Of a stretch of 64,000 bases of DNA, positions 1 to 64,000 are shown one piece after another (position 1 is the first letter of the stretch; each line of letters begins with the position of its first letter). This DNA is from Thioalkalivibrio sulfidiphilus HL-EbGr7. GTDB lineage: Bacteria > Pseudomonadota > Gammaproteobacteria > Ectothiorhodospirales > Ectothiorhodospiraceae. The stretch covers positions 2,614,501 through 2,678,500 of the forward strand of contig NC_011901.1 in NCBI RefSeq assembly GCF_000021985.1, given 5' to 3'. Under the pieces are notes generated by a model that was not told the DNA's origin, did not search any database, and worked only from the letters and a program-made list of their open reading frames with translations. The position numbers and the translations under genes are program-made.

Positions 1-192
1 GCTACCCAGGTGCACCGGGATGTGGGCCGCCTGGGCGCACAGCCCGCCGTCTGCGTCGAACAGGGCGCAGGAGAAATCCAGCCGGTCGCGGATGTTGGGC
101 GAGAAGGCCGCCTGGGCCAGCTGCACGCCCATCTCGCCGCAGATGGAGTCCACCCGGCTGGCGAACAGGCTGAGTTCAACAGGATCGAGCAT
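1..192 (-). CDS. Hydantoinase B/oxoprolinase family protein, N-terminal part (runs off the window)
   Basis: Reading leftwards from ATG at 192, 64 codons are visible and the gene continues beyond base 1. The stretch [16 protein letters not shown] followed by [12 protein letters not shown] is the N-terminal signature of HyuB, the B subunit of ATP-dependent N-methylhydantoinases/5-oxoprolinases, which hydrolyse cyclic imides together with HyuA. An in-frame stop lies upstream at 223-225, so the start is confined to ATG 192 or TTG 204; ATG 192 gives the family-like N-terminus, although no clear ribosome site precedes it. It is divergent from sodB. The substrate cannot be told from this fragment. 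Confidence 0.8.
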
Positions 193-337
193 GGCAGCAT
201 TCAACGGTATGCAGAGTGGACATTATTGCATTGGCGGGAGGCCCTGCCCTAATCTTAACGACTTTCCTCAGGATTCACTTCGGGCCTTCAACCTTCGCAA
301 GGCCTGACATTCACTCAAGAAGAACAGGAGAACACTC

Positions 338-919
338 ATGGCCCACGAACTGCCTGCCCTGCCCTATGCCAAGGACGCCCTGGCCCCGCACATCTCCGCG
401 GAGACCCTGGAGTTCCACCACGACAAGCACCACGCCACCTACGTGACCAACCTGAACAAGCTGATCGTGGGCACCGAGTTCGAGAACATGTCCCTGGAGG
501 ACATCGTGAAGAAGGCCCCCGCCGGCGGCATCTTCAACAACGCCGCCCAGGTGTGGAACCACACCTTCTACTTCAACTGCATGGGCCCCAACGGCGGCGG
601 TGAGCCCACCGGCGCCCTGGCCGATGCCATCAACAAGGCCTTCGGCTCCTTCGCCGAGTTCAAGGAGAAGTTCGCCGCCTCCGGCGCCGGCAATTTCGGT
701 TCCGGCTGGACCTGGCTGGTGAAGAATGCCGACGGCAGCGTGGAGATCGTCAACACCAGCAACGCCGCCACCCCGCTGACCACCGACAAGAAGCCCCTGA
801 TGACCGCCGATGTGTGGGAGCACGCCTACTACATCGACTACCGCAACGCCCGCCCCAAGTACCTGGAGGCGTTCTGGAACGTGGTGAACTGGGACTTCGT
901 GGCCAAGAACTACGCCTGA
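338..919 (+). CDS. sodB: Superoxide dismutase, iron type
   Basis: A complete 193-residue Fe-superoxide dismutase that converts superoxide to hydrogen peroxide and oxygen in the cytoplasm. The N-terminus ([17 protein letters not shown]) is nearly that of the E. coli protein. Predicted metal ligands are His27, His75, Asp158 and His162 (motif DVWEHAYY), and the Gln71 ahead of WNHTFYF is typical of the iron rather than manganese form. There is no signal peptide. A good ribosome site (AGGAG) sits 8 bases before ATG 338. The gene stands alone and ends in a strong intrinsic terminator. The reading is secure. Confidence 0.97.
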
Positions 920-950
920 AGTACCCCGGCCCCTTCCGGGGGCTGACAGA

Positions 951-986
951 AAACCGGCAGGGGGGGAACTCCTGCCGGTTTTTTTT
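951..986 (+). terminator. Intrinsic terminator of sodB
   Basis: AAACCGGCAGG (951-961) pairs with CCTGCCGGTTT (971-981) around a nine-base loop, followed by a run of T to 986. It lies 31 bases after the sodB stop codon. Confidence 0.9.
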
Positions 987-993
987 GGCCCCA

Positions 994-1108
994 AAGCGGA
1001 CCGCGAAGGACGCCAAGATAGGCGCGAAGGGCACGAAGGTTCTTTTCAGCTTGCAGGGTTTCCTTTGCGACCTTGGCGCATGCCTTGGCGTCCTTCGCGG
1101 TCCGCTTT
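994..1108. repeat. Inverted intergenic repeat (GCGAAGGACGCCAAG type)
   Basis: About 25 bases at 994-1018 (AAAGCGGACCGCGAAGGACG...) are repeated in perfect inverse at 1084-1108, with a partly palindromic middle. It lies between the sodB terminator and the argD promoter and codes for nothing convincing. The style matches the other GCAGAGACGC-type elements near ppk1 and at 59.9 kb. Confidence 0.75.
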
Positions 1109-1127
1109 CCAACACGCCAGACAAGAA

Positions 1128-1155
1128 TTGAACGCCGCGCCCCCACGCGTATAAT
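1128..1155 (+). promoter_or_regulatory. Sigma-70 promoter for argD-argF
   Basis: TTGAAC (1128-1133), a 16-base spacer and a perfect TATAAT (1150-1155). It lies about 70 bases before the chosen argD start. Confidence 0.65.
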
Positions 1156-1225
1156 GAACCCGACGCGGCAGCTCTATATCGCTGCCGTTTTGCGTTTTTT
1201 GGACACCACTTTCCCGGATATCGCC

Positions 1226-2404
1226 ATGTCGGACGCCCTGATGCACAACTATGGTCGCCAGCCCGTCGCCTTCGAGCGCGGGGAAGGCGTGTGGCTGTGG
1301 GACACCGAGGGCCGTCGCTACCTGGATGCCCTCTCGGGCATCGCGGTCTGCGGCCTGGGCCACGCCCACCCGGCGGTGGCCCGCGCCCTGTGCGATCAGG
1401 CCAACACCCTGATCCACACCTCCAACATCTACCGCATCCCCCTGCAGGAGCAGCTGGCCGAGCGCCTGTGCGCGCTGTCCGGTATGGAGCGGGCATTCTT
1501 CTGCAATTCCGGCGCCGAGGCCAACGAGGCGGCCATCAAGCTTTCGCGCCTGCACGGCCATGCCCGTGGCATTGCCAATCCCACGGTGATCGTCATGGAA
1601 GGCAGCTTCCACGGCCGCACCATGGCCACCCTGACCGCCACCGGCAACGCGAAGATCCAGAAGGGCTTCGAGCCCCTGGTGTCCGGTTTCCTGCGGGTGC
1701 CCTACGGGGATCTGGCCGCCATCGAGCAACACGCCGGCAACCCGGACGTGGTGGCGGTACTGGTGGAACCCATTACCGGCGAGGGCGGCATCCGCGTGCC
1801 TCCGGCGGGCTATCTGCAGGGCATCCGCGAATTGTGCGACCGGCACGACTGGCTGATGATGCTGGACGAGATCCAGGCGGGCATCGGCCGCACCGGGCGC
1901 TGGTTCGCCTACCAGCACGAAGGCGTGCTGCCCGACGTGCTGTCCCTGGCCAAGGGACTGGGCAACGGCGTGCCCATCGGCGCATCGCTTGCCCGGGGCA
2001 AGGCCGCCTCCCTGTTCACCCCCGGCAGCCACGGCACCACCTTCGGCGGCAACCCGCTGGTGTGCCGCGCCGCCCTCGCGGTGCTGGAGACCATGGACAA
2101 GCAAGACCTGCCGGGCAAGGCCGCGCACATGGGCGAATACCTGCTGGCCGGTTTCCGGCAGCGCCTGGGCAATCATGCCGCCGTGCGCGAGATCCGCGGC
2201 CGCGGGCTCATGATCGGCATTGAGCTGGATCGTCCCTGCGCCGAACTGGTAGGCAAGGCCCTGCAGGCGGGGCTACTCATCAACGTCACCGCCGAGCGGG
2301 TGATCCGTCTGCTGCCGCCGCTGATCATCAGCGACACGGAAGCGGATCAGCTGCTCGATCAACTCACCGAACTCGTGCAGTCCTACACTGCCACCCCGGC
2401 CTGA
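1226..2404 (+). CDS. argD: Acetylornithine/aspartate aminotransferase family protein
   Basis: A 392-residue class III PLP aminotransferase. It probably acts in arginine synthesis, converting N-acetylglutamate semialdehyde to N-acetylornithine with glutamate as donor. Visible motifs include the small-molecule site [15 protein letters not shown], the cofactor aspartate in [13 protein letters not shown], and the PLP lysine in [14 protein letters not shown]. The frame is open upstream to 1073, but ATG 1226 ([19 protein letters not shown]) gives the family N-terminus and lies downstream of the TATAAT promoter. argF follows after 17 bases, so the two probably form an arginine operon. That context favours argD over a GABA or diaminobutyrate transaminase. 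Confidence 0.9.
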
Positions 2405-2421
2405 AGTCAACCGGAGGCCCC

Positions 2422-3324
2422 ATGAGCGTGCGTCACTTTCTGTCCCTGCTGGATCTCACCACCGAAGAACTGCGCGGCCTCATCGCCCGCGCCACGGAAC
2501 TCAAGCGCATGCACTACGAGGGCGTCGAGCACACCCCCCTCAAGGGCAAGACCCTGGGCATGATCTTCGAGAAGTCCTCCACCCGCACCCGGGTGTCCTT
2601 CGAGGTGGGCATGATCCAGCTGGGCGGCCACGCCCTGTTCCTGTCTCCCCGGGACACCCAGCTGGGCCGCGGCGAGCCCATCGAGGACAGCGCCCGGGTG
2701 CTGTCGCGCATGGTGGACGGGGTGATGATCCGCACCTTCGAACACGAGAAGATCGAGCGCTTCGCCGCCCATTCCCGGGTGCCGGTGATCAACGGCCTCA
2801 CGGACCTGGAACACCCCTGCCAGCTGCTCGCCGACATGCAGACCTGGTTCGAGCACCGGGGCGACATCGCCGGGCGCACGGTCTGCTACGTGGGCGATGG
2901 CAACAACATGTGCAACAGCTACATCACCGCCGCCCAGCGCCTGGGCTTCACCCTGCACATCGCCTGCCCCGAAGGCTATGACCCGGACCCGGACCTGATG
3001 CAGCAGGCCGGCGACTGTGCACGCATCATTCGCGATCCTCGGGAGGCGGCCAGGGGCGCGGACCTGGTGGTCACCGATGTCTGGGCCAGCATGGGCCAGG
3101 AGGACGAACAGAGCCAGCGCCGCCAGGCCTTCGCCCGCTACGTGGTCAACGGCGCACTCATGGCGCTCGCCAGGCCCGACGCCCTGTTCATGCACTGCCT
3201 GCCCGCCCACCGGGAGGAAGAGGTCTCCACCGAGGTGCTGGAAGGCCCCCAGAGCGTAGTCTGGGACGAGGCGGAAAACCGCCTGCACGCCCAGAAGGCC
3301 CTGCTGGAATTTCTCATGGCCTGA
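2422..3324 (+). CDS. argF: Ornithine carbamoyltransferase
   Basis: A 300-residue enzyme that makes citrulline from ornithine and carbamoyl phosphate in the cytoplasm. The carbamoyl-phosphate motif STRTR is at residues 53-57, HPCQ at 131-134, and the ornithine-binding motif MHCLPAHR is near residue 260. The length is usual for anabolic OTC. A GGAGG-like site (ccggagg) precedes ATG 2422, 17 bases after argD. Downstream is a large palindromic repeat, not another arginine gene. Confidence 0.97.
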
Positions 3325-3337
3325 TTTTCAGGGCTTG

Positions 3338-3509
3338 CCGCAGAGACGCACAGGCGCAGAGATTAAAGGCATTGTTCTGACAGGATTTACATGATTAACA
3401 GGATTGACGAACACATAGCCCAATACGCGCCATAAGAAATCATGTCAATCATGTTAATCCTGTCCAATCCTTTGCTCCGCGCCTTTGCGTCTCTGCGGCA
3501 GGGCCTTTC
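3338..3509. repeat. Palindromic dispersed element, copy 1 (upstream of ppk1)
   Basis: Outer arms GCCGCAGAGACGCACAGGCG and its inverse CGCGCCTTTGCGTCTCTGCGGC enclose inner arms built of about 9-base units (ACAGGATTTACATGATTAAC and its inverse). The whole block reads, in inverse, as the block at 5670-5845 on the other side of ppk1. No coding capacity. Confidence 0.85.
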
Positions 3510-3580
3510 CAGGATTCACAACCCCGTCATGTGGCACTATTAAGCTTTCGTGAACCCCGTCCACGCCTGCGCCCGGTGCC

Positions 3581-5662
3581 ATGAACGACATCGATCTCGC
3601 CAATCCCGAGCTGTTCCTCAACCGTGAACTGAGTCTGCTGGAGTTCAACGCCCGGGTGCTGGACCTGGCGAAGGATGATTCCATCCCCCTCCTGGAGCGG
3701 CTGCGATTCCTATGCATCTCCAGCACCAACCTGGACGAGTTCTTCGAGGTGCGCGTCGCGGGCCTCAAGCAGCAGGTCCAGCTGGGCGTGAACACCCCTG
3801 GGCCTGACGGGCTCTCGGCCACCGAACAGCTCACCCGGGTCAGCGCCCGGGCGCACGAACTGGTGGCCGACCAGTACCGGACCCTGAACGACATCCTCAT
3901 TCCGGCGCTCGAGGTGCAAGGCGTACGCTTCCTGCGCCGCACCCACTGGAACGAGGTCCAGGCCAACTGGGTCCGCGAGTTTTTCACCCAGGAGCTGCTG
4001 CCGGTGCTCTCGCCACTGGGCCTCGATCCGGCGCACCCGTTCCCGCGCATCCTCAACAAGAGCCTGAACTTCATCGTCACCCTGGAGGGCAAGGATGCCT
4101 TCGGGCGGGAGAGCCGCATGGCCGTGGTGCAGGCGCCCCGCTCCCTGCCCCGGGTCATCCGTGTGCCTCGGGAGATCGCACGTGGCGACTACGACTTCGT
4201 GTTCCTGTCCTCCATCCTGCACGCCCATGTGGGGGAGCTGTTCCAGGGCATGAAGGTCACCGGCTGCTACCAGTTCCGCCTGACGCGCAACTCGGACCTG
4301 TTCGTGCGCGAGGAGGAGATCGACGATCTGCTGATGGCCCTGGAGGGCGAACTGCCCCAGCGCAACTACGGCGAAGCGGTGCGCCTGGAGGTGGCGGACA
4401 ACTGCCCCGACAGCACCGCGGACTTCCTGCTGCGCCAGTTCAAGCTGGCCGCCGGGGACCTGTTCCAGGTCAACGGCCTGGTGAACCTGAACCGCCTGCT
4501 GGCGGTGCATGACCTGGTCGAGCGCCCGGACCTGCGTTTCCCGGCCTTCACCCCGTCGCTGCCCGCCTCCCTGCCCACGGGTGCGGACGTCTTCCAGTCC
4601 GTGCGCCACAACGACCTGCTGCTGCATCACCCCTACCAGTCCTTCATGCCGGTGGTGGAGTTCCTGCGCCAGGCGGCCCGGGACCCGGACGTGCTGGCCA
4701 TCAAGCAGACCCTGTACCGCACCGGCCTGCGATCCCAGCTGGTGGACATCCTCATCGAGGCGGCCCAGGAGGGCAAGGAGGTCACGGTGGTGGTGGAACT
4801 GCGCGCCCGCTTTGACGAAGAGGCCAACATCCAGCTGGCCAACCGCCTGCAGGACGCCGGCGCCCACGTGGTATACGGCGTGGTGGGCTACAAGACCCAC
4901 GCCAAACTCGCCATGGTGGTGCGCCGGGAGAAGGGCAAGATCGTACGCTACGTGCATCTGGGCACCGGCAACTACCACGCCGGGACCGCCCGGGCCTACA
5001 CCGACTTCGGCCTGCTCACCGCCGACAAGACCATCGGCGAGGACGTGCACAAGGTGTTCCAGCAGCTCACCGGCCTGGGCAAGGTGTCCAAGCTCAAGAA
5101 GCTGCTGCAGGCCCCCTTCACCCTGCACTCGGGCATGCTGGAGCGCATCGAGCGGGAAACCGAACATGCCCGGGCGGGCAAGCCGGCGCGCATCATGGCG
5201 CGCATGAACTCGCTCATCGAGCCACGCATCATCCAGGCCCTGTACCGGGCCTCCCAGGCGGGGGTGAAGGTGGATCTGGTGGTGCGCGGCGTGTGCAGCC
5301 TGCGCCCCGGCGTACCCGGGGTCTCGGACAACATCCAGGTGCGCTCCGTGATGGGCCGCTTCCTGGAGCACTCACGGGTGTTCTATTTCGAGAATTCCGG
5401 TGACAACGAGCTGTTCCTCTCCAGCGCCGACTGGATGCCGCGCAACTTCTTCCGCCGCGTGGAAGTGGCCTTCCCCATCACCGAAGAGAACCTGCGCAAG
5501 CGGGTGATCCAGGAATCCCTGGTGGCCTATCTCACCGACAACACCCAGGCCTGGGTGCTGCAGAAGGACGGCGGCTACAAGCGCATCAGGCCCCCCGCCA
5601 ACCAGAAACCCCGCTCGGCGCAGAACGACCTGCTGGCGCAGCTCACTGGTTTACCTGGATAA
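3581..5662 (+). CDS. ppk1: Polyphosphate kinase 1
   Basis: A 693-residue PPK1 that reversibly polymerises ATP gamma-phosphate into polyphosphate; it is membrane-associated in other bacteria. The N domain begins with LFLNRELSLLEFNARVL and STNLDEFFEVRVAGL; HPFPRILNKSLNF follows. The autophosphorylated histidine is His459 in HLGTGNYHAGTA, and the C2 domain ends with RRVEVAFPI. The length matches E. coli PPK. It starts at ATG 3581 with only a weak ribosome site. ppx lies convergently downstream, and both flanks carry copies of the same palindromic element in opposite orientation. Confidence 0.97.
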   Translation: MNDIDLANPELFLNRELSLLEFNARVLDLAKDDSIPLLERLRFLCISSTNLDEFFEVRVAGLKQQVQLGVNTPGPDGLSATEQLTRVSARAHELVADQYRTLNDILIPALEVQGVRFLRRTHWNEVQANWVREFFTQELLPVLSPLGLDPAHPFPRILNKSLNFIVTLEGKDAFGRESRMAVVQAPRSLPRVIRVPREIARGDYDFVFLSSILHAHVGELFQGMKVTGCYQFRLTRNSDLFVREEEIDDLLMALEGELPQRNYGEAVRLEVADNCPDSTADFLLRQFKLAAGDLFQVNGLVNLNRLLAVHDLVERPDLRFPAFTPSLPASLPTGADVFQSVRHNDLLLHHPYQSFMPVVEFLRQAARDPDVLAIKQTLYRTGLRSQLVDILIEAAQEGKEVTVVVELRARFDEEANIQLANRLQDAGAHVVYGVVGYKTHAKLAMVVRREKGKIVRYVHLGTGNYHAGTARAYTDFGLLTADKTIGEDVHKVFQQLTGLGKVSKLKKLLQAPFTLHSGMLERIERETEHARAGKPARIMARMNSLIEPRIIQALYRASQAGVKVDLVVRGVCSLRPGVPGVSDNIQVRSVMGRFLEHSRVFYFENSGDNELFLSSADWMPRNFFRRVEVAFPITEENLRKRVIQESLVAYLTDNTQAWVLQKDGGYKRIRPPANQKPRSAQNDLLAQLTGLPG

Positions 5663-5669
5663 GGGCATT

Positions 5670-5845
5670 TCGCCGCAGAGACGCGCAGGCGCAGGCGCAG
5701 AGGAAAGGATTGGACAGGATTAACAGGATTTACATGATTTCTTAAGACGCATGTTGCGCAATGTTTTCGTCAATCCGGTTAATCATGTCAATCCTGTCTG
5801 AGCAATGCCTTTGATCTCTGCGCCAGTGCGTCTTTGCGGCACAGC
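5670..5845. repeat. Palindromic dispersed element, copy 2 (between ppk1 and ppx)
   Basis: GCCGCAGAGACGCGCAGGCG opens the element and TGCGTCTTTGCGGC closes it. Inside are GGACAGGATTAACAGGATTT and its imperfect inverse. Read on the opposite strand it aligns along its length with the element at 3338-3509. It separates the convergent ppk1 and ppx genes. Confidence 0.85.
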
Positions 5846-5860
5846 CATCCGCTCAGGACA

Positions 5861-7399
5861 TCACTCGAACTTGAGCTTGATCCCCGCCGATTTCAGGTAG
5901 CCCTTTTCCCGTTCCAGGTCCGCCCGGGTCATGGGGTGGGTCTCCAGCCAGCCGGGCGGGAAGCACAGCTTCACACCGTTGCGCATGACCTCGAGTCTCT
6001 CCAGCGCCGGCGCATTCTCGCCCCGGCTTCGGTGCAGCAGCACCGCCAGACGCAGCAGCACGGCCAGGCGGGTGATGCGCTCCAGGGCCTCGTCCTGCAG
6101 GGCCTGGGCCATGAGCTTGGCGGGGAACTTGCGCCGGTGGGCCAGCACCAGCAGCGCGAGCTGACGCTGGTCCTGGCGGGAGAAGCCTGCCAGGTCCGCG
6201 TTCTCCAGCAGGTAGGCACCGTGCTTGTGGTAGCCGGAATGGGAGATGGCCAGACCCAGTTCATGCAGCCGCGCGGACCACGACAGGGTATCCGCGGCGT
6301 CCTCGTCCAGGTTCCAGGCCTCGCCTGCGAATTCGAGCAATTGCCGCGCCGTGGTCTCCACCCGGCGGGCGTGGGCCTCGTCCACGCCGAAGCGGCGCAT
6401 CAGGCCCTCGATGGTGCGCGCGCGCACGTCCTCGTGGCTGATGCGCCCGAGCAGGTCATAGATCAAGCCCTCGCGCAGGGCGCCGTCGGAGACCTGCATG
6501 CTGGCGATGTCCAGGGCCTCGAAGATGGCCATGATCACCGCCACCCCGCCGGGGAACACCGGCTTGCGGTCCTCGTTCAGGCCGTTGAGTTCGAGACGCG
6601 AGACGTGACCGGCCTTGAGCATGGCCTGGCGCAGTTGCCTGAGCCCCTCCAGGGTGATGCCGCCAGTACTCCAGCCCTGCTCACGCAGCACCCGCTCCAC
6701 CGCCAGCAGGGTGCCCGAGGCACCCAGGGCCTCGCGCCAACCCATGCGCCGGAACTGACGCTCCACCGGTTGCAGTTCCAGTCGCGCAGCGATGTCCGCG
6801 GTGCGCCAGCCGGTCTCCGTGATCGCCCCTTCGGGGAAATACCACTGGCTGAAACTCACGCAGCCCATGTACAGGCTCTCGCCGTACACCGGCTCGAAGC
6901 GCTCGCCGATAATGAGTTCGGTGCTGCCGCCGCCGATGTCCACCACCAGGCGGTGGCCGCCATCATCGGCAAGGGTGTGGGAGACCCCCAGATAGATGAG
7001 GCGTGCCTCCTCGTGGCCGCCGATCACCTCGATGGGGTGCCCCAACGCCTCGGTGGCCCGCTCCATGAACTCGGCCGCATTGCGCGCCTTACGCAGGGTG
7101 TTGGTCCCCACCGCGCGCACCGCGCCGGGCGGCAGATCACGCACCCGCTGACCGAAGCGCTCCAGGCAGCCCAGGGCGCGTTCCATGGCCTTTTCCGAGA
7201 GCTGATTGCGATCATCCAGGCCGCCCGCCAGGCGCACGGTCTCGCGCAGGCGATCGAGCATGTGCACATGACCGTCCTTCACCCGCGCGACGATCATGTG
7301 GAAGCTGTTGGACCCCAGGTCCACGGCGGCAACGGTTTCTGGCGTCAGGCGGCGTCGAAACATGAACAGTGGTTCCAGAAGCGGTTGAAGATTCGACAT
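5861..7399 (-). CDS. ppx: Exopolyphosphatase / guanosine pentaphosphate phosphatase
   Basis: A 512-residue Ppx/GppA protein that trims terminal phosphate from polyphosphate or pppGpp. The N-terminal actin-like domain shows VAAVDLGSNSFHMIVARV and the phosphate loop VDIGGGSTELIIG, and a C-terminal HD-like helical domain completes the full PPX length. The frame is open to 7600, but ATG 7399 (MSNLQPLLEPLFMFRRRL) starts just ahead of the conserved domain. It lies 65 bases downstream of sixA on the same strand, probably one transcript, and converges on ppk1. Ppx cannot be told from GppA by sequence reading alone; the ppk1 neighbour favours Ppx. Confidence 0.93.
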   Translation of the reverse strand: MSNLQPLLEPLFMFRRRLTPETVAAVDLGSNSFHMIVARVKDGHVHMLDRLRETVRLAGGLDDRNQLSEKAMERALGCLERFGQRVRDLPPGAVRAVGTNTLRKARNAAEFMERATEALGHPIEVIGGHEEARLIYLGVSHTLADDGGHRLVVDIGGGSTELIIGERFEPVYGESLYMGCVSFSQWYFPEGAITETGWRTADIAARLELQPVERQFRRMGWREALGASGTLLAVERVLREQGWSTGGITLEGLRQLRQAMLKAGHVSRLELNGLNEDRKPVFPGGVAVIMAIFEALDIASMQVSDGALREGLIYDLLGRISHEDVRARTIEGLMRRFGVDEAHARRVETTARQLLEFAGEAWNLDEDAADTLSWSARLHELGLAISHSGYHKHGAYLLENADLAGFSRQDQRQLALLVLAHRRKFPAKLMAQALQDEALERITRLAVLLRLAVLLHRSRGENAPALERLEVMRNGVKLCFPPGWLETHPMTRADLEREKGYLKSAGIKLKFE

Positions 7400-7464
7400 G
7401 GAGGACTCGACGCCGGTGGCTGGTTGATGCCTTCCATATTGAATCCGCAACGATGAAGTTAAGG

Positions 7465-7989
7465 TTACAGCTTGCGCAATTGCGCCTGTGTCATGAGCCA
7501 CAGGATGGTACCGCGTCCCTTGTCCACGGCCGCGTCGAAATGCACCGCGCAGGCGGCGCCCTTTTTCATGTCCACCATGGGCGTCTTGCGGCCGGTACAC
7601 AGCCAGGCGATCAGGCGTGACAGGTCGGGCTCGTGACCCACCAGCAGGACCACCCCCTGCACCGAGGCATCCGTCAGCGCCTGCGCGACCGTCTCCGGTT
7701 CGGCGCCCGGGGCCAGCACCTCGATGCTCTCTACCGCCCCGTCGTCCAGGGCCCGGGCGAGGATGCGCGCGGTGTGCTCGGCCCGGGCACAGGGACTGGT
7801 CAGCACCCGGTCGGCGCCCCCCAGCAGCTTGCGCAGCCCCTTGGCCGCCCGGTTCATGCGCTTGATGCCCTGCTCGGTCAGCGGGCGCTCGCAGTCCGGC
7901 CGCCCGGTCTGGGCAAAGCGCTCGGCGTCCTCGGCCTGGCTGTGGCGCACGATGATCAGGGTCAGGCCGGGGTTCTGGTCATTGGACAT
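7465..7989 (-). CDS. sixA: Phosphohistidine phosphatase SixA
   Basis: A 174-residue histidine phosphatase. The catalytic motif LIIVRHSQAE is near the N-terminus, LTSPCARAEHTA follows, and the second histidine motif VLLVGHEPDLSRL is in the C-terminal half. SixA removes phosphate from histidine of phosphotransfer domains or the nitrogen PTS in E. coli; the target here is unknown. The ATG at 7989 (MSNDQNPGLTLIIVRH) is chosen over an upstream extension whose residues come from repeat DNA. It is probably cotranscribed with ppx, placing it in the polyphosphate block. Confidence 0.92.
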   Translation of the reverse strand: MSNDQNPGLTLIIVRHSQAEDAERFAQTGRPDCERPLTEQGIKRMNRAAKGLRKLLGGADRVLTSPCARAEHTARILARALDDGAVESIEVLAPGAEPETVAQALTDASVQGVVLLVGHEPDLSRLIAWLCTGRKTPMVDMKKGAACAVHFDAAVDKGRGTILWLMTQAQLRKL

Positions 7990-8099
7990 GGGGGCGGCCA
8001 GTGCTGATGAGTGTGGGGATACAGTGCAACGGATGGTGGGGTGGGGGCAAGCGGATGGGGGCTTGGACTTGTGTTGAGTTGAGTTAAAGGCCAAGCCAA

Positions 8100-8758
8100 A
8101 GGCCAAATCAAAGGCTTCCGATCCCCGTTGCACGGGGCTCGGGTTACTTTTCTTGCTTGTCCAAGAAAAGTAACCAAAAGAAGGACACCCCGATGCCGCA
8201 CCCGCTGTTCGCGGGTCCCCTGCGTTGCTCGGCTTCGAGGGGGTCGCCTGACAGGCCGTCCCTGGCCTGGCAGGCGACGCGCCGCGTCCCTGCGGCGCCC
8301 CTTCGGGCTATTTCCCTCGAAGCCTGCGCTACTCGGTGCGGCATAAGGGGGAGGCGGGTCAAAACCGCTTCGAGTTGCTTTGGGTTTTCCTGGTGGGAGC
8401 CCCGACCCCGGGGCGAATGATGGGAAATTCGCCCCGGGGTCGGGGCTCCTACGAAAGAACAACAAGCTACCCAGGTTAAGGGGGTTGCTGCCTTTGACGT
8501 CCCCCCCGTTTTTCTCGCCGAGCACGGGGGTGTTCCGGGGTTAAAGCCCGTCAGGGGCGCCGCAAGGATGCGGCGCGTCGGCTGCCAGGCCAGGGACGGC
8601 CTGTCAGCCGACCTCCCCGGAACACCCCCGCGCGCAGGGCACCCCGCAGGGGCGAGAAATTCGGGTGTCCTTTCTTTGGTTACTTTCTTTAGACAAGTAA
8701 AGAAAGTAACCCGAGCCCCGTGCAACGGGGATCGGAAGCCTTTGATTTTGCCTTCAGC
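8100..8758. repeat. Large nested palindromic element between pit and sixA
   Basis: The 783-base gap between sixA and pit is filled by this element. Its left end (about 8098-8195) returns in inverse at about 8655-8754. The shared part contains CGATCCCCGTTGCACGGGG and then a hairpin (GTTACTTTTCTTG...CAAGAAAAGTAAC at 8144-8175 on the left, GTTACTTTCTTT...AAAGAAAGTAAC on the right). The middle holds a REP-like hairpin at 8393-8453. Frames across it give only low-complexity arginine/proline-rich translations. It resembles long noncoding dispersed palindromes, not a gene; no transposase is present. Confidence 0.75.
8393..8453. repeat. REP-like hairpin, family A
   Basis: GGGAGCCCCGACCCCGGGGC and its inverse GCCCCGGGGTCGGGGCTCCT flank a short GATGGGA loop region. 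The GGAG tail and CCGACCCCGG core match the elements at 52653-52719 and 60015-60040. Confidence 0.7.
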
Positions 8759-8772
8759 AAAAAACCAACGGC

Positions 8773-10044
8773 TTACCCCGCCGCCAACCCAAACGCCCCC
8801 TTCAACCCAAAGAAGAACACAATCGCCAGAATCGCCCCCGCCGGCAGCGTCACGATCCAGGACAGAAAGATGGTGCGCACCACGCCCAGGTTGATGGCCG
8901 CGATGCCCCGCGCCATACCGACCCCGAGCACACCGCCCACCAGGGTGTGGGTGGTGGAGATGGGTAAGCCGGTGCCGGAGGCCATCACCACGGTGATCGC
9001 GGCGGCCAGGGTCGCGGCGAAACCGCGGCTGGGGGTGAGCTGGGTGATGCCGGTACCGATGGTGGCGATCACCTTGTGGCCATAGGTCACCAGGCCCACC
9101 ACGATGCCCAGTCCGCCGAGCAGCAGGATCCAGATGGGCATGGCGGCCTGGGTGGTCACCACTCCGCCGCTCTGCACCACGCTCACCACGGCGGCAAGCG
9201 GGCCCACGGCATTGGCCACGTCGTTGGAGCCGTGGGCGAAGGCCATGGCGCAGGCGGTGACCAGCATCAGCACGCCGAACACCTTCTCCACGCTGGTGAA
9301 ATGGAAGTCCCGGTCCTCGCTGGGATCGAAGCGCATGCGCCGGATCGCGGTCACGCCGAAGGCGCTGACCACGATGCCGATGGCGGCGGCAATGACGTAG
9401 GCCTCCAGGATGGTGAATTCCAGACCCAGGTGGGTGAGTCCCTTGAACAGGGTCACCAGGGCGGTGACAAAGGCCGCCAGGAAGATGTAGCCGGGCACGA
9501 AGCGCTTGGCGTTGGCCAGGGGTTCGCGGGTGTCCAGGATCAGGACCTGCACGCTGCGGAACAGGGCGAAGGCGATCACGCCGGCCAGCAGGGGCGAGAC
9601 CACCCAGGACATGGCGATGCGCCCCACCTTGCCCCATTCCACCACCTCCACGCCGATGCCCACGGCGGCAAACCCAACGATGGCGCCGACGATGGAATGG
9701 GTGGTGGAGACCGGCCAGCCGAAATGGGAGGCGATCAGCAGCCAGGTGCCCGCGGCCAGCAGCGAGGCAAGCATGCCGAACACCAGCAGTTCGGGTGTGC
9801 CCGCCATGAGGTTGGGGTCCACCATCCCGCTGCGGATGGTCTGGGTGACCTGCCCGCCCGCCAGCCACGCGCCGGCGAACTCGAACACGGCGGCGATGAT
9901 CACCGCCTGGCGGATCGTCAGCGCCCGGGATCCCACCGAGGTGCCCATGGCATTGGCCACGTCGTTGGCGCCCACGCCCCAGGCCATGAAGAAGCCGAAG
10001 ACGCAGGCAAGGATGATGAAGACGGTGCCGTATTCCAGCAGCAT
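8773..10044 (-). CDS. pit: PiT-family inorganic phosphate transporter
   Basis: A 423-residue inner-membrane phosphate permease of the PiT family, taking up phosphate (usually as a metal-phosphate or with cations). The duplicated family signature is clear: GVGANDVANAMGTSVGS near residue 30 and AHGSNDVANAVGPLAAV in the C-terminal half, each within clusters of hydrophobic helices. The ATG at 10044 (MLLEYGTVFIILACVFGFF) is used. A DUF47 gene ends 27 bases upstream on the same strand; pit-DUF47 pairing is widespread. A possible Pho box lies upstream of the pair. Confidence 0.95.
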   Translation of the reverse strand: MLLEYGTVFIILACVFGFFMAWGVGANDVANAMGTSVGSRALTIRQAVIIAAVFEFAGAWLAGGQVTQTIRSGMVDPNLMAGTPELLVFGMLASLLAAGTWLLIASHFGWPVSTTHSIVGAIVGFAAVGIGVEVVEWGKVGRIAMSWVVSPLLAGVIAFALFRSVQVLILDTREPLANAKRFVPGYIFLAAFVTALVTLFKGLTHLGLEFTILEAYVIAAAIGIVVSAFGVTAIRRMRFDPSEDRDFHFTSVEKVFGVLMLVTACAMAFAHGSNDVANAVGPLAAVVSVVQSGGVVTTQAAMPIWILLLGGLGIVVGLVTYGHKVIATIGTGITQLTPSRGFAATLAAAITVVMASGTGLPISTTHTLVGGVLGVGMARGIAAINLGVVRTIFLSWIVTLPAGAILAIVFFFGLKGAFGLAAG

Positions 10045-10071
10045 GGGGATCTCCTCGACCAGGCTGCCGGT

Positions 10072-10752
10072 CTAGCGGGCCAGCATCAGTTGCAGGCGGC
10101 TGCCCACCCGCTGGGCCTCGTCGGCCAGATCACCGATATCGTCGATCACCCGGTAGAAGAACATCACGTCCACCGGCGGAAGCTGCGACTCCTGCGCGAA
10201 CAGGGTCTCCCGTACCCGCCGCTGCACGTCATCGGTGTCCTGCTCGATGCTGTCCAGCTCCCGCAGCATGTCGTTGACCAGGTCCACCTCGTGGCCGCGG
10301 AAACCGGCCTCCACCAGTTCGTCCAGCTCGTGGACGATGCGCCCGGCCTGGCGTACGGCGTCCAGGCTACGCGCCAGGTAGTGCTTGAGGTCCTCGCGCA
10401 TGTTCTCGGGGAAACGCATGCGCCGGCCGAGGATCAGCCCGGCGATGTCCTTGGTGATGTTGGCGATGTGGTCCTGGACGGTGAGCACCTCCAGCACATC
10501 GCGGCGCGACATGGCGAGCATCATGCCCTTGGGCAGCTGCAGGCGCAGGGCCTTCTTAAGGTCGTCCGCCTCATTCTCCAGCCGGACGATCAGCTGCTGC
10601 TGGCGCTCGGCCAGCGCCCAGTCTGCGACACACACGGCTTCCAGGAAGACGGGCAGTTCGGCCACGCAGGCCTGCACCTTGTCCATGTGGGTCTGCAGCG
10701 GACGGACCGGGGAGCGGCCGAACAGGTCATAGACGAAATTCTTGGGCGGCAT
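10072..10752 (-). CDS. DUF47 (TIGR00153) PhoU-like protein
   Basis: A 226-residue all-helical cytoplasmic protein of the DUF47/TIGR00153 family, distantly related to PhoU and nearly always paired with a Pit transporter, whose activity it is thought to modulate. Family-like features are the start PPKNFVYDLFGRSPVRPLQTH and the long amphipathic helices rich in acidic and arginine residues. ATG 10752 is chosen over GTG 10761 because AGGTG lies about 7 bases before it. It is 27 bases upstream of pit and downstream of phoBR, so it belongs to the phosphate block. Confidence 0.88.
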   Translation of the reverse strand: MPPKNFVYDLFGRSPVRPLQTHMDKVQACVAELPVFLEAVCVADWALAERQQQLIVRLENEADDLKKALRLQLPKGMMLAMSRRDVLEVLTVQDHIANITKDIAGLILGRRMRFPENMREDLKHYLARSLDAVRQAGRIVHELDELVEAGFRGHEVDLVNDMLRELDSIEQDTDDVQRRVRETLFAQESQLPPVDVMFFYRVIDDIGDLADEAQRVGSRLQLMLAR

Positions 10753-10786
10753 GGGACGCACCTGGGCATGGCGGATCAGGCGCGCA

Positions 10787-10804
10787 TTGTAACAAAACTG
10801 TCAC
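10787..10804 (+). promoter_or_regulatory. Possible Pho box before the DUF47-pit operon
   Basis: TTGTAACAAAACTGTCAC matches the PhoB consensus CTGTCATAWAWCTGTCAY at 15 of 18 positions. It reads on the strand opposite to DUF47-pit. The same bases on the minus strand contain TACAAT, a fair -10 box, so it could be activator or repressor DNA. Orientation makes this less certain than the site before phoB. Confidence 0.45.
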
Positions 10805-10843
10805 ATTATGGACGTGGGAAGGCCCCGGGATGGGCGGGCAGGA

Positions 10844-12184
10844 TCAGGAGGCGGTTTCGGCCCCGGCGGCCAGGGCGGTCGCCGGGTTGGCGCGGCGGAT
10901 GATGCGTTCGGCGGGGAAGTCGCAGATGAAGCGGCTGCCCTCGCCCAGGCGGCTTTCCACCCGCAGGCGGGCGTCGTGGTGCTGCAGCACGTGCTTGACG
11001 ATGGCCAGGCCCAGACCGGTGCCGCCGGTGGCCCGGGAACGGTCGGATTCCACCCGGTAGAAGCGCTCGGTGATGCGCGGGATGTGGTGGGCCGCGATGC
11101 CGATGCCCGTGTCCTGGACCTCGAAATGGGCGCCGTTGCGGTCCTCGTACCAGCGCACGCTGATGCTGCCCCCGGCGGGGGTATAGCGCACCGCGTTGCT
11201 CACCAGGTTGGAGAAGGCACTCTGCAGTTCCTGCTCCACCCCGTTGAGCCACAGGCCGGTGTCGGACTCCAGGTTGATGTCCAGCCTGGCCTCGCTGGCC
11301 AGGATTCGGGCATCCTCCACCAGGCTCGCCAGCATGGCCGGCACCGACACCGGCTCGCCGTCCCCGGGCCGTGTCTCGGCGGCCTCCAGGCGCGACAGGG
11401 TGAGCAGGTCCTCGATGATCTGGCGCATGCGCGTGGCCTGCCCCTCCATGGAGCGGTAGGTCCGCAGCAGGGCCGGATCGTCCTGGGCGTCCTCGGCAAG
11501 CGCCTCCAGGTAGCCGGCGATCACCGTCAGCGGCGTGCGCAGTTCGTGGGAGACGTTGGCCACGAAATCGCGGCGCATCTGTTCAAGACGATGGATTCGG
11601 GTCACGTCGCGCACCGAGAGCAGGAACTGGCGGTTGCCATAGGGCACCATGCGGGCACTGAGCTGGCGGTCGGTATCGGGACCGGCGGGGAATTCCACCG
11701 GCTCGGTGAAATCCCCCTTCTCCAGGTAGCCCAGGAAGGCCGGGTGGCGCAGCAGGTTGGTGATGCGCCGGCCCACGTCGTCCGGGGACTTGAGCTCCAG
11801 CAGACGCACGGCGGCGTCGTTGAACCACTCGATCTCGAGCCGGGGGCCCAGGATCACCGTGGCGTCCGGCATGGCGGCGCTGGTTTCGTTGAAACGGTTC
11901 AGCAATTTGGCGATCTTCTTCTTGCGGCGCCGGTTGCGCTGGTAGAGCCGATAGTGTTCGCTGACCAGGTCGCCCCAGACCCCGCTGGCCTCGGGCGGCT
12001 CATCGCGCTTGCCGTAGCGGATCCAGGTGATGAAACGGTACAGCTGCCGGAACTGCCAGCCGATGTAGGCGGCCAGGACCAGCAGCGTGCCCCAGGGCCA
12101 GAGTCCGAACAGCCAGTCCACCAGCAGGCCGGCGAGCACGAATCCCGCCAGGCGCCAGACCTCCACCGACCAGGGTGTCGACAA
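10844..12184 (-). CDS. phoR: Phosphate regulon sensor histidine kinase PhoR
   Basis: A 446-residue inner-membrane kinase that phosphorylates PhoB under phosphate limitation. Two hydrophobic segments occupy residues 10-45, followed by a basic linker (NRRRKKKIAK), a PAS domain, the phosphoacceptor motif FVANVSHELRTPLTVIAG, and the ATPase boxes SNLVSNAVRYTP, DTGIGI and GGTGLGLAIVKH. The start is TTG 12184 with GGAG seven bases upstream; no better ATG exists before the membrane helix. It begins 3 bases after the restored phoB reading frame, an operon arrangement usual for phoBR. Confidence 0.93.
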   Translation of the reverse strand: MSTPWSVEVWRLAGFVLAGLLVDWLFGLWPWGTLLVLAAYIGWQFRQLYRFITWIRYGKRDEPPEASGVWGDLVSEHYRLYQRNRRRKKKIAKLLNRFNETSAAMPDATVILGPRLEIEWFNDAAVRLLELKSPDDVGRRITNLLRHPAFLGYLEKGDFTEPVEFPAGPDTDRQLSARMVPYGNRQFLLSVRDVTRIHRLEQMRRDFVANVSHELRTPLTVIAGYLEALAEDAQDDPALLRTYRSMEGQATRMRQIIEDLLTLSRLEAAETRPGDGEPVSVPAMLASLVEDARILASEARLDINLESDTGLWLNGVEQELQSAFSNLVSNAVRYTPAGGSISVRWYEDRNGAHFEVQDTGIGIAAHHIPRITERFYRVESDRSRATGGTGLGLAIVKHVLQHHDARLRVESRLGEGSRFICDFPAERIIRRANPATALAAGAETAS

Positions 12185-12187
12185 GCC

Positions 12188-12251
12188 TCAACTCCGGGAC
12201 GAGAACCGGTACCCGGCGCCGCGCACGGTCTGCACGTAGCGGTCATAGCCC
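12188..12251 (-). other. Frameshift and out-of-frame phoB 3' end
   Basis: Around 12246-12251 the minus strand reads TCC GGG C TAT GAC: one extra base separates codons for PSG from a following frame that reads [19 protein letters not shown] and stops at 12188. That 19-residue tail is the standard C-terminus of PhoB (recognition wing). In the uninterrupted frame the protein ends at CTA TGA (stop at 12243-12245). Confidence 0.85.
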
Positions 12252-12893
12252 GGACGGGCCGAGGGCCTTGCGCAGCCTCAGGATGTGTACGTCCACGGTG
12301 CGTTCCTCCACGTAGGTGTTGCGACCCCATACCCGGTCCAGCAGCTGGGAGCGGGAATACACACGCTCCGGGTGGGTCATGAAGAACTGCAGCAGGCGGA
12401 ATTCCGTCGGCCCCATTTCCAGTGCGTTGCCATCCACGCTGGCCCGGTGACTGCCGGGATCCAGGGTCAGACCATCCACCTCGAGGGGCTTGTCCTCATT
12501 CTCGGGCACGGTGCGGCGCATGACCGCCTTGATGCGCGCCACCAGCTCGCGGGGGGAGAAGGGCTTGGTGACGTAGTCGTCGACACCGGCCTCCAGGCCG
12601 CCCACACGGTCATCCTCCTCGCCCCGGGCGGTGAGCATGATGATGGGCACGTCCCGGGTGTATTCATCACGCTTCAGGCGCCGGGCGAGATCGATGCCGC
12701 TGGTGCCGGGCAGCATCCAGTCCAGCAGGATCATGTCCGGCAGGCGACTGGCGATGCGCTCCTGGGCCTCGCCCCCGTCCACCGCCTCATCCACCTCGAA
12801 TCCTGCGCGGGCCAGGGCAAAGCTCACCATCTCACGGATGGCCGGCTCATCTTCCACGATCAGTACGGTCTTGGCATTCATCACTGTGGGCAT
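12243..12893 (-). CDS. phoB: Phosphate regulon response regulator PhoB, C-terminal frameshift
   Basis: An OmpR-class regulator. The receiver domain has the acidic pair [10 protein letters not shown], phosphoacceptor in LLDWMLPG, the LTARG threonine region and [10 protein letters not shown] lysine. The winged-helix domain contains the [20 protein letters not shown] and [15 protein letters not shown] helices. As read, it stops after 216 residues (KALGPSGL), lacking the last 19 residues that form the wing; these sit in the next frame down to 12188. The start may be ATG 12893 or ATG 12881 ([12 protein letters not shown], the family-like N-terminus). A Pho box and -10 element lie just upstream, predicting self-activation. 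Confidence 0.88.
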
Positions 12894-12914
12894 CTGTCCA
12901 TGTTTGAGACAGCG

Positions 12915-12950
12915 GTATTACAACGGATGTTTGTGACAGACCCGTGACAA
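12915..12950 (-). promoter_or_regulatory. Pho box and -10 element of phoB
   Basis: On the minus strand TTGTCACGGGTCTGTCAC (12950-12933) contains two direct heptamers spaced by four bases, the PhoB dimer site, in the direction of phoB. About a dozen bases further is TAATAC (12920-12915), a plausible -10. This is the geometry of PhoB-dependent promoters, in which the Pho box replaces the -35. The site overlaps the last codons of egtD. Confidence 0.72.
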
Positions 12951-13958
12951 TTGTGCGTGAATCAGGGAAAAGTAGCCATTCTCCGGTTCGTGGTGGGCAA
13001 AGGCCGTCAAACCAGCGTCATGGAGCAGCTGATCTACTGATCCCCGCGTGAACTTGCGGCTGATCTCGGTGAGGATGGGTTCCTCCGCCTCAAGCCTCAG
13101 GCTCTCCCCCAGATGCCCGAATTTCACCACCTGGTCACAGGTGGAGACCAGGTGCATCTCAATACGCTGCAGCGACGGGTCATAGACGGCTCGGTGCCGG
13201 AAGGCCCCCAGCTCAAAGTCCGCCGCCAGCTCCCGATTCAACACCCGTAGCAGGTTGAGGTTGAAGTCCGCGGTGATCCCGGCGGCATCGTTGTAGGCCG
13301 CCTCCAGCACACTTGGATCCTTGACCCGGTCCGCACCCAGCAACAGGCTGTCCCGCCCCCCCATGCAGGCGGCCAGCCCCGCCAGGAAGTCCCGCGCCTG
13401 CTGCGGCTCGAAGTTACCGATGGTGCTGCCCAGGAACACGAACAGACGCCGGCCCTCCGGCCTCGGCAGGCCGTCCAGCCCCGCCAGGTAATCACCCACC
13501 AGGGCATCGATGCGCAACCAGGGGTGACGCGCCAGCAGGCGCTCCCCCGCTTCCCTGAGCATGGGCTCGCAGACATCAAAGGGCCAGTAACGGCAGTGCC
13601 TCAGGCCGGCACGCTCGACGGCATCCAGCAGGTGACGGGTCTTGCGCGAGGCACCGCTGCCCAGTTCGATGACGTGATCGGGCCTGGCCTCGGCGATGAC
13701 CGCGTCAGCGCATCGGGCCAGCAGGGCATCCTCGGTGCGGGTGGGGTAGTACTCGGGAGTCTCGCAGATGCGGTCGAACAGGACTGAGCCCCGGGCGTCG
13801 TAGAAATACTTGGGCGGCAGGCTGCGCGGGGCGAAGAGCAGGCCCTCACGCACGTCCTCTTCCAGACTGGGCACTGCACGGCCCGGCTCAACCACGTGAC
13901 AATCGAATCGTCCTGAAGCTGGCCCGAGGGCAAGCGAAGTCTGTTGCAGTCTGTCCAT
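12918..13958 (-). CDS. egtD: L-histidine N-alpha-methyltransferase EgtD
   Basis: A 346-residue SAM-dependent enzyme that trimethylates histidine to hercynine, the first step of ergothioneine synthesis. Family marks are LPPKYFYDARGSVLFDRICE, TPEYYPTRTEDALL, the SAM loop VIELGSGASRKTRHLL, FLGSTIGNFEP and the C-terminal ENGYFSLIHAQ region. The length is normal for EgtD. ATG 13958 is used. It is divergent from egtC-egtB, with a 104-base gap holding both promoters. phoB begins 24 bases after its stop and the phoB promoter lies inside its 3' end. Confidence 0.94.
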   Translation of the reverse strand: MDRLQQTSLALGPASGRFDCHVVEPGRAVPSLEEDVREGLLFAPRSLPPKYFYDARGSVLFDRICETPEYYPTRTEDALLARCADAVIAEARPDHVIELGSGASRKTRHLLDAVERAGLRHCRYWPFDVCEPMLREAGERLLARHPWLRIDALVGDYLAGLDGLPRPEGRRLFVFLGSTIGNFEPQQARDFLAGLAACMGGRDSLLLGADRVKDPSVLEAAYNDAAGITADFNLNLLRVLNRELAADFELGAFRHRAVYDPSLQRIEMHLVSTCDQVVKFGHLGESLRLEAEEPILTEISRKFTRGSVDQLLHDAGLTAFAHHEPENGYFSLIHAQLSRVCHKHPL

Positions 13959-14062
13959 GGACAGTCCCCTGGATGCGCTTGCAAGCCCAAGAGGCTAACA
14001 TGCCTCCATTGCCGGCGGGTTTCATCACCCCACAAGTCCTGCCGTTTTGATCGGGATACATC

Positions 14063-14842
14063 ATGTGCCGACACGCCGCCTATCTGGGCACGAACATCTG
14101 CCTGGGCCAGTTCCTGCTGACGCCCGCCCACAGCCTCGAAGTGCAATCCTGGGCGCCCCGGGAGCTGCGCTACGCAAGGCTCAATGCCGACGGCTTCGGC
14201 TTCGGCTGGCACGCACCCGACGGCGTGGCGCGGCGCTACGTTAACCCCATGCCCATCTGGTCCGACGTCAATCTGCCCACACTGGGTGAGACCCTCACCA
14301 GCCCCCTGTGGCTGGCGGCGGTGCGCAGCGCCACCTCGGGCTTTGCCAGTGGCCCCGCCAACACCCAGCCCTTTGCCGTGGATGGGTTGCTGTTCTCACA
14401 CAACGGTTACCTGGAGCACTTTGTGCAGCAGGTGCGCCCCGCCATCCAGTCCTGGCTCACACCGGAAACGGAATCCGGCATCCAGGGCAGCACCGACTCT
14501 GAATACCTGTTCGCGGTGATCCGCCAGTTGATCGCAGAGGACGACCTGCCCGTGGAGGCGGCCCTGGGAGAGGCCTTCAACCTGGTGGGCGAATGGCTTG
14601 ATGAAGGCACGGCTCTGCTCAACGTACTGATGAGCGACGGTAAGCGCATCTACGCCACACGCCACGCCATCAATCACGAGTGTCCCAGCCTCTATTACAC
14701 CACCGACGACGACGCCTTTCCGGAGGACGCCCAGCTGGTGGCCTCCGAGCGCCTCACCGAAGGCGGCCTCTGGCAGGCGGTGCCCGAGCACCACGTGCTG
14801 ATCCTTGACCCCCAGGCACCACCCGAGCTGCTCGCCCTGTGA
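14063..14842 (+). CDS. egtC: Ergothioneine biosynthesis class II glutamine amidotransferase EgtC
   Basis: A 259-residue Ntn-hydrolase. The nucleophile Cys2 is exposed after Met removal (MCRHAAYLG), and LNADGFGFGWH and LLFSHNGYLEHF are the family's glutamine-site motifs. In mycobacteria EgtC removes glutamate from the gamma-glutamyl hercynylcysteine sulfoxide intermediate. It starts at ATG 14063 and overlaps egtB by four bases (GTGA), so the two are translationally coupled. No EgtA (glutamate-cysteine ligase) is seen nearby. Confidence 0.9.
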   Translation: MCRHAAYLGTNICLGQFLLTPAHSLEVQSWAPRELRYARLNADGFGFGWHAPDGVARRYVNPMPIWSDVNLPTLGETLTSPLWLAAVRSATSGFASGPANTQPFAVDGLLFSHNGYLEHFVQQVRPAIQSWLTPETESGIQGSTDSEYLFAVIRQLIAEDDLPVEAALGEAFNLVGEWLDEGTALLNVLMSDGKRIYATRHAINHECPSLYYTTDDDAFPEDAQLVASERLTEGGLWQAVPEHHVLILDPQAPPELLAL

Positions 14843-15996
14843 CCACCTCTCTCGCCACTCTCACCCGCCTTCGCGCGGTCCAGCATCGGCTGCGGGCGCT
14901 GATCGCCCCCCTGGACGACGCCACCTGCCGCCAGCAGTTCCATGGGGACCTGAGCCCCCTCGGCTGGCATCTGGGCCACTGCGTGTACGTGGAAAACCAT
15001 TGGCTGCGTGCCGTGGTGCTGGGCGATGACCGGCTGACCCGCAAGCTACGGGACTATTACACCCCGGAAACCAGTCCCAAACCACGACGCGGTCCGCAGC
15101 TGCCCGACAAACAGCGCCTGCTGGACCAGGTCATGCAGCAGCAGGATGACAACATCCTGCTGCTCTCCGGGTTGGCCGAGCCGTTGCCGGCTCATCCCCT
15201 GCTGGAACACGAATACCTGCCCCTGTTCCTGATCCAGCACCACTGCCAGCATTACGAAACCATGCTCATGGTGCTGAACCAGCGGGCCATCAAGCAGCAT
15301 CCTGGGGATTTTCATCCCCAGCGTCGGCTGGAGTCGGATGATGCCTCCCTGGTACGCCTGAGGGTTCCGGCCGGCGACTTCCCGGTGGGAGGCGAGGCCC
15401 CCAAGGCCTTCGACAACGAGTTGCCTGTGCATACCTTTTCCCAGGACGCCTTCTACCTGGGCGCCAAACCGGTCAGTAACGCCCAGTACCTGTGCTTCAT
15501 CGAGGCAGGCGGCTATCAAGATCCCGGGCACTGGGACGAGGCCGGCCGGGCCTGGCTTTCCGAACATCCGGCACGGGCACCGGATCACTGGCGCCAGGAT
15601 GATCGTGGCTGGTGGTACGGCATCGACCAGGACGGTCCCCACGACCTTGACCCAGACATGCCGGTGCACGGTCTTTCCCACCACGAGGCCCGTGCCTTCG
15701 CCCGCTTTGCCGGCGCACGCCTGCCCCACGAACATGAGTGGGAGGTCGCCTGCCGACTGGGGCTCATGTATGACAGCGGCCACGTGTGGGAATGGTGCGC
15801 CAACAGCTTCTTTCCCTATCCAGGCTTCAAGCCCTTCCCATACGACGAATACTCTCTCCCCTGGTTCGACGGACAGCACTACACCCTGCGCGGCGCAAGT
15901 CGCCACACCCGCCGCGACATCCGCCGCTGCAGCTTTCGCAACTTCTACACACCGGAAAAACGCCACGTGTTTGCGGGGCTCAGACTGGCCTGGTAG
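14839..15996 (+). CDS. egtB: Hercynine oxygenase / sulfoxide synthase EgtB
   Basis: A 385-residue non-heme iron enzyme joining hercynine with cysteine or gamma-glutamylcysteine. A DinB-like N-terminal domain holds the iron histidines (HLGHCVYVENHW near residue 45 and QHHCQHYETML near 130). A formylglycine-enzyme-like C-terminal domain follows, with HVWEWCANSFFPYPGF, YTLRGASRHTRR and the terminal RHVFAGLRLAW. The start is GTG 14839, inside the last codon of egtC. Immediately after its TAG stop begins a heptamer-repeat hairpin. The EgtE lyase that would finish ergothioneine is not in the window. Confidence 0.92.
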   Translation: MTTSLATLTRLRAVQHRLRALIAPLDDATCRQQFHGDLSPLGWHLGHCVYVENHWLRAVVLGDDRLTRKLRDYYTPETSPKPRRGPQLPDKQRLLDQVMQQQDDNILLLSGLAEPLPAHPLLEHEYLPLFLIQHHCQHYETMLMVLNQRAIKQHPGDFHPQRRLESDDASLVRLRVPAGDFPVGGEAPKAFDNELPVHTFSQDAFYLGAKPVSNAQYLCFIEAGGYQDPGHWDEAGRAWLSEHPARAPDHWRQDDRGWWYGIDQDGPHDLDPDMPVHGLSHHEARAFARFAGARLPHEHEWEVACRLGLMYDSGHVWEWCANSFFPYPGFKPFPYDEYSLPWFDGQHYTLRGASRHTRRDIRRCSFRNFYTPEKRHVFAGLRLAW

Positions 15997-16000
15997 GAAA

Positions 16001-16093
16001 ATCCAAGATTCAAAATTCAAAATTCAAAATTCAAAATTCAAAGGGAAACCCATGGCCTCACCTTTGAATCTTGAATTTTGAATTTTGAATTCC
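16001..16093. repeat. Heptamer inverted-array element, ATTCAAA family
   Basis: Six direct 7-base units (one ATCCAAG then five ATTCAAA, 16001-16042), an 18-base spacer, then the complementary units TTTGAAT/CTTGAAT/TTTGAAT (16062-16091). It starts 5 bases after the egtB stop codon and could form a roughly 30-base stem. The same family is at 62240-62362. Confidence 0.9.
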
Positions 16094-16120
16094 TACCCCC
16101 CGCCTTGTTAGGCTGGGGCC

Positions 16121-16849
16121 ATGCTCACCCTCCTCGAATACCTCGTCATCACCTTCCTGGCGGTGTTCGTCATCGTCAATCCGCTGACCACGGCCTTCGT
16201 GTTCATGGCGCTGCTGCCGCGGGCCTCCGAAGAGCGCCGGCGCATGATCGCGCTGCGTTCCACCAAGATCGCCACGGCGCTGTTCTTCGTGTTCGCCACC
16301 ATCGGCGGCATCATCTTCCAGCTGTTCGGCATCACCCTGGCGGCGTTTCGCATCGCCGGCGGCGTGATCCTGTTCGGCATCGCCATGAACATGATCCGCA
16401 AGCGAGGCGACGAGGACGAGGAAAAGGCCGAGGAGGCGCGTGCGGAGCAGAGCCGGCTCTCCGACGACATCTCGGTGATCCCGCTGGCCATCCCCTTCAT
16501 CAGCGGACCCGGCTCCATCGCCACGGTGATGATCCTTACCAGCGAGGCGCCCACCATCTATCACACCGGCCTGGTGTACCTGGCGGTACTGGCCACCACC
16601 GTGGCCTGCTACTTCGCCATGGTCCACTCACGGCACATCGTGCGATTCCTGGGGGAGACCGGAAAGCAGATCCTCACCAAGATCTTCGGCCTGATCCTGG
16701 CCGTGCTGGCCATCCAGTTCATCATCAATGGCGTCAGCGACGCGGTGACCGGCTACATGCTGGACCAGGGACTGCTGGATGGCACGGTGATCGAGGATCC
16801 GCGCACGCCGCCGCAGAATCACCGGCTGGATCTCGATCCGGGCGAGTGA
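16121..16849 (+). CDS. MarC family (UPF0056) integral membrane protein
   Basis: A 242-residue inner-membrane protein with about six hydrophobic helices. The opening EYLVITFLAVFVIVNPLTTA and the second-repeat motif VIPLAIPFISGPGSIATVMIL are the MarC hallmarks. The family was once linked to multiple antibiotic resistance, but its function is unproven. A charged cytoplasmic loop (RKRGDEDEEKAEEARAEQ) separates the halves, and the C-terminal tail is acidic. ATG 16121 is taken as start. It follows the heptamer element and precedes the SIMPL-domain gene by 89 bases, with a small REP-like hairpin at 16858-16879. Confidence 0.88.
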   Translation: MLTLLEYLVITFLAVFVIVNPLTTAFVFMALLPRASEERRRMIALRSTKIATALFFVFATIGGIIFQLFGITLAAFRIAGGVILFGIAMNMIRKRGDEDEEKAEEARAEQSRLSDDISVIPLAIPFISGPGSIATVMILTSEAPTIYHTGLVYLAVLATTVACYFAMVHSRHIVRFLGETGKQILTKIFGLILAVLAIQFIINGVSDAVTGYMLDQGLLDGTVIEDPRTPPQNHRLDLDPGE

Positions 16850-16857
16850 TGGATGAC

Positions 16858-16879
16858 GGCGGGCGCGGCCCGCCCTATG
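16858..16879. repeat. REP-like hairpin, family C (short copy)
   Basis: GGCGGGC-GCG-GCCCGCC followed by the CTATG tail, shortly after the marC stop codon. It matches the core of the elements at 23532-23602 and 35155-35240. Confidence 0.5.
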
Positions 16880-16938
16880 CTTCGGGAACCAAGTGCCCGG
16901 CACAAAGCACAAAGCACTAAACCACCCGGAGTCCCGCC

Positions 16939-17664
16939 ATGCGTCCACACCCCCTGCTGACCAGTCTCCTGCTCTGCCTGCTCCTGCTGCCCCTGACCGC
17001 ACTGGCCGATGACGACGACGCCGTGCGCCTGCACCTGTCCGCCTTCAGCGAACAGGAGGTGGACAACGACCTGATGCGCGTGACCCTGCAGGTGGAGCGC
17101 AGCGGCAGGGACACTGCCCGCCTGGCCCGGGAGGTGCGCGAGATCATGGACCGGGCCCTGCGCACCGGCCGGGACCACCCCACGGTGAAGCTGCGTACCC
17201 CCGCCTACACCACCCAGCCGGTCTACGAGCACCGGGACAACCAGACCCGTCAGACCGGCTGGCGCATCATCCAGACCCTGGAGCTGGAAAGCACCGACCT
17301 GGAATCGGCCACCACCCTGGTGGGCAAGCTGCAGGAGGGTGAGCTGCGGGTCATCCAGATGGGATTTGCGGTCTCCGACGAGACCCGCGAACGGGTGCGC
17401 AAGGTGCTCAGTGAACAGGCCATCGACCTGTGGCGCGCCAAGGCCGCCGCCGCGGCGGCACGGGTGCAGGCCAGTCACTGGCGGCCCGCGGAACTGCACT
17501 TGCAGGATGAGCTGGACGGCCCGCCGATACGTCCCCTGATGGCACGCGCCATGGATGCGGCCATGGAGTCCGCCCCGGCGGTGGAGGCCGGCACCTCGCG
17601 CCTGCGGGTGCAGGTGAGCGGCACCGCCCTGGCCCTGGGCGTGAAGGCCGAAGCGCTGCGCTGA
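16939..17664 (+). CDS. SIMPL-domain (DUF541) periplasmic protein
   Basis: A 241-residue exported protein of the SIMPL/DUF541 family (E. coli YggE relatives; role in oxidative or cell-surface stress is only suggested). A classic signal peptide (LLTSLLLCLLLLPLTALA) ends near residue 23. The mature part shows the family pattern of beta strands, with VRLHLSAFSEQEVDNDLMRVTLQVE, LRTPAYTTQPVYEHRDNQ and RAMDAAMESAPAVEAGTSRL. GGAG precedes ATG 16939. The phosphatase gene follows after 13 bases, probably in one operon. Confidence 0.85.
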   Translation: MRPHPLLTSLLLCLLLLPLTALADDDDAVRLHLSAFSEQEVDNDLMRVTLQVERSGRDTARLAREVREIMDRALRTGRDHPTVKLRTPAYTTQPVYEHRDNQTRQTGWRIIQTLELESTDLESATTLVGKLQEGELRVIQMGFAVSDETRERVRKVLSEQAIDLWRAKAAAAAARVQASHWRPAELHLQDELDGPPIRPLMARAMDAAMESAPAVEAGTSRLRVQVSGTALALGVKAEALR

Positions 17665-17677
17665 GGGAGCACGTGGC

Positions 17678-18307
17678 ATGAAACACCTGCGACGCAGGCT
17701 GTTGCTGGCCGGCGCCCTGCTGCCCTGGCTGCTGGGCACCGTGCATGCAGGTACCGACGACCCCCACCGGGCACTGCTCGAACAGCTGCGTGCCGGCGGA
17801 CTGGTGATCTACTGGCGCCACGCCATCACCGACCGCAGCCGCCGTGACCAGGACCTGAGTGACATGGCGCGCTGCGAGCGTCAGCGCAACCTCTCCGAGG
17901 CGGGACGTGAACAGGCGCGCACCATGGGCGAGGACATCCACACCCTCGGCATCCCGGTGGGCGAGGTGATCTCGAGCCCGTTCTGCCGCAACGTGGAGAC
18001 CGCCCGGCTGGGCTTTGGCCGGCACAGCCTCGACGAGGGTCTGTACAACTGGCCCCCGGCCTCCGCCGAGCGCAAGCCCCAGCTGGTCGCTGCCTTGCAG
18101 GAGATGCTCGCCACCCCGCCGATCGACTCCGCCAGCAACACCGTGCTGGTGGGCCACAACCTCAACCTCCAGCAGGCGGCCAGGGTGCACATCGAGGAAG
18201 GGGACCTCGCCGTGTTCCAGCCCCTGGGCGCGGAGGGATTCCGGCATCTGGGCAACCTGACGGATGGTGATCTACGACGCCTGCGGCTGGACGAACGAGG
18301 GCGTTAG
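17678..18307 (+). CDS. Exported histidine phosphatase family protein
   Basis: A 209-residue periplasmic member of the phosphoglycerate mutase-like superfamily. A signal peptide (LLLAGALLPWLLGTVHA) ends near residue 25. The catalytic first histidine is in VIYWRHAITDRS (RHG replaced by RHA), ISSPFCRNVETA carries the phosphate arginine, and VLVGHNLNLQQAA the second histidine. The substrate is unknown. GGGAG lies before ATG 17678, and it is closely linked to the SIMPL gene. A REP pair follows its stop codon. Confidence 0.85.
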   Translation: MKHLRRRLLLAGALLPWLLGTVHAGTDDPHRALLEQLRAGGLVIYWRHAITDRSRRDQDLSDMARCERQRNLSEAGREQARTMGEDIHTLGIPVGEVISSPFCRNVETARLGFGRHSLDEGLYNWPPASAERKPQLVAALQEMLATPPIDSASNTVLVGHNLNLQQAARVHIEEGDLAVFQPLGAEGFRHLGNLTDGDLRRLRLDERGR

Positions 18308-18335
18308 ACGTTCGACTCAAGGGACGAGCGTCCCG

Positions 18336-18407
18336 CCGTAGGTCGGCCTTCAGGCCGACAGCGCGGCTTCGATGGGCAACGGCATCGGCCTGAAGGCCGA
18401 CCTACGG
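18336..18407. repeat. REP pair, family B
   Basis: CCGTAGGTCGGCCTTCAGGC at 18336-18355 and its inverse GCCTGAAGGCCGACCTACGG at 18388-18407, about 30 bases apart, between convergent genes. A single copy of the same unit is at 36728-36750. Confidence 0.85.
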
Positions 18408-18449
18408 CTCACGCGCCTGTCACCGATCCCCTCACCCCTCACGATACCT

Positions 18450-20204
18450 TCACTGCAGATCCATGAGATCCCGGTGCTCTTCCACCAGGGCATCCCGGTA
18501 GAACCACACGCGGTGGGTGCCGTCCTGCTTGGCGCGGTACATGGCGAAATCGGCGCGTTGCATGAGCTGCTCGGCGTTGTCGCCGTCCTGGGGATAGAAG
18601 GCCACGCCGATACTGGTGCGCAGCATCAGCGTGACCCCTTCGTGGACGAAGGGCTGCTCCAGTCCCTGGAGGATCCGCCCCGTCACCCTGAGTACGTCGG
18701 CGGGTGCATGCAGGCCGCGCAGCAGGACGATGAACTCATCGCCCCCCAGGCGCGCCACCATCTCCCCGTCGGCCTCCCGGGAGCCGGGTGACGGCACGGG
18801 CTGTCCGCGGGCCACGTAGTCCTGGTCGCGCACGCAGGCACTGACCAGCTCCGCGAAGTGCCTGAGCACCCGGTCACCCATGTCATGGCCATGGGTGTCG
18901 TTGATGTCCTTAAATCGATCCAGGTCCAGGAACAGCACCGCGAAGCGTTCACCCTGCCGGCGTGCCAGATCCACCGCCCGGCTCAGGTGATCGTTGAACT
19001 GCTTGCGGTTGGCCAGGCCGGTGAGTTCGTCGTGGTAGGCCATGTGGTGAATCTGCTGATGACTGTCCTGAAGCCTGTCGACCATCTGCTCAAAGGCCTG
19101 CATGAGACCGCCGATCTCGTCCCCGCGACGGTGCAGGGCCGGAAAATCCCAGCTGCCCTCCCCGATCCGCAAGGCCGCGCGCTCAAGCGTGGCCAGTGGC
19201 TTGAGCACCAGGACGCGCAGGGCGAGCTGCACCATCAGGAAGGTGCCGGCGGTGGCCACAAACACCACCAGCAGGACCAGCCAGCCAAGGCCCCGGGTGG
19301 CCTGGGCGATCTGTTCTCCCGGCACGTGGCCGAGCCAGAGATGGTCCGGGTACAGGGCGCGCACACGGATGTAGTCACGACCCTGCCGGATCACCGGATC
19401 CGCGTCGCCGGTGCGCAGGTCGGCAAGACCTTCGGCCGCGATCTTCGGCAGGTCCGCGAGCAGGGCCTCGGCACCCGCGTCCACGCCGCAGGCGGCCAGC
19501 AGCACCTCACCGCCGTGATTGACCGCCAGCAGATTGCCCTGGCCTGCCCGCTGGTAGGCGAACATCTGCTCCTGTACTAGGCTCAGGTCCATGAGCAGCA
19601 GCAGGTAGCCGTAATGCTGCAAGGGGGTCGCCACCGGATCGGTGCGCACGTCGCGAAGCATCACCGGCCGGCTCACCATCAGCAGGCTCTGCCCCAGCTG
19701 CGCATCATGCACCAGTTGCACACCATCAGCCTCGAGCCCCAGCAGCGAGGCGGTCGGCAGACCCTCGCTGGAAGCACGGCCGGCGCGCACCCAGCGCACG
19801 TCCTCGGTGCCGTCGGACAGGGCCAGGCGGACCTCGCGCAGGTCGGGGTGGGCCTGCTGATAACTGTCCAGCAGGCGCAGCAGCGGCCCGTAGAGCAGCT
19901 CATAGCGCTCGAACTCATCATCCGCACGCATGTAATTCTGGAACAGGGGATTGCTCATCATGAGGCGCGCATTGGCCTCGGCGGTGCGGATCTTGGACTG
20001 CATGTGCAGATCCATCTGCTCCAGCAGGGTGTCCATGCGCGCCAGGTGCTGCTCCCTCAGCTGGTCGTGCAACTGCACGTAGGCCAGCCAGCCGAGCAGC
20101 AGCAGGGGCGCCACGATCATGGGCAGGAGCCAGAGCGTCACACGCGTCTGCAGCCTGAGTCCGCCGCGCAGGGGCCGGCGGCGATCGGGGTGGCGATCGC
20201 TCAT
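18450..20204 (-). CDS. Membrane diguanylate cyclase with periplasmic sensor domain
   Basis: A 584-residue inner-membrane signalling protein. One hydrophobic helix (VTLWLLPMIVAPLLLLGWLAYV) near residues 20-42 is followed by a roughly 270-residue periplasmic sensor region (Cache-like, inferred from length and layout). Then come a second helix near 310-335, a HAMP linker and a GGDEF domain. The active-site loop is RLGGDEFIVLL and the preceding helix motif is YHDELTGLANRKQFNDHL, so c-di-GMP synthesis is expected. A short insertion (RGQPVPSPGSREADG) interrupts the GGDEF core before the active site. It lies downstream of the broken PotD-like gene, with which it once formed an operon. Confidence 0.9.
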   Translation of the reverse strand: MSDRHPDRRRPLRGGLRLQTRVTLWLLPMIVAPLLLLGWLAYVQLHDQLREQHLARMDTLLEQMDLHMQSKIRTAEANARLMMSNPLFQNYMRADDEFERYELLYGPLLRLLDSYQQAHPDLREVRLALSDGTEDVRWVRAGRASSEGLPTASLLGLEADGVQLVHDAQLGQSLLMVSRPVMLRDVRTDPVATPLQHYGYLLLLMDLSLVQEQMFAYQRAGQGNLLAVNHGGEVLLAACGVDAGAEALLADLPKIAAEGLADLRTGDADPVIRQGRDYIRVRALYPDHLWLGHVPGEQIAQATRGLGWLVLLVVFVATAGTFLMVQLALRVLVLKPLATLERAALRIGEGSWDFPALHRRGDEIGGLMQAFEQMVDRLQDSHQQIHHMAYHDELTGLANRKQFNDHLSRAVDLARRQGERFAVLFLDLDRFKDINDTHGHDMGDRVLRHFAELVSACVRDQDYVARGQPVPSPGSREADGEMVARLGGDEFIVLLRGLHAPADVLRVTGRILQGLEQPFVHEGVTLMLRTSIGVAFYPQDGDNAEQLMQRADFAMYRAKQDGTHRVWFYRDALVEEHRDLMDLQ

Positions 20205-20243
20205 GGCTGGCCCGTGTCCTGACGATGCACGGATGTCCCCATG

Positions 20244-20315
20244 TCAGGCACCGGGCTCACGCAGCACGCGCTGGTGGATGTCCTGCACCCGGCGGCTCCT
20301 GGCCCTGGTTAGGCT
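20244..20315 (-). pseudogene. C-terminal remnant of a PotD-like solute-binding protein
   Basis: In one minus-strand frame this reads SLTRARSRRVQDIHQRVLRE and stops at 20244, just before the diguanylate cyclase gene. It looks like the end of a polyamine-binding-type protein whose beginning is at 21696-22090. The sequence in between is a prophage remnant, and the middle of the gene is missing. Assignment rests on position and style, not on a strong motif. Confidence 0.45.
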
Positions 20316-20349
20316 GTACACGTCGAACGAAAACACAGGGAAAACATCG

Positions 20350-20646
20350 CTATGCCGCCTTCTGATGCTTTCGCTTTTCTAGTGACTGCGCGCCACCCGT
20401 CGCGGTATCCTGCGGATACCGGCCCGGCCAGATATTGGCCGGGTCCACACCTATCGCCTCCGCGATCAACCGCTGCGCCTTCGGGTAGGGCCGGTGCAGC
20501 GCCTCCTTGAGGGTCGTTGCCGACTTGTAACCGTGGTGCAGCGATAGCCGGCGCAGACTCCAGCCGGCCTTCTCCAGGGCCGCCTTGATATCCGCCGGAT
20601 GCCAGTCGCCGCGAGGCGGTTTTTTTGGGTGCTGTCGTGTGCTCAT
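20350..20646 (-). CDS. Ner/Nlp-family phage regulator
   Basis: A 98-residue DNA-binding protein of the Ner family, the early negative regulator of phage Mu and its relatives. The core RGDWHPADIKAALEKAGWS, LRRLSLHHGYKSATTLKEAL and PKAQRLIAEAIGVDPANIWP, RYP follows the Mu Ner layout closely (tryptophan start, helix-turn-helix, IWPxRY end). A basic tail follows. Start is ATG 20646. It is divergent from the S24 repressor, with three copies of an AAGCATCAACC word in the 178-base gap. It is probably a relic of a Mu-like prophage; a domesticated role is possible since the frame is intact. Confidence 0.85.
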   Translation of the reverse strand: MSTRQHPKKPPRGDWHPADIKAALEKAGWSLRRLSLHHGYKSATTLKEALHRPYPKAQRLIAEAIGVDPANIWPGRYPQDTATGGAQSLEKRKHQKAA

Positions 20647-20693
20647 GGGTGGACATGATGCCCACGTTTGCGGACTACGTCAACCCCGGTTGT

Positions 20694-20705
20694 GGGTTGA
20701 TGCTT
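20694..20705 (+). promoter_or_regulatory. Candidate operator 1 (GGGTTGATGCTT)
   Basis: First of three copies of GGTTGATGCTT between ner and the repressor, just upstream of the ner start. The adjoining CAACCCCGGTTGTGGGTTG adds a second inverted CAACCC pair. Confidence 0.55.
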
Positions 20706-20768
20706 CCGCTCGCCCCACACAAGCGGGGCTATAGCACCTAAGACACTGAATTAATTAACGAAAACAGA

Positions 20769-20780
20769 AAGCATCAACCC
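20769..20780 (-). promoter_or_regulatory. Candidate operator 2 (inverted copy)
   Basis: AAGCATCAACCC, the inverse of operator 1, 64 bases away. Confidence 0.55.
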
Positions 20781-20801
20781 CGCAAGAACTAACAACCGGC
20801 A

Positions 20802-20812
20802 GGTTGATGCTT
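20802..20812 (+). promoter_or_regulatory. Candidate operator 3 (GGTTGATGCTT)
   Basis: Third copy, ending 2 bases before the AAGGA ribosome site of the repressor gene, a position suited to autoregulation. Confidence 0.55.
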
Positions 20813-20824
20813 TAAGGATTGGAA

Positions 20825-21517
20825 GTGACAACCACGATTGGAGAGCGAATAGCCCACATACGTGGCTCGCGGAGCCAGGCCGCGCTAGCCCAACAGCTTG
20901 GCGTCCATAAAAACTCCATCGGGAACTACGAACGTGGCGAGAGAACGCCGGACGCGGACTTTCTTCGCAAGCTCATGGACGCTGGCTACAACGCCAACTG
21001 GGTGATTACGGGTGAAGGCCCGATGCGACTAGGCGAGCCCGAGCCTGCGGCGCCACAGGCCGCGCCGGAGCACATGATCCAGGAGGTGGGCGAGGAGTAC
21101 GCCCTGGTGCCGCTCTACGACGTGCGCGCCGCCGCAGGCCACGGCGCCGTGGTGGAGGAGGAGCAAGTCACTGATTCGCTGGCCTTTAAGCGCCAATGGA
21201 TACACCAGGAGCTTCACGCCAACCCGGCGGACCTGTACCTTATATATGTGGATGGCGAGTCGATGGAGCCCACGCTCCGCCCCGGTGATGTCATCCTGGT
21301 GGACCGCCGCAGCGCCCAGGCCGTACCCCGTGACGGCATCTACGTGCTCAGGATGGACGGCAGCCTGCTGGTGAAGCGCCTCCAGCGCCTACCGGGCCGC
21401 AAGGTGAAGGTGACCAGCGACAACCCAGCCTACGAGCCCTTCGAGCTGGCGCTGGACACCCCAGGCGAAGACCTGGCTATCATCGGCCGGGTGGTGTGGT
21501 CCGGCCGCCGCATGTGA
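20825..21517 (+). CDS. Phage-type HTH/S24 repressor
   Basis: A 230-residue CI/LexA-like repressor. The N-terminal helix-turn-helix (QAALAQQLGVHKNSIGNYER) is followed by a C-terminal S24 domain with the serine in YVDGESMEPTLRPGDVILVD and the lysine in GSLLVKRLQRLPG, so RecA-stimulated self-cleavage is expected. GTG 20825 has AAGGA six bases upstream; TTG 20819 is the alternative. It is divergent from ner, as in Mu-like phage switches. The genome around it has no other phage gene, so it is probably a solitary survivor that may still repress its own operators. Confidence 0.88.
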   Translation: MTTTIGERIAHIRGSRSQAALAQQLGVHKNSIGNYERGERTPDADFLRKLMDAGYNANWVITGEGPMRLGEPEPAAPQAAPEHMIQEVGEEYALVPLYDVRAAAGHGAVVEEEQVTDSLAFKRQWIHQELHANPADLYLIYVDGESMEPTLRPGDVILVDRRSAQAVPRDGIYVLRMDGSLLVKRLQRLPGRKVKVTSDNPAYEPFELALDTPGEDLAIIGRVVWSGRRM

Positions 21518-21695
21518 CGGCCGTTTAAACGATCTTGAAAGGGTTGGTAAACAGATGCGCCGCTTTCGCTTTTCTAGCGTCCAAATCAGCCGATTACGGC
21601 GAGCCCCGCCGAAGCCCGCGCCACGCCTAGCTCTCCCGCTATCCGTCGCCAAATCCCGGCCAATCCCGGTTCTTTCGCCTTCTAACTGTCTCCCC

Positions 21696-22090
21696 TCACC
21701 CAGGGTGCCCCACAGGTAGAGCACGCCATGGCTTTGCGCTGCCTCGTAGGCGGCGCGCCAGCGGGGATCGAGGTGTTCCAGCTGGGTCAGCGCCACCGGA
21801 TCCAGGGGCTCGAGCCAGCCTCGGCGCACATAGCTCGCCAGGTTCGAGCCGTTCACCAGTACCACGTCGTAGCCGCGGCCCTGGGTCTCCACCAGCAGGG
21901 CGTCGCGGTCGTCGTCGGTTTCGAAATAGATCAGGTTGAGGCCCACGCCGTGCTCGCGCTCGAATGCCTCGACCAGTTCGGCATCCAGGTAGTCGGGCCA
22001 GTTGAGCACCGTCAGTTCGGCCTGGGCGAGCGCGCGGCCCGGCAGCAGCGTCAGCAACAGAAGGCACAAGGCCAGGGGCAGGTAAGGCAT
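21696..22090 (-). pseudogene. N-terminal part of a PotD-like periplasmic solute-binding protein
   Basis: From ATG 22090 (or coupled GTG 22114) the frame gives a signal peptide (LPLALCLLLLTLLPGRALAQ) and then ELTVLNWPDYLDAELVEAFE, the start typical of spermidine/putrescine-binding proteins. It continues through YDVVLVNGSNLASYVRRGWL and LYLWGT. Family similarity stops near 21696, where prophage-like DNA begins; the frame runs on without sense to 21389, antisense to the repressor. About half the expected 340 residues are absent from the window. GTG 22114 overlaps the stop of the GGDEF remnant upstream, showing a former operon. Confidence 0.75.
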
Positions 22091-22110
22091 GGACAGATCT
22101 CTCGACAGGT

Positions 22111-22374
22111 TCACGACGACATGGACTCCCCAGCAGCCAGGACCACCCGATTGCGGCCCTCGGCCTTGGCCCGGTAGAGGGCCTCGTCCACCCGGTGCAG
22201 CAGGGCATCCGGGCTTTCTTCATCCAAGCTGGAGGCGGTGCCCGCACCGATGCTCACGGTGATGCGCTCGGAGCCACACCCCAGCATCGAGACCTGCCCC
22301 TCTTCATCCTGAAGCGCCATGCGGAAATTGCGCATGCCCAGGGACAGGGTCTTCACCCGGGGACGCACCAGGCG
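22111..22374 (-). pseudogene. C-terminal remnant of a GGDEF domain protein
   Basis: Reads RITVSIGAGTASSLDEESPD, ALLHRVDEALYRAKAEGRN and VVLA, the unmistakable end of a diguanylate cyclase domain. The GGDEF loop and everything before it are missing; upstream frames are scrambled and run into a heptamer-repeat element at 22493. The stop overlaps the PotD-like start (GTGA). It is dead as an enzyme. Confidence 0.75.
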
Positions 22375-22492
22375 GACGGTAGCGGCACGCCCATGACGCT
22401 GACCCCCTCCAGCATGAGGATGGCGACCTGCAGACAGCCGAAGCGACGGGGGGCCGGGGGTGGATTGGAGGCTGTGGATGCTTCGGGCATTA

Positions 22493-22596
22493 AAGTGGCA
22501 AGTGGCAAGTGGCAAGCGGCAAGTGGCAAGTAAACCCAGAATACTCCTGCCTATCCTTTTTCACACCTTGCCACTAGCCACTTGAGACTTGCCACT
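22493..22596. repeat. Heptamer inverted-array element, AAGTGGC family
   Basis: Five 7-base units (AAGTGGC x3, AAGCGGC, AAGTGGC; 22493-22527), a roughly 40-base spacer, then complementary units TTGCCAC/TAGCCAC/TTGAGAC/TTGCCAC (22568-22595). Between the GGDEF remnant and the Sel1 gene. Confidence 0.88.
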
Positions 22597-22651
22597 GGGC
22601 GCAGCCCACTGTCATCACGCCGTCACAAACCGCACCTACCATGACACTCCC

Positions 22652-23515
22652 ATGAAAAACACCCTGATTCTCATCCTCCTGCTGACCCTCGGGCTCGCCC
22701 TGAACGCCCACGGCGAGGCCTTGCCCTGGAGCGAGCAGGCCACGGCGGGACGGGACGCGAAAGCCCTGGAGTCCATGGCGCATGCCCACCTGGACAAGGA
22801 AGACCCGGACCCGGCCCAGGCCGCCCTGTGGCTGGAATCGGCCGCGAAGGCCGGTTCCGGCACGGCCATGGCCCACCTGGCCTGGCTGCATGCCGAAGGC
22901 CTGGGCGTGAAGAAGGACGGCGAGCAGGCTGTGTACTGGTATGAACAGGCCGTGGACGCGGGCGAGATCCAGCACACCCTGAGCCTGGGCTGGGCCTACC
23001 TGCGCGGCGATCTGGTACCCCGGGACCGGGCGCTTTCGGAGGCCTGGTTCCACAAGGGCATCGACGCGGATTATCCCCAGGCCAGGGTGGCCCTGGCCTC
23101 GGTGTTGATCGCCGATGCCTTCGGCGGCCAGCACCCTGAACGCGCCCTGGAGGCAGAGGCCCTGCTGCAGCCGGCGCTGGAAGATGAGCCCATGCTGGTC
23201 AGCTACTTCCTGGCCCGATTGTACGTGGAAGGCATCGGGGACGTGGAACGGGACATGACCCGGGGTTTTGCCTACACCCGCATGGCCGCGGAACTGGGGC
23301 ACGCCCAGATGCAGGGCTGGCTGGGCCGCATGTACGCGGACGGGGACGGCGTGGAGCCCGACCCGGCGGAGGCCCTCAAGTGGGCGAGCCTGGCGGCCGC
23401 CGGCGGGGACACCTTCGGCAACCGGACCCGGCTGGAACTGGAAGCGACCCTGGACGACGCGACCGTCGGCGAGGGTCGCCGCAGGGCCGTGGAATGGGCC
23501 CAGGCGCGCCACTAG
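22652..23515 (+). CDS. Exported Sel1-repeat protein
   Basis: A 287-residue periplasmic helical-repeat protein. The signal peptide (TLILILLLTLGLALNAHG) ends near residue 21. At least five Sel1/TPR-like repeats follow, shown by AALWLESAAKAGSGTAMAHL, EGLGVKKDGEQAVYWYEQAV, YVEGIGDVERDMTRGFAYTR and GDGVEPDPAEALKWASLAAA. Sel1 proteins act as interaction scaffolds; the partner is unknown. ATG 22652 is chosen because the signal peptide starts there. It is a lone gene followed by a REP pair. Confidence 0.85.
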   Translation: MKNTLILILLLTLGLALNAHGEALPWSEQATAGRDAKALESMAHAHLDKEDPDPAQAALWLESAAKAGSGTAMAHLAWLHAEGLGVKKDGEQAVYWYEQAVDAGEIQHTLSLGWAYLRGDLVPRDRALSEAWFHKGIDADYPQARVALASVLIADAFGGQHPERALEAEALLQPALEDEPMLVSYFLARLYVEGIGDVERDMTRGFAYTRMAAELGHAQMQGWLGRMYADGDGVEPDPAEALKWASLAAAGGDTFGNRTRLELEATLDDATVGEGRRRAVEWAQARH

Positions 23516-23531
23516 CCCGTGGGCAGCAATT

Positions 23532-23602
23532 CATAGGGCGGCCCGTGGCCGCCTCTGCTGACCTCGAACCTGCGGCAGACGGCGGGCAGGGCCCGTCCTA
23601 TG
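23532..23602. repeat. REP pair, family C
   Basis: CATAGGGCGGCCCGTGGCCG near 23532 and the inverse-type GGGCAGGGCCCGTCCTATGG ending at 23602, just after the Sel1 gene. The same unit pair is at 35155-35240. Confidence 0.8.
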
Positions 23603-23641
23603 GCGATGATTCTTCCGGAAGACTTCGGCGCGACGTGCGGG

Positions 23642-23848
23642 TCAGCGCCGGGACTCCTTCAGGAAATACAGCCCCAGAGCCACGAAGATCACCCCCACCA
23701 CCAGGGCACCGGTCCCGGACATGGACTGCCCCTCGCTCACCGTGAGCCGGCTCAGGAAGATCTCGCCGCTGAGCAACACGTAACCGCCGACCCCCAGCAG
23801 ACCCAGCCCCACCAGCACCAGGCCGGTGTCCGTGCGACGCTGTTTCAT
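23642..23848 (-). CDS. Small two-helix membrane protein
   Basis: A 68-residue protein with two hydrophobic helices (GLVLVGLGLLGVGGYVLLSG and GALVVGVIFVALGLYFL) and basic ends. A perfect AGGAGG lies five bases before ATG 23848, which settles the start. I recognise no family; the function is unknown. Confidence 0.7.
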   Translation of the reverse strand: MKQRRTDTGLVLVGLGLLGVGGYVLLSGEIFLSRLTVSEGQSMSGTGALVVGVIFVALGLYFLKESRR

Positions 23849-24003
23849 AAACCCTCCTGATATCCTGTGTGACAACCCTGCCGGGATGAAATCCCGGCTA
23901 CCGCGCGTCTAATGATCCGGGTTACCGGGAACCTCGTGCCGGAATGACGGACTCATGCACTGGGCCCGGGATAATCCACCCCATCCAAACACAGGAGTGC
24001 ATC

Positions 24004-24540
24004 ATGGTCAAAAAACCCGCTTTCTGGCTCCTCGCCCTGTGCGCGGCCCTGCTCGGCGCCACCGCAGGCGCCAGCGGACTGCCCCCCGCCAACCCAGCCC
24101 TGGCCGAGCAGGTGGAGGCACTGCCCGAAGCGGACCTGATCATCTACAGCCCGGCCGAGGTCAAGCACCGGGTCACGGTGTTCACCGATGTGAACTGCCC
24201 CTTCTGCCGGCGCCTGCACACCCAGATGGACGACTACCTGCTGTTCGACATCGAGATTCGCTACGCGGCATTTCCCAACATCAACAACGCCCTGGAGCAG
24301 ATGCACGGCGTCTGGTGCAGCGAGGACCGCAAGTCAGCCATGAGCAAGGCCAAGCGCAACGAGATCGTCAAGGTGGAGGGATGCCAGAGCCGGGCCGTGG
24401 ATGACCAGCTGGACATCGCCCTGAGCAACCGGTTCCTGGGCACGCCCGCCATCGTCACCCCCAGGGGCCGGGTGCTGTACGGCCACGTCACCGCCGAGCG
24501 CCTGATCGAGATCCTGGAGCTGGAGGCGGCCAGCCAGTAG
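24004..24540 (+). CDS. DsbC/DsbG-like periplasmic thiol-disulfide protein
   Basis: A 178-residue exported thioredoxin-fold protein. A signal peptide ends near residue 23; the active site CPFC lies in VFTDVNCPFCRRLHTQMDDY, and the cis-proline loop is FLGTPAIVTPRGRVLYG. It resembles the catalytic half of DsbC without most of the dimerisation domain, so it may be an isomerase/reductase for periplasmic or c-type cytochrome cysteines. AGGAG precedes ATG 24004. A cupin gene follows after 15 bases. Confidence 0.85.
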   Translation: MVKKPAFWLLALCAALLGATAGASGLPPANPALAEQVEALPEADLIIYSPAEVKHRVTVFTDVNCPFCRRLHTQMDDYLLFDIEIRYAAFPNINNALEQMHGVWCSEDRKSAMSKAKRNEIVKVEGCQSRAVDDQLDIALSNRFLGTPAIVTPRGRVLYGHVTAERLIEILELEAASQ

Positions 24541-24555
24541 GCCGCCGATAGGGCC

Positions 24556-24924
24556 ATGGACAACCTGTTCACGGAGATCCCCGAACACCTGCCCGCCGAG
24601 TGGCTGCAGGACCTGCTGGTGCACCGGGGCCTGCGCATTGAACGCATCGTCTCCCGGGGACACGCCTCGCCGCCGGGCCACTGGTACCAGCAGGACTGGG
24701 ACGAGTGGGTGCTGCTGATCCAGGGCAAAGCCGAACTCGAATACCGGGATCCGCCCGCTCGACGACGCCTGGCACCCGGGGACTGGCTGTTCATCCCCGC
24801 CGGCACCGCGCACCGTGTCAGCTGGACCACCCCGGAGGAGAACAGTCTCTGGCTCGCCCTGCACTGGGACGCCGGGACTGACGCCCGGGCGCCGGGTAAC
24901 TGCTTGCAGACCCAGGCCCCCTGA
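24556..24924 (+). CDS. Cupin-domain protein
   Basis: A 122-residue single-cupin protein. WDEWVLLIQGKAELEYRDPP and LAPGDWLFIPAGTAHRVSWT are the two cupin motifs; the metal histidine of motif 2 (GTAHRV) is kept, and motif 1 has tryptophan/glutamate rather than the usual HxH. It begins 15 bases after the DsbC-like gene. The substrate is unknown. Confidence 0.82.
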   Translation: MDNLFTEIPEHLPAEWLQDLLVHRGLRIERIVSRGHASPPGHWYQQDWDEWVLLIQGKAELEYRDPPARRRLAPGDWLFIPAGTAHRVSWTTPEENSLWLALHWDAGTDARAPGNCLQTQAP

Positions 24925-24961
24925 CCTACTCTCCACGCTCATGCACCGTCTGGGGGAACCC

Positions 24962-25171
24962 ATGCACTGGACACGTGTTCTCGGCATCGCCCTGCTGGTC
25001 GGTGGAGGCCTCCTGCTCTGGATGGGCTTTGGCGCCACCGAGACCTTCACCGAACAGGCCCACGAGGCCATCACCGGCCGCTACTCCGACACCACCACCG
25101 GCTACCTGGTGGCCGGCGGCGTGGCCGTGGCTGCGGGGCTCGCGCTGGTGCTGTTCGGCGCGCGGCGCTGA
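24962..25171 (+). CDS. DUF3185-like small membrane protein
   Basis: A 69-residue protein with two hydrophobic segments (VLGIALLVGGGLLLWMGFGA and GYLVAGGVAVAAGLALVLFG) separated by TETFTEQAHEAITGRYSDTT, the layout of DUF3185. GGGGGA lies before ATG 24962. Members are often found beside stress genes; the function is unknown. Confidence 0.75.
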   Translation: MHWTRVLGIALLVGGGLLLWMGFGATETFTEQAHEAITGRYSDTTTGYLVAGGVAVAAGLALVLFGARR

Positions 25172-25223
25172 GTCCGTGCGCGGCCGCGATCAGCGGGACT
25201 CGCCGTCACACTTCTCCTGGCAC

Positions 25224-25448
25224 CTACTCCCAAGGCTGCCTGCTGCGCTTCAGACCATGTTTCTCATCTGAGCCGCGCCTCAGGACATCCCGGCGATACA
25301 ACAGAAACACGACAAAGAAGCCGATCACAGCACCCGCAACGATCAGACTCGTCCAGGCCGCAACCCCCAGCGCGTCGCTCCACAGGAATGCGGACACAGC
25401 GATGCCAAAGAGTGCAAGCTGGGCCGCTATGTATTTCAGAGAACACAT
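25224..25448 (-). CDS. Small two-helix membrane protein
   Basis: A 74-residue protein from ATG 25448 with two membrane helices (AAQLALFGIAVSAFLW and SLIVAGAVIGFFVVFLLY) and a charged C-terminal tail (RRDVLRRGSDEKHGLKRSRQ). No family is recognised. The two clean helices support it as a real gene, but no strong ribosome site is seen. Confidence 0.5.
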   Translation of the reverse strand: MCSLKYIAAQLALFGIAVSAFLWSDALGVAAWTSLIVAGAVIGFFVVFLLYRRDVLRRGSDEKHGLKRSRQPWE

Positions 25449-25563
25449 CAGTTGACAGGCTCGTCGGGATGACTGGGCTTTTCCTGGCGCCCGGGCAATA
25501 GAACTTCCTTTGACTCTGTTTTTTCCCGCGCCCCAGCGTCTCCGCGAGAGAACGGATGTTGCT

Positions 25564-26049
25564 CTAACGCATGAAGGCGAAGCCCTCTTCCTGCTGCAGG
25601 CGCACGATCTCCGCATCGGCCATGGGGACCACGGTGGCGAAACCGTGGAAATCCTCGGGTGCGTAGCCGCGGCGGCGGGCACCGGCGGCACAGATACGAA
25701 ACTCCACCACGTCGCCCACCGACAGGCTCTGGGCGCGGGCCATGAGCTCCGCGTGCTCGGCGTAGTTCTGGCGCGCGAAGGCATGCAGGGCCTCGCCGTG
25801 GACCACCACGACAACCCGGGTGTCGAAAGGATTGGCGCCGTTCATGCGGCTCAAATAGCTGGCCCGGTCGATCACGCTGCGCAGCTTGTCCGGTGTGGGC
25901 GAGTCGGCGTCATAGACCACCTTCTGGCCGTCATAGGACTGATGCACCTCGGTGGCGACGCCCCAGGGTGCCGGCAGTGCCTGCGCCAGGCAGGTGGCCG
26001 GAATCAGCATCACGCCCGCCATGAGCGCGAGCCGGAAATTCATGGACAT
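25564..26049 (-). CDS. Exported DsrE-family protein
   Basis: A 161-residue periplasmic DsrE/DsrF-like protein. After a signal peptide (LALMAGVMLIPATCLAQA), the fold shows KVVYDADSPTPDKLRSVIDR, TRVVVVVHGEALHAFARQNY and LSVGDVVEFRICAAGARRRG, close to the family in which a conserved cysteine carries sulfur; the cysteine here is in FRICAAG. Such proteins are common in sulfur-oxidising bacteria, but an individual role is not known. ATG 26049 or 26043 is the start. Confidence 0.75.
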   Translation of the reverse strand: MSMNFRLALMAGVMLIPATCLAQALPAPWGVATEVHQSYDGQKVVYDADSPTPDKLRSVIDRASYLSRMNGANPFDTRVVVVVHGEALHAFARQNYAEHAELMARAQSLSVGDVVEFRICAAGARRRGYAPEDFHGFATVVPMADAEIVRLQQEEGFAFMR

Positions 26050-26209
26050 GGTTTCGTCTTCCTCGACTGCCTCGCGGTCAGTCACGTGCAAATCAAAAAG
26101 ATGCAGGGCAGTTACAGGATATTCCCAGGCAGGGGCAACCCGGCCCGCGCACCGCTATACTGGTGAGCAACGATCTCCAGCCCTCCACCAACTCCAGGGA
26201 ATAACAACT

Positions 26210-26395
26210 ATGGGTATCGAAGTCGGCGGCCTGCTGGGCCTGATCCTCCTGATCCTGAACATCTGGGCCATCGTCAGCACCCTGTCGAGCCGCGCGGGCG
26301 TGGGCAGCAAGGTGCTGTGGATCGTGCTCATCCTGATCCTGCCGCTGATCGGCTTCATTCTCTGGCTGCTGCTGGGACCCAAGTCCGGGCGCTGA
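26210..26395 (+). CDS. PLDc_N-domain small membrane protein
   Basis: A 61-residue membrane protein with two helices (GGLLGLILLILNIWAIVS and VLWIVLILILPLIGFILWLL) and the ending GPKSGR, typical of the PLDc_N domain found at the N-terminus of cardiolipin synthases and also as free small proteins. AGGGA precedes ATG 26210. Confidence 0.8.
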   Translation: MGIEVGGLLGLILLILNIWAIVSTLSSRAGVGSKVLWIVLILILPLIGFILWLLLGPKSGR

Positions 26396-26557
26396 CCCCC
26401 ATTTCCACGCCTCCCGAGCCCAACATTCATCGGGTAATCCGGGCTTAATCGGCCCATTTTGATCGGCTTTCCCGATTCAATCGGGTTTGCGGATACGTTC
26501 GATCAAAAACCACCCTATTCCATTGAATTTTAGCGATTCAGGAGACCCATTTCGGCC

Positions 26558-26584
26558 TCAAACATTGGCGCTGGCTGCCGCTAG
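26558..26584 (+). promoter_or_regulatory. Possible sigma-28 (FliA) promoter for the chemoreceptor
   Basis: TCAAACAT, 11 bases, GCCGCTAG resembles TAAAGTTT-N11-GCCGATAA with exact spacing, 88 bases before the MCP start. Chemoreceptors are usual FliA targets. The 277-base gap otherwise holds CGATTCA/GATTCAATCGGG-like AT-rich DNA of no clear role. Confidence 0.45.
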
Positions 26585-26672
26585 ACTGTGTTGAACGGAG
26601 CATGCGGACAAGACTCCGGGGTTTACAGGAAGAGAACTCAACACATTCGGACATCGACAGGGAGTTCCACCC

Positions 26673-28391
26673 ATGGCCAGTTCCAACCGCGTGCTTCAAC
26701 TGCTTTCCACCACCCGGGCACGTCTCACCCTGCTCGGTTTCTCCACCTGCATCCTGGTACTGATCGTGGGCCTGCTGGGCATCCGCGGGCTCGGCCAGGC
26801 CGAACAGGGCATGCAGGACACCTACGATTACCGCCTGGTGCCGCTCACGGAACTGGCGGACATGATGTTCATGGCCATGAACAGCCGCATCCAGCTCATG
26901 AACGCCATCCGCGACGGCTCCCCCGAGGGCATCGACCGGCGCGTGGGCCGGGTGGAGGACATGGCCCGGGACATGGAGGCCAGCTTCCAGGCCATCCGGC
27001 CCACCCTGGCCTCCGGCGGCACCGACCCGGAACGCCTCGCCCAGTTCGAGACCCACCTGCAGCAATACACCCGGGACGGCCTGCTGGACACCGTGGCGGA
27101 ACTGCGCGCGCGCCGGGTCACCGAGGCCAACCAGCGCATGGGCAACGAACTCTACAAGGCCTTCGGCCTGCTGCGCGACGACATCCGCTACGTGACCCGT
27201 AACCAGCGGGAGCTGGCCGAGACGGACTTCCAGCGCATGGTGGAGAACAGCGCCTGGGTGCGCAACGCCACCCTGGTGGCGCTGATCCTCGCCATCCTGC
27301 TGTCCCTGGGGCTCACCCTGGTGATCACCCGGCGCATCACCGCATCGGTCGCAGACCTGCGTCAGGCCAGTCACCGGCTCGCCGAGGGCGATCTCTCCGC
27401 CCGGGCCGATGACCGGGGCCACGACGAGTTCGGCGCGGCGGCGAAAGACTTCAACGCCATGGTCGACGGGGTGCGCGAGATCGTCTCCCGGGTGATCACG
27501 GCCACCGACGCCCTGCTGCAGAACGCCCAGCGGGTGGGCAGCATCTGCCAGCAGACCCGCCAGGCAGTCTCACAGCAGGAAGCCGAGACCGCCCAGGTGG
27601 CCACCGCCATGAACGAGATGACCGCCACGGTCCAGGACGTGGCCCGCAGTGCCGCCCAGGCCGCCGAGGCCACCCGCCAGGCCAGCGGCCACGCGGACAA
27701 CGGCCGCAAGGTGGTCAATGGCACCGTCACCACCATCGGCAGCCTGGCCGACGAGGTGCGCCGGGTGAGCCAGGCCATCGACCAGCTGGGCGCCGACAGC
27801 CAGCAGATCGGCAGCGTGCTGGACGTGATCCGGGGCATCGCCGAGCAGACCAACCTGCTGGCCCTGAACGCCGCCATCGAGGCGGCCCGGGCCGGCGAAC
27901 AGGGTCGGGGCTTCGCAGTGGTGGCCGACGAGGTGCGCACCCTGGCCTCCCGTACCCAGGATTCCACCCGCGAGATCCAGGAGATGATCGAGCGTCTGCA
28001 GCAGGGGGCGCGCAACGCCGCCCAGGCCATGGAGGGGGGACTCAAGCGCACCGACGAGAGCGTCGGTCAGGCCAGCAGCGCCGGCCAGGCCCTGGAGGCG
28101 ATCACGGGCTCCGTGTCCACCATCGCGGACATGAACACCCAGATCGCCAGCGCCTCCGAGCAGCAGGGCGCCACCGCCGAGGAGATCAACCGCAACATCA
28201 CCGAGATCAGCAAGCTGGCCAACCTCACCACCCGGGGCGCCGAGGACATGTTCGACGCCAGCGCGGAACTGGATCGCCTGGCGGCGGAACTGCGCGACGC
28301 CGCCGCCCGGTTCAGCCTGGACGGGGCGCCCGCTCAGCTGTCCTCAAAGCCCCGGCAGCCCATCGCCACCTCCCGCCTGGCCTCGGCCTGA
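26673..28391 (+). CDS. Methyl-accepting chemotaxis protein
   Basis: A 572-residue chemoreceptor. Helix 1 is at residues 16-37 and a roughly 150-residue periplasmic helical sensor (four-helix-bundle type, inferred from layout) follows. Helix 2 is near 193-215, then a HAMP domain ([20 protein letters not shown]) and a long coiled-coil signalling domain whose tip is [20 protein letters not shown]. The methylation helices are Gln/Glu/Ala-rich. No CheR-binding pentapeptide is at the C-terminus. The ligand is unknown. It ends in a strong bidirectional terminator. Confidence 0.93.
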
Positions 28392-28400
28392 GGCCCATCA

Positions 28401-28437
28401 AAAAGCCCAGGCCCCGATGTCCGGGGCCTGGGCTTTT
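28401..28437. terminator. Bidirectional intrinsic terminator
   Basis: AAAAGCCCAGGCCCC (28401-28415) pairs with GGGGCCTGGGCTTTT (28423-28437). It lies between the convergent MCP and thioredoxin-fold genes and serves both. Confidence 0.92.
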
Positions 28438-28470
28438 GATCGTTGCGAGACGGGCGAACTCAATGTTTCA

Positions 28471-29544
28471 TCACAATCCGGCGCCATCCCGCGCCCGGGC
28501 GGCACGCCAGCGCTGGAACTGGGGTTGTTCCAGGTAGCCCTGTTCGAGCACATAGTCCAGCCGGGCCTGCACGTTGGCGGTGATGCGCGGATTGACCTCG
28601 TCCACCGGCCGGCCGTGGGCATCCACCAGCAGGTCGGTGTCGGTGCGCAGCACCTCGTCGCCCTGCACGTCGAAGAACACCAGCGCCGGCGCGTGGGTGA
28701 GCCCCAGCCGCGCTGCCCAGTCCCTGGGACTCAGGGTCTCGCCGTCGGGCGTGATCACCCGGGCGTCCGCGTCGCTCATGTCCAGCTGCACCGCCTCGAA
28801 CTGGCCGATGCCTTCGCGCACCGAGGGCACCGTCAATACGGTGCGGTGCAGACGCTCGCAGGTGTCGCAGTCGGGGCGCTCGAACACCACCAGCAGCGGA
28901 CGCTGCGCGTCGCCGCCGCGCCGGTCCAGGTTCACCGGGGCGGTGCCGAACAGGGCCTGGTCGCGGATCACGGGGCGGGCGGGTTCGGCCCGGGCCGCCT
29001 CCCGTGCATCCAGGTAGGCGCGCAGGCTCTGGTGTTCGTAGGCGCCATCCTGCAGATAGTCGAGCGCTGCGGTGAAGCGCTCAGGCCCCACATAACCCAC
29101 CATGCGCAGCAGCAGCCGCCCGTCCTCGCCGTAGAAGGCCAGCGTGGGGGTGAACTGGGCCCGCTCCTGCACCGCGAAGTCCTTGGCCCAGAGGGTCTTG
29201 CCCTGGAAGTCCACCACCTCGTCGTCGCTCATCACCTCGAAGCCAATGACATCGAAGCTGGCCTGCACCCGATCGACGATCTCGGGCCGGCCGAAGGTGT
29301 TTTCCAGGAAGGCATGGCAGTAGCTGCAGGTGCGCGTGCCGAAGAACAGCATCAGGCCGGTCTTGCCGGCCTCCCGGGCCTCCCGCAGGTCGGCGGGCAT
29401 GTCCAGCAGGCTGTCCTTGAACCAGGTGGGGTGCTTGACCTCCACGGGACCCGAGGTCTGGGCCTGCACAGGGGAAATGAGCAACGCGGCCGCGAGTGCC
29501 AGCAGGCCGATGCCCAGGACACGAGGAGCTGTGAATCGCAGCAT
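28471..29544 (-). CDS. Exported protein with two thioredoxin-like domains
   Basis: A 357-residue periplasmic protein. A signal peptide (GIGLLALAAALLISPVQAQT) is followed by a first thioredoxin-like domain with CSYC in MLFFGTRTCSYCHAFLENTF and a cis-Pro loop (RAQFTPTLAFYGEDG). A second has CDTC in VVFERPDCDTCERLHRTV and HAPALVFFDVQGDE. It is related to SoxW/DsbD-gamma-like reductases; two active sites in tandem suggest electron relay. GGAGG lies seven bases before ATG 29544. It sits downstream of glrR but 114 bases away. Confidence 0.82.
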   Translation of the reverse strand: MLRFTAPRVLGIGLLALAAALLISPVQAQTSGPVEVKHPTWFKDSLLDMPADLREAREAGKTGLMLFFGTRTCSYCHAFLENTFGRPEIVDRVQASFDVIGFEVMSDDEVVDFQGKTLWAKDFAVQERAQFTPTLAFYGEDGRLLLRMVGYVGPERFTAALDYLQDGAYEHQSLRAYLDAREAARAEPARPVIRDQALFGTAPVNLDRRGGDAQRPLLVVFERPDCDTCERLHRTVLTVPSVREGIGQFEAVQLDMSDADARVITPDGETLSPRDWAARLGLTHAPALVFFDVQGDEVLRTDTDLLVDAHGRPVDEVNPRITANVQARLDYVLEQGYLEQPQFQRWRAARARDGAGL

Positions 29545-29658
29545 GGAACGCCTCCAGTCAAACCGATCTGATACCGACCTGAAGTTTAGTCCAGCAGAAC
29601 TCTGCATCGGTTTCCCTGAGCACGGCAGATTCTTCTCCACCGCCCGGCCGCGTCGGCC

Positions 29659-31017
29659 TCAGGAGGCGCGGAACATCTCCGGCTCCAGGTGATGGCGCTT
29701 GAGCAGCTTGTAGAACTCGGTGCGGTTGCGGCCGGCGAGCCGCGCGGCGCTGCTGACGTTGCCGCCGGTGATGCGCAGCAGTTCCTCCAGGTACTCCCGC
29801 TCGAAGCGGTCCCGGGCCTCGGCCAGGGGCGGGATCTCGCTGGGGTCGCTGCGCAGGGCGCGCTGTACCAGGCTCAGGGGCACGATCTCCGTGGTGCACA
29901 GGGCCGCGGACTGCTCCACCACGTTCTGCAGCTGGCGCACGTTGCCGGGCCAGGAGGCGGCCATGAGCGCCTCCATGGCCTCGGGGGCGAAGCCCTCGAC
30001 GCGCCGGCCGTTGCGCTCGTTGACCCGGTCCAGGAAGAAGCGCACCAGCAGCGGGATGTCGTCCCGGCGCTCGCGCAGCGGCGGCAGGTCCAGGCGCACC
30101 ACGTTGAGCCTGTAGTAGAGGTCGGCGCGGAAATCCCCGTCGGCCACCGCCTGCTCCAGGTCCCGGTGGGTGGCGGAGATCACGCGCACGTCCACGGGCA
30201 CCGAACTGTTGGCCCCCACCGGCCGCACCTCGCCCTCCTGCAGCACGCGCAGCAGCTTGGCCTGGAAGGGCAGCGGCATGTCACCCACCTCGTCCATGAA
30301 CAGGGTGCCGCCGTTGGCGGCCTCGAACAGCCCCTTGCGGTTCTGGGTGGCGCCGGTGAAGGCCCCCTTGCTGTGGCCGAACAGCTCCGACTCCAGCAGG
30401 GCCTCGGGGATGGCGCTGCAGTTGACCGCCACGAAGGGCCTCCCGGCTCGCCGGCTGGCCCGGTGCAGGGCACGGGCCAGCAGCTCCTTGCCGGTACCGC
30501 TCTCGCTCTGGATGAGCACGTTGGTTTCGCTGTCGGCCACCAGGCGCGCCTGGCGCAGGGCCTCCTCCATCACCGCGCTGCGGCTGATGATGCCCTCTCG
30601 CCAGTCGCCGGCCACGGCCTCGTCGCCGCCCGCCTCCTGGCCCGGGCCCGCCAGCCGCAGGGCCTGGGACACGTAGTCCAGCAGGGCCTGGCTGTCGAAG
30701 GGCTTGGTGAGAAAACCGAACACGCCGCGCCGGGTGGCCTCCACGGCATCGGGGATGGTGCCGTGGGCGGTGAGGATGATGATGGGCAGGGCCGGCTGAT
30801 CCTTGTGCACGGTCTCGAACAGGGTCATGCCGTCCATGCCGCCCATGCGCAGGTCGGTGATCACCAGGCGGGGCTGGTAATGGGGCAGCGTCGCGAGCGC
30901 CTGCTCTGCGCTGGTCACGGTCTTCACCTGGTAGCCCGCCGCGCTCAGGCGCAGGGAAAGCAGGCGCAGCAGACCCTCGTCATCGTCCACCAGCAGGATG
31001 CGTGCGGCCTCGGCCAT
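29659..31017 (-). CDS. glrR: Sigma-54 dependent response regulator GlrR
   Basis: A 452-residue enhancer-binding protein. The receiver domain (LLVDDDEGLLRLL, ITDLRMGGMDGM, LTKPFDS) precedes an AAA+ domain with Walker A SESGTGKELLARA, the sigma-54 contact loop GAFTGATQNRKG, Walker B GTLFMDEVGDM and an arginine finger region. The Fis-type helix-turn-helix (GGNVSSAARLAGRNRTEFYK) ends the protein. Gene order with the kinase and a lipoprotein matches E. coli glrK-qseG-glrR, where it activates glmY and rpoE by binding TGTC-N10-GACA. A likely target lies just upstream of the operon. Confidence 0.92.
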   Translation of the reverse strand: MAEAARILLVDDDEGLLRLLSLRLSAAGYQVKTVTSAEQALATLPHYQPRLVITDLRMGGMDGMTLFETVHKDQPALPIIILTAHGTIPDAVEATRRGVFGFLTKPFDSQALLDYVSQALRLAGPGQEAGGDEAVAGDWREGIISRSAVMEEALRQARLVADSETNVLIQSESGTGKELLARALHRASRRAGRPFVAVNCSAIPEALLESELFGHSKGAFTGATQNRKGLFEAANGGTLFMDEVGDMPLPFQAKLLRVLQEGEVRPVGANSSVPVDVRVISATHRDLEQAVADGDFRADLYYRLNVVRLDLPPLRERRDDIPLLVRFFLDRVNERNGRRVEGFAPEAMEALMAASWPGNVRQLQNVVEQSAALCTTEIVPLSLVQRALRSDPSEIPPLAEARDRFEREYLEELLRITGGNVSSAARLAGRNRTEFYKLLKRHHLEPEMFRAS

Positions 31018-31019
31018 GG

Positions 31020-31574
31020 CTACTGCCTCAACTCCATCTCGGGGGTGCGGGTGCGGTCGCGGATCTGCTGCTCGATGGCCCTGAGCTCATCCAGCTGGCG
31101 CTGCAGGGCATCACGCTCGCCGCGCGCCCCTGCCAGGCTGGTGCGCAGTCCCTGACGGGCGCGCAACTGGTCCCGCAACAGGCCCGCCAGCAGGGCCTCG
31201 CCGGGCGGCGTGTCGCTCCGTGCCTGGTGCCGCTCCAGCAACTCCAGCGCCCGGCCCTCCTCGGCAGGGTCTGCCAGGGCCAGGCGCAGCAGGGCCTCCC
31301 GCAGCAGGGGGGCCTCGCCGTTGTGTGCCTCGGCCAGGGCGCCGCGCAGGGCGGCCTCGCCCCCGGCGCCGAGGGCCGCAACCTCCTCCATGAGTAGCCC
31401 CAGGGTCTCGCCGGCCCGGGGCGGACACAGTTGCACCGGTGTGGCCCGGGGCTCGGAGGCCTTGAGCGCGCAGGGTTCCGGCGCGGACGGCCCCTCGGGG
31501 CCGAGCACGCAGGCGGCCAGGAACCAGGGCAACAGCAGGGCCGCGGCGGCGCGTGTGCAGCGACCCGGATTCAT
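31020..31574 (-). CDS. qseG: QseG-like outer-membrane lipoprotein
   Basis: A 184-residue lipoprotein. The lipobox LPWFLAAC puts the acylated cysteine at residue 22. A Pro-rich linker and a helical, coiled-coil-forming C-terminal half (LAGARGERDALQRQLDELRA) follow. It lies between glrK and glrR, the position of QseG, which tunes the kinase from the envelope in enterobacteria; similarity is mostly in layout. ATG 31574 overlaps the glrK stop by four bases, and glrR starts 2 bases after its end. Confidence 0.72.
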   Translation of the reverse strand: MNPGRCTRAAAALLLPWFLAACVLGPEGPSAPEPCALKASEPRATPVQLCPPRAGETLGLLMEEVAALGAGGEAALRGALAEAHNGEAPLLREALLRLALADPAEEGRALELLERHQARSDTPPGEALLAGLLRDQLRARQGLRTSLAGARGERDALQRQLDELRAIEQQIRDRTRTPEMELRQ

Positions 31575-33064
31575 GCCGCGCGCCCCGATGCCTGCGCCTG
31601 CGTACCGGCCTGGTCCGGCGGCGCCATCCCCAGCCTGGGCAGTTCCAGACGCAATCGGGCACCGTTGTCCGCGTCCATGACCATGAGCCTGCCGTCCAGG
31701 GCCTTGGCATATTCCCGCGCGATGGAAAGCCCCATGCCGCTGCCGCGCACATGCCCCCTGGGACGCACATCGCCCTGGTAGAAGACCTCGAACACCCGCT
31801 CCCGGTCGGCCGGGGGGATGCCCGGACCCTGGTCAAGGATCTCCACGAAGACATGCTCGCCGTAATGGCCCGTATGTATCTGCACGCTGCTGTGTTCCCG
31901 GGTGAACTTGATGGCATTGGACAGGAGATTATCCAGAATGACCCGGATCTTTTCCCGGTCCGAATTCACCGTCTCGCCACTGAGTGCCAGCTCGATCTCC
32001 ACGCCACGGCTGCGGGCGGCCAGCTTGTGCTGCTCCACCAGTTCAGCGATGAGAGCATCCAGGCGGATGGGTCGGGATTCGATCACCGGCATGGCGGTGT
32101 TGGCGACGCTGAAACGGATCAGGTCCTCGATCAGCTTCTGCAGCTGCAGGCTGTTGTCGTGCACGATGCGGGCAATCTCCGCCTGCTGATCGTTGAGCCG
32201 GCCCACCACCTGGTCCGAGAGCAGGTCTGCGCCCTCGCGGATGTTGGTGAGCGGGGTCTTGAGCTCGTGGGAGATGTGGCGCAGGAAGGTCACCTTCTGC
32301 TGCTCCAGTTCCACCAGACGCCGCCGCAGCCAGTCCAGGCGCGCGCCCAGGTCCGCCAGATCATAGGGACCAGTCACCCGGATGGGACGGTCAAAACGCC
32401 CGGCACCCAGGGCGCGGATGGAGAACTTGAGCTGACGCAGGGGCCTAGCGATGAGCACGGTGAACACCGCGGCCAGGGCCAGCACCGCGGGGATCAGGGC
32501 GGAGGCCTGCCAGAGCAGGGTCTGACTCACCTCGGCGGAGTGGGCCTGCATGGCCTCGACCTCGCGGGACACGGCGCGGGTACTGTCCTGGAACACCCCT
32601 CGGGCCAGTTCACCCAGGACGGGATAGACAGAGAGCGCCTCGCGTACCGCCTCACTGTCGTGGGCCTGCCCCTGGAGCACCTCGAAGGCGCCGGTCTCGC
32701 GGCGCTCCAGCAGCCTCAGCTGCTCCCACACCCTAGGCCCCAGGTCCAGCCGGTAGAGGCGCTCCAGGGCGGCCCCCAGGGTCTCGCGGCGCGCCTCGTA
32801 GGCCTCCATCAGGGCCGGGTCGCCCAGCACCTGGTACTGCCGGGCGTGACGCTCCAGGGCGGTGACATCCTCCACCAGGGTCCGGCTTGCCTGAATGGCC
32901 TGCACCGCATCCAGCACCGCCTGCTGACTCTGGTCCGTGAGCCGTTCCACCGACAGCAGCGCCGTGGTCAGCGCATAGGCGAGCGGCAGTGTCACCAGGG
33001 AAAACCCCAGCAGGATCAGCTGCAGGATGGTCAGGGAACGGTAGAAGGACAGTGGTGAGGCCAC
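31571..33064 (-). CDS. glrK: Sensor histidine kinase GlrK (QseE)
   Basis: A 497-residue membrane kinase. Helix 1 is near residues 12-35, a roughly 130-residue periplasmic helical sensor follows, then helix 2 near 165-190 and HAMP. The phosphoacceptor motif is FLRHISHELKTPLTNIREGA; ATPase boxes are DNLLSNAIKFT, DQGPGIP and GSGMGLSIAREYAKALDG. The start is GTG 33064. The ending is rich in Pro/Gln/Ala. It is the first gene of the glrK-qseG-glrR operon; the sensed signal (envelope state in enterobacteria) is unknown here. Confidence 0.92.
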   Translation of the reverse strand: MASPLSFYRSLTILQLILLGFSLVTLPLAYALTTALLSVERLTDQSQQAVLDAVQAIQASRTLVEDVTALERHARQYQVLGDPALMEAYEARRETLGAALERLYRLDLGPRVWEQLRLLERRETGAFEVLQGQAHDSEAVREALSVYPVLGELARGVFQDSTRAVSREVEAMQAHSAEVSQTLLWQASALIPAVLALAAVFTVLIARPLRQLKFSIRALGAGRFDRPIRVTGPYDLADLGARLDWLRRRLVELEQQKVTFLRHISHELKTPLTNIREGADLLSDQVVGRLNDQQAEIARIVHDNSLQLQKLIEDLIRFSVANTAMPVIESRPIRLDALIAELVEQHKLAARSRGVEIELALSGETVNSDREKIRVILDNLLSNAIKFTREHSSVQIHTGHYGEHVFVEILDQGPGIPPADRERVFEVFYQGDVRPRGHVRGSGMGLSIAREYAKALDGRLMVMDADNGARLRLELPRLGMAPPDQAGTQAQASGRAA

Positions 33065-33146
33065 GATGGAGGGACTTATAGCAAGGGGTTTGCGCGCGGG
33101 TCAAACAGGTCTCCAGGCCCCTGGCGGCTCGGAGCCCAAACACAAA

Positions 33147-33174
33147 CTGGCCGCCTCCGTTTGGAGGCGGCCAG
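33147..33174 (-). terminator. Hairpin after the secreted repeat-protein gene
   Basis: CTGGCCGCCTCC (33147-33158) pairs with GGAGGCGGCCAG (33163-33174). Read on the minus strand it is followed by TTTGTGTTT, so it is a probable intrinsic terminator between this gene and glrK. Confidence 0.65.
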
Positions 33175-33221
33175 ATACATCGGCATGTCCCGCGCCCAGA
33201 TCAAGGCGCGGCCGTCAGCCT

Positions 33222-33614
33222 TTAGCCCACGTGGGGCAGACCGCGGTTCTGACGCTCCTTGTCTTTGTCCTCATCCTTGTCCTTCTCGTGCATACCGCTG
33301 AGCTGCAGAGCGGAGTCGGCGCGGTTCTGACGCTCCTTCTCCTTGTCCTTCTCCTCGGCACCGGAGGCACTGCTCAGCTGCAGGGCGGAGTCGGCGCGGT
33401 TCTGGCGCTCCTTGTCCTTGTCCTTCTCTTCAGCGCCGGTGGCGCTGCTCAGCTGCAGGCTGCCACGCAGATCCTGGTAGTCACGGGTCTCCTTGTCCTT
33501 GCCCTGTTCTTCCTGGGCGGAGGCCACGAAGGCGGCAGAGGCGGTACCGGCACCCAGGGCACCGGCGGCAATCATGGCGATCAGCAGGGATTTCATGGAA
33601 GTACGCGTGCTCAT
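33222..33614 (-). CDS. Secreted, charged tandem-repeat protein under probable GlrR/sigma-54 control
   Basis: A 130-residue exported protein of unknown family. A signal peptide (SLLIAMIAAGALGAGTASA) is followed by three imperfect repeats of about 26 residues, each of the form ALQLSSASGAEEKDKEKERQ plus NRADS. They are almost free of hydrophobic residues except the LQLS stretch, so the chain is probably disordered and highly charged. AGGAG lies seven bases before ATG 33614. Upstream are a sigma-54 promoter and two GlrR-type sites, and downstream is the glrK operon. It may be an envelope stress or ion-binding protein; this is a guess. Confidence 0.8.
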   Translation of the reverse strand: MSTRTSMKSLLIAMIAAGALGAGTASAAFVASAQEEQGKDKETRDYQDLRGSLQLSSATGAEEKDKDKERQNRADSALQLSSASGAEEKDKEKERQNRADSALQLSGMHEKDKDEDKDKERQNRGLPHVG

Positions 33615-33692
33615 GATGAGACTCCTGATTGAGTGGTTCTTGGTGGATAGGACCTGCGCAGGACGCAGGTCATGAACTTCGGGAGTCACCAT

Positions 33693-33708
33693 TGCGATCA
33701 TCGTGCCA
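33693..33708 (-). promoter_or_regulatory. Sigma-54 promoter of the secreted repeat protein
   Basis: On the minus strand TGGCACG-ATGA-TCGCA, one mismatch from TGGCACG-N4-TTGCA, with intact GG and GC at -24/-12. It lies about 80 bases before ATG 33614. Confidence 0.72.
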
Positions 33709-33774
33709 ACATCAACTATCTTTTAAAAAACATAAAGTTAGAAAGTTCAAGGCCTGTACCCAGCAACCCCAGGC

Positions 33775-33792
33775 TGTCGCCGACAAACGACA
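33775..33792. promoter_or_regulatory. GlrR-type binding site 1
   Basis: TGTC-GCCGACAAAC-GACA, an exact fit to the E. coli GlrR consensus TGTC-N10-GACA, about 80 bases upstream of the sigma-54 element. Confidence 0.68.
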
Positions 33793-33843
33793 GGCATCGT
33801 ACAGGGCCATTCCTATGCCACTGTTTTCAATCATTTTCTCGAC

Positions 33844-33861
33844 TGTCTCTCTGAGGAGACA
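33844..33861. promoter_or_regulatory. GlrR-type binding site 2
   Basis: TGTC-TCTCTGAGGA-GACA, a second exact fit, 69 bases from site 1. An AT-rich stretch (33714-33745) between the sites and the promoter could take a bending protein such as IHF. Confidence 0.68.
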
Positions 33862-33936
33862 CACCCCGCCAGGGTGCGCTTCCTGAGCCCGACACCCGAC
33901 GGAATCAGGTTCGCCCTGCCGCGTTACCGGGCGTTC

Positions 33937-33990
33937 GGGGGCGATCACCGGGAGGCCGCATGCCGCCTGGATTTGCGGCCGATCGCCCCC
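33937..33990. repeat. Nested inverted repeat in the 33.6-34.2 kb gap
   Basis: GGGGGCGATC (33937-33946) pairs with GATCGCCCCC (33981-33990), and inside it GGCCGCA pairs with TGCGGCC. There is no T run. The 597-base gap between 33614 and 34212 otherwise contains the sigma-54/GlrR region and nothing else I can name. Confidence 0.6.
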
Positions 33991-34211
33991 CCCACGACGG
34001 GTTCAGCGTCCTGAGCACGATTCCGGTGTCACGACGTCCACCCGACGCCCTGATCACCCATGCGAAATCAGATATCCAGCTGATAAATAAGATCATTTAT
34101 CGCCACACAGACCCGTCGGGGCGAGTACCTGGCATGGCTCATGCAAATGCATTCCAGCAGGACGTGCGATCAGCACCGCAATCATTACAGGAAACTCAGG
34201 AGGATCCTGCC

Positions 34212-34418
34212 ATGACGGAACTCGCAGCCTGGTTTTTTGCCATTGCCGTGATCATGGCCCTGGCGAGCCTCACCGGACTGGCCGGCGTGGCCTCTGGCAT
34301 CACCCAGATCCTGTCCGCGGCCTTCGCCGTGTTTTGTCTGCTTGCGCTGTTGTTCAGGGGGCCTGCAACGAGCACGCGGCATCCCCGGTCAACACACAGG
34401 CCACATGCGAGACCCTGA
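34212..34418 (+). CDS. DUF1328-like small membrane protein
   Basis: A 68-residue protein with two hydrophobic segments (AAWFFAIAVIMALASLTGLA and ILSAAFAVFCLLALLF), a variant of the DUF1328 pattern seen more exactly at 34922-35080, with an added basic His/Arg tail. AGGAGG lies eight bases before ATG 34212. Confidence 0.7.
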   Translation: MTELAAWFFAIAVIMALASLTGLAGVASGITQILSAAFAVFCLLALLFRGPATSTRHPRSTHRPHARP

Positions 34419-34635
34419 GCCCAGGCCAGGCAATCCACAGTCTCAAACGGGGTCAGGATGACCCCGATCCCCTTCGGCGGGCGCGCCTCCCCCCTTGATC
34501 CGACCTGGATCTCTCCCTGGCCCGCCGAGCCGTCACTAGGACGGCGTTTGGGCCGTCACCGGCAGGAAGACCGGTGACGAGCTCCCCTTTTTGGGAGGCA
34601 AAGCTATCACCCCCCATTCCCCAGGAGGACACTTC

Positions 34636-34860
34636 ATGACAGACGTCCAGACATCCACCACCCCCCGAACACTGCTGCTCTGCGCCCTGTTCTCGCTGGC
34701 CCTGCTGGCCGGCTGTTCGGACAGCGGACCCGCGGAGGAGGCCGGCGAGCGCATCGACGATGCGGTCCAGGATGCCCAGGACGCCATCAGTCCACCCGGT
34801 CCCGCCGAGGAGGCCGGACGCAAGATCGACGACGCCGTGGACGAGGCCACCGGCAACTGA
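34636..34860 (+). CDS. Small lipoprotein with internal duplication
   Basis: A 74-residue lipoprotein; the lipobox SLALLAGC sets the acylated cysteine at residue 27. The mature part contains two copies of a GPAEEAGERIDDAV motif, acidic and helical. AGGAGG precedes ATG 34636. It lies between two DUF1328-type genes, which are typical of osmotic/envelope stress clusters. Function unknown. Confidence 0.78.
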   Translation: MTDVQTSTTPRTLLLCALFSLALLAGCSDSGPAEEAGERIDDAVQDAQDAISPPGPAEEAGRKIDDAVDEATGN

Positions 34861-34921
34861 GCCGCGCCCTGACCGGGCCGTGCTCTGACCCGAGACACAA
34901 CCCGAGACCAAGGAGACCCAT

Positions 34922-35080
34922 ATGCTTGGCTGGGCACTGATCTTTCTCATCGTCGCCATCATTGCCGGCACGCTGGGTTTTTCCGGCGTGGCGGGCGCCG
35001 CATCCTGGATCGCCCAGGTCCTGTTCCTGGTGTTCCTGGCACTGCTGGTGATCTCCCTGCTGGGCGGACGGCGAGTCTAG
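34922..35080 (+). CDS. DUF1328 family membrane protein
   Basis: A 52-residue protein, [20 protein letters not shown] then [20 protein letters not shown], the classic two-helix DUF1328 (YtjA) pattern. AAGGAG lies seven bases before ATG 34922. Often induced by stress in other bacteria; molecular role unknown. Confidence 0.88.
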
Positions 35081-35154
35081 CTGTGTAAGCCCAACAGTGT
35101 GTCCCCCACCGCCGACCTATCGCGATGCATGCACCTCTCGGCCTGTCTCGCTGG

Positions 35155-35240
35155 CATAGGGCGGCCCGTGGCCGCCTGTGGATCGTGAACCTGCGGCTGT
35201 TGGCGAACCTGGGCTGTCGGCGGGCATGGCCCGCCCTATG
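35155..35240. repeat. REP pair, family C
   Basis: CATAGGGCGGCCCGTGGCCG (from 35155) and the inverse-type GGGCATGGCCCGCCCTATG ending at 35240. Together with a hairpin at 35350-35371 it fills most of the 375-base gap after the DUF1328 gene. Confidence 0.8.
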
Positions 35241-35349
35241 GAACGCTTCTCCGGGAGACGACGGCGCGAGACAGACTCGGAGACCACCATCATTCGCGGT
35301 CCTTGATGCAATATCCGGGCGAGCCCCGCGCACCGACCAACACGCCAAT

Positions 35350-35377
35350 GGCCCCGACATTTCCCGGGGCCGTTTTC
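35350..35377 (+). terminator. Possible intrinsic terminator
   Basis: GGCCCCG-ACATTT-CCCGGGGCC hairpin followed by GTTTTCCT, upstream of the DUF2058 gene. The stem is short and no gene ends immediately before it. Confidence 0.45.
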
Positions 35378-35455
35378 CTATGGACCGCCTCGGGGCTTAC
35401 AATGCCCCTCAGTCATCCGCGCTCCTGGGGCGCGTACAACGTGTTCGGACAAACC

Positions 35456-36001
35456 ATGGCCAATTCACTGCAGGAACAGCTGCTGCGCGCCGGACTGGTG
35501 GACGAGAAAAAACTCCGCCAGGCGCGCCAGGGCAACAAACAGGACAAGAAGCAGAAGGCACCCAAGGGCGCCAGGAACAGCCAGCAGACGTCCGAGGCGG
35601 AACTGGCCCGGCGCCAGCAGGCGGAGCGTTCCCGGGAACTCAACCGCCAGCGTGAAGTGGAAGCCGCGCGCAAAGCCCGGGAGGCGCAGCTGCGCCAGAT
35701 CATCGAGGCCAATCGCCTGCCCCGCCGGGAGGCCGACGTCACCTACCATTTCGAGCATGACGGCAAGGTGCGGCGTATTCACGTCACCCGCGACCAGCAG
35801 GCCCGCCTGGGCCTCGGCCAGCTGGGCATCGTCACCCTGGCCGGGGGCTACGAACTGCTGCCCCTGGAGGCGATTGAGAAGGTGCGCGAGCGGGATCCCG
35901 CCGCCGTGATCCTGATCGACGCCACCGACGACAAATCCCAGACCCCGGACGCCGACGATCCCTATGCGGCCTACCAGGTCCCCGATGACCTGATGTGGTG
36001 A
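35456..36001 (+). CDS. DUF2058 family protein (YaiL-like)
   Basis: A 181-residue cytoplasmic protein. NSLQEQLLRAGLVDEKKLRQ and the highly charged K/R/Q-rich helix after it, followed by NRLPRREADVTYHFEHDGKV and RRIHVT, are the DUF2058 pattern; E. coli YaiL belongs here. It may be a nucleoprotein or polysome-associated factor, unproven. ATG 35456 matches the family start. Downstream, the VTT-domain gene begins 7 bases after the stop. Confidence 0.85.
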   Translation: MANSLQEQLLRAGLVDEKKLRQARQGNKQDKKQKAPKGARNSQQTSEAELARRQQAERSRELNRQREVEAARKAREAQLRQIIEANRLPRREADVTYHFEHDGKVRRIHVTRDQQARLGLGQLGIVTLAGGYELLPLEAIEKVRERDPAAVILIDATDDKSQTPDADDPYAAYQVPDDLMW

Positions 36002-36008
36002 GGCCGCA

Positions 36009-36707
36009 ATGAGTGCAGACCCGGAGCATCGCGAGGAAGGCCGCGGCCTGGCTGGTGAGGGTGAGCGCCGCAGGCACCGCATGCGCCTGATGACCATCGC
36101 GGGGCTGGTGCTGCTGCTCGTCGGGCTGGTCCTGTGGCAGCCGGTGGCCGTGGCCGATGTGATCGACTGGGGTCAGTCCCTGGCCCCCCACCCCGCCGCG
36201 ATCCCGGTGCTGATCCTGCTCCAGGCCCTGCTGCTGGCCCTGGCCTTGCCGGGCACCCTGATGCTCTGGGTGGTGGCGCCCTTCTACGACCCCTTGACCG
36301 CCGCCGCGATCCTCACTGCCGGCAGCACCCTGGGTGCCCTGGCCGCCTACTACACCTCCCGCTGGCTGGGCGGTCTCTGGCAGCCGGGCCCCACGGGGCA
36401 GCGGGTGCTCGATCTGCTGTCACGACAGGGCGATGTCTGGACCCAGCTGGCGCTGCGCGTCCTGCCGGGCTTCCCCCACTCGGTGATCAACTATGGCGCC
36501 GGGACCCTGGGGCTGCCCCTCGGTCCCTTCATGATGGCAACGGTCATCGGGCTGGCATTTAAGTGGCCGATCTACACCTACGCCGTACACACCCTGCTCA
36601 CCTCGGGCACGGAGGGCACGGAGATCGAGTTGATGTCCCTGCTGCCCCTGCTCGCGCTGGCCGTGCTGCTGGTGGGCGGACGCGCACTGCGCGCCCGTTT
36701 GGGGTAG
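36009..36707 (+). CDS. TVP38/TMEM64 (VTT-domain) membrane protein
   Basis: A 232-residue inner-membrane protein. Several helices surround the VTT core, with ALALPGTLMLWVVAPFYDPL, AGSTLGALAAYYTSRWLGG and RVLPGFPHSVINYGAGTLGL. Relatives (DedA/YdjX-Z group) are thought to move lipids. A charged 25-residue N-terminal extension precedes the first helix. It follows the DUF2058 gene by 7 bases and is followed by a family-B REP unit and a heptamer arm. Confidence 0.85.
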   Translation: MSADPEHREEGRGLAGEGERRRHRMRLMTIAGLVLLLVGLVLWQPVAVADVIDWGQSLAPHPAAIPVLILLQALLLALALPGTLMLWVVAPFYDPLTAAAILTAGSTLGALAAYYTSRWLGGLWQPGPTGQRVLDLLSRQGDVWTQLALRVLPGFPHSVINYGAGTLGLPLGPFMMATVIGLAFKWPIYTYAVHTLLTSGTEGTEIELMSLLPLLALAVLLVGGRALRARLG

Positions 36708-36727
36708 GGGCATACATCAGGCGACGC

Positions 36728-36750
36728 TGTCGGCCTGAAGGCCGACCTAC
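36728..36750. repeat. REP unit, family B (single)
   Basis: TGTCGGCCTGAAGGCCGACC plus TAC, identical in core to both arms of the pair at 18336-18407. Confidence 0.75.
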
Positions 36751-36768
36751 GAAACCAGCAGTTTTCAC

Positions 36769-36796
36769 TTGCCTCTTGTATCTTGCCTCTTGTCTC
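36769..36796. repeat. Heptamer array, TTGCCTC family (single arm)
   Basis: Four 7-base units: TTGCCTC, TTGTATC, TTGCCTC, TTGTCTC. The complement of the array at 59126-59154; no partner arm beside it. It lies 10 bases after the stop codon of the flavin reductase gene (minus strand). Confidence 0.75.
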
Positions 36797-36806
36797 TAGC
36801 GCCCTC

Positions 36807-37532
36807 CTACCACCACTTCTCGAACACCAGCCGCTCCCTGGGAATACCCATGCCGGCAAGCAGTTCTGTCATGTCCTCGATGAAGTCGCGGCTGCCGCAG
36901 TAGTAGTAGAGGGCATCCTTCGGCAGGTTCATGGCGGAGAGCAGGTCATGACTGATGCGCCCGGTGTGACCGCGCCAGTCCTCGGCGTCCCGGGTCACGG
37001 TCATCACGCAACGGATGTTGGACGCAAGCCCCATGCGCTCCAGCTCGTCCCGGAACAGGATCTCCGCACTCTCGGTAACGCTGTAGACCAGGGTGGCCTG
37101 CACCTGGGGCATGGATTCGTGAATGGCGCGCAGGATGCCGATGAGTGGCGTGACCCCGATCCCGGCACCGAGCAGCACCACCTTGTCCGCCATGTGGGGT
37201 TCGAAATAAAAACCGCCCTGCCCCTGCGGTGACAGGTACACCGTGTCCCCCACTCGGGCGCTCTCGTGCAGGTAGCGGGTCACACCGTGGTGATCCGCCG
37301 CCTTCACGGCCAGCTGGATGCGCCCCCGCAGGGAAGGCGTGGACACCAGGGAGTATCCGCCCACGGCCCACTCGCCGCCCACCTGCGCCACCAGGTCGAT
37401 CCACTGGCCGGGCCGGTAGCTGAAGCGCTCGCCCACCTCCAGCAGCAGCGACTTGATGTGCGGGGTCTCCTGCCGGATCTCGACGATGGTGGCGGGGAGC
37501 ATCCCTTCGGGGGCGGTGGCGATGTGGTTCAT
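36807..37532 (-). CDS. Ferredoxin reductase-like FAD/NAD(P)-binding oxidoreductase
   Basis: A 241-residue flavoprotein of the ferredoxin-NADP reductase superfamily (OXNAD1-like). The FAD domain shows YRPGQWIDLVAQVGGEWAVG and GYSLVSTPS; the arginine of the usual RxYS motif is missing. The NAD domain has VLLGAGIGVTPLIGILRAIH, the YYYCGSRDFIEDM region and the terminal aromatic VFEKWW that stacks on the flavin. The partner is unknown. ATG 37532 (MNHIATAPEGMLPATIVEIR) is chosen. Confidence 0.85.
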   Translation of the reverse strand: MNHIATAPEGMLPATIVEIRQETPHIKSLLLEVGERFSYRPGQWIDLVAQVGGEWAVGGYSLVSTPSLRGRIQLAVKAADHHGVTRYLHESARVGDTVYLSPQGQGGFYFEPHMADKVVLLGAGIGVTPLIGILRAIHESMPQVQATLVYSVTESAEILFRDELERMGLASNIRCVMTVTRDAEDWRGHTGRISHDLLSAMNLPKDALYYYCGSRDFIEDMTELLAGMGIPRERLVFEKWW

Positions 37533-37590
37533 GTTGGGCGTGACGCGGGCTATCGGTGTGTGGCCCAAGGGTAACAGGGAATCGGGTCGG

Positions 37591-37699
37591 AAGTGAGAAG
37601 GGGGAATTGAAGTAAGAAGGGGGAATTGGGAAGTAGGAAATAAAAGACCTTACTTCGCACTTTCCAATTCCTGCTTCCTGCTTCCCACTTCCTACTTTT
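37591..37699. repeat. Heptamer inverted-array element, GAATTGGGAAGT family
   Basis: Left arm AAGTGAGAAGGGGGAATT... to GGAAGTAGGAAA (37591-37640) and right arm ACTTCGCACTTTCCAATTCC to CCCACTTCCTACTTT (37652-37698). The right arm supplies the TAG stop codon of mazG. Confidence 0.85.
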
Positions 37700-38493
37700 G
37701 TTTCGCCTGCTCCCACAGTCCGTCCAGCTCCTGAAGGTCCGCGTCCTCCAGGCGCCGGCCCTGGGCGGCCAGGGCCTGCTCCATGAAGCGGAAGCGGTCC
37801 TCGAACCTGGCGTTGGTGCCGCGCAGGGCGGCCTCGGGATCCACGCCCAGGTGCCGGGCCAGATTGCACACGGAGAACAGCAGGTCACCCACCTCGTCCC
37901 CGAGCCGGGCCTCGGGGGCATCGGCCTCGATCTCGGCGCGGAGCTCGTCGAACTCCTCCAGCACCTTGGCCAGCACCGGGCCCGGCCTGTCCCAGTCGAA
38001 ACCCACCCGGGCGGCGCGCTTCTGCAGCTTCACCGCGCGGGTGAGCGCGGGCAGCGCCAGGGCCACACCGTCCAGATGACCACGACCCTCGCCGGCCTCG
38101 ACCCGCTCGCGGGCCTTCTCCAGCTCCCAGGCGGCGTGGTGCTCGGCCTCGCTGTCGTAGCGGACATCGGCAAACACGTGGGGATGGCGGCGTACCAGCT
38201 TCTCGGCCAGGGTCCGGGCCACGTCGTGGATGTCGAAGCGCCCCTCCTCCTCGGCGATGCGGGCGTAGAAGACCACCTGCAGCAGCAGGTCCCCCAGTTC
38301 CCCGCGCACGGCCTCGAAGTCCCTTCTCGAGATGGCATCGGCCACCTCGTAGGCCTCCTCCAGGGTGTGGGGGACAATGGTCTCCCAGGTCTGTCTCAGG
38401 TCCCAGGGACAGCCTGACTCGGGATCCCCGCAGGCGGGCCATGATGGCCAGCACCCGCTCAAGGGGGTCCTCCGGCAGGTCATGACTGGACAT
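37692..38493 (-). CDS. mazG: Nucleoside triphosphate pyrophosphohydrolase MazG, N-terminal frameshift
   Basis: MazG hydrolyses NTPs to NMP and pyrophosphate. From ATG 38493 the frame reads MSSHDLPEDPLERVLAIMAR, the normal start, then is lost at a CCCC run (38426-38429, plus strand). The next frame continues DPESGCPWDLRQTWETIVPH and ELGDLLLQVVFYARIAEEEG through both MazG domains to KLQKRAARVGFDWDRPGPVL and stops at 37692. One surplus base explains this. The EExxE-type metal motifs are intact (TLEEAYEVADAI). An in-frame ATG at 38483 would start the downstream frame with nonsense residues. The gene is 3 bases downstream of the yfaZ stop. Confidence 0.85.
38426..38429 (-). other. Frameshift site in mazG
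   Basis: The minus strand reads CTG CGG GGA TCC where the family needs CTG CGG GAT CCC (LRDPESGCPW), that is, one extra G in a run of four. Confidence 0.8.
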
Positions 38494-38496
38494 GGA

Positions 38497-39066
38497 TCAG
38501 AATCTGAAGCGCACGCCGAAATGGACGTGCTTGTCCACCTTGTAGCTGCTGTCCCGATCCAGATCCAGGGTCAACTCACGATAGCCCAGGAAGCCGGACA
38601 CGCCCGGGGTGACTTCCAGTTCATAACGCACGCCCACGTCGACCAGCTGATCCGCATCACCGAAGCTGGTGACCGAGGGGGCGAAGTGGATGTCGGCGGC
38701 AATGGCCATGGGCATGTTGGCGGGGATCGTGTAGCGCACCTCGCCACCCAGGGCGAGTGCCTGGAAGTTCTGGTCGGGGCGGTCGGTGCTGCCCACGTAG
38801 ATCCTGCCGCCCAGACCGAAGGTGAGGGGCATGTCGCCTGCCGGGGTGCCGGCGGCATGCAGGCCGAAGCTGCCCATGTAGTCCTTGTCGTCGCCGTAGA
38901 ACAGGCCGAAGGACATCTCCGCCCCCGGCAGGCCGATGCCGGACGCATCACCCGTGAAGGTCAGCTGGGCGGTCTTGTTGCTCAGGTAGGCCTCAACGCC
39001 GGCGGCCTGAACGGTGGTGGCAGCGCCGGCCAACAGGGCGGCGGCGATCAGTCTTGCCATACGCAT
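38497..39066 (-). CDS. YfaZ-family outer membrane protein
   Basis: A 189-residue predicted outer-membrane beta-barrel. The signal peptide (LIAAALLAGAATTVQA) ends near residue 21; alternating strands follow and the chain ends in the outer-membrane signature VHFGVRFRF. SFGLFYGDDKDYMGSFGL and GVSGFLGYRELTLDLD resemble YfaZ. Function unknown. GAGGAGA precedes ATG 39066. Confidence 0.8.
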   Translation of the reverse strand: MRMARLIAAALLAGAATTVQAAGVEAYLSNKTAQLTFTGDASGIGLPGAEMSFGLFYGDDKDYMGSFGLHAAGTPAGDMPLTFGLGGRIYVGSTDRPDQNFQALALGGEVRYTIPANMPMAIAADIHFAPSVTSFGDADQLVDVGVRYELEVTPGVSGFLGYRELTLDLDRDSSYKVDKHVHFGVRFRF

Positions 39067-39216
39067 GATGTCTCTCCTCTGGTTCGGATCTGGTGACGGA
39101 TGAACCGGCCAGGCCGGTCAGTGGCCGCAAGCTTAACACGCCATATAGGGCTTTTTGGGGCTCGCGAACACAATTTGTGGGGGGCTGCGCGCGATCTCCC
39201 CACAGAGAACCCGGCA

Positions 39217-39248
39217 ATAGTTGACTTATTTACTAGGAATTTTATATT
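39217..39248 (+). promoter_or_regulatory. Sigma-70 promoter overlapped by an IscR-type (Rrf2) operator
   Basis: TTGACT (39221-39226), 16 bases, TATATT (39243-39248). Overlapping it, ATAGTTGACTTATTTACTAG then GAAT (39217-39240) closely fits the IscR type 1 operator (ATAGTTGAC...ACT..GGAAT-like). This predicts Rrf2/IscR repression of the gene at 39302. Confidence 0.6.
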
Positions 39249-39301
39249 AGCATCAACTGATGTATTTATCAGTCCACTCACTCTGAGCAAGGAGAGACAT
39301 C

Positions 39302-39751
39302 ATGAGCAGCCTGATCCCCAACTTCCCCCACGACGGCGTGGTCACCGTGAATCGCGTGATCCTCAAGGACGGCTTTACCGTGGACGACCTGCAGGAGCGG
39401 GTGGCCGTGCTGTGCGAGAACGTGAAGACCTACCACTCCGACACCGGTTTCGTGGGCGGCTTCGTGTGCCTCAACAGCGGTGATGTCTCCAACGAGGGCT
39501 CCACCGTGGGCCAGGCCGTGGAGAGCCCGCTGAAGGGCAAGGAAGCGCTGATCGTCACCTTCTGGCGCAGCATGGAAGAGCACGAGGACTCCCATCGCAG
39601 CGAGACCTTCCAGCCCCTGTTCCAGGACGTGCTGGCCCTGTGCGAGAACGGCAACGAGGAGATCGCCTACGACATGCTATGGGCCGGCAAGGGCTACTCC
39701 GAGGAGGAGGCCAAGGCCGCCCGGGAAGCCAAGGCCCGTCACGCGGCCTGA
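39302..39751 (+). CDS. Conserved protein, possible ABM-like fold
   Basis: A 149-residue soluble protein without signal peptide. VTVNRVILKDGFTVDDLQER, GFVGGFVCLNSGDVSNEGST and EALIVTFWRSMEEHEDSHRS suggest the dimeric alpha/beta-barrel (antibiotic biosynthesis monooxygenase-like) fold, in which a short helix and strands bind heme or small ligands. Two cysteines (CEN and CLN) are notable. I do not recognise a named family. AAGGAGA lies before ATG 39302. It has a strong promoter with an IscR-like operator and its own terminator, so it is probably an inducible single-gene unit. Confidence 0.75.
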   Translation: MSSLIPNFPHDGVVTVNRVILKDGFTVDDLQERVAVLCENVKTYHSDTGFVGGFVCLNSGDVSNEGSTVGQAVESPLKGKEALIVTFWRSMEEHEDSHRSETFQPLFQDVLALCENGNEEIAYDMLWAGKGYSEEEAKAAREAKARHAA

Positions 39752-39781
39752 TCCAGTCCGGGACTGGGACGTCCCTAACGC

Positions 39782-39827
39782 CCAAGCAAAAAGCCCCGGC
39801 GCATTCGCGCCGGGGCTTTTTGCTTGG
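39782..39827. terminator. Intrinsic terminator
   Basis: A 21-base perfect stem, CCAAGCAAAAAGCCCCGGCG plus C, around the loop ATTC, with T5 in the second arm. It ends the 39302 transcript and insulates the copper island. Confidence 0.93.
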
Positions 39828-39914
39828 GGTCTGGATCAGGACACGAGGAAACCTGAGTTGTCGGGCCGCTGTGGTACAGTGGCGTGATCCGAGATCCCAT
39901 CGACCGAACCGTTC

Positions 39915-40262
39915 ATGTCCCGACGCCTTCGCATCCTGCTCAGTCTGCTGATCGCCTGGACGCTGATCCTGGCCCCCGTGGGCGGCGCGTGGTCCATGGC
40001 ATCGAGCATGGATCCCACGGCTGGCACGGTGCACTGCGCTGACCACCCGGCACAGGTGCCGAACGGACAACTCACCGACGGAGAGGTCACCACCGATCAC
40101 GCCTGCGATCACTGCGGCTCCTGCGGACATTGCCTGTCCGCCAGCCTGTGGCCCCTGCTGAACGACCCGCACCCGGGCCGCTTCGTCATCGCCTCCAAGC
40201 TGTTTCAATCCACGATCGAACATCTCCCGCCGGGCAGCCTCAGGCCACCCGACATCGCCTGA
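39915..40262 (+). CDS. CopL-like exported metal-binding protein
   Basis: A 115-residue protein with a signal or anchor segment (LSLLIAWTLILAPVGGAWSM) and a Cys/His cluster, TDHACDHCGSCGHCLSASLW (four cysteines, two histidines), likely to bind copper or another soft metal. A paralogue with the same layout is at 43016. The layout resembles the DUF2946/CopL group of copper-island proteins. It opens the metal island. Confidence 0.72.
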   Translation: MSRRLRILLSLLIAWTLILAPVGGAWSMASSMDPTAGTVHCADHPAQVPNGQLTDGEVTTDHACDHCGSCGHCLSASLWPLLNDPHPGRFVIASKLFQSTIEHLPPGSLRPPDIA

Positions 40263-40350
40263 TGCATAGAGCCTTAGTCCGGCCCGGGCGGTCGCGCGCT
40301 GCCCGTTGCCAGCCGGATCGGTTTGACTACCCAGCACAGGAATGATGTCG

Positions 40351-40803
40351 ATGAAGATTCACACCACCGTACTGCTCAGCGCGTTGCTCGGCCTGCTCGT
40401 TGCCTGCGGCGAATCGCCCGAGAACACCCCACCGGCGACGAGCACCGAGCCGACACGCACCACCTCACCGGCCGAGACCGTCACCCCACGCGCCGACTTC
40501 CGAATCCCCCCCGAGGGATTCCAGACCGACCCACGTCGGGGCCGGGAACTGTTCCAGGCCAACTGCATGCAATGCCACGGCGCCGAGGCCCGGGGCACGG
40601 ACCAGGGCCCACCCCTGATCCATCGCATCTACGAGCCCTCCCACCACTCCGACCTCGCCTTCTATATCGCCATGGCGCGGGGCGTGCACCAACATCACTG
40701 GAACTTCGGCGATATGCCGCCTATCCCCGCCGTGGACGGCGAGGACGCCGCGCACATCATCGCCTGGATCCGCCAGGAACAGCGGGCCGCAGGGATTCAC
40801 TGA
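40351..40803 (+). CDS. Lipoprotein cytochrome c
   Basis: A 150-residue periplasmic class I cytochrome c anchored as a lipoprotein (lipobox LLGLLVAC, cysteine at residue 19). After a Thr/Pro-rich linker, the heme motif CMQCH lies in GRELFQANCMQCHGAEARGT, and the axial methionine is probably in NFGDMPPIP. ATG 40351 has AGGA eight bases upstream; ATG 40342/40345 are alternatives. It may take electrons from copper oxidation or be part of metal-island respiration; the partner is unknown. Confidence 0.87.
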   Translation: MKIHTTVLLSALLGLLVACGESPENTPPATSTEPTRTTSPAETVTPRADFRIPPEGFQTDPRRGRELFQANCMQCHGAEARGTDQGPPLIHRIYEPSHHSDLAFYIAMARGVHQHHWNFGDMPPIPAVDGEDAAHIIAWIRQEQRAAGIH

Positions 40804-40836
40804 CTGAAAGCTTGAAGCACGGAGGATGCAGCGGAC

Positions 40837-40986
40837 ATGTCCCATGACCCCGGCATGACCCTCGAACACTGGCTGCCCTGGCAGGCCGTGCCCGCCCTGA
40901 TCATCGTGTCACTCCTGACCTTGGCTGTGGGCGCGGCCGTGAGTTGGCTGATTCGGCGGCGCTGCCAGGGGCATGGTTCGCGGTGA
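40837..40986 (+). CDS. 49-residue membrane peptide in the copper island
   Basis: ATG 40837 to TGA 40986 encodes MSHDPGMTLEHWLPWQAVPA, one helix (LIIVSLLTLAVGAAVSWLI) and a basic end with a Cys and two His (RRRCQGHGSR). The last codon overlaps the GTG start of the next gene (GTGA), and GGAGG lies 11 bases upstream. The coupling supports it being real. Function unknown. Confidence 0.6.
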   Translation: MSHDPGMTLEHWLPWQAVPALIIVSLLTLAVGAAVSWLIRRRCQGHGSR

Positions 40987-41426
40987 TCTCCCTGTCCGGC
41001 ACACGCAACTGGCTGCAGGTGCTCAAGCGATACCTTCTGTTCATGGCGCTCGGCAACCTGGTGTGGGAGTTCGCCCACATGCCGCTCTACACAGTCTGGG
41101 AAACGGGCACCACGGCGCAGATGATTCTCTACGGGTTGCACTGCACGGTGGGTGACGTCCTCATCGCCCTGAGCGCGCTGGTGATCGCGCTGTTCGTGTT
41201 CGGCACACAGGCGTGGCCAGGCGAAGGCTATATACGCGTGGGCATCGTCGCGGTGATCGTGGGCCTCGGTTACACGATCTTCAGCGAGTGGCTCAACGTG
41301 GAAGTGCGCGAGGCCTGGGCCTACCGGGACCTCATGCCCGTCGTACCGCTGGTCAACGCGGGGCTCACGCCCATGCTCCAGTGGATCATGCTGCCGATCG
41401 CCGGCCTGTGGTGGGCACGCCGTTGA
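40983..41426 (+). CDS. Four-helix integral membrane protein
   Basis: A 147-residue membrane protein with about four helices (YLLFMALGNLVWEFAHMPLY, VGDVLIALSALVIALFVFG, RVGIVAVIVGLGYTIFSEWL, and a last one at the C-terminus). The conserved-looking polar residues WEFAHMPLY and SEWLNVEVREAWAY lie at the helix ends. No family name recognised. GTG 40983 overlaps the stop of the 49-residue peptide; TTG 40944 is less likely. Confidence 0.72.
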   Translation: MISLSGTRNWLQVLKRYLLFMALGNLVWEFAHMPLYTVWETGTTAQMILYGLHCTVGDVLIALSALVIALFVFGTQAWPGEGYIRVGIVAVIVGLGYTIFSEWLNVEVREAWAYRDLMPVVPLVNAGLTPMLQWIMLPIAGLWWARR

Positions 41427-41445
41427 CGCGGCTACAATCCGACCC

Positions 41446-42918
41446 ATGACCGCCGATACCTCCCTTGCGGGCAAACCCTCGGCACACCGGCGTCGACGCT
41501 GGCGCAAGTGGGTGGCTGTCCTGGTGATTGCTCACCTGGTAGGTTTTGCCTCCTCCATCGACGCGCTCATGTCCACCCGCACGCCCCAGGGCGCGGTGGC
41601 CTGGATCGTCTCCCTCAATGCGGTACCCTACGTGGCCGTGCCCGCCTACTGGGTCTTCGGCCGCGACCGCTTCCAGGGCTACATGATCGCCCGCCGGGAC
41701 GAGGACTCTGCCCTGGCGATGGCCCTTGCCCCGAAGACCGCGGAACTCTGGTCCCACCGGCACCAGCCGGCACAGCCGGACAAGCATCTCTACGGCGTGG
41801 AGACGCTGGCCAAGTGGCCCATCCTGGGCGGCAACGAGGTGCAACTGCTGGTGGACGGCGAGGCCACCTTCGAGAGCATCTTCCGGGGCATCGATGCCGC
41901 CGAACGCTATCTGCTGGTGCAGTTCTACATCGTGCGCGCCGATGCCCTGGGACTTGAATTGCAGCGGCGTCTCATCGAACGGGCCCAGGCGGGTGTGGAG
42001 GTCTATTTCCTCTACGACGAGATCGGCAGCTATCGACTGCCATCCAGTTACCTGCAGGGCCTGGAGGCAGCTGGCGTGCGCGTGCACCGCTTCCATTCCA
42101 CCCGTGGCCGGGGCAACCGCTTCCAGCTCAATTTCCGCAACCACCGCAAGATCGTCGTGGCCGACGGCGTACACGCCTGGGTGGGCGGGCTCAACGTGGG
42201 CGAGGAATACCTGGGCCGCGATCCCCGCATCGGTCCCTGGCGCGACACCCACCTGCACATCCAGGGCCCCGCCGCCCTGGCCCTGCAGTCGGTGTTCATC
42301 GAGGACTGGCACTGGGCGACGGAGGAAATCCCGGACCTGCTCTGGGAGGCGGTCGTGCGCTCCCACCATGGCGATCCCGTGCTGATCCTGCCCTCCGGCC
42401 CGGCGGACCGTTTCGAGACCGCCAGCCTGATGATGCAGCAGGCCATTCACGCCGCCCACCATCGCATCTGGATCGCGAGTCCCTACTTCGTCCCCGATGA
42501 AGGTGTGATCGGCATGCTCAAGCTGGCGGCCCTGAGCGGTGTGGACGTGCGCATCCTCATCCCCGAGCGTCCGGACAACCTACTCACCTATTACGCCGCC
42601 TACGCCTTCGTCGGGCCGCTGCTGGAGGCGGGCGTGCGCATCTACCGCTATCAGGACGGTTTCCTGCACGGCAAGGCCTTCGTGGTGGATGAGGTGGGCG
42701 GCGCGGTGGGCACCGTGAACCTGGACAATCGCTCCTTCCGGCTCAACTTCGAGGTCACCGCCCTGGTCATGGATCCGGACTTCGCCCGGGAGCTGGAGGC
42801 GATGTTCGAGACAGATTACGCCCGCTCGCGGGAGATGCGGCTGGCCGAACTGCACCAACTGCCCCTGTGGCATCGCATCGCCGCACGCGCCGCCTATCTG
42901 TTTGCGCCGGTCTTGTGA
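41446..42918 (+). CDS. cls: Cardiolipin synthase-like phospholipase D protein
   Basis: A 490-residue membrane enzyme. Two N-terminal helices (AVLVIAHLVGFASSIDALMS and AVAWIVSLNAVPYVAVPAYW) precede two HKD half-sites: RNHRKIVVADGVHAWVGGLN and DGFLHGKAFVVDEVGGAVGT. It should join phosphatidylglycerol units into cardiolipin, or act on a related lipid. The first motif is H-x-K-x4-D as required. It is 19 bases downstream of the membrane gene; its presence in the metal island is odd. Confidence 0.88.
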   Translation: MTADTSLAGKPSAHRRRRWRKWVAVLVIAHLVGFASSIDALMSTRTPQGAVAWIVSLNAVPYVAVPAYWVFGRDRFQGYMIARRDEDSALAMALAPKTAELWSHRHQPAQPDKHLYGVETLAKWPILGGNEVQLLVDGEATFESIFRGIDAAERYLLVQFYIVRADALGLELQRRLIERAQAGVEVYFLYDEIGSYRLPSSYLQGLEAAGVRVHRFHSTRGRGNRFQLNFRNHRKIVVADGVHAWVGGLNVGEEYLGRDPRIGPWRDTHLHIQGPAALALQSVFIEDWHWATEEIPDLLWEAVVRSHHGDPVLILPSGPADRFETASLMMQQAIHAAHHRIWIASPYFVPDEGVIGMLKLAALSGVDVRILIPERPDNLLTYYAAYAFVGPLLEAGVRIYRYQDGFLHGKAFVVDEVGGAVGTVNLDNRSFRLNFEVTALVMDPDFARELEAMFETDYARSREMRLAELHQLPLWHRIAARAAYLFAPVL

Positions 42919-43015
42919 ATCATGATCCAGGTCATGATTAGCTGCCTTTCGACTGGCAATGTCCTACCCGCTTGCTAGACTTCTATACTGACCACAGCTT
43001 ATCGGATCGAGTGCC

Positions 43016-43393
43016 TTGTCCATCGACCTTGCCCGCCAGTTACTGAGTCTGCTGATCACCTGCGCCCTGGTGCTGGCGCCGGTGACGGGCGCGCTGGCCC
43101 TCGTCCCTGTTAGCGAGTCCTCCCACTCTGCGGCCCACGCCCACTGCCCGGAAACTGCCCTGGGTCAAAGTGGCGCATCGAGTGATGCCAACAACACCCA
43201 GGCAACAGACAATCAGTCCCAACTGCACTGCTGTGATCTGCCCTGCGGTCAATGCGGGCACTGTCCCGGCTTGAGCCTTCCAAGCCAGCCTCCGGTCGGC
43301 ACCGAGAGCCGTTCCATCAGCTTCACCTCCCTTCCCGGAACTCACGCCGGATACACCCCCGAACGCATTCAGCGTCCACCCAGATCCCTCTGA
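43016..43393 (+). CDS. CopL-like exported metal-binding protein, paralogue
   Basis: A 125-residue protein with an N-terminal signal or anchor (LLITCALVLAPVTGALALVP), a His-rich stretch (SSHSAAHAHCPE) and a Cys/His cluster LHCCDLPCGQCGHCPGLSLP. It shares the layout of the 39915 protein (signal with LILAP/LVLAP, CGxCGHC core). TTG 43016 is the only plausible start. It is probably a periplasmic copper scavenger, by inference from the motif and context. Confidence 0.7.
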   Translation: MSIDLARQLLSLLITCALVLAPVTGALALVPVSESSHSAAHAHCPETALGQSGASSDANNTQATDNQSQLHCCDLPCGQCGHCPGLSLPSQPPVGTESRSISFTSLPGTHAGYTPERIQRPPRSL

Positions 43394-43499
43394 TCCAATC
43401 GGATTCGCACCCGGCAACACCGGGTGATGCATCCACCGAGATCACCGCCCCATGGGTCATCCGTTCGGGGCGCACTCTTACGTGACAGAGGACAACACC

Positions 43500-43631
43500 A
43501 TGATGCACGAACAAGGCACCGGCTGGATGTGGGGCTTCGGCCTCGGACACTCACTGATCTGGATCCTGATCCTCGCGCTGCTCGTCCTGGGACTTGCGGC
43601 CGTGATCAAGTACCTCTTCAGCGACAAGTGA
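43500..43631 (+). CDS. 43-residue membrane peptide
   Basis: MMHEQGTGWMWGFGLGHSLI, then one helix (WILILALLVLGLAAVIKYLF) and SDK. The Met/His/Trp-rich start resembles small proteins of copper islands (often with a SHOCT tail, missing here). Weak ribosome site (GAGGAC) six bases upstream. Confidence 0.6.
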   Translation: MMHEQGTGWMWGFGLGHSLIWILILALLVLGLAAVIKYLFSDK

Positions 43632-43696
43632 ACGCCCTCACGGGTCGACCACCGGGTGGTCGACCCCAAGTCCCGAATCAGGGACAGGAGACGGCC

Positions 43697-44686
43697 ATGA
43701 TTCCCTCCCTACGCATTCTCATCCTGCTCGCATCGCTTGCCTGGCCACTCGCCGCCATGGGGGGCCCCACCGTCTACATTCCGCTGGGCGCTGGCAACCT
43801 GGTGATCGCCGTGGATGCGGCCACGCATCGGATCACGGCGCGCTACGAGGGCGTCGAGAATCCTCACGGGCTCGTGGTGACACCGGACGGCGAATACCTG
43901 ATCGCCGGAAGCCTTGCGGAGACAGCGGCGCCTCCGGGCACCGCCCACGAAACGCCCACGAGCCGCCTGTACCTGATTCACCCGGCACACGGACACGTGA
44001 TGCTTACCATAGCCGTGGCCGGCTGGACCCATCACCAGGCCATCACCCCGGACGGGCGTTACGTGATCTCCACCCACACGACCCGAGGCGATATCAGCGT
44101 GCTCGACCTGACGAACAACACGATCATCCAGCGCATCGCCACCGGCCCGGCGCCCAATTACGCACTGATCACACGGGAAGGCGATCGCGCCTATGTCAGC
44201 AACAGCGGCAACAACACGATCACCGAGATCGATCTGGCGACCTGGAAGCCTTTGCGCACACTGGAGGCCGGCCCGTCCCCGGAACACATGGTCTTCGCAT
44301 CCGACCAACGCACCCTCTACGTGAGCAACCCGCGGGCCGGCACGGTATCGGCGGTATCACTGGACAACGGGCAGGTGACCACGACCTACGAGATCGGTGC
44401 CAACGTGCACGGTCTGGACATGGGCGATGACGGCAGGACGCTGTTCATCAGCAGCCAGAAGGCCGAGACCCTGACGGCCCTGGACACCGGCAGCGGGAAG
44501 ATGCGCTCGGTGCCGCTCGCGCCCGCGCCCTATCACCTCAATGCCATCCCCGGCACCGGTTTCGTGTATGTGTCCAGCCGTCAGGATCCCGTGATCTGGG
44601 TGATCGACCAGCAATCCCTCGAGGTCACCGCGACCATCGCACTGCCGGCGGGTGAAGGCCACCAGATGGCCGTGGTGCCCCGCTGA
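43697..44686 (+). CDS. Exported YncE-like beta-propeller protein
   Basis: A 329-residue periplasmic seven-bladed propeller. The signal peptide (ILILLASLAWPLAAMGG) is followed by repeated YVTN-type blades: NPHGLVVTPDGEYLIAGSLA, HHQAITPDGRYVISTHTTRG, ALITREGDRAYVSNSGNNTI, HMVFASDQRTLYVSNPRAGT and VHGLDMGDDGRTLFISSQKA. ACAGGAG precedes ATG 43697. Such proteins serve as scaffolds or accompany cytochromes; its role beside CopA is unknown. Confidence 0.85.
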   Translation: MIPSLRILILLASLAWPLAAMGGPTVYIPLGAGNLVIAVDAATHRITARYEGVENPHGLVVTPDGEYLIAGSLAETAAPPGTAHETPTSRLYLIHPAHGHVMLTIAVAGWTHHQAITPDGRYVISTHTTRGDISVLDLTNNTIIQRIATGPAPNYALITREGDRAYVSNSGNNTITEIDLATWKPLRTLEAGPSPEHMVFASDQRTLYVSNPRAGTVSAVSLDNGQVTTTYEIGANVHGLDMGDDGRTLFISSQKAETLTALDTGSGKMRSVPLAPAPYHLNAIPGTGFVYVSSRQDPVIWVIDQQSLEVTATIALPAGEGHQMAVVPR

Positions 44687-44726
44687 CCAGGCCACCGCCG
44701 CCCTGACGGGCGAGGAGCAAGGCTGA

Positions 44727-47264
44727 ATGAACAGAATCGATCTGGACACCCGCAAAGTCCGCTCCGATTCCGGAGAATCGAACAGGCCGCACCAGAGGAC
44801 CTCGCTCAGCGTGCCGGGTATGGGTTCCGACCATTGCGCAGGGATCGTCTCCGCTTCATTGCGACGGCTGCCGGGCGTGAGCGAGGTACACAGCAACATC
44901 GCAAACCACCATGTGGAGATAGACTTCGATCCGACACTCGTCGACCACGACGCGCTTCGCAAGGCGGTGGAGCGAGCCGGTTACGAAGTGGCCACGGACC
45001 CCGATTCCGGCAAGGCGGCATCTTCCGGCACCGAAGTGCGGCTGATCGTGCCCGGCATGGGCTCCGACCACTGCGCGGGTCTGGTCAAGGACTCCCTTCG
45101 ACGCCTCCCCGGCGTAGGTGAGATCCGCACCAACATCTCAAGTCACCAGGTCATCGTGAGGCTGACAGACGACGGTCCCGCGCCGGAGGCACTGCGGGCG
45201 GCCGTGGAGCGGGCCGGCTACGAGGTGGCCTCGGTCTCCACCGACGCACCCAGCGAAGAGGCGGACGTGGAGTCGGCCTACCTGACCCGCGCCTGGCGGC
45301 GCTTCGTGATCGCGGCGGTGCCCGCCACGCTGATCATGGTGCTGATGATGGTGCACATGTTCGTCGCCCCCATACCCGGATATCTCGCCGTGATCGCGGC
45401 ACTGGCCTTCCCGGTGGTGTTTCTCCACGGCGGCTGGGCCACTCATGTCTCCGCCTGGCGCTCGCTGACCAACCGCACCGCGAACATGGACGTGCTCATC
45501 TCCATGGGCAGCCTGCCGCCCTATCTCATCGGCCTGGTGGGCTTTGTCTACCCCATGACCTCGTTCATCGAGATGGCCGCCACCATCATGACTTTCCACC
45601 TGCTGGGGCGCTACCTGGAGAACCGCGCCAAGGGCCGCGCCTCCCAGGCGATCCGCAAGCTGCTCACCCTGGGGGCGAAGACAGCACGTGTCGAGCGCGA
45701 CGGCGAGGAGGTGGAAGTCCCGGTCAAGGCACTGGCCATCGGCGACGTGATGATCGTGCGTCCGGGCGAGAAGATCCCCACCGACGGTGAAGTGGTGGAA
45801 GGCGACAGCCACGTGGACGAGTCCATCGCCACCGGGGAGTCCATACCGGTGGAGAAGTCCCCCGGCGCCCCGGTACTGGGGGCGACCATCAACAAGGAGG
45901 GCCGACTCAAGGTGCGCGCAACCCGGGTGGGCGCGGACACCTTCCTCTCCCAGGTCATCAAGCTGGTGGAGCAGGCCCAGTCCTCGAAAGTGCCCATCCA
46001 GGAGTTTGCCGACCGGGTGACGGCCCGCTTCGTCCCGGCGGTACTCGTGATCTCACTGGCGAGTCTGTTTGCCTGGCTGTTCCTGCCCGAAACCCTGCGT
46101 CCGATCCTCGACTGGGGCGCGGGCTTCCTGCCCTGGGTGGACCCGGGACGGGGACCGGTGATCCTGGCCCTGCTCGCCGCCATCGCCGTGCTGGTGATCG
46201 CCTGTCCCTGCGCCCTGGGGCTCGCCACGCCCACGGCGCTGATGGTGGGTTCGGGGCTCGGCGCCGAACGCGGCGTGCTGATCCGCTCCGGCGAGGCCAT
46301 CCAGACGCTGAAGGACATCCGCATGGTGGTGCTGGACAAGACCGGCACCATCACCCGGGGCGAGCCGGAACTCACCGACGTGGTGGCCGCCGACAGGGAT
46401 GAACAGGCGGTGCTGCGGCTCGCGGCTGCCGTGGAGAACGCCTCCGAACATCCCCTCGCCCGGGCCGTTGTGGATGGCGCGAAAGGCCGCGGCGTGGAGA
46501 TCGCGCCCGTGGAGAGCTTCAGATCCGTCACCGCCCGGGGCGTGGAAGGCACCGTCGAGGGTGCGCGTATCCTGATCGGCAACCGGCGCCTGCTGGAGGA
46601 ATCCGGCGTCCGGGGCCTGGAGACACTGGACACGGCGCTCGACCGACTGGAATCCAGGGGCCGCACCGCGGTGCTGGTGGCCCGGGACGGCCATGCCGTC
46701 GGCATCGTCGCCGTGGCCGATGCGTTGAAGCCCGAGTCGAAGCGCGCCATCGAGGCCATGCACGCCCTCGGTCTCAAGGTGGCCATGGTCACCGGCGACA
46801 ACGAGCGGGCGGCGCGCGCCGTGGCCGAGGAGGTGGGCATCGACGAGGTGCTCGCGGGCGTCCTGCCCGAGGGCAAGGTGGACGAGATCCGCAAGCTTCA
46901 GGCGCGCTTCGGTCCCCATGTGGCGATGGTGGGCGACGGCATCAATGACGCCCCGGCATTGAAGCAGGCCAACGTGGGCATCGCCATCGGCGCCGGTGCC
47001 GACGTGGCCATCGAGGCCGCCGATGTCACCCTGGTGTCCGGCGAACTCACCAAGGTGGTTGAGGCGATCCTGCTCTCGCGTCTGACCTTCCGCAAGATCG
47101 TGCAGAACCTGTTCTGGGCCTGGTTCTACAACGGCGCCGCGATCCCCATCGCCGCCGTCGGCCTGCTGCACCCCATGATCGGCGTGATTGCCATGACCGC
47201 CAGTTCGCTTTCGGTGATCGGCAACTCGATGCTGCTCAAGCGCGCAAGACTGTCGACAGGGTGA
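44727..47264 (+). CDS. copA: Copper-type P1B ATPase with non-canonical metal-binding domains
   Basis: An 845-residue inner-membrane P-type ATPase that should export Cu(I) or Ag(I). Two N-terminal HMA-like domains (residues 24-95 and 103-170) carry [11 protein letters not shown] in place of GMTCxxC, so the first cysteine is Ser. Then come paired helices, the A-domain TGES ([12 protein letters not shown]), the transport motif CPCALG, phosphorylation loop [12 protein letters not shown] ([12 protein letters not shown]), GDGINDAP, and the end helices [12 protein letters not shown] and [12 protein letters not shown] (YN and MxxSS, the Cu(I) signature). ATG 44727 precedes the first domain. The next gene overlaps its stop. 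Confidence 0.93.
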
Positions 47265-47533
47265 TTCCCATGCCTTCGATACGCACCGTCAACAAAGTCG
47301 TCTGTCTTGTGCTGATGCCCGGTACCGCCGCGCTGGTGGTGTGGTGGTGGGGCTGGTCGCTCTGGACCCTGCTCCTGGTCGCCGTGATGCTCTCCTGCCC
47401 GGTGGTGCTGTCGTATCTGTGGTACGTGTCGCATCGTTCTGAAGCCGCCTTACGCGCGGCCACAACCTCCCTGCGCGATGAGAGAAGCACGGGCCGGAGC
47501 GATGTTTTCAGACAATCGAGGAGGACACCATGA
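47261..47533 (+). CDS. Small membrane protein coupled to copA
   Basis: A 90-residue protein with two helices ([19 protein letters not shown] and [20 protein letters not shown]) and a basic tail. GTG 47261 overlaps the copA stop (GTGA), and its own TGA overlaps the next ATG (ATGA), so it is translated within the operon. ATG 47270 is the alternative. No family recognised. Confidence 0.7.
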
Positions 47534-48006
47534 ATATTCGGCATATCTTCTCCAGCATGATCGCCGTGTCACTTTGGGTGGCGCTGCTGGGCTTCCATAC
47601 GGCCACAGCTGATCCCGGATACCGACAGGTGGCGAACGGTACTGTCGTGTACCTGGGGGTGCTGCCGGCGGCAATGGTTCGAGGCCATCACGAGGATCAC
47701 CCCGAGGCGGTGATGCACAACGGCATCCCGCGCGGTCGACACGTCTTTCACGTAATGGCGGCCGTGTTCGACGCCGAAAGCGGTGACCAGATCAAGGATG
47801 CGCAGGTGGAGGCGCGTGTTGCGGCCCTGGGTCTGGCCGGCGTAAGCCGACCGCTCGAGTCCATGCGCATCGACGACACCATCACCTATGGCAACTACTT
47901 CACCCTGCGCGGCGAAGGTCCTTACGACATCCAGATCACGATCGCACGACCCGGTGCAGACACGCCGGCAATCGTGCGATTCACCTATGTTCATCCACCG
48001 AGATGA
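47530..48006 (+). CDS. Exported protein of the copper operon
   Basis: A 158-residue periplasmic protein. The signal peptide (IAVSLWVALLGFHTATA) ends near residue 27. The mature part has a His-rich loop (MVRGHHEDHPEAVMHNGIPR), HVFHVMAAVFDAESGDQIKD, ARVAALGLAG and a beta-rich end, resembling immunoglobulin-like YtkA/FixH-type domains. It probably binds metal in the periplasm; this is inferred. ATG 47530 overlaps the previous stop. Confidence 0.7.
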   Translation: MNIRHIFSSMIAVSLWVALLGFHTATADPGYRQVANGTVVYLGVLPAAMVRGHHEDHPEAVMHNGIPRGRHVFHVMAAVFDAESGDQIKDAQVEARVAALGLAGVSRPLESMRIDDTITYGNYFTLRGEGPYDIQITIARPGADTPAIVRFTYVHPPR

Positions 48007-48074
48007 GCCCCGGATCACCGGCGGCACCGCCGCCAGTGTTCCTTGACATTGACGACACAAGAGGAGATCTCCAC

Positions 48075-48794
<720 letters not shown>

Positions 48795-48919
48795 CGGCTG
48801 GGGGGAGAGGGAGGCGTGATGCATCAGGGGAAAGGTGTGAAGCAACTCATGCGGCCTGCCACGCGCGACAACATGTCAGGCTTTTTGCTTCGCACGCTTC
48901 CATACACGCTTCTCTCTTC

Positions 48920-50113
48920 TCACCCCTCACTCCTGACACCCAATCCCCTGCCCCGCAACCACAGCACTGCCAGCAAAACGATCAGCACGAAGGGCATCAT
49001 GGCCAGGTTGAGTATCGCCCAGCCCACTTGGTGAATGAGCACGCCGGACAGGAGCGAGGCGCAGGCCACCACGGCGAAGATGGCCAGGTCATTGGCCCCC
49101 TGGGTCTTGCCCCGCTCGGCGGGGGTGTGTGTGAGCGTCAGCAGGTGACTGCCACCCACGAACAGGAAATTCCAGCCCACCCCCAGCAGGAACAGCGCGA
49201 CCCAGAAGTGGGCCATGCTCACGCCGCCCGAGGCCGTCAGTCCGGCAGCGAACAGCAGTACCGTGCCGGCGGTGATGATGTTGAGCACCCCGTAGCGGGC
49301 GATCAGGTGCCCGGTGACGAAGGACGGTGCGAACATGCCCAACACGTGCCACTGCATGACGAAGGCCGCCTGGTTGAGACTGAAGCCCTCGGCGCGCATG
49401 GCCAGCGGCGTGGCGGTCATCACCAGGGCCATGATGCCGTAGCCCAGTGCGCCGGAGATCAGCGCCACCACGAAGGCGGGCTGGCGGGCGATCGCGGCCA
49501 TGGGACGACGTTGTGCGTCACCGTCCGGCTCGTGGGCAGGGGGCACGCGCAGGTAGAGGAGCAACAGGAAGGCCAGCAGGGACATGCCGGCCACCACCGC
49601 GTAGGGTCCGGCATTGGGCAGGCCCGGCATCAGGTCGACGGCGCGGCTGGCATTGAGCGGCCCGAGGATCGCGGCCACCACGCCACCGGCCAGCACCAGG
49701 GAGATGGCCTTGCTGCGCCACACGGGCCGCGCCACGTCGGCGGCGGCGAAGCGGTAGTACATGGAGAAGGCCTGGTAGCAGCCGAACAGGAGGCTCGCGG
49801 CGCAGAACATCCAGAAGGAACCGATGCCGATGGACCAGACGCTGAGCAGGCCGCCCAGGCCACCGAGGGTCGTGCCGGTCAGGAAACCCGCCCGGCGACC
49901 CACGCGCTGCATGTACAGGGAGGCCGGCAGGGTGGTGAGCAGGGTGCCGAGCATCATCGCGGAGACCGGCAGGGTCGCCAGCGCCGGATCGGGGCTCAGG
50001 TGCAGACCCACCAGGCCACTCAGGGTCATGACCGTGATGGCCGTGATGCTGTAGAAGGCCTGGCTGGTGGCCAGCACGCCGATATTGAGCCGCTCCCGCG
50101 TTACCGTCTCCAT
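48920..50113 (-). CDS. Major facilitator superfamily transporter
   Basis: A 397-residue inner-membrane transporter with about 12 helices. The MFS loop motif appears as YMQRVGRRAGFLTGTTLGGL after helix 2, and RVPPAHEPDGDAQRRPM forms the central loop. The substrate is unknown; relatives in this style are often annotated as drug or sugar-like exporters. ATG 50113 has GGAGGGG upstream; the longer open frame to 50221 lacks a ribosome site. It faces the copper island. Confidence 0.87.
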   Translation of the reverse strand: METVTRERLNIGVLATSQAFYSITAITVMTLSGLVGLHLSPDPALATLPVSAMMLGTLLTTLPASLYMQRVGRRAGFLTGTTLGGLGGLLSVWSIGIGSFWMFCAASLLFGCYQAFSMYYRFAAADVARPVWRSKAISLVLAGGVVAAILGPLNASRAVDLMPGLPNAGPYAVVAGMSLLAFLLLLYLRVPPAHEPDGDAQRRPMAAIARQPAFVVALISGALGYGIMALVMTATPLAMRAEGFSLNQAAFVMQWHVLGMFAPSFVTGHLIARYGVLNIITAGTVLLFAAGLTASGGVSMAHFWVALFLLGVGWNFLFVGGSHLLTLTHTPAERGKTQGANDLAIFAVVACASLLSGVLIHQVGWAILNLAMMPFVLIVLLAVLWLRGRGLGVRSEG

Positions 50114-50236
50114 CCTGATCCCCTCCCCCGGATAAGCCGCCCACCCTAGCGGATGCCACCCCGGGCATACAAGTGACCCGGCCCGGACCAGTATCCCCAT
50201 TTTCCCTGAGGCATATCCCAAACAGGCTGTTTCACC

Positions 50237-50716
50237 ATGACCGCCGGACTACTAGCCTCAGCAATCATGATGGAAATGGATGCCAACACCCTGCCCGTCT
50301 CGCCCCCCTCGTCTCCGGCCCATCCCGGTGGCGTCAAACCCCCATCCAGCGGCACGCTGGTCCTGCATCGCGGGGCCGACGGACAGCTGCACCTGGAGCC
50401 CCGGGAGGCATCCGACCACGGTGTGCTGGGCCTGCGCCCGGTGGAACACCTGGCCGTGGCCCTGGGCGGCTGCCTGTCGGAATTCGCCGGCCGCTTCCTG
50501 GAACGCCGCAAGCTCCCCCCCACCCTGCGCATCGAGATGCACTGGGGCGTGAGCGTGCAGCAGTGCTGCATCGACGCCCTGCGGGTACGCCTGCACGTGG
50601 ATGCGCAGCTGGACGAGATGGGCCGCCAGACCCTCTACCGCATGCTCGACCAGTGCCCGGTGCACAAGGCCCTGCATGGGAATGTGGAGGTGACGCTGGA
50701 AGTGGTTGAAAAGTGA
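50237..50716 (+). CDS. OsmC-family protein
   Basis: A 159-residue OsmC/Ohr-like protein. The two conserved cysteines are in VALGGCLSEFAGRFLE and LDQCPVHKALHGNVEV, spaced as in peroxide-reducing members. The N-terminal 30 residues are poorly conserved, so the start could be ATG 50267 or 50276. The last codon and stop (AAG TGA) lie inside a heptamer hairpin shared with the convergent arsB. Confidence 0.82.
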   Translation: MTAGLLASAIMMEMDANTLPVSPPSSPAHPGGVKPPSSGTLVLHRGADGQLHLEPREASDHGVLGLRPVEHLAVALGGCLSEFAGRFLERRKLPPTLRIEMHWGVSVQQCCIDALRVRLHVDAQLDEMGRQTLYRMLDQCPVHKALHGNVEVTLEVVEK

Positions 50717-50778
50717 GAAGGGTGAATTGGGAAGTAGGATTTTCACTTCGCACTTCCCAATTCACACCTCTCACTTCA
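50711..50778. repeat. Heptamer inverted-array element, GAATTGGGAAGT family
   Basis: AAGTGAGAAGGGTGAATTGG and on to GAAGTAGG (left), TTTCACTTCGCACTTCCCAA and on to TTCACACCTCTCACTT (right). The left end includes the osmC stop and the right end the arsB stop, both written AAGTGA. Confidence 0.9.
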
Positions 50779-52060
50779 AAGAGATCCACCCCGCCAGGGC
50801 CAGCAGCGTCACCAGCAGCACCGGCGGCGTGATCAGCAGCCCGATGCGCATGTACTGACCCCAGGTGATGGTGATCCCCTTGCGGGCCAGCACGTGCAGC
50901 CAGAGCAGCGTGGCGAGGCTTCCGATGGGGGTGATCTTGGGGCCGAGATTCGAGCCGATCACGTTGGCATAGATCATCGCCTCCTTCACAAGCCCCGCGG
51001 CCCCGGACTCGTCGATGGCGAGCGCCACCACCATCACCGCCGGCAGGTTGTTCATCACCGAGGACAGGAACGCCGCCAGGAAACCGGTGCCCAGGGCCGC
51101 CAGCGTGACCCCCTGTCCGGCGAACCAGTCCAGCAGCCCCGCCAGCTCCGCGGTCAGCCCCGCATTGCGCAGGCCGTAGACCACCAGGTACATGCCCACC
51201 GAGAAGATCAGGATCTGCCAGGGTGCGTTGCCCAGCACCCGGCGAATGGCGATGACCCGCCCCCGGGCCGCCACGCCCAGCAGCAGGGCCGCGCCCAGAC
51301 CCACCACGAAGGACACCGGCACCCCCATGGGTTCCAGCACCACGAAGCCGGCCAGGAGCAGGCCCAGCACCCACCAGCCGGCGCGGAACACGGCGGCGTC
51401 CCGGATCACCTCGTGGGGTGCGCGCAGCTGCGAGGGGTCATAGCGGGCGGGGATGCGGCGGCGGAACAGCAGCACCAGCACGGCCAGTGAGGCCAGCACC
51501 GAGACGATATTCACGACCACCATGACCCGGGCGTATTCCAGAAAACCGATGCCGAAGAAGTCCGCCGAGACGATGTTCACCAGGTTGGAGATCACCAGGG
51601 GCAGGCTCGCGGTGTCGGCGATGAAGCCCGCCGCGATGACGAAGGCCAGCATGGCCCCGGCGCCGAAGCCCAGGGCACGCAGGATCTCCAGCACGATGGG
51701 GGTGAGCATGAGCGCCGCGCCGTCGTTGGAGAACATGGCCGAGACCGCCGCCCCCAGCAGCACGATGAACACGTACAGGCGCAGACCGCTGCCCGCCCCC
51801 CAACAGGTCACGTGTAGCGCCGCCCACTCGAAGAAGCCCGCCTCGTCCAGCAGCAGGGAGATGATGATGATGAACACCAGGGTGAGGGTGGCGTTCCAGA
51901 CGATGTCCACCACCACCGGCACGTCGGCGAGACCCACCACGCCGGTGGCCAGCGCCACCAGGGCGCCAGCCACGGCGCTCCAGCCGATGCCAAGCCCCCG
52001 GGGCTGCCAGATGACCAGCACGAGGGTGACGACAAAGATGGCCAGCGCGGTCAGCAGCAT
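50771..52060 (-). CDS. arsB: Arsenite efflux permease ArsB
   Basis: A 429-residue inner-membrane permease that expels arsenite (or antimonite). Family marks: [59 protein letters not shown], and [20 protein letters not shown] then WLHVLARKG. No arsA, arsR or arsC is beside it. ATG 52060 is used; a CBS-domain gene ends 36 bases upstream on the same strand. Confidence 0.93.
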
Positions 52061-52096
52061 GAACGGACAGCGCGCAGTTCGGACCGGGACATGGGC

Positions 52097-52582
52097 TCAG
52101 TCGGTCTTCTTGAGGGGATTGCAGCAGTCGGGATGGGCGTGCAGACAGCGCAGCAGGTCCATGCGCGAGATCATGCCCACCAGACGCCCCGCCTCCAGCA
52201 CCGGCAGGGACTTCACCCCGTGGGCGATCAGCAGGCGCGCCGCCACCACCATGTCATCCTCCGGCGCCACGCACACGGTGTCGCGGCTCATGACCTGGGC
52301 GGCGGTCGCGCCCTCGGCGGGATCCGGGGCATCCCGGTGGGCCGCGCTGAACACGGACCGGTAGAAGGATTCGCGCCACAGGGAGGAGTGCGGTTCCAGG
52401 CGCTCGTCGGCCAGGCGATGGATCAGGTCACCGCTGGTCACCATGCCGAGCAGCGCGCCCGAGGCATCCACCACCGGCACGCCATTGACGCCCTGGCTCA
52501 CCAGTAGGGCGATCACCTGCGCCACCGGGGTTTCCGGGGCGACGGTGATCGGCTCGGGGGTCATCAGGTCGCGGACATTCAT
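52097..52582 (-). CDS. Tandem CBS-domain protein
   Basis: A 161-residue cytoplasmic protein made of two CBS domains: VRDLMTPEPITVAPETPVAQ with GVNGVPVVDASGALLGMVTS, and QVMSRDTVCVAPEDDMVVAA with GVKSLPVLEAGRLVGMISRM. CBS pairs bind adenosine nucleotides. The tail HPDCCNPLKKTD holds a Cys pair. It is 36 bases upstream of arsB and may be cotranscribed. Confidence 0.88.
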   Translation of the reverse strand: MNVRDLMTPEPITVAPETPVAQVIALLVSQGVNGVPVVDASGALLGMVTSGDLIHRLADERLEPHSSLWRESFYRSVFSAAHRDAPDPAEGATAAQVMSRDTVCVAPEDDMVVAARLLIAHGVKSLPVLEAGRLVGMISRMDLLRCLHAHPDCCNPLKKTD

Positions 52583-52652
52583 CGGGGGAGGTGACGCTCG
52601 CAGAGACTCAGATGAAGAGGCTGGCGCGGATCCGCGGACCTGTCAAACGCCG

Positions 52653-52719
52653 CAGGAGGCCCGACCCGGGCCGAACCGCCCAAGCCCCGGCGAGTTCGGC
52701 CCGGGGTCGGGCCTCCTAC
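52653..52719. repeat. REP pair, family A
   Basis: CAGGAGGCCCGACCCGGGCC (from 52653) and TTCGGCCCGGGGTCGGGCCTCCTA (52695-52718) in inverse, between the CBS gene and the end of the mrp operon. Half of the unit recurs at 60015-60040. Confidence 0.85.
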
Positions 52720-52753
52720 TCGGGGTCAATGGCTTGTGATTCGGGCCTGCCCT

Positions 52754-53143
52754 TCAGCCTTCATCCTTCGACCGCTCAGCGGCCTCGGGCGGACTCGCCA
52801 GCGTATGGGTCTTGCCGTCGTAACGGCCCTTGAGCTCGTCCTTCAGCGTGTGCTCCCACAGGGGCACACCCACGAAGTAGCCGGCGCGGCCGATGACATG
52901 GGCCGCCACCGGCGCGGTGAGCATCACGAAGATGATCACGGCCAGGGCGCGCACCAGCACGTTGACCTCGGCGAAGAAGATCGCCACGCCCGCGAGCATC
53001 AGGCCCGCGCCCAGCACGCCGGCCTTGGTGGTGGCATGCATGCGGGTGAGCAGGTCGGGCATGCGCCAGACGCCCAGGGCGGCGATCAGCATGAACGCGG
53101 CGCCCACCACCAGCAGGATGCCGGTGAGCATCTCAATCATCAT
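52754..53143 (-). CDS. mrpG: Mrp Na+/H+ antiporter subunit G
   Basis: A 129-residue subunit with three helices: MLTGILLVVGAAFMLIAALG, DLLTRMHATTKAGVLGAGLM and VRALAVIIFVMLTAPVAAHV. The RMPDLLTRMHA signature is the MnhG/PhaG mark. ATG 53143 or 53140 is the start, inside the end of mrpF (overlap of 8-11 bases). It is the last gene of the operon and its charged C-terminal tail is longer than usual. Confidence 0.93.
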   Translation of the reverse strand: MMIEMLTGILLVVGAAFMLIAALGVWRMPDLLTRMHATTKAGVLGAGLMLAGVAIFFAEVNVLVRALAVIIFVMLTAPVAAHVIGRAGYFVGVPLWEHTLKDELKGRYDGKTHTLASPPEAAERSKDEG

Positions 53144-53408
53144 CGCGCTGGCCTCCCTTCTCCAGGTAACGGGCAAAACCCACGGCCGCCAGGAAGGCGG
53201 TGAGCGCAAGCACCATGGCCACGTCCAGGAACGCGGTCTTGCCGCTGGTGATCACGTACACGGCGATGTAGCCGATGGTCAGCGAGGCGATCAGCTCCAG
53301 GGCCACCACCCGGTCCGGCAGGGTCGGGCCCTTGACCAGGCGTATGAAGCCGAACAGCAGGGCCAGGCTCAGCAGCAGGTAGGACAGGATGGCGGCGATC
53401 TGCAGCAT
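53133..53408 (-). CDS. mrpF: Mrp Na+/H+ antiporter subunit F
   Basis: A 91-residue subunit with three helices. FIRLVKGPTLPDRVVALELI and KTAFLDVAMVLALTAFLAAV are the MnhF motifs. GGAGG precedes ATG 53408, 11 bases after the mrpE stop. It overlaps mrpG. Confidence 0.94.
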   Translation of the reverse strand: MLQIAAILSYLLLSLALLFGFIRLVKGPTLPDRVVALELIASLTIGYIAVYVITSGKTAFLDVAMVLALTAFLAAVGFARYLEKGGQRDDD

Positions 53409-53419
53409 GCTTCCTCCGT

Positions 53420-53893
53420 TCAACGCAGCAGTTCCAGCACCCGGGACTCCAGGTACTTGATGCTGTCATGGACCTGCCGCTCGTCATCCAGGTACATCAC
53501 GTGGATGTAGAGCACCTTCTTGTCGCTGGAGACGTCCAGGCTCAGGGTTCCCGGCGTCAGGGAGATCAGGTTGGCCACGATGGTGATCTCGCCGTCGGTG
53601 CGCGCCTCCAGCGGAAAGGCGATCACCCCCGGACGCATGTGATGGGTGGGGGTGAGCACGTCGTAGGCCACCTTGAGGTTGGACATGACCAGCTCGGAGA
53701 TGAAGAAGCCGATGAAACGGATGAAGCGCGGCACCTTGCTCACGTAGTTGGCGAACACCGGCTTGTGGCGCAGGGCAAAGCCCAGGATCACGTAGCCGAG
53801 CACGAAACCCACCAGCAGGTTGACGCCGGTGAAACTGCCGGTGAGCGCCACCCAGGCCAGGGCCAGGGCGAAGTTCCAGACCAGGGCGATCAC
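53420..53893 (-). CDS. mrpE: Mrp Na+/H+ antiporter subunit E
   Basis: A 157-residue subunit. Two N-terminal helices ([35 protein letters not shown]) are followed by the conserved soluble domain: [39 protein letters not shown] and HVMYLDDE. The start is GTG 53893, overlapping the mrpD stop (GTGA). Confidence 0.94.
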
Positions 53894-55407
53894 GGCCGCA
53901 CCCCCTGGGCCGAGCCCAGCACCGCATCGATATAGCGGGACGAATCCAGCATCTCCACCGCGGCCCGCTCGGCCAGCAGGTAGATGGGCTGACCCCAGAG
54001 ACCGATGAACAGGGTCATGAGACCGAGGCCGACGATCGGCAGCACCATGAGCCAGAGGCCACCCTGGTGGGCCGCGGGATCCACCGGGTGCGAGACGCCT
54101 TCCGGCTGGGCCTTCCAGAACACCTCCGCCCAGATCTTGATCATGGAATACAGGGTCAGCAGACCCACCACCAGGGCCACGGCGACGATCCACCAGGCCT
54201 CCACCTCCACGCCGGCGCGGATCAGGATGAACTTGGCGAAGAAACCGGACAGGGGCGGCAGGCCGGCCAGGGACAGGGCCGGGATCAGGAACAGCACGCC
54301 CAGCCAGGGATGGCTGCGGTACAGCCCGCCCAGGTCCTTGAGTTCATGGGTGCCCTTGAGCCGGAACACCACACCACTGACCAGGAACAGGTTGGCCTTC
54401 ACGATGATGTGGTGCATCAGGTAGAACACGCCGCCGATGATGGCCAGCGGCGTGAACAGGGCCAGGCCCAGGATCATGTAGCCGATCTGGCTGATGATGT
54501 GGAAGGACAGGATGCGCCGGAACTCGAACTGCGCCGCCGCACCCAGCACGCCGGTGAGCATGGTGAGTGCCGCCATCCACAGCAACAGCGTGTGGGTGTA
54601 GCCCACGTCGTGGTCGAAGATCAGGCTGAACACCCGGAACAGGGCGTACACACCCACCTTGGTGAGCAGGCCGGCGAACAGGGCCGAGACCGCCACCTGG
54701 GGCGTGTGGTAGGAGGCCGGCAGCCAGAAGAAGAACGGGAAGGCGGAGGCCTTGATGCCGAAGGACACCATGAACAGCATCGCAATCACGGTGATCAGCC
54801 CGGTGTCTTCCAGGTCGTTAAGCTTCACGGCGATGTCCGCCATGTTCAGGGTGCCCGTCAGCCCGTAGAGCAGGCCGATGCCCGACAGGAACAGGGCCGA
54901 GGACAGCAGGTTCAGGGTCACGTACTTGATGGCGCCTTCCATCTGCGCCCGCTCGCCGCCCAGGATCAGCAGGGCGAAGGAGGCCACCAGCATGACCTCG
55001 AACCACACGTACATGTTGAAGATGTCGCCGGTGAGGAAGGCGCCGTTCACGCCCGCTAGCAACAGGTGCATGAGCGGGTAGTAGCCGTAGTGCTCATGGC
55101 GCCGGCTCACCCCGGAGAGGGAGTACACGGCGGTGGCCAGGCCGATGATGGCCGTGAGCACCACCATGATGGCACCCAGCATGTCGGAGACCAGCACGAT
55201 GCCGAAGGGCGCCGGCCAGCTGCCCATGTGCATGACCTGGATGCCCTCGTTCCAGGTGAGCAGCAGCAGTTCCACCGACACCCACATGAGCGCCAGGTTG
55301 GCCACCACGCCGATGGAACGCTGGGCTAAGCGCGACCGCCACAGGGCCAGGGACACCGCACCCGCGATCAGCGGGAGCATGACGGGCAACGCGACCATGG
55401 TGCTCAT
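53890..55407 (-). CDS. mrpD: Mrp Na+/H+ antiporter subunit D
   Basis: A 505-residue NuoN/NuoM-like proton-pumping subunit with about 14 helices. TM5 glutamate region [19 protein letters not shown], lysine region [20 protein letters not shown] and [20 protein letters not shown] are characteristic. ATG 55407 overlaps the mrpC stop (ATGA). It works with MrpA in ion transport, giving sodium/alkali tolerance. Confidence 0.95.
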
Positions 55408-55751
55408 GTGTCGGTGTCCTTCATCTGGTCCATGTCATCGGCGCGCACCACCTCGTAGGCCCGGTGAATGAGCACCACGGCGAAGGCCAGCACGCCGAAG
55501 CCGATCACGATGGCGGTGAGAATCAGCGCCTGTGCCAGGGGATCGGCCACCGGGCCGTCGGGCACCAGCATGCCTTCCGGGATCAGCGGCGGCAGGCCGC
55601 GATCCATGCCCGCGGCGGTGAAGATCAGCAGGTTCGCCGCGTTGGACAACAGCACAAGGCCGATCACCAGCTTCACGATGGAGCGGCGCAGCATCATGTA
55701 GATGGCGGCGGCATAGAGGCCGCCGACGGCGAACGCCATTAACGTTTCCAT
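55404..55751 (-). CDS. mrpC: Mrp Na+/H+ antiporter subunit C
   Basis: A 115-residue NuoK-like subunit with three helices: [39 protein letters not shown] and [20 protein letters not shown]. The NAANL and [14 protein letters not shown] motifs define it. AGGAG precedes ATG 55751, and the start codon lies in a perfect hairpin (55743-55760). The upstream gene is not mrpB but the four-helix-bundle cassette. Confidence 0.94.
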
Positions 55752-55760
55752 GTGGAAACG
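55743..55760 (-). promoter_or_regulatory. Hairpin over the mrpC start codon
   Basis: CGTTTCCA (minus, 55760-55753), two bases, TGGAAACG (55750-55743): an eight-pair stem whose middle contains the ATG. AGGAG is just upstream and stays free. It could damp mrpC translation unless opened. Confidence 0.6.
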
Positions 55761-55765
55761 CTCCT

Positions 55766-56283
55766 GAAATGGGAAGGGAGAATTGGGAAGTGGGAATGGA
55801 AACCCGCTTCACCTACCCTCGCATTGGCCATCATGCCTTGCCTGATTGTTTGGTTGTTTTGATGCATGCAATCAATATGGCGATCAACTCGTCGCATTCG
55901 TTCATGAGTGCCTCAAGCCCTGGGCCCGCGGACACCTTGGATTCTTTCAACAATTCCAGCCAGTAGAGCGTCTCTTCAAGCTCCTGCAGGGCGAGGCCCA
56001 GCTTGCTTCTGAACTCCGCCCGGGAGCGGCTGTGTCGGCATTCCCGATAATGCGCGCCCACCGATGTCGCCGAGCGCAGTACCTGCCTACCGATGATTCG
56101 CCCCTCCATTGACCCCGGCAGCTGCCCCACAAATCGAATTACGTTAAGCGCCAGGCGCTTCGTCCTGCCCCGCAAATCATCCATGACCCGGAGCCTCCCT
56201 GATCGTTATCTATTCACTTCTCACTTCCCAATTCCCACCTCGCACTTCCATTTCCACTTCCCAATTCACACTTCCCACTTCAA
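55766..56283 (-). mobile_element. Four-helix-bundle (23S-IVS/Avd-like) cassette with inverted heptamer arms, inserted in the mrp operon
   Basis: Arm 1 (55766-55805) reads GAAATGGGAAGGGAGAATTG then GGAAGTGGGAATGGAA. The inverse of arm 2 (56243-56283) reads GAAGTGGGAAGTGTGAATTG then GGAAGTGGAAATGGAA, about 33 of 37 matching. A second array copy lies inside arm 2 (56213-56240). Between them is a single gene of the S23/TIGR02436 family. The block splits mrpB from mrpC, which are adjacent in other Mrp operons. In the mRNA the arms would pair, much as the stem around intervening sequences of 23S rRNA does. Mobility is inferred. Confidence 0.6.
55831..56184 (-). CDS. Four helix bundle protein (23S rRNA IVS-type, TIGR02436/S23)
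   Basis: A 117-residue helical protein of the family found in intervening sequences of 23S rRNA genes and distantly related to the Avd accessory proteins of diversity-generating retroelements. Signature parts: RLALNVIRFVGQLPGSMEGR, IIGRQVLRSATSVGAHYREC, RSRAEFRSKLGLALQELEET and LYWLELLKESK. These proteins form basic pentamers that bind nucleic acid (known for Avd); no catalytic function is known. AGGGAGG lies nine bases before ATG 56184. It sits inside the mrp operon, in the same direction, flanked by inverted repeats. Confidence 0.9.
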   Translation of the reverse strand: MDDLRGRTKRLALNVIRFVGQLPGSMEGRIIGRQVLRSATSVGAHYRECRHSRSRAEFRSKLGLALQELEETLYWLELLKESKVSAGPGLEALMNECDELIAILIACIKTTKQSGKA

Positions 56284-56284
56284 A

Positions 56285-56710
56285 TCAGTCTTCCGCCTCG
56301 GCCAGCGACAGCATGATGGTCAGCACCGCACCGATCACCACCAGGTACACCCCGATGTCGAACAGCAGCACGGTGCCCACCTTCAGTTCACCCAGGGCCG
56401 GGACGTCCAGGGTCAGCCACTGGGCGGTGAAGAAGGCCTGACCCAGGAAGGCGGCGGGCACGGCGGACAGAGACGCCAGCGCCAGACCCACGCCCATCAG
56501 GGTGCGCGGATCCACGTGCAGCACATTGCGGGCGGACTTGATCTCCATGGCGAACAGGTGCAGCAGGATGGCCGCCGCGGCCACCAGGCCGCCGATGAAA
56601 CCGCCGCCCGGCTCGTTGTGGCCGCGCAGCAACAGGAACACGGAGAACAGCATCAGCAGCGGCAGCAGGAAGTGGGCCGCGGTGCGCAGGATCAGGGACT
56701 GCATGTTCAT
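56285..56710 (-). CDS. mrpB: Mrp Na+/H+ antiporter subunit B
   Basis: A 141-residue MnhB subunit with four helices: [20 protein letters not shown], the conserved [38 protein letters not shown] and [23 protein letters not shown] 56710 overlaps the mrpA stop by four bases. The heptamer arm of the cassette begins 1-2 bases after its stop codon. Confidence 0.95.
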
Positions 56711-59007
56711 TGCTTCTTGTCCTCCGCGCGCAGCTTGATCATGGCGTACACACCCACGGCGGCCAGCGCCAGCACGAAGATCTCACCCAGGGTATCCAGG
56801 GCGCGGAAGTCCACCAGGATCACGTTGACGATATTGCGGCCATAGCCGGACGCAACGCTCTCTTGCACGAAATAGCTGGAGATGCTGTCGTAGAGACGGG
56901 TATGGGCGGTGCTCAGCATCAGCAGGGTCATCATGCCGCCCACGGACAGGGCGACGATGGCGTCGCGGATGCGCACCAGTCGCGAGGACAGGTTCAGGAA
57001 ACCGGGCAGACGGAACAGCACCAGCACCAGCAGCAGCACGGTGAGGGTCTCCACCAGCACCTGGGTGATGCCCACATCCGCCGCACTGAACAGCACGTAG
57101 ATCAGCGCCACGGCGAAGCCCACCGCGCCCAGGGAGGCCACGGCGCCCAGGCGGGAACGGAAGGTGACCGCAACGAACGCGGCGCCCAGCATGATGCCCA
57201 GGATGGCCCATTCTTGCAGTTGCACGCCGGTGACGGAGAGCTCGCCGATGGAGATATCGAAGATCTGCGCCGTGATGCCCACCATCAGCAGGGTGGTGAT
57301 CAGGATGAGCAGCAGGTAGTAGCGCAGGTAACCGTTCTGCAACACCCGGGTCTGCCAGTCGGCACTGGCCACCATGGCGGCCATGATGCGCTCGTACTGG
57401 CGCTCGGGCCCGATGCGGGCTGCCAGGGGGTCCAGCCAGGCGAAGGCGGCACGGAACCGCGCCCACTGGGTGTAGAGCAGCAGACCCAGCACCAGACCGG
57501 CGATGCTGATCATCAGTGGCGCGTTGATGCCGTGCCAGAGCGCCAGCTTCGGCGTCAGCGGCGCGCCGTACACGGCCGTGGCGGCGGCGGCCAGGATGCC
57601 GCCCTCGGCGAGCCACGGCGCCAGGCCGAAGATCAGGCCAAGGGAGGCCAGCACGGCGGGACCGGCGAGCATGGCCGGGGGCGCCTCGTGGGGCGTCTTG
57701 GGGGTCTCCACCCGGGGACCGAACCAGGGCTTGATGCCCACGATGGCGGCCACCAGCACGCCCAGGATGGCAGTGAGTACGGCGAAGGCGGTGAGGATGC
57801 CGGACACCGACGGGGCGTCGAGCACCGCCTCCAGCATCAGCTCCTTGGCGATGAAACCGAACAGGGGCAGCACACCGCCCAGGGACAGGGCGGCGATGGC
57901 GGCGAAGAAGGTGGTCACCGGCAGTGCACGGCGCAGGCCGCCGGTCTGCAGGAAGTCCTTGCAGCCGGCCTCATGGTCCAGGATGCCGGCGATGAGGAAC
58001 AGCGCGCCCTTGTACAGGGAATGGGCCAGCAGGAAGGTCACGGCGGCGATGATGGCGGTCTCGGTGCCCACGCCGATGAGCATCACCAGGGTGCCGAGGG
58101 CCATGACCGTGGAATAGGCCAGCACCTTCTTCACCCCCGTGCTGCGCGCCGAGAGGAACACGCCGGTGAGCATGGTGAGCCCGCCGAACAGGGACAGGAT
58201 CAGCAGCCAGGTCTCGGTGCCGCCGAGGCCGGGGTTGAGGCGCGCCAGCAGATACACGCCCGCCTTCACCATGGTGGCGGAGTGCAGGTAGGCGGACACC
58301 GGCGTGGGCGCGGCCATGGCATTGGGCAGCCAGAAATGGAACGGCACCTGGGCGGACTTGGTAAACGCCCCCGCCAGGATCAGCAGCAGCATGGGCAGGT
58401 ACCAGGCATGCTCCTGGAGACCGTCGGAGGCCAGGATCTCGGACAGCTCGTAACTGCCGCCGACGATGGCCAGCATGATGAATCCGGTGAGCAGGGCCAG
58501 GCCGCCGCCCACGGTCACGAACAGGCCCTGGAGGGCCGACTGGCGGGCGGACTTGTCCTCGTGGTTGTAGCCGATCAGCAGGTAGGAGGTGATGCTGGTC
58601 AGTTCCCAGAACACGAACAGGGCGATCAGGTTGTCCGCAAGCACCAGGCCCAGCATGGAGGCCATGAAGGACAGGATGAGCACGTAGAAGCGGCCCAGAT
58701 CCCGGTGTTTTTCCAGGTAGCGGCCGGCGTAGGCGACGATGAAGAAGCCGATGCCGGAGATCAGCAGGGCGAACAGCAGCGACAGGCCGTCCACCAGGAA
58801 GGAGAGCTGGATATCGAGCCCCGGCACCCAGGGATAGACCAGGCGCACCGCCGAGCCGTCGGAGACCTCCGGGATGAATCCGAGGAAGTAGACGAACAGC
58901 GCGCCTGGCAGCAGGGCCAGCAGCCAGCCGCTGTGGCGGCCGGATAGGCGGTGCAGCCACGGTGCGACCGCGGCGATCAGGAATCCCGAGAGGACAGCGA
59001 ACAGCAT
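56707..59007 (-). CDS. mrpA: Mrp Na+/H+ antiporter subunit A
   Basis: A 766-residue NuoL-like subunit with about 20 helices. [60 protein letters not shown] and [20 protein letters not shown] are the core channel motifs. The C-terminal domains ([20 protein letters not shown] and the MbhD/MbhE-like end [20 protein letters not shown]) make it full-length MrpA. It opens the seven-gene operon that exchanges Na+ for H+, typical of alkali- or salt-adapted bacteria. The ribosome site is weak at ATG 59007. Confidence 0.96.
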
Positions 59008-59125
59008 GGGGAAATGGTGGCTACCGTGTTCTTGTGGGTTATGGGCTGCCCCAGGTCCGGCGGGGCTGGCGCTCGAACCCGCCGAATCCTACCGAAGCGG
59101 AGCGGGGCTTTCAAATAATGCGCTA

Positions 59126-59154
59126 GAGGCAAGTGACAAGAGACAAGAGGCAAG
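59126..59154. repeat. Heptamer array, GAGGCAA family (single arm)
   Basis: GAGGCAA, GTGACAA, GAGACAA, GAGGCAA, upstream of mrpA and 19 bases after the stop of the broken OsmC gene (minus strand). It is the complement of the array at 36769-36796. Confidence 0.75.
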
Positions 59155-59172
59155 AACCCCTTTTTTGCATCG

Positions 59173-59853
59173 TCAGGCCGCGCGGACGGTGCCTTCGAGT
59201 TGCGTACCCTTGCTGAGGGTGTGGTAAATGGTGCCCTTCTGAACGTTCAGATGCAGGAGCTCGAGCATCTCCTCGTCGGCCTCGGTCCTGACGATGAGCT
59301 CGTACTCGATACGGGCAATGGCCGGCGGGCTGTCCTGGCGCCAGCCCTTGAGGCGAATGGACAGGCCGGAAATTTCCACGCGCAGCAGGGGCAGCGCCCG
59401 CTGGGTCGCGCGGATCATGCAGGCGGCTAGTGTCCTGAGTCAGAGATTCGTTGCATTTCAGAGCCCCGCACAAGACCCAAGGCAAGGCGCGGGCCGCAGG
59501 CAATGGCAAGCCCTTGGCAAGGACCGCAACGCCGCATTGGGTCTTGTGCGGGGCTCCCCGCGGGCGGGCCTGTACGGGCGCTCGGCCGCGTTGCTCTCGC
59601 TCGAATGGGCCTGCCCGTCCTTCGCTCGTGCGCCTTGCCGTGCATCCCGTACAGGCCCGCTGTAATGTAACGAATCTCTGACTCAGGACACTAGGGACGC
59701 GAGCAGCAGTTCGGGCGGGCTCAAGGCATCGTCGCGCCCGGCCATGTCGGTGTCCAGCACCACCTCGGCGCCCTTGGCGGCACGGGCGACACTTCCGTGT
59801 GCATCCAGACGCTCCACGTCGAGCGCGTACTCGAGCATGCCTTGGGTGTCCAT
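59173..59853 (-). pseudogene. OsmC-family gene broken by a MITE
   Basis: N-terminal part: ATG 59853 to 59692 reads MDTQGMLEYALDVERLDAHG and ends ...LSPPELLLASL. C-terminal part: 59430 to 59173 reads (L)AACMIRATQRALPLLRVEIS to KGTQLEGTVRAA. Joined across the 264-base insertion they give a continuous 138-residue OsmC-type protein (ELLLASLAACMIRATQR). As it stands, translation stops three codons into the element. The cysteine of the AACM motif lies after the break. Insertion length is a multiple of three, but the element carries stops. Confidence 0.88.
59430..59691. mobile_element. 262-bp MITE with perfect terminal inverted repeats
   Basis: Left end GTGTCCTGAGTCAGAGATTC, followed by GTT, is repeated in perfect inverse at the right end (59669-59691). 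TA is duplicated on both sides (CTA/CTA as read in the OsmC frame), like Tc1/mariner-IS630 insertions. Inside are two further hairpins: AGCCCCGCACAAGACCCA (59461-59478) with its inverse at 59537-59554, and GGGCCTGTACGGG with its inverse near 59647-59659, giving a cloverleaf-like fold. No protein is encoded, so it must be moved by a transposase elsewhere. Confidence 0.87.
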
Positions 59854-59916
59854 GGTGTCCTCCGCGTTGCCCGGCAGCCGCGAATCCCCGGGTAGCTATC
59901 TAAGGCCAGTTGATCA

Positions 59917-59981
59917 CGCAGAGAACGCAAAGCTTTTTGACATGAACTCTTTGCGTGCTTCGCGTCTTTGCGCTCTCTGCG
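59917..59981. repeat. Inverted repeat, GCAGAGAACGCAAAG type
   Basis: CGCAGAGAACGCAAAG (59917-59932) pairs with CTTTGCGCTCTCTGCG (59966-59981), with another CTTTGCG copy between. Same style as the elements around ppk1. Confidence 0.75.
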
Positions 59982-60014
59982 TTGAATGCCGGGGATCGAG
60001 TCCCCATCACCCCG

Positions 60015-60040
60015 TTCGGCCCGGGGTCGGGCCTCCTACA
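60015..60040. repeat. REP half-unit, family A
   Basis: TTCGGCCCGGGGTCGGGCCT then CCTACA, identical to the second arm of the pair at 52653-52719; just after the stop of the beta-lactamase-fold gene. Confidence 0.7.
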
Positions 60041-60064
60041 AGAGAGAGCTCTGCGTACGAGGGC

Positions 60065-61003
60065 TCAGGGATTGGCCTCCAGGTCCAGGTAGACCCGGTT
60101 GATGTTCATGCGGTGCCATTCGTCGTAGTGGGTCAGGTGGCGGAACTCGGGCATCTCGCCGAGGCGCTCCACGGTCTGGTCCAGCTGCTCCCAGTTCTCC
60201 AGGCCCTCGCGCACGCCGTCGTGGATGGCCCGGAGGTAGTCGCCGGTATCGGCCCGGGCCTGGGCCAGATCCGATGCCCTGCCGTGGCCGGGGATGACGT
60301 ATTCGGGTTCCAGGGCCTCCAGGGCCGCGAAGGCCTCGAGCCAGCCGCGGATGTCACTCCAGGGGTGGATACCGAGCATGCGATCCAGATAAACCACGTC
60401 ACTGGTGAACACGGTCTTCTCGCCGGGCAACCACACCAGCACGTCGCCGGGGAAGTGGGCGTCACCGGCATAGATCAGCTCGAAGTCCACGCCGCCCAGG
60501 GTCATGGCATGACGATCTGCATCAACCGGCTCGGGGGCCGGCATGGGGCGGGTGCCTTCCAGGCGCTCCTTCAGGACCCCCTGCAGACGGGCCATGTGCT
60601 GATCGGCGAAGCGCGCCTGGGTCTCGGCGGTGCGCTTCAGTGCAATGATCTCGGCGCCCTGCTCCGCGAAGTAACTGTTGCCCAGCCAGCGATGGTCCTG
60701 GCTGCCGGAATTGATCACCCAGCGGATGGGCTTGTCGCTGACCGTGGCCACGGCCCGGGCCACGCGCTCGGCCACCTGGCTTGACGGGCCGCTGTCGATC
60801 AGCGCGACGCCCTCATCGGTGACCACGAAGGCCAGATTGTTGGTGAAGGCCTGGTTCTCATAGGTGCGGCCTTCCAGCGAACCCTTGAAGTACCAGACCC
60901 GCTCGGTGACCTGGATGGGCTTGAGGATCTCGTCCAGCTCATCGGCCTGGACGGTGGTGAACAGCGCGGCCAGTACGGCCAGCGCGGCAAGGAATCGGAC
61001 CAT
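60065..61003 (-). CDS. Exported metallo-beta-lactamase-fold protein with degenerate metal motif
   Basis: A 312-residue periplasmic protein of the SoxH/quinoprotein-relay type MBL family. A signal peptide (LAALAVLAALFTTVQA) is followed by NLAFVVTDEGVALIDSGPSS. Where the zinc motif THxHxDH should be, it has RWVINSGSQDHRWLGNSYF, so the two histidines are missing while Asp-His remains. Later ligands (IYAGDAHFPGDVLVWLPGEK; EYVIPGHGRASD) are intact. It may bind one metal or have changed chemistry. ATG 61003 starts the signal peptide. Confidence 0.82.
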   Translation of the reverse strand: MVRFLAALAVLAALFTTVQADELDEILKPIQVTERVWYFKGSLEGRTYENQAFTNNLAFVVTDEGVALIDSGPSSQVAERVARAVATVSDKPIRWVINSGSQDHRWLGNSYFAEQGAEIIALKRTAETQARFADQHMARLQGVLKERLEGTRPMPAPEPVDADRHAMTLGGVDFELIYAGDAHFPGDVLVWLPGEKTVFTSDVVYLDRMLGIHPWSDIRGWLEAFAALEALEPEYVIPGHGRASDLAQARADTGDYLRAIHDGVREGLENWEQLDQTVERLGEMPEFRHLTHYDEWHRMNINRVYLDLEANP

Positions 61004-61181
61004 AGGAAGCACTCCGGCAGGGTGACATTCGATGTGCCGAATATATTCCCCCGGATCCCGTGCCGTCAAAGCCCGTCATTCGGAACGGGAATGCCCATCT
61101 TTCGCAAAGTCGCCCAGACAAGAAGTCACTCTGTGCCGATCAGAACGACCCGCCCTGGCCCTGGCGAGAGATCGATGCAGA

Positions 61182-61841
61182 TCAGGACCAGCCGTCGTTG
61201 CGGCGGCGCCAGCGGATGCGGGTCAGGATGATGCCCAGCAGGATACTGCCCACAGTGACGCCGGCACCGACCATGAACCACTCCCGCTGCTCGGTCTGTT
61301 TCACCTCGGCCAGCTCCCGCTCCAGGGTCTCGGCCCGGGTGCGCGTCTGACCCAGCAGGCCTCGCAGGCGCTCGTTGTCCTCGGCCAGCTCCAGGGGCCG
61401 GGCGGCGGCCTGGCGCAGGTTCTCCATCTCGGTGGCCAGGCGTTCCAGCTCGGACTGGGTCTGCCGCACCTGGCCCAGGGCCTCGTCACGCTCGCCGCGC
61501 AGGGCCTGGATCTGGCCCTGCAGCTCTCCCCGCTGATCGCGCAGGGTCGCGAGCTGACGCTCCACCTGGGCGAGTCGATCCCGGGCATGGGGCTGGTTGG
61601 CGAGGTTGCTGCCTTCCAGCCAGCCCTCGGTGCCCTCCTGGGTGCGGATCAGCACGTAGCCGTCCTCGTCCCGCTGCAGCACCTCCACCCGGGCGCCGCT
61701 GGGCACAAAACGCATGATGCGGTGCTGGAAGGTCTTGCCGGAACGGATGGCCACGTTGAGGTCGTCGCTGATATAGGCGGTCTCCGCGTGCAAGGCGGCG
61801 GAGAACAGGAGCAGGCAGAGCAGCAGCACAACGGACTTCAC
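61182..61841 (-). CDS. SH3-domain membrane-anchored protein (YgiM/TIGR04211 type)
   Basis: A 219-residue envelope protein. Signal peptide (VVLLLCLLLFSAALHA), bacterial SH3 domain (AYISDDLNVAIRSGKTFQHR, VLQRDEDGYVLIRTQEGTEG), a coiled coil of about 90 residues, and a C-terminal helix (EWFMVGAGVTVGSILLGIIL) followed by a basic tail. This is the layout of E. coli YgiM. GTG 61841 has GGAGG seven bases upstream. Role in cell envelope is inferred from family. Confidence 0.87.
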   Translation of the reverse strand: MKSVVLLLCLLLFSAALHAETAYISDDLNVAIRSGKTFQHRIMRFVPSGARVEVLQRDEDGYVLIRTQEGTEGWLEGSNLANQPHARDRLAQVERQLATLRDQRGELQGQIQALRGERDEALGQVRQTQSELERLATEMENLRQAAARPLELAEDNERLRGLLGQTRTRAETLERELAEVKQTEQREWFMVGAGVTVGSILLGIILTRIRWRRRNDGWS

Positions 61842-61992
61842 GCGGAGACCTCCGGCATGGACTGAGGAAAATCGCCACATTCTACGTGCCCCTGCCCGCA
61901 GGCTGCCGTGCGAAAGTCACATAACACGGCGCAACGGAACGGTTTTCAGGACTGTTACAATCGGCGCGAATCCATTCCAGAGAGTCCGCGCC

Positions 61993-62226
61993 ATGAGCAC
62001 AGACGACGATTACCGCCCGCCCCTGGCGGATTATTTCGACAGCCTGGAGCAGCGCTACGGCGAGGGCTTCAACTTCGAGAAGCTGAGCGACGAGGAACTG
62101 ACGGAACTGGAGCGTCTGGGACGCGATGCCGTGGAGCGTGACCCGAAGGTGAGCGCCGTGGAGAAACAGAACCTGGGCATGCTGCTCAGGCTGGTGAACC
62201 TGGTGCGGGAAAAGCGGGCACGCTGA
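61993..62226 (+). CDS. Small acidic conserved protein
   Basis: A 77-residue soluble, mostly helical protein: PPLADYFDSLEQRYGEGFNF, EKLSDEELTELERLGRDAVE and NLGMLLRLVNLVREKRAR. No motif recognised. It starts at ATG 61993 (weak GAGAG site upstream). A heptamer hairpin begins 14 bases after its stop. Confidence 0.68.
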   Translation: MSTDDDYRPPLADYFDSLEQRYGEGFNFEKLSDEELTELERLGRDAVERDPKVSAVEKQNLGMLLRLVNLVREKRAR

Positions 62227-62239
62227 GGCGCGATTCGGA

Positions 62240-62362
62240 ATTCAAAATTCAAGATTCAAGATTCAAGATTCAAGATTCAAGATTCAAGATTCAAGATTCA
62301 AGATTCAAAGGAAGAGACAGTGGTTGCCCTCCCTTTGAATCTTGAATTTTGAATGTTGAATT
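62240..62362. repeat. Heptamer inverted-array element, ATTCAAG family
   Basis: Ten 7-base units on the left (ATTCAAA, eight ATTCAAG, ATTCAAA; 62240-62309), a 23-base spacer, and CTTTGAAT/CTTGAAT/TTTGAAT/GTTGAAT on the right (62332-62361). Between convergent genes (61993 and ompW), so it probably ends both transcripts. The left array is longer than the right, as if recently expanded. Confidence 0.92.
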
Positions 62363-62368
62363 GGCCTT

Positions 62369-63025
62369 TTAGAAGCGCAGACCGCCGCCGACCATCAGGA
62401 CCCAGGGGTCGATGTCCACGTCGACCTTGACGGTATCGGCGCCAGCGCGAATGGTCGCGGTGGTGTCGATCGCGATGTAGTAGGCACTGGCGCCCACGAA
62501 CCAGCGATCGTTCACATCAAAATCCATCCCTGCCTGCAAGGCCCAGCCCCAGGAGTCCTTGAGGCTCACGTCCGCACCCGCGAAGTTACCTTTGCCTTTT
62601 TCGTCGAAGAAGGTGGTGTAGTTGATGCCCGCACCCACATAGGGACGCCACTGACCGAAGTCCGAGAAGTGATACTGCAGAGACACGGTGGGCGGCAGGT
62701 GCTTGATGGTGGCAATAGTACCCTCCCCCTGCAAACTCCCCTTGCCCTTCACGTCATGGGAAAACGGGGTGGCCGCGAGCACCTCGACACCCAGGTTCGG
62801 CGTCATCATGTAGGTGAAGCTGATCCCGAGCGCAACGCCATTATCCACCTCAACCCCAGAACCCGCGATAGCAGTGCCGTTCGCGCTGACAGCCCCACTA
62901 TCATCATTGGGCATCACCCAGGTCGGCCCGAAGCGCACCAGCATATCGCCCTGATCCAGGGCCATGGCAGGGGCGGCGGAAAGGGCCAGGCAGCCGGCGG
63001 CTGCGAACGCTTGCCATTTTTTCAT
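62369..63025 (-). CDS. ompW: OmpW-family outer membrane protein
   Basis: A 218-residue outer-membrane beta-barrel. The signal peptide (AFAAAGCLALSAAPAMA) is followed by the OmpW pattern: GDMLVRFGPTWVMPNDDSG, ALGISFTYMMTPNLGVEVLA, WRPYVGAGINYTTFFDEK and the barrel end DPWVLMVGGGLRF. OmpW forms a narrow hydrophobic channel. GGGGAGA lies before ATG 63025. Confidence 0.93.
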   Translation of the reverse strand: MKKWQAFAAAGCLALSAAPAMALDQGDMLVRFGPTWVMPNDDSGAVSANGTAIAGSGVEVDNGVALGISFTYMMTPNLGVEVLAATPFSHDVKGKGSLQGEGTIATIKHLPPTVSLQYHFSDFGQWRPYVGAGINYTTFFDEKGKGNFAGADVSLKDSWGWALQAGMDFDVNDRWFVGASAYYIAIDTTATIRAGADTVKVDVDIDPWVLMVGGGLRF

Positions 63026-63229
63026 GATTGCATCTCCCCTCTGAAGGAGTTGTTGGAATCCGTGTGCCACCGTCTTTGGCGGTGCGCATGGATTAACGCT
63101 AACCCTTCCCCGTTCACCAACAATTGATTGGGATCAAGAAACATAAGCAAAACCTGAATCGAGCCGATAAACCTTGACCCATGCACTGCTGCGCTATGCT
63201 TGAAGCAGATCACCCCGGGAGAATGCGCC

Positions 63230-63661
63230 ATGACTGACCCTCTCACCCCCGTGGGCCTCAGCCCCCAGGAGGCCCACGACCTGGTCCACGACAACCCTCG
63301 CGCCCTGCTGGTGGACGTGCGCTCCACCATGGAATTCCTGTTCGTGGGGCATCCGATGGGGGCCATCCACATCCCCTGGATGGACGAGCCGGACTGGACC
63401 ATCAACCCGCACTTCGTCACCGAGGTGCGCAAGCTGCTGCTGGGCGGGGTGTTGTGCGAAGGGCCGGAGGACTGCGCGCCGGTGGTGCTCATCTGCCGCA
63501 GCGGCAAACGCTCCAAGGAGGCCGGCCGCGCCCTGCTGGAGGCCGGTATCCGGAAGGTATTCAACGTGAACGAGGGTTTCGAGGGGGACCTGGACGAACA
63601 GCACCACCGCTCAACCAAGGGCGGCTGGCGCTATCACGGGCTGCCGTGGGAGCAGTGTTGA
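63230..63661 (+). CDS. Rhodanese-domain protein
   Basis: A 143-residue single-domain sulfurtransferase without signal peptide. The active-site loop is VLICRSGKRSKEAG with the catalytic cysteine, preceded by DVRSTMEFLFVGHPMGAIHI and followed by GIRKVFNVNEGFEGDLDEQH. The loop CRSGKR is six residues long, as in thiosulfate sulfurtransferases. GGGAGA precedes ATG 63230. The substrate is unknown; sulfur relay is likely. Confidence 0.9.
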   Translation: MTDPLTPVGLSPQEAHDLVHDNPRALLVDVRSTMEFLFVGHPMGAIHIPWMDEPDWTINPHFVTEVRKLLLGGVLCEGPEDCAPVVLICRSGKRSKEAGRALLEAGIRKVFNVNEGFEGDLDEQHHRSTKGGWRYHGLPWEQC

Positions 63662-63663
63662 TT

Positions 63664-63820
63664 GAAGGTAGAAGGGTGAATTTGGAAGTGGGAAATAAAT
63701 CAAGGCCGTTCAGCTCGCCCCAACCCTCTGCCTGAGAGTAGAGGGAGTTGGTTTAATTCACACTTCCCAATTCACACTTCGTACTTCCATTCCCACTTCC
63801 CAATTCAGCCTTCCAACTTC
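63664..63820. repeat. Heptamer inverted-array element, GAATTGGGAAGT family
   Basis: Left arm GAAGGTAGAAGGGTGAATTT then GGAAGTGGGAAATA (63664-63698); right arm TTCACACTTCCCAATTCACA through CTTCCCAATTCAGCCTTCCA (63757-63815), about twice as long. The 58-base spacer is unique. The right arm overlaps the stop codon of the 63805 gene. Confidence 0.85.
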
Positions 63821-63993
63821 AGCCCCCGACCGTTGGCCTTCTGCCGAACCAGTGCCTCAAGCTTCACCGGCACGAAGATCAGCAGCCCGTAGATCACCGC
63901 CACCAGGGCAGCGATCCAGCGCACCAGCCTGCCCGCCAGGCCCAGGGCAAACCCCAGCAGGTGCAGGGCAAGGGCTGCAAGCATGCCGAGCAC
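63805..63993 (-). CDS. Small membrane protein, possibly continuing past the window edge
   Basis: Two hydrophobic stretches (MLAALALHLLGFALGLAGRL, IAALVAVIYGLLIFVPVKLE) and the basic end RQKANGRGLKLEG. GTG 63993 or ATG 63984 may start it, but the frame is open to base 64000, so the true start may lie outside. The stop (TGA 63807-63805) is within a heptamer arm. Family not recognised. Confidence 0.55.
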   Translation of the reverse strand: MLGMLAALALHLLGFALGLAGRLVRWIAALVAVIYGLLIFVPVKLEALVRQKANGRGLKLEG

Positions 63994-64000
63994 GGCCCGG

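What the first reader, a model, noticed from the sequence alone, without database searches (positions are those of the whole stretch)
55766..56283. Four-helix-bundle cassette with inverted heptamer arms inside the mrp operon
Sequence shows a TIGR02436/S23-type gene placed exactly between mrpB and mrpC, bracketed by arms that match in inverse at about 33 of 37 bases. Established: this family occurs in intervening sequences of 23S rRNA, where flanking inverted repeats form a stem cut by RNase III, and the Avd proteins of diversity-generating retroelements are relatives. Inference: this is a protein-coding mobile cassette that in the mRNA forms a stem around its own gene, and might be cut out of the mrp transcript so that the operon tolerates it.
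Basis: partly seen in the sequence, partly recalled or inferred. Interest (0 to 1): 0.85.

Follow-up and report, generated by a model that had tools for sequence, protein, structure and literature searches.

The report
Heptamer-armed S23 gene cassettes in bacteria
A small gene of unknown function (S23, the same kind of gene found in the old 'intervening sequences' of bacterial ribosomal RNA) sits in this operon between two mirror-image arrays of a 7-letter DNA repeat, and the same arrangement, each gene lineage with its own 7-letter word plus many gene-less copies, turned up across many bacterial groups, so it looks like a widespread, largely unrecognised class of mobile element.

Summary
The 117-aa TIGR02436/S23 gene lies between mrpB and mrpC inside inverted 7-nt arrays (33/37 match). 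Of 161 S23 genes sampled across phyla, 118 have such arms, against 0.9% of shuffled flank pairs; inside the arms only lags 7 and 14 are periodic. The heptamer differs between cassettes, is the same in both arms, and follows protein phylogeny across phyla. The host genome also carries many gene-less arrays of all three of its cassettes' heptamers; 19 related genomes without a clear S23 gene have none of the window's type. The junction is empty in other genera, and one congener holds a different S23 gene with different matching arms there. Two sampled cassettes sit inside 23S rRNA, so the classic 23S IVS belongs to this class. S23 is under purifying selection and runs sense with its neighbours. 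Best reading: a one-gene selfish element with non-autonomous palindromic derivatives, whose protein recognises its own heptamer (inferred). RNase III excision from mRNA is untested, and arm mismatches give it no support. How it moves is unknown; no reverse transcriptase is required.

The parts
55831..56184 (-). S23 / TIGR02436 four-helix-bundle gene, 117 aa
   Evidence: PF05635 62.7 bits, TIGR02436 85.4 bits; AF2 pLDDT 92.8, four helices, best PDB matches 2rld and 2gsc (S23 family), then 4dwl (Avd); dN 0.050, dS 0.536 against a congener
56211..56282 (-). upstream (gene-sense left) heptamer array, about 10 units of GAAKTGR; begins 3 nt after the mrpB stop codon
55765..55801 (+). downstream heptamer array, inverted copy of the upstream array (33/37)
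55752..55764 (-). short stretch between the downstream arm and mrpC carrying AGGAG, the likely mrpC Shine-Dalgarno
   Evidence: sequence
56285..56710 (-). mrpB (upstream host gene)
   Evidence: PF04039
55404..55751 (-). mrpC (downstream host gene)
   Evidence: PF00420
37590..37698 (.). gene-less palindrome of the same heptamer (solo)
   Evidence: RNA fold z -5.3; shared with congener G290
50710..50777 (.). gene-less palindrome of the same heptamer (solo)
   Evidence: RNA fold z -7.2
63669..63818 (.). gene-less palindrome of the same heptamer; loop inverted in strain ALJ17
16004..16091 (.). gene-less palindrome of heptamer ATTCAAR, the type of the sucC-S23-sucD cassette elsewhere in the genome
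22493..22531 (.). gene-less array of heptamer GTGGCAA, the type of the rpsI-S23-tRNA cassette elsewhere in the genome
62239..62361 (.). gene-less palindrome of heptamer ATTCAAR; differs by about 42 nt in length in ALJ17

Best explanation
A one-gene selfish mobile cassette: an S23-family four-helix-bundle protein gene between inverted arrays of a cognate 7-nt word, about 470 nt in all, inserted between cistrons in sense orientation so that the host operon transcribes it. SHOWN: the anatomy across many phyla; that gene and arms form a unit which can differ at one site while the flanking genes stay the same; gene-less palindromic derivatives of the same words in genomes that carry the cassettes; heptamer identity tracks protein lineage; the protein is under purifying selection; the same kind of element inside 23S rRNA. 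INFERRED: the S23 protein (relatives crystallise as five chains) recognises its heptamer in a nucleic acid, probably single-stranded or hairpin, and brings in a host enzyme that copies or moves the element, so gene-less palindromes are non-autonomous passengers, as REPINs are to RAYTs. The arms then change length by 7-nt slippage and recombine with each other.
For: Arms: 118/161 S23 genes (107/150 non-redundant) against 0.9% of shuffled flank pairs. Within-arm autocorrelation 0.74 at lag 7, 0.76 at lag 14, 0.21-0.32 at all other lags; loci had been selected on inversion, not on period. Left heptamer equals reverse complement of right within 1 mismatch in 62/79, cross-locus 3.8%. Mantel protein identity against heptamer similarity r=0.296, largest of 999 permutations 0.064; r=0.147 for pairs under 50% identity. 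GGATGAA kept across phyla at 63-73% protein identity, polarity fixed 58:0. Gene-less copies of all three resident heptamers: 156, 278 and 175 hits against 4, 0 and 0 for control patterns. 13/16 sampled arrays match a resident cassette (expected about 2.4). 5/5 S23-bearing congeners carry the window's heptamer (91-165 hits), 19/19 genomes of other genera have 0. Empty mrpB-mrpC junctions, and a swapped cassette in G291. 23S insertions L264, L062. dN 0.050, dS 0.536. Sense 78:9 between co-directional neighbours.
Against: No insertion event is resolved at base level: empty sites come from other genera (about 75% identity), no target-site duplication is evident, and in the stretch compared with ALJ17 all elements are shared. 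No catalytic domain and no biochemical evidence of binding. The protein-heptamer correlation could partly reflect joint inheritance of gene and arms. 27% of S23 genes lack detectable arms. Of two S23-positive genomes sampled outside the genus, G262 showed no and G249 one gene-less array in 100 kb.
Confidence: 0.62

Rival explanations
1. mRNA-level IVS: the arms form an RNA stem that RNase III cuts, freeing the S23 message and separating the mrp transcript, so the insertion is tolerated. Mobility is secondary.
For: S23 cassettes with heptamer arms sit in 23S rRNA, where the Coxiella IVS is cut by RNase III at the first heptamer (PMC4990558). RNA folding pairs the mrp arms and gives strong hairpins for gene-less copies. 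Strong sense bias 78:9.
Against: Arm mismatches: 84 G-U types against 101 A-C types on the sense strand, no RNA-level bias. Fold z only -2.4 for the mrp cassette. Does not explain the protein-heptamer correlation or the dispersed gene-less palindromes.
Confidence: 0.3
2. Heptamer arrays are ordinary slippage-prone simple repeats that accumulate in intergenic DNA; S23 genes happen to sit among them.
For: Heptameric repeats are over-represented in many bacteria (PMC4692102; PMC4679880); arrays vary by about multiples of 7 between strains.
Against: Inverted pairing, matching words in both arms, relation to protein lineage, shared variant order among gene-less copies, and absence of the window's word from S23-lacking relatives.
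Confidence: 0.04
3. RT-dependent retroelement: S23 acts like Avd of diversity-generating retroelements with a reverse transcriptase encoded elsewhere in the genome.
For: Avd and the DGR RNP are among the nearest folds.
Against: No RVT_1 match in single-contig S23-bearing genomes G122, G125 and G262, in two-contig G242, or in S23-bearing drafts G276, G279, G084, G291 and G287.
Confidence: 0.05
4. The arms are host regulatory or structural repeats, and S23 is a domesticated nucleoid- or RNA-binding protein using them as binding sites; no mobility today.
For: Purifying selection, old shared sites within the genus, all compared elements shared between two strains of the species.
Against: Swapped cassette at the mrp site, different heptamers for different S23 copies in one genome, cassettes inside 23S rRNA, patchy distribution.
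Confidence: 0.2

Closest known systems
23S rRNA intervening sequences (IVS) encoding S23p, e.g. Coxiella burnetii (PMC4990558)
   Same: S23 gene enclosed by terminal inverted repeats; heptameric GACAGAT repeats reported at the 5' end; two sampled cassettes, one in a congener of the window, lie in 23S rRNA
   Different: most members found here lie between protein genes, not in rRNA; each has its own heptamer; gene-less palindromes are dispersed in the genome; the Coxiella ORF is described as decaying, here it is conserved
REPIN/RAYT system (PMC3116915)
   Same: few protein genes flanked by inverted repeats, many dispersed gene-less palindromes of the same sequence, mostly intergenic (RAYT details from own knowledge)
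   Different: the protein is a four-helix bundle, not an HUH nuclease; repeats are 7-nt tandem arrays; no known chemistry
Avd of diversity-generating retroelements (PDB 4dwl, 8ube)
   Same: same fold
   Different: no RT needed in the genome; own inverted heptamer arms; no sign of a retroelement around the gene
Heptameric tandem repeats reported in Xanthomonas/Nostoc (GGGAATC; PMC4692102), Beggiatoaceae (TAACTGA; PMC4679880), Geobacter (PMC2700814)
   Same: intergenic 7-nt arrays, in Xanthomonas often as convergent pairs
   Different: in the passages read, those papers do not link them to an S23 gene or to a mobile element

Membership tests
TIGR02436 / PF05635 (S23 family) | profile match above curated cut-off | tested here: met
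   85.4 bits against 24; 62.7 against 33.8
TIGR02436 / PF05635 (S23 family) | four-helix-bundle fold | tested here: met
   AF2 pLDDT 92.8; 2rld TM 0.81-0.84, 2gsc TM 0.80-0.84
TIGR02436 / PF05635 (S23 family) | homopentamer | not testable with these tools
   relatives 2rld and 2gsc have five chains each; no assembly modelled here
23S rRNA IVS | S23 ORF bounded by inverted repeats that can pair | tested here: met
23S rRNA IVS | located in 23S rRNA | tested here: not met
   window cassette lies between mrpB and mrpC; met by relatives L264 and L062
23S rRNA IVS | excised by RNase III | not testable with these tools
   known for the Coxiella IVS (PMC4990558)
REPIN/RAYT | HUH (Y1) transposase flanked by REP palindromes | tested here: not met
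   protein matches only S23 families and one weak uncharacterised subfamily in Pfam and NCBIfam; all-helical model
REPIN/RAYT | dispersed gene-less paired palindromes of the same sequence | tested here: met
   13/17 sampled sites paired, all same polarity; 156 genome hits
DGR Avd | associated reverse transcriptase | tested here: not met
   no RT in several S23-bearing genomes; the window's genome has one RT match at 1734272, far from all three S23 genes

The most novel reading that the evidence does not exclude
A categorically new class of bacterial mobile element: a non-enzymatic, probably pentameric four-helix-bundle protein reads a lineage-specific 7-nt code in ssDNA or RNA and spreads both its own cassette and non-autonomous palindromes, explaining both the 23S rRNA IVS and much of the unexplained heptamer excess in bacterial genomes.
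Probability: 0.45. Interest if true: 0.93.

Novelty: new variant of a known kind. Interest (0 to 1): 0.85.

Why it matters
It would join three separate puzzles: the origin of S23 intervening sequences in 23S rRNA, the function of a very common 'four helix bundle protein' family, and the over-representation of heptameric repeats in bacteria. It also offers a natural set of more than 100 proteins paired with different 7-nt words, which makes recognition directly testable.

Tried and rejected
RT dependence. A sense-RNA stem kept by selection (no G-U excess). A frame-independent stop-codon function for the 7-nt unit (stop frequency 0.52 against 0.56 shuffled). Host-specific rather than cassette-specific heptamers (within-genome similarity 0.446, between-genome 0.455). 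Defence-system membership (PADLOC none) and phage family (one weak PHROGs hit only). The exact empty site of the extra ALJ17 cassette could not be defined: the best match in the window's genome is about 70% identical. Literature searches found no paper linking S23/TIGR02436 genes outside rRNA to heptamer arms; the library is open-access PMC only, so an earlier description cannot be excluded.

Full report
What is there. A 117-aa gene of the TIGR02436/PF05635 family lies between mrpB and mrpC, enclosed by arms of tandem 7-nt units, 33/37 complementary in inverse. The upstream array begins 3 nt after the mrpB stop codon, and a Shine-Dalgarno for mrpC survives between the other arm and the mrpC start. 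The model is a confident four-helix bundle closest to the S23-family structures 2rld and 2gsc and then to Avd.

The arms belong to a dispersed family. The heptamer pattern occurs 156 times in the genome, 4 for the reversed control. In 17 sampled sites, 13 are paired palindromes, all in the same polarity, with a shared order of variant units (GAAGTGC-GAAGTGT-GAATTGG-GAAGTGC...), so they look copied from one another rather than grown independently (the shared order was judged by eye). The genome has exactly three S23 genes over the Pfam cut-off. The other two, between sucC and sucD and between rpsI and tRNA-Gln, have inverted heptamer arms of different words, ATTCAAR and GTGGCAA, and these words too have many gene-less arrays (278 and 175 hits, controls 0).

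It is general. For 169 distinct S23 genes collected by Pfam in Gammaproteobacteria and Bacteroidota and by similarity to the window protein elsewhere, flanks of 300 nt show tandem periodicity almost only at 7 and 14 (period 7 in 55/163 and 45/168 flanks against 18/620 control windows). Of 161 with both flanks, 118 have inverted arms against 0.9% of shuffled pairings, and 107 of 150 after removing close relatives. Loci were selected for inversion, yet inside the arms matches at lag 7 and 14 are 0.74 and 0.76 while other lags stay at 0.21-0.32. The two arms carry the same word (62/79 within one mismatch against 3.8% across loci), and dozens of words occur.

Word and protein go together. Heptamer similarity rises with protein identity (Mantel r 0.296, permutation maximum 0.064). 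GGATGAA arms recur with proteins 63-73% identical in Bacteroidota, Planctomycetota, Chloroflexi and Acidobacteria, where unconstrained DNA should be saturated, and polarity is always the same (58:0). Different S23 copies in one genome have different words. Arrays found in sampled stretches match a resident cassette in 13 of 16 cases, about 2.4 expected. These facts suggest recognition of the word by the protein, though joint inheritance explains part of the correlation.

Insertion and replacement. In relatives of other genera the mrpB-mrpC junction is closed or short and no S23 gene over the cut-off exists; none of 19 such genomes has the window's heptamer pattern, while all five genomes of the genus do. 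Congener G290 has the same cassette, protein 91% identical. Congener G291 has at the same junction a different S23 gene (55% identical) with GGATGAA arms, although mrpB and mrpC are 79% and 96% identical: gene and arms change together. G291 also has an S23 cassette with heptamer arms inside 23S rRNA, as does L062, a decayed copy. The Coxiella IVS is reported to have heptameric repeats, with RNase III cutting at the first (PMC4990558). The IVS is therefore best seen as one target choice of this class.

Function. The window gene against G290 has dN 0.050, dS 0.536, as constrained as mrpC (0.041, 0.457). S23 runs sense between co-directional neighbours 78 times, antisense 9. Both argue for an expressed protein that matters to the element or the host. 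Arrays differ by 14, 21 and about 42 nt between two strains of the species, and the loop of one gene-less palindrome is inverted in one strain, so arms slip and recombine.

How it probably works. The RT route is excluded as a general requirement, and a sense-RNA stem is not evidently selected. I favour a selfish cassette whose protein binds its cognate word and recruits a host activity, with gene-less palindromes mobilised in trans, by analogy with REPIN/RAYT. The binding, the host activity and current mobility are inferences. RNase III processing may be real for the 23S members and is possible for mRNA members.

Novelty. I rate it a new variant of a known kind because the 23S IVS is homologous and known; the generalisation (locations between protein genes, universal 7-nt arms with lineage-specific words, dispersed gene-less derivatives) was not found in the papers searched. 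If the recognition and trans-mobilisation inferences are proved, it would be a new class of element.

Noticed in passing
window 63663-63820: The loop between the heptamer arms is inverted in strain ALJ17 relative to the window.
   Followed up: partly
window 40803-49777: About 9 kb of the window, between two well-aligned stretches, has no match in the corresponding ALJ17 contig.
   Followed up: no
window 8092-8750: Two stretches of about 240-290 nt each match the same two places in G290 in opposite orientations, possibly another inverted repeat family.
   Followed up: no
L263 (ALJ17) about 1423-1953: A fourth S23 cassette with GAGTTAG/GTGAGGG arms in ALJ17, absent from the best homologous locus of the window's genome, which nevertheless has similar gene-less arrays at L286:8702-8871.
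   Followed up: partly
L001 2793-2900: What looks like a gene-less ATTCAAR element follows sucD directly after the sucC-S23-sucD cassette (read from the translated frames).
   Followed up: no
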